A stretch of 24,243 bases of DNA from a virus: positions 1-24,243 of IMG/VR virus record IMGVR_UViG_3300025099_000137; one strand, written 5' to 3'. This document shows positions 1-24,243 of the stretch, in pieces. The translations under genes and the position numbers were made by a program. Each line of letters begins with the position of its first letter. Position 1 is the first letter of the stretch. A model generated the notes under the pieces. The model made no database searches. It was not told where the DNA came from and saw only the letters and a list, made by a program, of their open reading frames with translations.

Positions 1-175
1 CGCCTGTAACAGCATCGTCAACTATAGAAGCCGTTACTACAGCATTAGATGCTAACTGATCTGCACCAACAGCATCATCAGCTATCTTTGCTGCGCTTAC
101 CGCATCATCCGCAATCTTAGCCGTAGCCACACTGCTGTCTGCTAGTAGTTCACTTGGTATTACTGTGTTTGCCAT
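1..175 (-). CDS. Tail fibre protein, N-terminal part (cut by window edge)
   Basis: The first 58 residues of a tail fibre-like protein are present, and the C-terminal remainder lies beyond the left edge. It starts with ATG at 173-175, immediately after the TAA stop of the preceding gene (176-178), with no gap, so translation is probably coupled. After a short MANTVIPSELL leader, residues 11-58 form degenerate decapeptide repeats of the type IADDAVSAAK, IADDAVGADQ, LASNAVVTAS. The same repeat type forms the N-terminus of the fibre gene at 504-1607, so the two are paralogous at their stalk. In marine phages such ADDAV repeats commonly precede variable receptor-binding domains. The receptor-binding tip, and therefore the specificity, cannot be judged here. 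The fibre assignment is inferred from repeat type and position. Confidence 0.75.
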   Translation of the reverse strand, partial: MANTVIPSELLADSSVATAKIADDAVSAAKIADDAVGADQLASNAVVTASIVDDAVTG

Positions 176-463
176 TTATGCGTTCTCGTTAGCTGTTTTC
201 TTAGAGTTCTTGACTGTTGTTGTCCAAACTGCTGTAGCTATGCCTTGAACCTCTGAGCTTTCGCTTGATACATCTGTATCATTATGAGTCCAAGAGTTGT
301 CCTCGTTCTTTTCTGATGCTATGCACTCTAATGTTCGTCTATGAAAAGATCTGTTTATTTCTACGCCATCTTCTTTGATAATCGTAGCTGTTCTTATTTG
401 TATAGTTTTGTAGTCTCCTACAATTTCTATCTTGTCTTCAATTGTTTTTTTTGTTAATGCCAT
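176..463 (-). CDS. Small conserved-type phage protein of unknown function
   Basis: This 95-residue protein sits between two fibre genes that share repeats. It starts at ATG 461-463 with a good Shine-Dalgarno sequence (AGGAG about 7 nt upstream). The N-terminal half looks like mixed beta strands with charged residues (KIEIVGDYKTIQIRTATIIK), and the C-terminal part is Ser/Thr-rich and polar. There is no signal peptide, membrane segment or catalytic motif. Proteins of this look recur among the tail genes of marine phages, so a virion or fibre-assembly role is possible, but I recognise no function. The tight spacing to the next gene (stop at 176, next start at 175) supports its being translated. 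Confidence 0.8.
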   Translation of the reverse strand: MALTKKTIEDKIEIVGDYKTIQIRTATIIKEDGVEINRSFHRRTLECIASEKNEDNSWTHNDTDVSSESSEVQGIATAVWTTTVKNSKKTANENA

Positions 464-503
464 TTTTTCTCCTGTCCGTGCCTATCTCCGATAGACATAA
501 TTA

Positions 504-1607
504 TTATGTTGTTGTGTAAAATCCATGTATGCTCATCTCAAATGGTTGGGCGTCCATACTAGAGTAATACCAATACGCTGTATTGCTACTTGCGTTATAA
601 GCTATTCCGTCCAGTTGAGAACCATTTGTTCTAAAGTGTGCTTTAGGAGTATTTGCACCTGTATTTACAGTATGTCCTCCTACATTTATGATTGCGTATT
701 GGTCACTTCCACTAGCAGCAAAAGGTAAACCAGTTATAGTAATGATTTGACCAGGTAATGAAGATAAGGTCGCGGTTATGTTTGCGTGTATATGACATAT
801 ATTTCCAATTTTTGTATATGTAGCAAGTGTAATGGTTATTGATGATGTTGTTACTCCACTGTATGTATAAAAAGCAGGAGTCCAAGTACCTTCTTCATAA
901 TCGTCAAGTGCATTAGCTGCTGCGGTGTCTCCGTTAAAGGTTATACCACCACTGCTAAGAATCCTCATGCGTTCTGTTGGGACTCCTGAACCATCAGCAC
1001 TCGTGCTAAATGTCAACCTAGTTGGCATATCACCATCGCCTGGAGTACCATCTACGAGTGCTCGTATGTGAGCACCTTGTGCATAGCTATTTCCATCTGC
1101 TCCTGTAAATTCTATAGAGCCTAAAATATCATTGTTTGAGACTACTCCTAAATTTGTAATATCTGTATTTCTTGATTTTTGAAATACTAGGTATCCACCA
1201 AATAATCCAGCGTAGTGCCTATGTATTGATAAAGATGCTCCTGCTGCATCTGTTGAGTTTATTCCTAACTTTGCTTGTCCGCCAACTGGATGAGTTTGCC
1301 CAATAGCAGGCATACCAATTCTTTCAGAACTATCTATAGTTATAGCTGTTGCATCAGCACTTGAACTTATACCTGAAACACCAACTGAAGCAAAAGATAA
1401 AGTTCCACTTCCGTTAGTTGTAAGAGCTTGACCACTTGAACCATCAGAAACATTAAGTGCTGATATGCCAACTGCATTATCTGCAATTAAGGCACTTGTA
1501 ATAGCATCGTCTGCAATTAAAGCGCTTGTTATGGCATCATCTGCAATCGCTGCAGTAGTCACTGCATCGTCTGCTATTACTCTTGATGTGATCTTAGTGT
1601 TTGCCAT
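504..1607 (-). CDS. Tail fibre protein with decapeptide-repeat stalk
   Basis: A 367-residue modular fibre protein, probably a host-recognition component of the tail. Residues 11-45 are four decapeptide repeats (IADDAVTTAA, IADDAITSAL twice, IADNAVG). Residues 82-95 contain the segment SADATAITIDSSE, which is also found in the 389-residue protein encoded at 3384-4553. Residues 160-220 (from ILGSIEFTGADG to ERMRI) match a domain type common in marine phage fibres. Residues 236-367 begin with the DYEEGTWTP motif and carry a beta-rich C-terminal domain with YTKIGNICHI and GLPF, which is the usual end of such fibres. The start ATG at 1605-1607 has only a weak, distant purine-rich ribosome site. 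It ends with tandem TAA TAA codons. The fibre assignment is solid; the receptor is unknown. Confidence 0.85.
   Translation of the reverse strand: MANTKITSRVIADDAVTTAAIADDAITSALIADDAITSALIADNAVGISALNVSDGSSGQALTTNGSGTLSFASVGVSGISSSADATAITIDSSERIGMPAIGQTHPVGGQAKLGINSTDAAGASLSIHRHYAGLFGGYLVFQKSRNTDITNLGVVSNNDILGSIEFTGADGNSYAQGAHIRALVDGTPGDGDMPTRLTFSTSADGSGVPTERMRILSSGGITFNGDTAAANALDDYEEGTWTPAFYTYSGVTTSSITITLATYTKIGNICHIHANITATLSSLPGQIITITGLPFAASGSDQYAIINVGGHTVNTGANTPKAHFRTNGSQLDGIAYNASSNTAYWYYSSMDAQPFEMSIHGFYTTT
1473..1577 (-). repeat. In-gene 30-bp repeat encoding IADDA(V/I) decapeptides
   Basis: Three and a half units of about 30 bp encode residues 11-45 of the fibre protein. Two units are nearly identical in protein sequence (IADDAITSAL). 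The partial fibre gene at 1-175 carries divergent units of the same length, so this pair could serve as a recombination or copy-number site between the two fibre stalks. Confidence 0.8.
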
Positions 1608-1657
1608 AATATTATTATCTTCTTATCCCTCTAAAGTTTCAATTATTGTTAATCTTT

Positions 1658-2620
1658 TTATACCCAGTTGTCTGCTGTTCTGTTATTAAAAACTGCTTGT
1701 AAATTCCACATACCTGATGCTACTTTAAAAGTTGCCCCTGCTTCTTTTACTACGACTATTCCTGAGCCGCCTGCATTTCCTACTCGGTTACTAGGTGCAA
1801 TGTAAGCTCCCCCGCCTCCACCACCGCCTGTGTTTGCTGTTCCAGCTGTGCCTGTGGTTGGTCCAGTACATGATCCTTCGCCACCACCACCAGTTCCGCC
1901 TGCTGAGTTAGTGCTTTGAGCAGAAGCTCCACCTGCACCTCCGCCACCGCCTGCATAAACAACACTAGAACCTGTAATAGTATTAGCTAAACCTGCACCA
2001 CCTGCTCCATTTGCAGTATTGTCTGTGCCTGTTGAGTTGCTACCTGCTGCCCCTGCACCTCCTCCTCCAGCTCCTCTATAAACATCTCCACCCATTGACT
2101 GTCCGCTACCATTGCCACCTGCATTGCCTTGTCCTGAAGGAGATGCTGCTCCGCCTGTGGTTGCAAATCTACCTGCTCCACCTCCGCCTGAACCACCTGT
2201 AACTCCACTCATTGATTCTGAGTCTCCTGCACCGCCTGAACCACCGCCTGTTGCAGTAATAGAGCCTGCGGCTAAAACAGAATCACTGCCTTTTGTTCCA
2301 AAACCTGCGCCACCTGTACCATCACTACCACTAGCAACACCACCTGCTCCACCACCGCCAACTGTTACAGCATAACCAGTGCTACCACTAACACTTACCT
2401 TAGTACCTCCTAGATTGCTACGATATCCTCCAGCTCCACCGCCTCCACCGAAACGAGAACCACCGCCACCGCCACCTGCTACAACTAAGTATTCAAGTTC
2501 AGTTGTGCCAGATTGGGTCGTAAGAGTTCCACTAGAAGTAAAAGAAGTTATTGTTGCAGCAGTTGCTTCATCTGAAGGTTCATTTAGTTTTCCTATTACT
2601 CCGCCATTTAAACTAGCCAT
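1658..2620 (-). CDS. Glycine-rich tail adhesin-like protein
   Basis: A 320-residue protein dominated by glycine. The N-terminal 45 residues are ordinary (MASLNGGVIGKLNEPSDEAT and the strand LEYLVVAGG). Residues 48-285 are then packed with Gly runs such as GGGGAGGYRS, VGGGGAGG and GGGGGGGAY, and the C-terminus (SGIVVVKEAG to NNRTADNWV) returns to normal composition. This is the glycine-rich domain seen in many phage tail tips, and Gly-rich sandwich domains serve as receptor-binding adhesins in, for example, T-even gp38. It lies among fibre genes, 2 bp after the preceding gene, whose last codons contain its GAGG ribosome site. A receptor-binding role is inferred. The Gly codons give a GC-rich, repetitive stretch unlike the rest of the window. 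Confidence 0.8.
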   Translation of the reverse strand: MASLNGGVIGKLNEPSDEATAATITSFTSSGTLTTQSGTTELEYLVVAGGGGGGSRFGGGGGAGGYRSNLGGTKVSVSGSTGYAVTVGGGGAGGVASGSDGTGGAGFGTKGSDSVLAAGSITATGGGSGGAGDSESMSGVTGGSGGGGAGRFATTGGAASPSGQGNAGGNGSGQSMGGDVYRGAGGGGAGAAGSNSTGTDNTANGAGGAGLANTITGSSVVYAGGGGGAGGASAQSTNSAGGTGGGGEGSCTGPTTGTAGTANTGGGGGGGAYIAPSNRVGNAGGSGIVVVKEAGATFKVASGMWNLQAVFNNRTADNWV

Positions 2621-2622
2621 GC

Positions 2623-2988
2623 TTAAACCTCATCCCATGCTTTAGTTGTTTCATTCCATTTGTAGTCTTTGCCGTTATCAGGGTAAGCAGTAGGTGCTTC
2701 CCAATTATCATCAGCATCCAATGACCAAGATGCAAAAGGTTTTGGTGATATAAATTTATTTTTTGATGAATCAAAAGTATCACCTATACCTGCGTATTGT
2801 TTTCTAAAATTATTGTTGTATGAGGTTTGTTTCCAAGCAACTCCGCCTGTTGTATGTGGAACTATGGATGCTACGAATGTTTCTGCATCTCCGTGTTGAT
2901 CACCACCGTTAGTATCTACATCTGTGTTTGATATTACTACTACTCGTAATACCTCGTTGTCTTCGTTAAGTTCTGCAAAGTGAGCCAT
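2623..2988 (-). CDS. Small virion/tail-associated protein (marine phage family)
   Basis: A 121-residue protein with the pattern MAHFAELNEDNEVLRVVVISN, GGVAWKQTSYNNNFRKQYAGIGDTFD and PKPFASWSLD, ending YKWNETTKAWDEV. This arrangement is familiar from many marine phages, cyanophages included, where it sits beside tail-fibre genes. Its exact role is unknown to me. The aromatic- and Gly-rich C-terminal half suggests a small beta-rich domain. It starts at ATG 2986-2988 with a strong GGAGG ribosome site 9 nt upstream. No enzymatic motif or membrane segment is visible. A structural or tail-accessory role is inferred from the neighbours. Confidence 0.8.
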   Translation of the reverse strand: MAHFAELNEDNEVLRVVVISNTDVDTNGGDQHGDAETFVASIVPHTTGGVAWKQTSYNNNFRKQYAGIGDTFDSSKNKFISPKPFASWSLDADDNWEAPTAYPDNGKDYKWNETTKAWDEV

Positions 2989-3002
2989 AATTAAATACCT
3001 CC

Positions 3003-3368
3003 TTAAGCGTCATCTAGTTCTTCGTAACTAATGGTGTAAGTTAAGTCTGAGTTAGCACTTGCACCGCCTTCTAAAATATCCCCTTCTTCAAGATAAATGC
3101 TTGAGTTTTTATCTATTAAGACAAGAGTTGCATCTGCTGGAACAGCAATAGTTGATGCAAACAAAACTACTGAGCCACCACTTTTAATGATGCCCATTGT
3201 TACAGTAGCAGAGTTTGTGCCATCAATATTCGCAATAATGATACTGTTTACTTTTAATAACTTATTACTTGCACAAGTTAATAAATCAGTTGTCGTAGTA
3301 GTTGTTAAAGCTCCATTTATACTATTTCCGTATATTGAAGTTACATTTACTAAATTTGGATTTGCCAT
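3003..3368 (-). CDS. Small beta-rich virion structural protein
   Basis: A 121-residue protein beginning MANPNLVNVTSIYGNS, a start I recognise from marine phage virion proteins of unassigned role. It consists of alternating hydrophobic and Thr/Ser strands (LLKVNSIIIANIDGT, SVVLFASTIAVPADATLVLID) followed by an acidic end (SYEELDDA). This reads as a single jelly-roll or beta-sandwich domain, perhaps a decoration or tail-surface protein. It has an AGGA ribosome site about 8 nt before the ATG. It lies in the tail-fibre cluster with 14-15 nt gaps on both sides. No catalytic residues are evident. Confidence 0.78.
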   Translation of the reverse strand: MANPNLVNVTSIYGNSINGALTTTTTTDLLTCASNKLLKVNSIIIANIDGTNSATVTMGIIKSGGSVVLFASTIAVPADATLVLIDKNSSIYLEEGDILEGGASANSDLTYTISYEELDDA

Positions 3369-3383
3369 AATATTGTCCTAATG

Positions 3384-4553
3384 TTATCCGAAAACCATAG
3401 CTATAGCTATTGCTTTACCTGTTGTAGCTTTTGTATCAAGCTGGGTTTGTATGTTGGAAGTTACTCCATCAGTGTAATTAAGTTCTGCTGCTGTTGCAGT
3501 AATAGTCGTACTTGCAATAGATAAAGCATCTGTTTCTAAAGTACCATCTACATCTACATCACCTGAAATATCTAGGTTAGTAAATACTGAAGTTCCTACT
3601 GCTGTAATTGTTCCTGTAAAAGTTACATTTTCACTTGAATCAATAGTAATAGCTGTAGCATCTGCACTTGTACTAATTGATGTGGCTGATTCTAAAACAT
3701 CAGACACTAAAGATTTCTTTAATGCACTGTCTGTAGCATCGAAGATCATAAAGTGGTCCGCACCTACAGCTGTAACTTGTGTAAGCCCTGATACAAAAGA
3801 TGCTGGTAAGGTGTTTACTTCTGTTTGAGTAAAGGTCATGACCTCTAAGATTGCACCGTTTGCTGGTGCGGTATCCATGGTTAAGGTTGTACCGCTTACT
3901 GCATAGTCTGTCTTTTGTTGGTAAACACCATCTAAAAATACTTGTGTATTGTTTTCATGTATTGGTGAAAGGCTTAAAGTAAAAGCTGTGGTACTGCCAT
4001 TACAAGTAAATTGATTGTGGGCTAGGTTATTGCCTGAAACTAAATGCGATACATGGTAAACAATTACTTTACGACTGTTAGCGGGCGCAACATCTAAAGT
4101 AAGAGTGGTTCCCGATAAAGCAAAATCTCCGGGGTTTTGATAAACACCTTCTATAAATACAATTAAGTTGTCTTCACTTGCCGGCGCAACACTTAGTGTA
4201 AACGCGGTTGTACTACCATTACCTGTAAAAGTATCAACAGTTAATGTAGAAGAAACATCGGTCTTAACGTCATCTAATAAAGCCGCAACGATTCTTAGCT
4301 CTGCTTTATCTCCAGAACTAAACGCTCGTGCAGTTGTATTATCATGCCCCCTAACTACAGTTAGTGTGTTACCACTTCTTGCTGTTACCTTTACAATCTC
4401 CTTGTTGGTAGTATCGTCAAAGGTTACATAAAAGTGATCACTACCTGTTATGGTAGGAAAAACAGAACCATCTGTTACAGCGATACTCGTGACGCTGCTA
4501 TTGATTCCTGCGGCAAGAGTTGTCGCTGCGTTGTTGGTGAACTTAACAGCCAT
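3384..4553 (-). CDS. Modular tail fibre/structural protein with two internal repeats
   Basis: A 389-residue mosaic protein. Residues 1-95 form an N-terminal domain (MAVKFTNNAATTLAAGI, then VTARSGNTLTVVRGHDNTTARAF) of a type that often attaches fibres to the virion in marine phages. Residues 106-168 and 181-242 are two diverged copies of one beta-rich unit, with shared landmarks NGSTTAFTLS, GVYQ and SGTTLTxDxAPAN. Residues 296-308 hold the SADATAITIDSSE segment also found in the fibre at 504-1607. The C-terminus (LDISGDVDVDGTLE, then TATAAELNYTDGVTSNIQTQ) is a common fibre linker. The protein then stops with a short hydrophobic tail (AIAIAMVFG). The start at 4551-4553 has AGGAG 7 nt upstream. 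The assignment as a tail protein is firm; the exact position in the virion is not. Confidence 0.85.
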   Translation of the reverse strand: MAVKFTNNAATTLAAGINSSVTSIAVTDGSVFPTITGSDHFYVTFDDTTNKEIVKVTARSGNTLTVVRGHDNTTARAFSSGDKAELRIVAALLDDVKTDVSSTLTVDTFTGNGSTTAFTLSVAPASEDNLIVFIEGVYQNPGDFALSGTTLTLDVAPANSRKVIVYHVSHLVSGNNLAHNQFTCNGSTTAFTLSLSPIHENNTQVFLDGVYQQKTDYAVSGTTLTMDTAPANGAILEVMTFTQTEVNTLPASFVSGLTQVTAVGADHFMIFDATDSALKKSLVSDVLESATSISTSADATAITIDSSENVTFTGTITAVGTSVFTNLDISGDVDVDGTLETDALSIASTTITATAAELNYTDGVTSNIQTQLDTKATTGKAIAIAMVFG

Positions 4554-4571
4554 TAGCTAACTCCTTTAAAA

Positions 4572-5012
4572 TTAACTAACTGTTACAGTCCAAGTAATTG
4601 TCATTGAGTCAGACGCACCTTTGTTTACGACTGAAAAAACAGTTCTACAAAGTAAGTCACCAGAAGAAGAGGCATTTAAAATACCTGCTTCAGTCACAGC
4701 ACCCGTACCAGTACCAGCAGGAAATGTTGCTACGTAAGTTACAACAGCACCAGAAACTGTACCTGTACCGCCTGTAAGAGCTACTCTACCCAATTGACTT
4801 TCCAAAGCAGAATTACCTGCTGCAGCTGCGGTAGAACCACTACCAATACCCATGTGTGTCATAGCTGCTGGACTGTTTGAAGTTGTTTTTATCATACTTG
4901 AAGCCACAAACTCCTTACCATCAGTAACCACAAGGTTATCAATGTTACGCACAACTTCATTATTTAGACGAACCTCTACTTTACCTTTTAGATTAAAATC
5001 ATCATTAATCAT
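4572..5012 (-). CDS. Small virion structural protein (tail/fibre region)
   Basis: A 146-residue protein, MINDDFNLKGKVEVRLNN at the N-terminus, then a Gly/Ala/Thr-rich middle (MGIGSGSTAAAAGNSALESQLGR) and a C-terminal strand-rich part ending SMTITWTVTVS. The pattern (a DGKEFVASSMI stretch, then MGIGSGSTAA, then FPAGTGTGAVTEAGILN) is a family repeatedly seen next to tail genes of marine phages, with a presumed structural role. It starts at ATG 5010-5012 with a GGAGA ribosome site. It follows the 18-residue-repeat protein by 13 bp. Nothing enzymatic is visible. Confidence 0.8.
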   Translation of the reverse strand: MINDDFNLKGKVEVRLNNEVVRNIDNLVVTDGKEFVASSMIKTTSNSPAAMTHMGIGSGSTAAAAGNSALESQLGRVALTGGTGTVSGAVVTYVATFPAGTGTGAVTEAGILNASSSGDLLCRTVFSVVNKGASDSMTITWTVTVS

Positions 5013-5025
5013 AATTTCTCCACTT

Positions 5026-6486
5026 TTAATTTAATACACTAGTGTTAAATGCGGAAGTGTTAAGTACACTACTCGATCCGGAGACCAAGACCACATTTAT
5101 CGATTCTGTTATTGTAGCACTATCTGATAAAGATTTACCAAAAGTATGTGCTAAACTTTCTGAGATAGAAGCACTCTCTGTAAAAATATTTCCAGCGCCA
5201 GAAACAAATACATCAGCTAAACTTATAGTTTCGCTAAAAGATGTTGAGAATGAGTGAGCAAGGCTCTCTGTAATTGTAGGGGTATCTGCAAAACTAGTTG
5301 AAAACGTAAGCACGGGAGCACTGTCACCCACACCCACAATATTTCCTTTGTTTATACCAAAGTCTGTTTGCAAATCATCAGAAGCACTAGCAGTATCATC
5401 TAATGCATAACTATCTGAAAAAGCCCGTACAAACGTAGCTACACGACTAAATGATTCGGACATGACCACAGATTCAGCAACTTGTACGCTAACCGCACCG
5501 CCCATACCACTGTGGTTTGTACAATAATAATGTAAAGACGCTGGTGTAGATCCAGTTACTTGTATCTCTACATAAGCACCAGAAGCCCCAGGTGTACCAC
5601 TTACAGTCACATTAGTTGTGTATGCAGAGCCTCCACCATGTGAACCATTTGCTGTTTCTGAAAATCTAAATGGGTGTCCGCTAACACTAGAATCTGATAA
5701 ATCAAACTTATATGTTTTACCTACATTTAACGTCAGTGCTGGGCTATTAACGCCATCAATGTGGTACTTATTACCTGATCCATATGAGTTTGTAGCAGAA
5801 GCAACGGTTACTGTATAAATAACTGTACCGCTTTCTGGTATTGCTTTACCTACTCCCAACACATTAGACTCAGAGATAGTCGCTGTTTCAGAGTGCGGTA
5901 AACTAATATCTAAAGCAGGTGCATCAGAGACCGATAAGGTATCACTTTTAGCGGGGTCTATACTCAATACTTCTACATCGCTAAAGGATAAAGTATCGCT
6001 TTTTGTTGGTTCTATACTTAATGCAGGAGCATCAGAAAGTGTACTACTATCATCAAATGCTGTACTAAAAGCAATTGCAGGTGCATCAGAAAGTGTTGGT
6101 GTATCACTAAATGCCCTAACAAAAGCTACTACTTTACTAAGAGATTCAGCAATACTAACCGTTTCAGATTTACTGCTAGCAAATGCTGAAGCTAGTTCTT
6201 CTGCTATAGAAACAGTTTCTGTCTTTGTTGTTTCAAATAAAACTGCTGGTGCGTCGGTTAAACCAAAACTTTCAGCATTTGGATGCCCAGAAAGGAAGTA
6301 AAGGTTTTTACTATCGGCATCTAATAATACATTTACAGCCGATAAATCTACGTACTGTAATGACGTTTGTAAATTTGTAAACGTAACAAGAGATCTAAGG
6401 TTTTGAAAAACAGAAACGGGTTGAATCGAATCTGTGTCAACAGTAACCTTTAGGTTGACATAATCAACTGTAAACTTGATGGCCAT
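5026..6486 (-). CDS. 18-residue-repeat tail protein with inserted cupredoxin-like domain
   Basis: A 486-residue tail protein in four parts. Residues 1-80 form an N-terminal domain, probably for attachment. Residues 88-215 are Ser/Thr/Asp-rich tandem units. Four strict 18-residue units (for example FSDTPTLSDAPAIAFSTA) start at 126, 144, 162 and 180. Residues 222-332 are a cupredoxin-like domain (see separate entry). Residues 399-470 are four more exact 18-residue units starting at 399, 417, 435 and 453. The strict period suggests a regular beta-solenoid or filament. The ATG overlaps the stop of the upstream gene by one base (TAATG) and has no clear ribosome site, so translation is probably coupled. 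A tail or fibre role is inferred from the neighbours and from the repeats. Confidence 0.85.
   Translation of the reverse strand: MAIKFTVDYVNLKVTVDTDSIQPVSVFQNLRSLVTFTNLQTSLQYVDLSAVNVLLDADSKNLYFLSGHPNAESFGLTDAPAVLFETTKTETVSIAEELASAFASSKSETVSIAESLSKVVAFVRAFSDTPTLSDAPAIAFSTAFDDSSTLSDAPALSIEPTKSDTLSFSDVEVLSIDPAKSDTLSVSDAPALDISLPHSETATISESNVLGVGKAIPESGTVIYTVTVASATNSYGSGNKYHIDGVNSPALTLNVGKTYKFDLSDSSVSGHPFRFSETANGSHGGGSAYTTNVTVSGTPGASGAYVEIQVTGSTPASLHYYCTNHSGMGGAVSVQVAESVVMSESFSRVATFVRAFSDSYALDDTASASDDLQTDFGINKGNIVGVGDSAPVLTFSTSFADTPTITESLAHSFSTSFSETISLADVFVSGAGNIFTESASISESLAHTFGKSLSDSATITESINVVLVSGSSSVLNTSAFNTSVLN
5077..5292 (-). repeat. 18-residue (54-bp period) protein repeats, block 2
   Basis: This block encodes residues 399-470, with four units starting at 399, 417, 435 and 453 (for example FADTPTITESLAHSFSTS). 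They are the same repeat type as block 1, resumed after the cupredoxin-like insertion and a spacer. Confidence 0.8.
5491..5823 (-). other. Cupredoxin-like domain with intact type-1 copper ligands
   Basis: This segment encodes residues 222-332 of the 486-residue tail protein. It has the landmarks KYHIDGV, LTLNVGKTYKFDLSD, SGHPFRFSE, GTPGASGAYVEIQV and LHYYCTNHSGMGG. His271 (in GHPF) and Cys322, His325 and Met328 (in CTNHSGM) match the His/Cys/His/Met type-1 copper set, and the C-x2-H-x2-M spacing is that of amicyanin. The domain is therefore predicted to have a plastocyanin-like beta-sandwich fold. I have the impression that similar YYC-x2-H-x2-M domains occur in other marine phage and bacterial proteins. 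Whether it binds copper, or uses the fold only structurally, is not known from sequence. Confidence 0.75.
5842..6225 (-). repeat. 18-residue (54-bp period) protein repeats, block 1
   Basis: This block encodes residues 88-215 of the 486-residue tail protein. The units share the pattern (F/K)SDTxTLSDAPAL. Unit starts at residues 126, 144, 162, 180 and 198 are exactly 18 apart; the units from 88 to 126 are 18 and 20 long. The DNA copies have diverged, so selection acts on the protein period rather than on the bases. Confidence 0.8.
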
Positions 6487-6860
6487 TAATCGAAGTCATC
6501 ACGCACTTTAAATTTTATAAAATCTTGTACTGTTTGAATACCAGATCCAGAAGTTGTGTGTTCAATTTCGCCTTCAAAAGTTCCTGCAGTTGTCCACGTT
6601 CCTGTAGGGAATGTTAATGCACAAGTGCCATTAGAAGCGCTTGTTATAGTAGCAGTTATTGTAGAAAGAACCGTTGTTGACCCTACCTCACGAATGCGTA
6701 GTTTTACAGTTGCACCAGTCAAGTTGATTGGTGCCCAAGTAGTTTCGTCTTCTACATCTAACGTAGCCCCAGACGCAGCAGTGTTGCTGTCTTTTAGAGT
6801 GAAAGTTAGTTCAGGAAGAGTGTCTCCTACTACTAATTTAATTGTGTCTGAATATGCCAT
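6486..6860 (-). CDS. BppU-like N-terminal domain tail/baseplate protein
   Basis: A 124-residue protein with the pattern LVVGDTLPELTFTLKDS, INLTGATVKLRIREVGSTTV, CALTFPTGTWTTAGTFEGEIE and QTVQDFIKFKVRDDF. This resembles the N-terminal domain of phage BppU-type upper baseplate proteins, which anchor receptor-binding proteins to the tail. Here the domain stands alone and fills the whole protein, so a docking or adaptor role for the fibres encoded next is a reasonable inference. The start at 6858-6860 has AGAGG 6 nt upstream. Its stop overlaps the start of the next gene by one base. It is the first gene of the tail-fibre block after the giant ejection protein. Confidence 0.7.
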   Translation of the reverse strand: MAYSDTIKLVVGDTLPELTFTLKDSNTAASGATLDVEDETTWAPINLTGATVKLRIREVGSTTVLSTITATITSASNGTCALTFPTGTWTTAGTFEGEIEHTTSGSGIQTVQDFIKFKVRDDFD

Positions 6861-6891
6861 AAATTACCTCTTATTATATACACGTTATGCT
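6861..6891 (-). promoter_or_regulatory. Short gap with a -10-like TATAAT before the tail block
   Basis: The gap between the giant gene and the tail block holds TATAAT on the minus strand at 6873-6878, followed by the AGAGG ribosome site of the BppU-like gene. No good -35 hexamer stands 17-18 nt upstream. In AT-rich DNA a chance match is likely, so this is only a weak candidate start point for separate transcription of the tail genes. Confidence 0.2.
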
Positions 6892-9800
6892 TTAAATGGA
6901 AAATGGATTATAGTCATCTGCTTTTGCATTACCGCGCCACAAGTCTTCTACTTTTTCTGCAGTTGGGCCTAATCCAGCTACAAACCAAGAGTTTCCATAT
7001 TTATCAGCTTCTAACATTGGAACTACTAAACCAAAAGCCCCAAACACACCACTTCGATCTAGTATTTCTAAAAAATATTGTCCCCAAGGCATGTTATCAG
7101 AACGGAATACAGACGCGTCTCCACCCCTGCCTAAGTATTTAATAAACTCTCTTATTTCTAAACCTAAAGCTGTTAATGGCAACAAAGTTACTGCACCCAA
7201 AACTAAAGGAACTGCTGCGCCAGGAAGAGACCCGTTTTGTGCAAACCGATTTTTAGTCTCTCTTATAGCACCACCAATGATGTTTTTGCCATATGCATAA
7301 AAGAAAGATTTAAGCTGCCAAATTAAAGCTGTGTAGGGATTTGAAGCCCAAACGGGTCTTTCAGCCGCACTTGGTCTAACAATAGATTCTTCTACAAACC
7401 TACCAATAGCTGCTTTTATTTTAGCGCCTTCTGGACCAGAAAAATCTCGTTTGTTTTCTGATTTACTCCACGCTTCTACTTCTGCTCGCGTAAGATCTAA
7501 TTCTTTTAAGTATCTATTACTGTTTGCATCATTAGTTTTAGCCAAATTAATTAAAAATTGTTCGCCCATACCAGCAGCAAATATTCTTGTAAATTTAGTA
7601 AAGAAATCTAAAGCAGTTATCTTAAAAAACTTGTTTGCTAAATATTTAGTTTCTTTTGTCATGAAACCTAATTCAGCAGCATTAATATACATAGTCTCTA
7701 ACGAGTCATGTGTAATAACCCCTAAATCTTTTGCAAATTGTTCTGCAGCTTCTCGGTTTTTAAGATAATACTTTACTTGATCCATTGTTTGACCAAAGTT
7801 GTTCATGCCTTTACTACGTAAAGTGGGCCCTGCTAAATCTGGTAAGGATGCTAAAGTAGTAAAAGTTAAAAGTGTAACCATGTTAGTCAAAAGACCCCAA
7901 CTGTTTACCTGTCTAGCCCAACCTGACATGCCGAGTCCAACTCGTCCAAGCATAGCTTCCATCGCTCGACGGGCGCCTCGCCTATCATTAACATCCTCTA
8001 TTCTAGAAAGAAGAACTTCTGTGGCTTTCCAACCAGTTAAATCCTTAGTAAGACTTGGGCCTTCATCAAACGCAGCTAGTTTAGAAGATTCAGAATCAAT
8101 AGGACCTACAATTATATTTGCTGCATCTTCCCCCAATTGATCTTTAATATTGAACCAGTCTTGTTCTGTTGCGGTTACTCTAGCTCGTTTATCATATTCA
8201 ACTCTTTTTACTGTATCTTCTATATAAGCTTTAAGGCTATAAGCCGCTGGATTAAGAAGTTCTATGTCTTTTGATCCTTCGGGATTTATTTCCCCTTGTT
8301 CATTAAGGCCCCGCCTTGCCGCTTCAGTTGGTATCTTTTTAAAATATTTAACCCTTGCTTGGTTCATACCAAGAGATAAAGTAGAAATGCCATTGTCAGT
8401 TTTTGCAACTGCTTCATTGTCTTCGTCTGTTTCTAGCCAAGACTCAACATAAGACTCCCAATTTTTGTAAGTGGTGCCTTGCCCATCAGTTATGTTTTGT
8501 ACATCTGGATTATATTTTCGTAAGAGCTTTGCCATTATTGCTCTTTTTTCAGGGCTTTGTCGCAGCTCTGCTAAACTCCATTTTCTTGGGAAGAAGTCTG
8601 GAAGTTTTAAAACACCTTCTAAATTACCATCAATATAAGTATCATAAAACTCGCTTAAAAACTCTCTCATTTTTTGTGCTTCTGGACTAAGTTCAGCTGT
8701 AGGTGTACTAGCTTCCGCTTCTTCTGCAATTCTAGTTAAAGCTTCCATGTTAGGCTCGCCATTTTTCTTCTTTTCTACCAAACTATAAATATCATTTAGT
8801 TTTTGATTTATAACTAAAATACGAACATTTATATATCCACTTTTATCTTCGCTTTGTGATTCCGAATACATAATTGCTGCAAGAGCGGGGCTTATCTCTT
8901 TTAAATAACCATGCGCAGTTTTAAACACATAATTTAAAGACACATGTTTTTTATCTTTTGGTAACAAGGGTAGAGGGGCCCTTAACAATGCTTCTACCTG
9001 ACGTTTTATAAAGAATAACGCTTGTTTAGATACGCCTTTTGGAGTATCTACGGTTTGTTCCATTACATCTAAAACTCTATAAACTTCTGCTTTTTGCGCT
9101 CTGGTAAAACTATTAAAAGTGGCATTTCCTGGTGGAGAAATGTTAGCGATTTTTATAACATCATCCATGTAACTTGCAAAATCGGAATCTAAAGTAAATC
9201 TACCTTTTGCTTGCTTGTTAACTACATCAAAGAAATCTTTTAGCCTTTGCACAATACGTTTAAAGTAAGACTGTACAAAGTTAGTGGCTTTTTGATCTGG
9301 ATCAAATGCATACACTGCATATTGATCTGCATACCATTCTTCAAAACCAAATTTACCATCATATTTTGTACTGCCTTGTTCTTGCAGCGCTTTTCTTGCT
9401 TTAGCAAAAGCCTTATCTAATTTTTGTCTTACTGAAGGAATTGCTAAAGAACGTTCTAATTCTTGCTTGTACACGCCGTGACCTATTTCATGCCCCAACG
9501 CCCTAAGCATAAATGCAAACTGTTCGTTTGTTGGTTTTTGCTGCAAGTTTAAAATGATGACATCCCCTTGCGCACCAAACTGTACTATCCGAGCAGGTTT
9601 TCCTGTTTTACGCATATCCTCTTTTATGTTCTCTACAATCCATTTAGAACTACGGCTAACGCCATTATCATCTACATAAACATTATTAAACTCACTGCCA
9701 AGAACAATTTCATCGTCAAGCGAAATAATACGTAAAGTTCGACCATATTTTAGTTTGCTATTAATAGCGTTTAAAAGAATATCAACTATAGAGACCCCTT

Positions 9801-12800
9801 TAGCCCCAGCAACAGGGCCAAACAAGTCTTCTCGTTTAAAGTAATCTTTGACTCTTTGAGTTGCTGAAGTTTTTTTGTTTTCTACACCCTGTTGTTTTTG
9901 AGTACTTAAATATGTTTTTCCTAATTTTTGTGAATTAGCGTTTAAAACATTTATGTGTGCGTCATAACCAAACTCATCTCTTATACCACCCGCTTGCATT
10001 TGGTCTATTTCGTTTGCTTCTACGTCTATTGTTTCATTTAAAGAAGCTGCTTCGCTGTCTGTAAAAATACCCTCTTCTCGAGCAATATCTTGTAGGTATT
10101 CTTGGAATTGTTTTAAATATTCGCGTTCTGATAAAAAAACTTTTTTTGTAGGCCCTACAAAATAATAAAAAGGTTTTTTAATAGTTTTTGTTTCCCCTTT
10201 TTTAGTCGTTCCTTTTTTTTCTAAAGGTACTACATCTTGAAAACCTCTTGCTTTCTTGAACTCTTTTTCAAAATCAGCTCTTGTGTATCCTTCATACCGA
10301 CTAAAAGGTTTTTCTCGGTTAAGGTTTGACTCGTCAGCTATAAAAACTCTTTCTTGGCGGCGGACTTTCATATCAGCCCCCGTAACAATATTTTGCACTG
10401 TGTTTGCGCCTGAAGTTGTTCGTTCTGTTTTAAAAATAGGCTCCCCCGCGTTATTTAGTTTTGGAATAGGGTTACCTTTATTATCTACTTTGTTTTTTCC
10501 ATCTTTATTTTTTTCGTAAACTGGAACCTGTTGTTCTAGTGTGTTTCCACTACCTATATCAAAAGCCACCTGTTCTGATGTCCCTTCTAAGCCCGTTAAA
10601 GAGCCTACAATTTGTTTTACGTCAGAATTAATAATGGTGTTCAGTGCCTTATTACTAACACGGGCTTTTTTTATTGGCACTCCAACCTCAACAGAACCCG
10701 CTTTGTTTATAACAAACTTATCACCTTGTTTTTTAAAACTGCTTATTTTAACTGCATTTACTTCTGCGTCAGTCATGCTAGCAACTCTTTTGCCTTTGTA
10801 CTCTATTGGTTGATTTAATTGTTCGGCTATTCCAATTAAATCTTTAAAACCCTGTCTGTTCCTTTCTGCAGGAGATAAAGAAGAAGACACTTCGCTGCTG
10901 TCAGCTGCATATACTGCGTAGTTAATAAGAGTGATAATATCTACAGATTCTCCGTTTATAGTAAAAGCCCGTGCTTCTGGAGAACTGTTTACTTCTTCCC
11001 TTTGTTGTCTATAAGATGCTTCTTTAGCTCTTTGTACTGCTTTGTCAAAATCAGCTTGTTCTTGGCTTAAATCTGCAATAATAGAATAAGCGAATTCTCC
11101 TTTTATTGGTTTACCTTCTTTATCTACAGCTGGAACTTTTGATAATATAAAATTAGATTTGTCATCCCTGTTTTTTAATCTAGTAAACTCGTTTAGTTTA
11201 CCTTTAGGTACATCATCTATTCTTTGTACTCCGTTCTCGTACGACGTCCAAAAAGACCTTTCTCTGTCATCGTCTAAAGAATTTAAAAAGTTAGTTTTTT
11301 CTTCTGGAGAAGGTTTTTGTTTATCCCCAATAGTTTTGTTTTTGTAACTAGAAGGTGTTAAAGCAGGTTCGGCTAATACTTGTGTATTGACTTCTGGGCT
11401 AACTGTTAAGTTACCACCTTCAAACGCATCAGCTAAAGTTCTACCAAAATTTGTCTCTGTTTCATCCCCAGCTGTTTCATAAGTAGGATCATCGTCTTCT
11501 ACTACGTCTTTAACAGTTGCTTTTTCTGGGCCTTTTGGTTTTATACGAGCTTGCTTTTCTTTTAAAGCATCTTCTTTGGTCATTTCGTCAATCGTAACTT
11601 CGCCATCATCAAACTCTTGTTGGTAAAGATCATAAGCATTTTTTGATGCAACGGCTTTACCTGCTTTGTTTGTAGATTGAGTAAAGACATGATTATTGTC
11701 TTTGTCTTTTACTACTATAGCTAAATCATGAGAAGAATCTTGGGGTTGGCTAAACTGTAGTATTTGTTGTTTTGTTTCGTTTGTAAGCCCATTTTCTTCA
11801 ATAAATTGAATAAGGTCTTTGTCTGTTGCTTTTACAATTGCAGCAGCTCCATCTTTTTCTACAACTTGGAGATCCGGACCTTTAGCATCCGGTCTATACT
11901 GATTTACTATAAAAGCTTCTGCTTGGTCTGCAGTTGTGTCTTCTAAAATAACTGCGTTTCTAGCTGAATTAGGGGCTACAAGATCATTTAATTGTGCAAG
12001 TATATCCTCGTCAGGTTCTACTTGAGTTCGGCTAGCATTTATTGTTTCGGCATCTTCCTGGCTCATTGTATCAGCTTGTACTTCTCTACCAGTAGCTAGT
12101 AAATTGTAGGCTTTAGATATAACACTTGCAGGAGCTGCTCTAGCACCACCGGCAAACCCCCCAACAAAAGCTGATTCCATTGCACGCATTTTTGCTTCTT
12201 GTTCTGAATAATCAGGATCGATTGCAAATCTTTGTGCAATTAACGCGCCCTCTTGTAAAGTTTCAGTTGCACTTTCTACTACAAAACTTTGCCCAGATTT
12301 TATAGCTACAGCTTTAGCAAGCTCTTTCATAAATGTACCTGCAGCCATATCTCCAGCAACTGCATCTTTTAAAGCCATTTTTGTCATGCCCCTAAAGAAA
12401 AGACCTTCAGATAAGGTACCAAGTAGGGCTTGTGGAATACCTAATAGTGCAGCCATCTCTGCTTCTTCTTTTGTTAGCTCAAAGCCAGCATCATCAAATT
12501 CTTTCAAGGCTTGTGACGAACCTACTACGTACTCTTGGCCAAATGCGCCTACGCCTATTCCAACTTTAGTAGCTGTTGCACTTGTATAAGTTTTAGCAGC
12601 CCTTGCTGCGTCGTATCCATTTTCAAGAAATTCTGCTTCTGCAACGGTTAATTTAATATTGTTGTCTTTTTTCTTAACAATATTATTAAATTTCTTTTTT
12701 AAAAAAGCTCGACTAACTCCAGTTAAAGACCCTTTTCCAAGGTTAGCTACGATACCGCCCGTGCCTGCAGATACAACAGACGTAACTACCATAGGGGTAA

Positions 12801-13683
12801 AAGAACCTACTCCTTTTAATACCTGTTCTACAAAACCATCAAACGTAGGCGCATCATAAAATTCTTGAAAAGCTCCCATTTGACTAAGTATTTCTGAAGC
12901 GCTGTCATCTAAAATTTTAGCTTTACCTAATTTAACACGTGCTGCCTCATCATTACCGGTTAATAAATTTGCAATAGCACCAAAAGTGTATACGTCAGAC
13001 TCAAACTGTTTGCCACCGGCTTTAACAGCTTCTGTAAAAGTTTCGCCACGGCTTAATTTTCCTTGCGCATCACCCAGGCCTTCAATTTTTTCTCCGGCAA
13101 AAAGACCTTTAACAGCGTCGGTTTCTCTACTAGCTGAAGCAAAAAGACCCGCTATACTAATAGGTTGTGGTGTTGAAGCCGGAGCTACTGTTGGGTCTGC
13201 TTGAGTGGTTGGTGGTTCTATAGGGTCTGGTTGGTTTGTTTGAAGCTGTTGCAAAGCCGCTTGAAAATTTTGTACTCGCACAGGTGTTTGATCATTCCAA
13301 TCAGAATTTGCAGCTTCAATTGCAGCCCCACTAAAATTACCCTGTTGCATTAAGCCCCAAGTACCGTCGTGTTCTTTGTACCAGTTAGTTCCTAGTTGAA
13401 AGTTTACTTCCCCAAGAGCATCAACAAAGTTACTATCACCACCTTGACCTAGCTGGTCTGCTTGTGCTTTTGCAGCTGTATAAGCTTTGGTGGAGTCTTG
13501 ATCTAACCATTGACTAATAAGTTTGTCATCTATAATGTCGCCTTCTTTATATAGACCAAGCTCTTCATCTGTTAACCTATGTCCAACTCCAGCTGTTAAT
13601 ACACCTAAACTGTCTCGGTAGACGTCATTTCTATAGCCTTCGTTGGTTTTTAAATTGTTAAGGAAATTAGCAGAAACTGACAC
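6892..13683 (-). CDS. Giant internal virion/ejection protein with lysozyme and metallopeptidase domains
   Basis: A 2263-residue protein, over a quarter of the window, at the place of T7 gene 16 (whose product is about 1318 aa). Residues 5-147 are a T4-type lysozyme domain with E15, D24 and T30 at the T4 spacing (E11/D20/T26). A Pro/Thr linker (about 148-175) and a Gly-rich, mildly hydrophobic stretch (about 290-316) follow. Residues 1398-1402 read HEIGH, with E1448/E1449 in FEEWYAD downstream, a zinc metallopeptidase pattern. Hydrophobic segments lie near 1925-1955 and 2155-2184. The region around VRPSAAERPVWASNPY resembles modules I associate with large multidomain phage proteins. The start is GTG at 13681-13683, 7 bp after the previous stop, with GGTAGG nearby. 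It probably enters or crosses the envelope at DNA ejection and cuts peptidoglycan. That role is inferred. Confidence 0.85.
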   Translation of the reverse strand: MSVSANFLNNLKTNEGYRNDVYRDSLGVLTAGVGHRLTDEELGLYKEGDIIDDKLISQWLDQDSTKAYTAAKAQADQLGQGGDSNFVDALGEVNFQLGTNWYKEHDGTWGLMQQGNFSGAAIEAANSDWNDQTPVRVQNFQAALQQLQTNQPDPIEPPTTQADPTVAPASTPQPISIAGLFASASRETDAVKGLFAGEKIEGLGDAQGKLSRGETFTEAVKAGGKQFESDVYTFGAIANLLTGNDEAARVKLGKAKILDDSASEILSQMGAFQEFYDAPTFDGFVEQVLKGVGSFTPMVVTSVVSAGTGGIVANLGKGSLTGVSRAFLKKKFNNIVKKKDNNIKLTVAEAEFLENGYDAARAAKTYTSATATKVGIGVGAFGQEYVVGSSQALKEFDDAGFELTKEEAEMAALLGIPQALLGTLSEGLFFRGMTKMALKDAVAGDMAAGTFMKELAKAVAIKSGQSFVVESATETLQEGALIAQRFAIDPDYSEQEAKMRAMESAFVGGFAGGARAAPASVISKAYNLLATGREVQADTMSQEDAETINASRTQVEPDEDILAQLNDLVAPNSARNAVILEDTTADQAEAFIVNQYRPDAKGPDLQVVEKDGAAAIVKATDKDLIQFIEENGLTNETKQQILQFSQPQDSSHDLAIVVKDKDNNHVFTQSTNKAGKAVASKNAYDLYQQEFDDGEVTIDEMTKEDALKEKQARIKPKGPEKATVKDVVEDDDPTYETAGDETETNFGRTLADAFEGGNLTVSPEVNTQVLAEPALTPSSYKNKTIGDKQKPSPEEKTNFLNSLDDDRERSFWTSYENGVQRIDDVPKGKLNEFTRLKNRDDKSNFILSKVPAVDKEGKPIKGEFAYSIIADLSQEQADFDKAVQRAKEASYRQQREEVNSSPEARAFTINGESVDIITLINYAVYAADSSEVSSSLSPAERNRQGFKDLIGIAEQLNQPIEYKGKRVASMTDAEVNAVKISSFKKQGDKFVINKAGSVEVGVPIKKARVSNKALNTIINSDVKQIVGSLTGLEGTSEQVAFDIGSGNTLEQQVPVYEKNKDGKNKVDNKGNPIPKLNNAGEPIFKTERTTSGANTVQNIVTGADMKVRRQERVFIADESNLNREKPFSRYEGYTRADFEKEFKKARGFQDVVPLEKKGTTKKGETKTIKKPFYYFVGPTKKVFLSEREYLKQFQEYLQDIAREEGIFTDSEAASLNETIDVEANEIDQMQAGGIRDEFGYDAHINVLNANSQKLGKTYLSTQKQQGVENKKTSATQRVKDYFKREDLFGPVAGAKGVSIVDILLNAINSKLKYGRTLRIISLDDEIVLGSEFNNVYVDDNGVSRSSKWIVENIKEDMRKTGKPARIVQFGAQGDVIILNLQQKPTNEQFAFMLRALGHEIGHGVYKQELERSLAIPSVRQKLDKAFAKARKALQEQGSTKYDGKFGFEEWYADQYAVYAFDPDQKATNFVQSYFKRIVQRLKDFFDVVNKQAKGRFTLDSDFASYMDDVIKIANISPPGNATFNSFTRAQKAEVYRVLDVMEQTVDTPKGVSKQALFFIKRQVEALLRAPLPLLPKDKKHVSLNYVFKTAHGYLKEISPALAAIMYSESQSEDKSGYINVRILVINQKLNDIYSLVEKKKNGEPNMEALTRIAEEAEASTPTAELSPEAQKMREFLSEFYDTYIDGNLEGVLKLPDFFPRKWSLAELRQSPEKRAIMAKLLRKYNPDVQNITDGQGTTYKNWESYVESWLETDEDNEAVAKTDNGISTLSLGMNQARVKYFKKIPTEAARRGLNEQGEINPEGSKDIELLNPAAYSLKAYIEDTVKRVEYDKRARVTATEQDWFNIKDQLGEDAANIIVGPIDSESSKLAAFDEGPSLTKDLTGWKATEVLLSRIEDVNDRRGARRAMEAMLGRVGLGMSGWARQVNSWGLLTNMVTLLTFTTLASLPDLAGPTLRSKGMNNFGQTMDQVKYYLKNREAAEQFAKDLGVITHDSLETMYINAAELGFMTKETKYLANKFFKITALDFFTKFTRIFAAGMGEQFLINLAKTNDANSNRYLKELDLTRAEVEAWSKSENKRDFSGPEGAKIKAAIGRFVEESIVRPSAAERPVWASNPYTALIWQLKSFFYAYGKNIIGGAIRETKNRFAQNGSLPGAAVPLVLGAVTLLPLTALGLEIREFIKYLGRGGDASVFRSDNMPWGQYFLEILDRSGVFGAFGLVVPMLEADKYGNSWFVAGLGPTAEKVEDLWRGNAKADDYNPFSI
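9304..9666 (-). other. HEIGH zinc metallopeptidase-like domain
   Basis: This segment encodes about residues 1340-1460. The HExxH motif is H1398, E1399, H1402 (LGHEIGHGVY), within a helix preceded by a strand (DVIILNLQQ). A candidate third zinc ligand is E1448 or E1449 in GFEEWYADQYAVY, 46-47 residues on, as in gluzincin-type peptidases. The motif and the downstream Glu are both intact. The target could be the phage's own ejection proteins or a host protein; the sequence does not say. Confidence 0.7.
13243..13671 (-). other. T4-type (GH24-like) lysozyme domain
   Basis: This segment encodes residues 5-147 of the 2263-residue protein. E15, D24 and T30 are spaced +9 and +15, as E11, D20 and T26 are in T4 lysozyme, and GVGH follows the Thr as GIGH does in T4. 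It further contains DALGEVNFQLG and a Trp-rich end. All catalytic residues are present, so activity on peptidoglycan is expected. At the N-terminus of an ejection protein it most likely makes a local hole at infection rather than lysing the host at the end. Confidence 0.85.
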
Positions 13684-13690
13684 ACGCTAC

Positions 13691-16051
13691 CTACCCATTT
13701 TCCGCAATTGCGTTTTCCATAGCTTTATAGAACATGCCCATTCCAATAGCCCGTAGGTCTTTTTTTATTTGATTAGCACTTACTGTATTATTAGAGGAGG
13801 TCCCAAAACTAACAATTGCAGCGGGATCTGTAGTAACGTTTCCATCTACGTCATAAGCTCTAAAATTAGGTGTAAAGTTAAAACCCCCAGATTTTGGTCC
13901 TTCAGCAAATCCTAATGTTATAAGTTCTTGCCACCAGGTAGGTTCAGCTTCTATTTCATAGTATTTATCTAAAACGGTTAATCCTAACCCAAGAGCCGCC
14001 TTCATTTCTTGAGGGCTTTGTGTTTGCCCTTCAGCCGCCTGCACTAAAGTTGTTACCATAGTAGCAAGGTCTCCAAGATTTCCTGAATTAAGAACTAAAG
14101 GATCGTCTGTGTTTATGCCGAGTATTTCTTCACGGATGTTTAAAACCTGTTTTGTAACATCTCCGGGTTTAGCATACTCTGCTGCATCTTTAGATAGGTT
14201 TCTTAAAAGGGTTAGTTTAGCAATTTGATCACTTCTGTCTGCAGCTTGAGCCGCTGCAGCTTGAGGGGTTGTCATAGTCATGTCCCCCGTTTCAATCATA
14301 TTAATCATAGCTTTTGCAAAATTTCCATCTCGTTGTGAGTCTGGCATACCCGCTAAAAGTTCTGCAGCTAAAGTAACTCTCCTTGCTTTATCTAGTTCGG
14401 CAAAGTTACCGTTGTATTTTGTTATTACGCCCGCTATTGCTTCATCATCTTTTGCTGAATGATTTTTTCCCTGGACAGAATCAAGCAGTAATTTTGTAGC
14501 TGTTTGATTATCTCCCGTTTCAACTGCGTTAACCACTGCTTTAGTATCTACATTAAGGCCAGTGTTTTGTGCTGCGCTACTAATTACTTTTCGGTCTGCC
14601 GATTGAACAGGAGAAGCAAAAAAGTTTTTATCATCTACATACTTAGTAACAAAAGCATCTGGGTTTTGTACGAACTCATTATAAAGTTCGGGGTTGCCCT
14701 TTAGTTTGTCTATTAATTTATCCTCATTAGCTTTGTACCAATTAGCCTTTTTTTCTAAAACTGCATAATCTTCATCACTAATTGGATTTTCTGTATTGCT
14801 TTTTGCATCCGCTAATCGCCCCGCTGCAGTTACAGGCACTCCGCCCTCTAAGGTAGTACCCCGCGCTGTCATTTTTCCACCAAAATAATTTAAAATTTGA
14901 TCCTTTACTTTAGCTTTAAGGTTTCTGTTTGCTATTGTCTTATAATTTTCTATTGTTTTATCTCTAACATTTTTAGAGATGCGTGGAGTATTTGTTAATT
15001 GGTTATAAAGAGCTTCTGCATCGCCTGGACCCATGTAAAAATCTGTACCTAATTCTTGTCTTTGTGCATTGTACATAGTAGTCAAAACGCCTGCATACTT
15101 AGAAGGATCGACTACTGGAAAATCCTTAGCTGTTTCAGTTACTGAAGCTGGTGCAGGAGTCGGTGCAGGAGTCGGTGCAGGTGTAGTGCTCGTCTGTTGT
15201 CCTCCCTGTGTAAATTCTGTTGCAGTATTCATTGCATCTGCTACAGGTTGGCCCCCAACGCGTTTTTCATTTTCGTTTACTCTTTGTTCTATCTTTTGTT
15301 CAATGTCTACCCTATCAGAACTACCCCAAGGAATTTGAGTCATGGGTGCTAAATTAGATATAGCGGGGTTTCCACCACCTCCAATTTCAACATCTTTCGC
15401 ATATTCTTGAAATACAGTATTAAGGTCGCCCAAACTTAAACCAACTATAGATTGTTCTGCTGCTTCAGGGCCAAACTCAGTAATAATATCTCTAATGTCT
15501 TTTCCACCTACAGTCATAGGAGAAGAATAAGATTGTTTTCTAGCTTCACTATTAGTGCGAACGTATGGAACTATCTCCATTTCTCCAGTTTCAGCATTTT
15601 CTCTAATTGTAGAATTTTCGGGGTCAAACTGTTTGTTTGGGCCCAATAAAGCTGAGCCAAAACCCATTTCATTAAGTTTACGAAAGGTGCCTTTGTGCCC
15701 ATACATAGCTACATAATCACTTAAATTAGTGTCCCCAAGGCCAGAATACTTCTTGTTAGCAAAACCTGTACCAGGACCAGTGCCTTGATACCAAGCTTTA
15801 AACTGTTCATTGCTTTCAAACCCCGCGGGTTTGTTTTCTAAATCTGCAATGTTTCCGCCTTGGTCAATAATATTATTAATATTTAAAGCGTCTGCTTCTA
15901 AATCAGAATTAGCACTTTTAATAAATTTTGTAAAATCTGCGCCTTGTTGTTTAACAACGCCTTGATTAAATGTTGCGCCATCAATCTGCCTCTTCATAGA
16001 TGCATCTCTAGCGCGATTATAATTTCCTACTAAGTCAAATAATGATGCCAT
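13691..16051 (-). CDS. Large internal virion (ejection) protein, T7 gp15-like by position
   Basis: A 786-residue soluble, helix-rich protein with no signal peptide or membrane segment. Residues 1-275 look globular. A Pro-Ala linker (TPAPTPAPTPAPASV, about residues 287-301) separates them from a long mainly helical C-terminal region that ends KKDLRAIGMGMFYKAMENAIAENG. Its length (T7 gp15 is about 747 aa), its position before the giant lysozyme-bearing protein, and its low-hydrophobicity helical character support the role of a DNA-ejection protein carried inside the head. That role is inference from context; I see no diagnostic motif. It starts at ATG 16049-16051, 6 bp after the upstream stop and with only a weak ribosome site, so coupled translation is likely. 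It ends 7 bp before the GTG of the giant gene. Confidence 0.75.
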   Translation of the reverse strand: MASLFDLVGNYNRARDASMKRQIDGATFNQGVVKQQGADFTKFIKSANSDLEADALNINNIIDQGGNIADLENKPAGFESNEQFKAWYQGTGPGTGFANKKYSGLGDTNLSDYVAMYGHKGTFRKLNEMGFGSALLGPNKQFDPENSTIRENAETGEMEIVPYVRTNSEARKQSYSSPMTVGGKDIRDIITEFGPEAAEQSIVGLSLGDLNTVFQEYAKDVEIGGGGNPAISNLAPMTQIPWGSSDRVDIEQKIEQRVNENEKRVGGQPVADAMNTATEFTQGGQQTSTTPAPTPAPTPAPASVTETAKDFPVVDPSKYAGVLTTMYNAQRQELGTDFYMGPGDAEALYNQLTNTPRISKNVRDKTIENYKTIANRNLKAKVKDQILNYFGGKMTARGTTLEGGVPVTAAGRLADAKSNTENPISDEDYAVLEKKANWYKANEDKLIDKLKGNPELYNEFVQNPDAFVTKYVDDKNFFASPVQSADRKVISSAAQNTGLNVDTKAVVNAVETGDNQTATKLLLDSVQGKNHSAKDDEAIAGVITKYNGNFAELDKARRVTLAAELLAGMPDSQRDGNFAKAMINMIETGDMTMTTPQAAAAQAADRSDQIAKLTLLRNLSKDAAEYAKPGDVTKQVLNIREEILGINTDDPLVLNSGNLGDLATMVTTLVQAAEGQTQSPQEMKAALGLGLTVLDKYYEIEAEPTWWQELITLGFAEGPKSGGFNFTPNFRAYDVDGNVTTDPAAIVSFGTSSNNTVSANQIKKDLRAIGMGMFYKAMENAIAENG
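15150..15185 (-). repeat. 12-bp tandem repeat encoding a Pro-Ala linker
   Basis: Three tandem 12-bp units are present; on the plus strand the first two read GGTGCAGGAGTC and the third ends differently. They encode the TPAPTPAPTPAP linker of the 786-residue ejection protein. The near-identical copies suggest that slippage can alter the linker length. Confidence 0.85.
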
Positions 16052-16057
16052 AATCTT

Positions 16058-16657
16058 TTATATTAATTTTGCTAAACTAGAACCCAAGTTACCTAAAAAC
16101 CCATATTGAGATTTTTTAGCGGCGTTTCTACTTTTTTGATAAGCATTTTTTTTGTTAACAGAAGCCTGTCCATATTGTAAGAGCCCACCCAACACATTTG
16201 ATAAGTTCTGTGCCCCAAGAGTGTTACCTATCTGTAGCCTTATATCATTAAGCATTTCATCAGAACGCATCGCCATGTTTCTAGCGTTTGATATGTTTCT
16301 TTGTCCCGCAAAGTTTGCAAGTCTAGATTCTTCTCCAGCTTGAGCCGCATTAAATTGCACTCCATATCTACCCCTGTCTCTTTCAGCTTGCGCTAAGGCT
16401 CTTTCGTTTGCACTAACCGCCATATCTTCGCTTTCATCTACTGTGTCTATTGCAGTGGTTAAAATTCTTTCGGTTTGTGGGTTGTATTCCTCTACATTTT
16501 TTTCGTAAGCATCTATTGCCGCTTTTTGCGCTTGAAAGTCTACATCGTCACTATACGTACTACCACTAACTCTTCTGTTACCAGAAGTAGGCGTACTAAG
16601 TGCGGTTGGCTTGTAAAACCCAGGAGACGCAAACTTTTGTAAATAATCTTCTGCCAT
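16058..16657 (-). CDS. Small internal virion protein, T7 gp14-like by position
   Basis: This start is chosen at ATG 16655-16657 (MAEDYLQKFAS), giving 199 residues, close to T7 gp14 (about 196). A longer frame reaches 16714 but begins with TTG and overlaps the previous gene by 53 bp. The chosen ATG follows that gene's TAA by 4 bp and has GAGGTAGGG upstream. The N-terminal third is polar, and residues 60-165 are Ala/Gln/Asn-rich helices (ERALAQAERDRGRY, QRNISNARNMAMRSDEMLNDI). The C-terminus is basic and hydrophobic (KKSQYGFLGNLGSSLAKLI) and might touch a membrane. It precedes the 786- and 2263-residue ejection proteins as gene 14 precedes 15 and 16 in T7. The ejectosome role is inferred. Confidence 0.7.
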   Translation of the reverse strand: MAEDYLQKFASPGFYKPTALSTPTSGNRRVSGSTYSDDVDFQAQKAAIDAYEKNVEEYNPQTERILTTAIDTVDESEDMAVSANERALAQAERDRGRYGVQFNAAQAGEESRLANFAGQRNISNARNMAMRSDEMLNDIRLQIGNTLGAQNLSNVLGGLLQYGQASVNKKNAYQKSRNAAKKSQYGFLGNLGSSLAKLI

Positions 16658-16661
16658 TGGC

Positions 16662-17336
16662 TTATACCCTACCTCTGCTAGTTGATTTAGACTTGTCTCT
16701 AGGAGCATAAGCAATTACAGGTGTTTTACCAAAACCAAACAAGCCCGTAGTTCCTTCTCCAAATTGACCCGTAGCATCAAATCCTTGATAGCTTTTCTTA
16801 AATGGGTCACCCGTATCCCCAACATTAGCAGCCATCTGATTAGCTGCTGAAGCGAATACGCCCCGCATTGCATTTGTTTTGGATAACTGTCGGTCAGCTT
16901 CTGATACTTGATACGCAGTTTCTGCTCCTGCGGCTTGTACTCCACCTTTTACAGTGTTTTGTGCAAGCATATTGCCTACGGCTTCATTACCTTTTACTAC
17001 TTCTAGATCTTTTTTAGTTTCCGCAGTTTGACCTTTTGCTATTCCTTTAATCAATGCGCTTGTTGCATCTACTGCATTTCCGGCTGCTGTATCAACCGCT
17101 TGTACTGTTCCTATAGAGGGCCTTTCTTGTGATTGATAATAATCCGCACCGGCAACTCCAACAGATTGATCTTTTCGTTCTACAGCTTCTGTTTGAGCAT
17201 ACTCAGTACGCAAAGGATCAAAAAGAACGTCTTGCCTAGTTTGTCCTCTTTGCAAAATATCCAAACCAGCTTTTTCGTTTTCAGTTTGTTTAGTAAAGTT
17301 TTTACGTTTTACTTTTTTGCCTTTTAAAAATCCCAT
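16662..17336 (-). CDS. Virion-associated protein, first of the ejection-protein group
   Basis: A 224-residue protein with a strongly basic N-terminus (MGFLKGKKVKRKNF), a long Ala/Gly/Val-rich helical middle (about residues 80-165; GNAVDATSALIKGIAKGQTA, VKGGVQAAGAETAYQVSEAD) and a Gly-rich C-terminus (FGEGTTGLFGFG) ending in a basic Ser/Arg tail. There is no catalytic motif. Its position between the GNAT-like gene and the gp14-like gene, and its Ala-rich helices, suggest a small virion protein ejected with DNA or lining the portal, but I do not recognise a family. It starts 2 bp after the upstream TAA (ATG 17334-17336) with AAAGAG as a probable ribosome site inside the preceding gene. Confidence 0.7.
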   Translation of the reverse strand: MGFLKGKKVKRKNFTKQTENEKAGLDILQRGQTRQDVLFDPLRTEYAQTEAVERKDQSVGVAGADYYQSQERPSIGTVQAVDTAAGNAVDATSALIKGIAKGQTAETKKDLEVVKGNEAVGNMLAQNTVKGGVQAAGAETAYQVSEADRQLSKTNAMRGVFASAANQMAANVGDTGDPFKKSYQGFDATGQFGEGTTGLFGFGKTPVIAYAPRDKSKSTSRGRV

Positions 17337-17338
17337 TG

Positions 17339-17782
17339 TTATAACTCTTTTCTATATGTTTGTGTTACCAAATTAAAATCATGCAGGGGTGCTATTTTTT
17401 CCCACCCTTTTCTATTACTTTCAAATTCAATAGCTACTGCTTTCATATCTTCCGCTATTTTTTCTAAAAACTTAAACATAGCTTTTACATAATTATACTC
17501 TGGTTTCTGGTAACTTGCCCAGACAAACAGTGTGTCCTCGCCACTAATACTTCTTAGCGTATTAACGATTATAAACCCAATATATGTATCTTCTTCATAC
17601 AACATGTACAAAGTAGACAGCTCTTCTTGTAAAGATAAATAGACGTCGGGTGTTATCCAGTCAGCTTGACACTTTTTTCTAACTTGATCTAAATCTGGTT
17701 GTATTTTTTCAAAAGCACAACGTACCTCAGAAAGAGGAATTGTCTCAATTGAAAGCCCATCAATAGTCAATCTCTGAACCAT
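17339..17782 (-). CDS. GNAT-like (N-acetyltransferase fold) virion-region protein
   Basis: A 147-residue protein whose layout fits a GNAT fold: an acidic helix region, the strand pair LYMLYEEDTYIGFIIVNTL, the strand LFVWASYQKPEYN, a helix with FKFLEKIAEDMKAVAIEFES, and the terminal NRKGWEKIAPLHDFNLVTQTYRKEL (the RxGWE...GF...YxKxL pattern of GNAT C-termini). The canonical acetyl-CoA loop (Q/RxxGxG/A) is not clear, so it may be catalytically inactive. T7 gp13, in a similar gene position, has been annotated by some as GNAT-like, and this gene likewise precedes the ejection-protein genes. It overlaps the preceding gene by 23 bp and starts at ATG 17780-17782 with an AAGG ribosome site. Role unknown; a virion-assembly role is possible. 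Confidence 0.6.
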   Translation of the reverse strand: MVQRLTIDGLSIETIPLSEVRCAFEKIQPDLDQVRKKCQADWITPDVYLSLQEELSTLYMLYEEDTYIGFIIVNTLRSISGEDTLFVWASYQKPEYNYVKAMFKFLEKIAEDMKAVAIEFESNRKGWEKIAPLHDFNLVTQTYRKEL

Positions 17783-18443
17783 ACTTCTTATACCTTTTAC
17801 GTGGGCTTAAACCGGCGCCTCTGTATTTAACAGTTCTTTTAACGCCTAAATCTCCGCCCCTTGCTTTTAGTTCAGCTTGTACAATTTCTTGATTAAACAA
17901 TCCTAAATAATCAGCTGCTGCTGCTGGATCAGTCCAATCTTTTGCAGGAATACGCATAAGCCTATATAAAGTGCCATACACAATTCCGTCTCTGTAACTG
18001 TTTGAAAAAGTGGTGTCTATATTACTTGTAGTCCTACTCGGTTTTAAAGCAACAGATAATTGAATGCCGTTGGTAACGGCGCTACCAGGAACCGGTATTA
18101 CCCAAAACGTACTTGGGTTTTTTTGTAAATAAACTTGTGGTACTGAAGTTTTGTTTCTCCAATCAGAATAGTTTAACTCTAAACTTCTAGGGCTAATTGG
18201 GTCTAAATCATCGCCATCATATGTCATCCATAAAATTGCATGTACATCTGTGCCGCTTGGTTGGTCGAACTCATATTCATATACGCCACTAATACTTGTA
18301 ATTGGATCTAAGTCATATACGTAAGCTTTAGATCTTTCTGCAAATTCTATACAAGCGGAGCGCAAAGTAGATTCAATTAAAGAATCTGGGCAATTGGGTA
18401 CGTATGGAAGTATGTCTTTTACTAAAGAATCAAATGATGCCAT
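17760..18443 (-). CDS. Head-tail connector/adaptor-like protein
   Basis: A 227-residue protein with the features of phage neck adaptors: an N-terminal helix pair (MASFDSLVKDILPYVPNCPDSLIESTLRSACIEFAERS, written here in part), a beta-rich centre with WMTYDGDDLDP and FWVIPVPG, the helix region DGIVYGTLYRLMRIPAKDW, and a very basic C-terminus (GAGLSPRKRYKKYG). The IESTLRSACIEFAERS helix is typical of tail-tubular/adaptor proteins that sit under the portal. It overlaps its upstream neighbour by one base (TAATG) and its downstream neighbour by 23 bp. The adaptor role is inferred from position and pattern; it could be the counterpart of T7 gp11 or of a second neck ring. Confidence 0.65.
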   Translation of the reverse strand: MASFDSLVKDILPYVPNCPDSLIESTLRSACIEFAERSKAYVYDLDPITSISGVYEYEFDQPSGTDVHAILWMTYDGDDLDPISPRSLELNYSDWRNKTSVPQVYLQKNPSTFWVIPVPGSAVTNGIQLSVALKPSRTTSNIDTTFSNSYRDGIVYGTLYRLMRIPAKDWTDPAAAADYLGLFNQEIVQAELKARGGDLGVKRTVKYRGAGLSPRKRYKKYGSEIDY

Positions 18444-19168
18444 TATTGAACTCCAGGAGGAGGCGGTGGGGGCGCTGTTCTCATGCCCGGTTTATCAGAA
18501 TTAGGATCAAGCAATACTTTTGATTGTCCCCCTCCTGAAACACTCGCCATAAATAATTGATAATGAGATCCAGCCCTTTGTGCGTTACCTGCAAATTCTG
18601 CGTCTTTCATATAACACCTATACAACACATAGTCTACAAGGGCGTTACCATAAACATCATCTATATAAATAGTACTACTTGTAGAACTTAAATCTGTAGG
18701 GTTTCTAGCTGTTACTAATTCAACATAAGCGTTTGATCCAGATTTGACACCTGGATATACATAAAACCTTCTTGGATCATCTGGATCATAAATGTAGTGT
18801 TTAATAACAGAGCCATGCGCAGCATCTCCTGTAACAGTGGGATCATGCCAATTGGGTTCTATAGAATTTAAAATATCTTCATCTACTAACCTAATAGCTT
18901 TTTTACCTGTTGCGCTACCACCAGTAGCACTCATATTTCTAACTACTTTTATTAAACACATTGCAACATCTGGAATAGACTGTTCTGTCCCAGTAGCCAA
19001 TTGCACATTTGAATGGTCTGCAGCCGCAGCGGGTTTAAAGTTAACTACCTCTCTTTGTGCATCATTTATGTACCGAAGCAATTCAGCTTCAGTCCATCGA
19101 ACGCCAGTTGTATCTTGCAGGGTGTCCTGGATTCTGGATATTAAATTAGCGCCCGTTAATGTGCCCAT
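18443..19168 (-). CDS. Head-tail adaptor-like protein (DUF6682-type)
   Basis: A 241-residue protein with MGTLTGANLISRIQDTLQD, then TEAELLRYINDAQREVVNFKP (an N-terminal helical bundle common to phage neck adaptors), a strand-rich middle with FYVYPGV and VELVTARNP, then the helices YGNALVDYVLYRCYMKDAEF and HYQLFMASV. The tail is unusual, a run of eight prolines before GVQ. I associate this pattern with the DUF6682 phage family. It would form a ring between portal and tail. Both ends overlap neighbours by one base in TAATG junctions, so expression is coupled to its neighbours. The family name is from memory, not a search. Confidence 0.7.
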   Translation of the reverse strand: MGTLTGANLISRIQDTLQDTTGVRWTEAELLRYINDAQREVVNFKPAAAADHSNVQLATGTEQSIPDVAMCLIKVVRNMSATGGSATGKKAIRLVDEDILNSIEPNWHDPTVTGDAAHGSVIKHYIYDPDDPRRFYVYPGVKSGSNAYVELVTARNPTDLSSTSSTIYIDDVYGNALVDYVLYRCYMKDAEFAGNAQRAGSHYQLFMASVSGGGQSKVLLDPNSDKPGMRTAPPPPPPGVQ

Positions 19169-19485
19169 TATTTCTTAGCAGTTTTCTTTACAGTTTTTTT
19201 AGCAGCCGGCTTTTTCTTAGCGGGTGCTTTACCATCTACATAGGCTTCGTTTATATCAGGTGTAGAGGGATCATCAGGAATATAATGTCCTTTTTCATCT
19301 CTAGCTCTAATAGGTTCGCTTGGCTTTTTGTCTTTAATTGAATGGGGTTTGTGTTCTGTACACCCCTCTTGCAAGCACAATAGGCCTATGTCATGTCCAA
19401 CTTCTTTTGGTACGCCAGCTTCCAGTCTGATTGATGCGCCCCAGGTGGTCGAAATATACCTGTCAATATCTGATACTACTATCAT
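19168..19485 (-). CDS. Small protein with Cys/His cluster and Lys-rich tail
   Basis: A 105-residue protein immediately downstream of the capsid gene and its terminator. The first 45 residues are folded-looking (MIVVSDIDRYISTTWGASIR). C37, C42, H45 and H48 (CLQEGCTEHKPH) form a C-x4-C-x2-H-x2-H cluster that could bind zinc, though no known finger family is evident. The last 18 residues are histone-H1-like (APAKKKPAAKKTVKKTAKK in part) and are suited to touching DNA. A virion DNA-associated or head-completion role is inferred from position and charge. It has AGGAG 6 nt upstream of ATG 19483-19485, and its stop overlaps the next start by one base. Confidence 0.75.
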   Translation of the reverse strand: MIVVSDIDRYISTTWGASIRLEAGVPKEVGHDIGLLCLQEGCTEHKPHSIKDKKPSEPIRARDEKGHYIPDDPSTPDINEAYVDGKAPAKKKPAAKKTVKKTAKK

Positions 19486-19496
19486 CTTTTACTCCT

Positions 19497-19526
19497 AAAA
19501 AAGGGGTGGCTCAAAATGAACCACCC
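19497..19526 (-). terminator. Rho-independent terminator after the capsid gene
   Basis: On the minus strand GGGTGGTTC pairs with GAGCCACCC (nine pairs, one G-T) around an ATTTT loop at 19504-19526, followed by a T6 run at 19497-19502. It starts 12 bp after the capsid stop codon and abuts the AGGAG ribosome site of the next gene. It probably passes a fraction of polymerases, so that capsid mRNA is made in excess, as the T7 terminator after gene 10 does. Confidence 0.85.
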
Positions 19527-19538
19527 ACAAAAACATAC

Positions 19539-20684
19539 TTAGTATGCAACGTCCAATCTAATGACACCAAAGTCTTCAACGCCACCATTGTAGTCGCTGT
19601 TAAACTTAGGCTTCTTAAGACCGAAGATTTTACCAATGGAGATACCATTTTGGTTACCATAGTCGAAAGTATCTTCAACTATTTGTGGTAGACCAATATC
19701 TGCCATAGCAAGAGCTTGAGCTCCACAGAATAAACAAGCAGAACCGTTGATGTCAGCATCAGCGCCCCATTTGTATCCAGCAGAACCGGCATTTGAAGAT
19801 GTTCCAGTAGTTGCGTTAGCAGTGTTAAACACATGCCTAAACTCATGGACCATAACGCCGTCAACCATTAGACTTGAAGAACCAGCAAACAGGCTTGAGC
19901 CTGGTCCTCTGACTCCAGCATTTCTGACGTTAGCCAAGAAATCTGAATCAAGTTTAAGGTCAGCCATTACTTGAGGTGATACAAATAAATGATATACCTC
20001 ATCTCCACCTGCGCCTCTTACTCCACGAATGTAGTTGTCTTTAGCATAAGCTTTAAGAGCAACAATACACTCATAAGTAATGGTGTCAGCAGCTGCAACT
20101 GCAGTTACATCACCAGCAACAAGTTTACTAGTAGCATCCCATCTTCTATGTCTGTTAGAAGTTGGAGCTGTTACATCTGAACCAAAAGTCATGTCGCCAA
20201 GATTTTGTCCTGAAGTCAGAACAGGTCTCAAAGCACCACTGTTTTTGATTGTGTAAGAAATACCAGAAAGCGTTAAAAACGCTAATTGGTCAATACGATC
20301 TGCCATTGCGTAAGCAAGTGCATCACGTGAGTTCTCACGGAAATTAACAACTGATTTTTGATCAGCTAATCTACCAGAAAGTCTATTAGCAAATCTCAAT
20401 TGATCGAGTTGTACAACAATGTCGTAGGCTCTTAAGGTCTCTTCATTACCCTCTAAGGTGTTGTCTCCAACGATACCGTCACCAGTCATGTCAGCTAAAA
20501 GTGTTAATACAGCTCTAGCTCCTTTTTCTGATTGAGTAAGTTCAGATATTCTCTGAACCATAGCATTAGATCCGCTACCTGCGAATTGGTTAATGAAGGA
20601 CATGTTCCTAGCGACACGCCAAAAATCACGTGACCAGATAGTTAATTGTTCGCTGGTCAACGCGCTAAAGTTTGTGTTAGCCAT
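19539..20684 (-). CDS. Major capsid protein, N4 gp56-like family
   Basis: A 381-residue coat protein. Typical landmarks are QLTIWSRDFWRVARNMSFINQF, here cut to 20 or fewer residues as LTIWSRDFWRVARNMSF, then NAMVQRISELTQSEKGARA, GDGIVGDNTLEGNEE, and DQLRFANRLSGRLADQKS with SRDALAYAMADRIDQLAFL. I recognise this as the N4-gp56/DUF4043-type capsid family, likely HK97-fold. The start is taken at ATG 20682-20684 (MANTNFSAL), with GGAGG 8 nt upstream. A longer frame from 20699 begins with a TTG that lies within that ribosome site and is not credible. It follows a roughly 210-bp leader and ends in a terminator, so it is a unit of its own and the only gene here with flanking control sequences. It assembles on the acidic scaffold encoded just before. 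Confidence 0.92.
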   Translation of the reverse strand: MANTNFSALTSEQLTIWSRDFWRVARNMSFINQFAGSGSNAMVQRISELTQSEKGARAVLTLLADMTGDGIVGDNTLEGNEETLRAYDIVVQLDQLRFANRLSGRLADQKSVVNFRENSRDALAYAMADRIDQLAFLTLSGISYTIKNSGALRPVLTSGQNLGDMTFGSDVTAPTSNRHRRWDATSKLVAGDVTAVAAADTITYECIVALKAYAKDNYIRGVRGAGGDEVYHLFVSPQVMADLKLDSDFLANVRNAGVRGPGSSLFAGSSSLMVDGVMVHEFRHVFNTANATTGTSSNAGSAGYKWGADADINGSACLFCGAQALAMADIGLPQIVEDTFDYGNQNGISIGKIFGLKKPKFNSDYNGGVEDFGVIRLDVAY

Positions 20685-20736
20685 TGGGCTATCCTCCAAA
20701 AAAAATAATACTTAGCCAACTTATTGGAGCGGCTAT

Positions 20737-20847
20737 TTACCCGTATACCCTTTTTCGTTGGGGAGACGCTTTCATAGTTTTACGAACATGACCTCGATCA
20801 GTTTTACGCCGTGACAGGCGAAAACGTTTGTTAGTGGAACGACCCAC
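20737..20847 (-). CDS. Candidate very basic 36-aa peptide in the capsid leader
   Basis: An open frame of 36 codons runs from GTG at 20845-20847 to TAA at 20737-20739 between scaffold and capsid genes. It encodes MGRSTNKRFRLSRRKTDRG followed by HVRKTMKASPQRKRVYG. Nine Arg and five Lys against one Asp make it protamine-like, and the run has many CpG-containing Arg codons, unlike the AT-rich neighbourhood. No upstream Shine-Dalgarno sequence is seen, and no ATG start is available except an internal one at codon 25. It could be a DNA- or RNA-binding virion peptide, or simply leader RNA with a chance frame. It lies partly inside the T7-promoter-like region. If the promoter is real, the GTG would be at or before the transcript start. 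Confidence 0.4.
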   Translation of the reverse strand: MGRSTNKRFRLSRRKTDRGHVRKTMKASPQRKRVYG

Positions 20848-20863
20848 ACTAATTATCGTATTA
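20843..20863 (-). promoter_or_regulatory. T7-promoter-like sequence upstream of the capsid gene
   Basis: On the minus strand TAATACGA at 20856-20863 equals the first eight bases of the T7 RNA polymerase promoter, and a GGG lies at 20843-20845, one base further from it than in T7. The bases between do not match the T7 CTCACTATA core. This fits a phage-encoded single-subunit polymerase promoter for capsid expression, with some divergence, but a chance match cannot be excluded. No polymerase gene is in the window. Confidence 0.35.
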
Positions 20864-20893
20864 GTACCGAATTCTTATATCTTATACCAAGCC

Positions 20894-21970
20894 TTAACCA
20901 AAGTCACCACGCATTCTGCGCAATGTCTCGGCTGGAAGAGCATCAAACTCCTCACTTGATAACAATGATAAATCTATTTTCTTTTCTGTTTTGCTTTCCC
21001 CTTTCATTGCAGGTGGTTGAGCATCAGCAGCTTTTAATTTTTTAGTTACATTTGCTACTTGCTGGTGTTCTTTAGCTTTTTTGTCTACTGTTTTAACTGC
21101 AGGAGCGTTTGATGGTTGTAAAAGGTCTGGCCTTTTGACTGCTAAAGTGTATTCAGTTGCTTTTGCTAACGCATCTGCAAGCCCATAACCCTGAGAAGCA
21201 AACGCATCTCGCAGTTCTATAACATCAGCTTGTAAATTTTCGTCAAAACTAGCGCTATTTTCGTCTAAAACAGGAAAAGTTTGAGCAATTTCATTAGCTT
21301 TATCCACTAATTGTGTCATTTCTTGACTTTGTTGCACTGTTTGACCCATTTTTGCTTGTACTTCAAACATAAATTGGTCTTTTTCAGCTTGTCTTATCTG
21401 ATTTCTTAACTCTACAGCCTTTTCAGTCTCTCCATTAAGCACTAAATCCTGATATTCAATTTCTTTTGCATTAAAATCATACTCTGGAGCATTTTCTGCG
21501 GCGGCTTTTTCAGCTGCGGTAGCTTCCTCTAACTTTTTTTGCATAACTTTGTTTTTAGCTAAAACTTCATCAAGCCTAGACTTAGGCACCATAGGTGCTT
21601 TTGGTTCTTTTACTTCATTTTGTTCGTCAAGGCTTTGCTCGCTTCCTTCAACTGCTGGAATATCTGGTTGTGGAGTTGGCTCGCTGTCTTCAACCACTCC
21701 CTCTTCGCTAGTAGCTTCTGGTTCAACTGCTTCTTCTTCCGCAACTTCTGGTTCTGGTTCTTCCGCAACAGCTTCTTCTTCTGGAGCGGCGTCAACTTCT
21801 TGTTCGACTTCTTCATTTTGTGCTTCCTCCTCTGGAGCATCTTCTTCAAAATTTAAATCCACTTCAAATGGTTTTGCTTCATCTTCAGAAATCCCATCTG
21901 CCCCCGGCATAACTTCCATTACAATATCTTCTTTTGTTTCTGCATTATCTTGTTTTTTACTTTTAGCCAT
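20894..21970 (-). CDS. Scaffolding protein, acidic
   Basis: A 358-residue scaffold-type protein. Residues 1-120 are a Glu/Asp-rich region (for example EEDAPEEEAQNEEVEQEVD). Residues 128-145 contain VPKSRLDEVLAKNKVMQKK, the start of a coiled-coil helical core that continues to about residue 225. The C-terminus is basic (KKAKEHQQVANVTKKLKAAD) and ends in LLSSEEFDALPAETLRRMRGDFG, a terminal helix typical of scaffolds that bind the coat protein. The placement between portal and capsid genes is diagnostic. It starts at ATG 21968-21970, overlapping the portal stop by 8 bp, with GGAGG at an 8-nt spacing. It should direct procapsid assembly and leave the head before or during packaging. Confidence 0.88.
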   Translation of the reverse strand: MAKSKKQDNAETKEDIVMEVMPGADGISEDEAKPFEVDLNFEEDAPEEEAQNEEVEQEVDAAPEEEAVAEEPEPEVAEEEAVEPEATSEEGVVEDSEPTPQPDIPAVEGSEQSLDEQNEVKEPKAPMVPKSRLDEVLAKNKVMQKKLEEATAAEKAAAENAPEYDFNAKEIEYQDLVLNGETEKAVELRNQIRQAEKDQFMFEVQAKMGQTVQQSQEMTQLVDKANEIAQTFPVLDENSASFDENLQADVIELRDAFASQGYGLADALAKATEYTLAVKRPDLLQPSNAPAVKTVDKKAKEHQQVANVTKKLKAADAQPPAMKGESKTEKKIDLSLLSSEEFDALPAETLRRMRGDFG

Positions 21971-24086
21971 TTTTATTACCTCCTGTAGGTTTCATGGCAG
22001 CCGTTGCAATTTTTGCTGCGGCTGTAGTTTCACTTTGATCTCTCCTTACTTGGTTAGTCATTCCTGACAACCTTTCGCGTAATTCAAGTTCTTCCCTCTT
22101 CATTTGAAGTTTGCTTTGTAATTCAGCCACCTTCATTTGTGGATCAATATTTGTTTCAGATTGAGTTTTAGCTACATTTAAAGCAGCTTCAGATTGTAAT
22201 CTAGTAACTTCTGCTTCTAGTTTTGCAATCTCAAGTTGTGTTGAACGTATTTGTGCTTCCATCTGGAATTGTTGTATTTGCATTTCAGCTTCGCTCGGTG
22301 GATTCATCCCTTGCATTTCTCTTATACGCTCTGCAATTTCTCCTTTACGCGCTAAATGTGAATACTCAACAATTAAGTCATCTGGGATTGGAACTCCAAC
22401 TTTTCTAAGTTCTATAGATTCAGCAAACTGAGTTTCTTCAAAGGTATCTCTTGAGGGGGCTAATCCTATAACTACATCATACTCACCCAAAGTTAGATTA
22501 TTAATAATCTCACCTTCTGGTGTTACTTGGTTTACAACCATAGGTTGTTTTGGTTTCATTGGATTATTTTCATCAGTAATTTGTATGACTCTTTCTTCTG
22601 TGTAATAAGTTTGAACTAAATCTAAGACTCTTTCTGCTAAATAGTGTCTAGTTTTTCTTAAATTATCTAATGGCACTTGAATCATTAGGGCGCCGCGCGT
22701 TTGTTTTTGTTGTATAGCAACACCAGAAACTTCCGCCCCATCAGTACCTAACATCGCATCACTTATGCCACTAATTTGTTTTATGTTAGCAGCAGCTTTT
22801 TGTGCAATTCTATCTAGACCGGTGGGAATCTGATTTGGCGGTATTTTACCAGGGGGAGTACTACCGCGATTAAACTCGAGTACTAAACCAGTTTCCGCAC
22901 CGTGTTCTTCTAAGTCATCTGCTGTCATTCCTGTAAGAGAACCTGACTCTACAATCCAACCACTGTTAGCAGTTGTGTTAACTATATGCAGTTCTTGAGA
23001 TGAAATTTTGTTTAATTGTTCTTGTGGCGAAATTAAATTACGCACCATACCAAAAGGTTTGCCCCTTCTAAAATATGGAAAATAAGGAACTAAAGTAAAA
23101 TGATTATAAGGAGACCAATCATCATGCAATACAACAGTGTCAGCGGTTACCGTCCAACGGACTTTTTTAACCATTTGTTCTGTTATATATAAACCATAGT
23201 CATCTGCAAACTTTTTACGTTTGCGTTCTCCCCAGTTGTAAGGAACATGTCTTTTATCGCCTGTTACTGGGTCAACATAAAACATACATTTTTTTAATTT
23301 ATAATGCTGTCTTTCTATAACTCGAATAGAACGCAAAGTTCTTGCTTCATCGGGGTCGTTTGGATAATGAGTAGAAGCATCTTCATATTCCCCTCTTGTG
23401 TCCCCATAAGTCGTATCTTCAAATTCCATAGAGTCTGCACCGAGTGTAGAACCTACTTCAGCAATCATACGCAACTTATCTGCTTTGTCTTCACCATAAA
23501 CTTCTTCAATTTCATCTAGACTCATCCACTTGCTTTCAAATATTTCATTCCAGGTTTTTGGATCATATTGTTTAGCATCCGGATCAATTAAAATATCTAA
23601 TGGGTCTTTTTGTTCAATTCTAACTTCCCCATTTATATGATCAGAAAAGTCTATACGAATATCAAACCAACCCCGGTCTTGAATTAAACCATCAGAAAAT
23701 ACTTGACCTTCTACCCATTCTAATTTGTTGTTATCTGCAATTTGCATATACAACTTAGTAAGAACATCTGCTATTTCTTGTTGGCCAGAACCGCGAGGTT
23801 TAAATTGTACATCTGCTCTTCGCGTACTTTGTTCGCCAAGAACTGTGTTAACTGTTGGTAAGATAGTGTTGATTGTTAATGCTGGTCGACCCTGATCGTC
23901 AAGCGCTGCTATGTCAGCTTCGTCCCATTGTTCACCCCTATAAAAAGCATCACATTTTTGTGCCATGTCAATGTAATCTTCATGGCCACTGTCGCGGGCT
24001 CGTATGTAACAATCCCACTGACGTTTTGCAAGGGTTAAAGATTCAGCTTCACTTAGCTTCTTTTTTTTACTTTTGTATTCTGCCAT
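21963..24086 (-). CDS. Portal protein, P22-type
   Basis: A 707-residue portal, a dodecameric ring at the packaging vertex. Landmarks are an N-terminal part with CDAFYRGEQWDEADIAAL and GRPALTINTILPTVNTVLG, then GEQSTRRADVQFKPRG. The stem-region part includes RRGKPFGMVRNLISPQEQLN and SGISDAMLGTDG. A long C-terminal coiled coil (about residues 605-685; MEAQIRSTQLEIAKLEAEV and ELQSKLQMKREELELRERL) could form a barrel extending into the head, as in P22. Its length is close to the P22 portal (about 725 aa). The start overlaps the terminase stop by one base (TAATG). The assignment rests on family pattern, length and position beside the terminase and scaffold. Confidence 0.9.
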   Translation of the reverse strand: MAEYKSKKKKLSEAESLTLAKRQWDCYIRARDSGHEDYIDMAQKCDAFYRGEQWDEADIAALDDQGRPALTINTILPTVNTVLGEQSTRRADVQFKPRGSGQQEIADVLTKLYMQIADNNKLEWVEGQVFSDGLIQDRGWFDIRIDFSDHINGEVRIEQKDPLDILIDPDAKQYDPKTWNEIFESKWMSLDEIEEVYGEDKADKLRMIAEVGSTLGADSMEFEDTTYGDTRGEYEDASTHYPNDPDEARTLRSIRVIERQHYKLKKCMFYVDPVTGDKRHVPYNWGERKRKKFADDYGLYITEQMVKKVRWTVTADTVVLHDDWSPYNHFTLVPYFPYFRRGKPFGMVRNLISPQEQLNKISSQELHIVNTTANSGWIVESGSLTGMTADDLEEHGAETGLVLEFNRGSTPPGKIPPNQIPTGLDRIAQKAAANIKQISGISDAMLGTDGAEVSGVAIQQKQTRGALMIQVPLDNLRKTRHYLAERVLDLVQTYYTEERVIQITDENNPMKPKQPMVVNQVTPEGEIINNLTLGEYDVVIGLAPSRDTFEETQFAESIELRKVGVPIPDDLIVEYSHLARKGEIAERIREMQGMNPPSEAEMQIQQFQMEAQIRSTQLEIAKLEAEVTRLQSEAALNVAKTQSETNIDPQMKVAELQSKLQMKREELELRERLSGMTNQVRRDQSETTAAAKIATAAMKPTGGNKNG

Positions 24087-24243
24087 TAAGCGCTCATTGA
24101 TGATTTACGTTTGCCATCTTTTACTAAATGTTTTAATCCATCTCTCCACGACGGAACATGCTCAGGTCTTTCATAAAATGTAGCAAATTCTGTCATCATT
24201 AAACCGATCCACGCCAAGGCATCCACTTGGTCGTCATGTGTAC
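24086..24243 (-). CDS. terL: Large terminase subunit, C-terminal end (cut by window edge)
   Basis: The last 51 residues of a large terminase. They open with THDDQVDALAWIGLMM, the final motif of the RNase H-like nuclease domain (its Asp is a metal ligand), then a short basic tail ending SSMSA. The N-terminal ATPase and most of the nuclease lie beyond the right edge. The stop TAA overlaps the portal start by one base, which fits the packaging-gene order terL-portal. No nuclease activity can be judged from this piece alone. Confidence 0.85.
   Translation of the reverse strand, partial: THDDQVDALAWIGLMMTEFATFYERPEHVPSWRDGLKHLVKDGKRKSSMSA

Follow-up and report, generated by a model that had tools for sequence, protein, structure and literature searches.

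A putative tail fibre protein of 486 residues, encoded in the window (the whole 24,243-nucleotide stretch of DNA that was analysed, from IMG/VR record IMGVR_UViG_3300025099_000137), appears to carry a domain of the cupredoxin superfamily, residues 222-332, with a type-1-like site (His271, Cys322, His325 and Met328), inserted into a repetitive sequence. Our reading of the whole, which we consider likely, is that this domain is an optional cassette of the fibre that would serve, once loaded with copper, as a generic accessory module. A preliminary description of this DNA had proposed the copper-protein fold and its four ligands; beyond it, we found that the domain is optional in orthologues, that it is widespread in marine phages and that ligand-less paralogues exist. 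The novelty lies in the unexpected location of an otherwise familiar fold and site, and in a family that no Pfam or NCBIfam model covers. Such a copper-site domain in phage fibres seems to be undescribed so far: a search of freely accessible journal papers returned none on a cupredoxin in a phage tail.

A repetitive fibre protein with an inserted domain

The gene (positions 5026-6486, minus strand, as are all features given below) was delineated from its open reading frame, its PHROG matches and the autocorrelation of its repeats. An N-terminal array of 18-residue repeats occupies residues 61-216 (5839-6306), where the lag-18 autocorrelation is 1.37, compared with a maximum of -0.15 +/- 0.09 in shuffled sequences. 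It is followed by the cupredoxin-type domain (5491-5823; modelled as residues 217-333), identified by AlphaFold2, Foldseek and profile comparison, and then by a C-terminal part (residues 334-486, 5029-5487) with weaker repeats (0.05 versus -0.11 +/- 0.10 in shuffled sequences) and a conserved end, SDSATITESINVV..LNTSAFNTSVLN. This C-terminal part is also present in the orthologues that lack the cassette. The idea that 18-residue repeats surround the domain is thus well founded on its N-terminal side and holds only weakly on the other. A structure prediction of the full-length protein was confident only over the cupredoxin part, with the repeats below pLDDT 50.

Tail-fibre families of PHROG match residues 129-357 of the protein. 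PHROG 30742, 693, 27200, 677 and 708 include the cupredoxin-type domain itself (best E 7e-31, with PHROG 30742), under annotations such as tail fibre, baseplate or unknown and never as a copper domain. Upstream of the gene are those of a 2263-residue virion-type protein (6892-13683; a phage lysozyme domain at its N-terminus, the remainder without a Pfam match) and of a protein of 124 residues that matches BppU_N weakly, and after it come the gene of a Gp80-like fibre protein and then more fibre-like genes. The protein thus combines similarity to tail families with a position in the tail module, and its assignment as a probable tail fibre is supported by both the PHROG matches and the gene context. 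Judged by the identity of its portal (41%) and capsid (53%) to those of short-tailed KPP25-type phages, the source phage is a marine KPP25-like podovirus. A Glycine-rich protein (1658-2620; PF21722, 64.6 bits) adjoins the fibre genes. Elsewhere in the window, two adjacent genes (17760-18443 and 18443-19168) score 47.8 and 118.7 bits, respectively, against the SU10 adaptor family, and could represent a duplicated adaptor, or an adaptor and a stopper.

Fold and homology of the domain

The AlphaFold2 model, built from an alignment of 48 sequences, is a confident beta-sandwich (pLDDT 95.8, pTM 0.88). When it was compared with the PDB using Foldseek, the top matches were rusticyanin, ascorbate oxidase, CueO, fungal and two-domain laccases and copper nitrite reductase (probability 0.69-1.00, E 4e-3 to 3e-2, TM around 0.5, none reaching 1e-3). 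The nearest solved structures are nearly all cupredoxins; SO1698, at rank 8, is a structure not described as one. In the model, H271 lies before a strand, C322 at the end of a strand, and H325 and M328 in the loop that precedes the last strand. This is the classical placement of the ligands in cupredoxins. The structure prediction that the preliminary description had named as a check therefore supports the proposed fold, and the boundaries and ligands that it gave were confirmed in full at 5823-5491.

Profile-profile comparison with proteins of the plastocyanin/azurin family gave E-values of 8e-6 (global) and 5e-5 (local) in a single comparison, with C, H and M in register and the first His one column off. 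The Pfam model of this family, PF00127, scores 14.2 bits on the domain, below its gathering cut-off of 21.2, and passes that cut-off (27.6 bits) on a bacterial relative, L215, which is 41% identical to P-SCSP2, a phage member of the same domain family. A sequence search of the PDB gave plastocyanin 1b3i at E 0.12. Since the searches of Pfam, NCBIfam and PDB sequences returned only sub-threshold matches, with antibody chains among the top PDB profile matches, sequence alone would not have settled the identity of the domain. As modelled, it is mostly beta and probably has the Greek-key beta-sandwich and the size (around 100-150 residues) of the cupredoxin superfamily, with Foldseek E-values of 4e-3 at best and a TM of around 0.5. 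Taken together, the model, the structural matches, the profile comparison and the bridge provided by L215 make homology to cupredoxins very likely. The family has no model of its own in Pfam or NCBIfam. In BFVD, two stand-alone beta-sandwich proteins of giant viruses (A0A481Z6J5 of Pithovirus LCPAC302 and A0A481YVH3 of Marseillevirus LCMAC201) resemble the domain in predicted structure (TM around 0.7).

The domain shares features with several groups of copper proteins and coincides with none of them. Like amicyanin, pseudoazurin and plastocyanin (PF00127), it has a beta-sandwich with the same placement of the predicted ligands, and its C-x2-H-x2-M loop is also that of amicyanin. However, the first ligand is usually followed by N in PF00127 proteins and is followed by P in the phage domain. 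Moreover, amicyanin is a free periplasmic electron carrier in methylamine oxidation with linked mau genes, whereas the phage domain is a cassette within a repetitive fibre protein encoded among virion genes. The amicyanin-like spacing proposed in the preliminary description thus stands for the loop, but the invariant H-P resembles multicopper oxidases, and the domain is therefore not an amicyanin. In these enzymes the first ligand is likewise followed by Pro, the H-P-x-H motif being a feature of oxidases, and their type-1 domains (CueO, laccase, ascorbate oxidase) are, with rusticyanin, the best matches among solved structures (TM around 0.5). The H-P motif also gave a short, sub-threshold profile match to the copper oxidase 6vox. 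Multicopper oxidases nevertheless have trinuclear H-x-H pairs and several cupredoxin domains, whereas the phage protein has one domain with one predicted copper site. A soluble, phage-borne plastocyanin (an auxiliary gene of the petE type) was ruled out, the domain being embedded in a virion-type protein.

A conserved, predicted metal site that is lost as a unit

The predicted ligands are H271 (5674-5676, within H-P-F-R-F), the thiolate C322 (5521-5523), H325 (5512-5514) and the axial M328 (5503-5505). They are spaced as H-51-C-x2-H-x2-M, which follows the order of type-1 copper proteins, H ... C-x(2-4)-H-x(2-4)-M. In an alignment of 33 diverse relatives, whose identity goes as low as 41%, invariant columns number 10 out of 117, and the four ligands all fall within them (rough hypergeometric P = 3e-5, with columns treated as exchangeable); across 48 relatives that include cellular ones, the four ligands are among eight invariant columns.

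The patterns used in earlier searches for the domain included C and H, and were thus biased towards these residues. We therefore also searched with a query ending before C322, which matched at least 585 places in IMG/VR, from which 80 loci were kept. In this blind viral sample all four ligands were present in 80 of the 81 complete domains, and the exception (L335) had changed two at once, the first His to D and the M to L. The full set was likewise present in 67 of 67 complete domains from IMG/VR and in 50 of 50 taken from genome assemblies. Chance conservation is ruled out by the invariant columns, the hypergeometric P and the blind sample. The preliminary description had suggested aligning phage homologues, and the ligands did not vary freely among them.

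The complete phage records contain 23 domains with the full ligand set and eight related ones without C, H and M. These eight are all in cyanophage virion proteins (L118, L120, L121, L092, L122, L124/L093, L123), among them a structural protein, a baseplate wedge and a protein of 6000 residues. Loss of the predicted site thus affects it as a unit and not residue by residue. The existence of such domains shows that the fold survives without the site, so that there must be a reason for its retention elsewhere.

The composition of the domain is also informative. Exactly one Cys was found in 207 of 213 domains, which speaks against a disulphide; C322 is the sole cysteine of the 486-residue protein, which rules out a disulphide within the chain. 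The only histidines in the domain are H242, H271, H283, H319 and H325, and none form H-x-H. The best reading of the Cys-His-His-Met set in these sequences is a functional metal site. The earlier argument that ligand conservation speaks for metal binding is supported: we consider it highly probable that the domain binds a metal and, with slightly less assurance, we infer from the ligand set that this metal would be copper.

An optional cassette under strong constraint

Orthologous genes with the same neighbours have zero, one or two copies of the domain at a single junction inside the repeats. There is none in L187, L188 and L201 (370 residues) or in L197 and L200 (368 residues), one in the protein of this phage, L003, L011, L013 and others, and two in tandem in L191 and L192 (607 residues). 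The persistence of orthologues without the cassette indicates that it is not essential for assembly. Tandem pairs within one fibre protein were seen in L191/L192, L022, L025, L026, L030 and L273; the two copies of a pair belong to different clades, which suggests either that the doubling is old or that the second copy was acquired.

The domain is the most constrained part of the fibre protein. Its dN/dS is between 0.03 and 0.10 in 13 of 14 pairs (0.21 for L018), with flanks mostly at 0.06-0.35, and its identity is 83-89% where that of the N-terminal part is 48-74%.

Distribution in marine phages and cells

Searches with tblastn detected it in 381 phage records. Almost all are of cyanophages, with some of phages that infect Prochlorococcus, Pelagibacter and Methylophilales; cultured carriers include cyanophage S-TIM5 and pelagiphage HTVC028P. 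The phage proteins concerned are tail fibres, baseplate connectors and 'hypothetical' virion proteins. Assemblies with the domain come from marine SAR11, SAR86, SAR116, Bacteroidota, Verrucomicrobiota and Euryarchaeota. Some of these carriers, such as the SAR11 loci L157 and L168, look like phage-derived fibres. Others have a cellular appearance, among them short lipobox-bearing proteins of SAR86 and, in Flavobacteriaceae and marine archaea, large proteins of surface type. A tree of 213 domains, with many unresolved forks, mixes phage and cellular labels (23 changes versus a minimum of 2), which fits repeated exchange. Three of the SAR86 proteins (L147, L156, L159) are predicted lipoproteins of around 167-183 residues with little beyond the cupredoxin domain, and are probably copper proteins of the cell surface that belong to no named family. 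In marine Euryarchaeota, L153 and L154 have collagen-like G-x-y repeats with the cupredoxin domain at the end.

Possible roles of the domain

We propose that each chain most likely binds a single copper ion while the particle is in seawater or has reached the surface of a host, and that the domain would be displayed on the outside of the virion. The copper-loaded domain could then be a generic accessory module of the fibre in one of two ways. It might help the particle to attach, through some copper-dependent or redox-active feature that the surfaces of many hosts have in common, or contribute to stability, with copper locking an exposed beta-sandwich. The attachment role is a possibility that we hold tentatively. 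A host-specific receptor tip would be expected to diverge rapidly and in step with the host, and the domain does neither; nor would four ligands be expected to persist in a simple spacer. The best fit is a generic role for which the metal is required.

Several other explanations have to be weighed against this one. The cupredoxin could decide which host is bound, as might be expected from its position in a tail-module fibre protein and from its being swapped in and out. Yet specificity tips are usually the most variable part of such proteins and this domain is the most conserved, with relatives in phages of Synechococcus, Prochlorococcus, Pelagibacter and Methylophilales, and we regard this explanation as very improbable. 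The opposite extreme is a pure spacer, a stable Ig-like beta-sandwich without metal whose ligands are historical leftovers, an option already raised in the preliminary description. Beta-sandwich domains are common decorations of phage fibres, and the ligand-less relatives in cyanophage virion proteins agree with such a role. Leftover ligands would nevertheless drift, and those of this family are kept in nearly all of the unbiased sample and lost jointly; furthermore, orthologues without the domain still make a fibre, and selection is strongest precisely on this domain. We thus find a spacer improbable.

It is also conceivable that the Cys-His-His-Met set holds copper or another soft metal as a structural staple, much as a disulphide would, with no role in attachment. 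Such a staple would suit a domain whose single cysteine allows no disulphide, the occurrence of the same module in many different virion and surface proteins, and a conservation that is independent of the host. However, orthologues manage without the module, and a staple alone does not explain its repeated gain and tandem doubling, which makes this explanation rather unlikely. Finally, the domain might exchange electrons with periplasmic or surface proteins of the host, or mimic a host surface cupredoxin. Its relatives among the short predicted lipoproteins of SAR86 and the large surface-type proteins of Flavobacteriaceae and marine archaea would be in line with this, but there is no linked partner gene and no oxidase or trinuclear copper motif, and the hosts of the carriers differ widely in physiology; this role is as improbable as host specificity. 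A copper-loaded accessory module thus remains our preferred reading. Its further extension is doubtful: that virion-borne type-1 copper domains, shared by many dominant marine phages and by surface proteins of plankton, make the particles copper-loaded, and that infection or particle stability depends on this copper. If true, it would be a copper counterpart of the iron 'Trojan horse' idea, and organically bound copper in the sea would include a pool that has gone unrecognised.

The nearest published idea concerns tail fibres that bind iron through H-x-H pairs. Such motifs in T4 gp37 and in alterophage R22Y belong to the Trojan or Ferrojan horse idea (PMC11705849), and share with the predicted site of the present domain a location on a tail fibre, discussed there for attachment or metal cycling. 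They differ in being octahedral iron sites made of paired His in a trimeric fibre, whereas the phage domain has a single-chain Cys-His-His-Met set typical of copper.

If the site is loaded, many common ocean phages (cyanophages and phages of SAR11 and Methylophilales) would carry copper in their tails. Virus attachment would then be linked to trace-metal chemistry, the metal Trojan-horse idea would become testable on a single-chain, mutable site, and hundreds of proteins now called 'tail fibre' or 'hypothetical' would gain a name. The natural presence/absence polymorphism of orthologous fibre genes offers ready pairs for comparison, and the eight cyanophage domains without C, H and M are natural metal-less controls.
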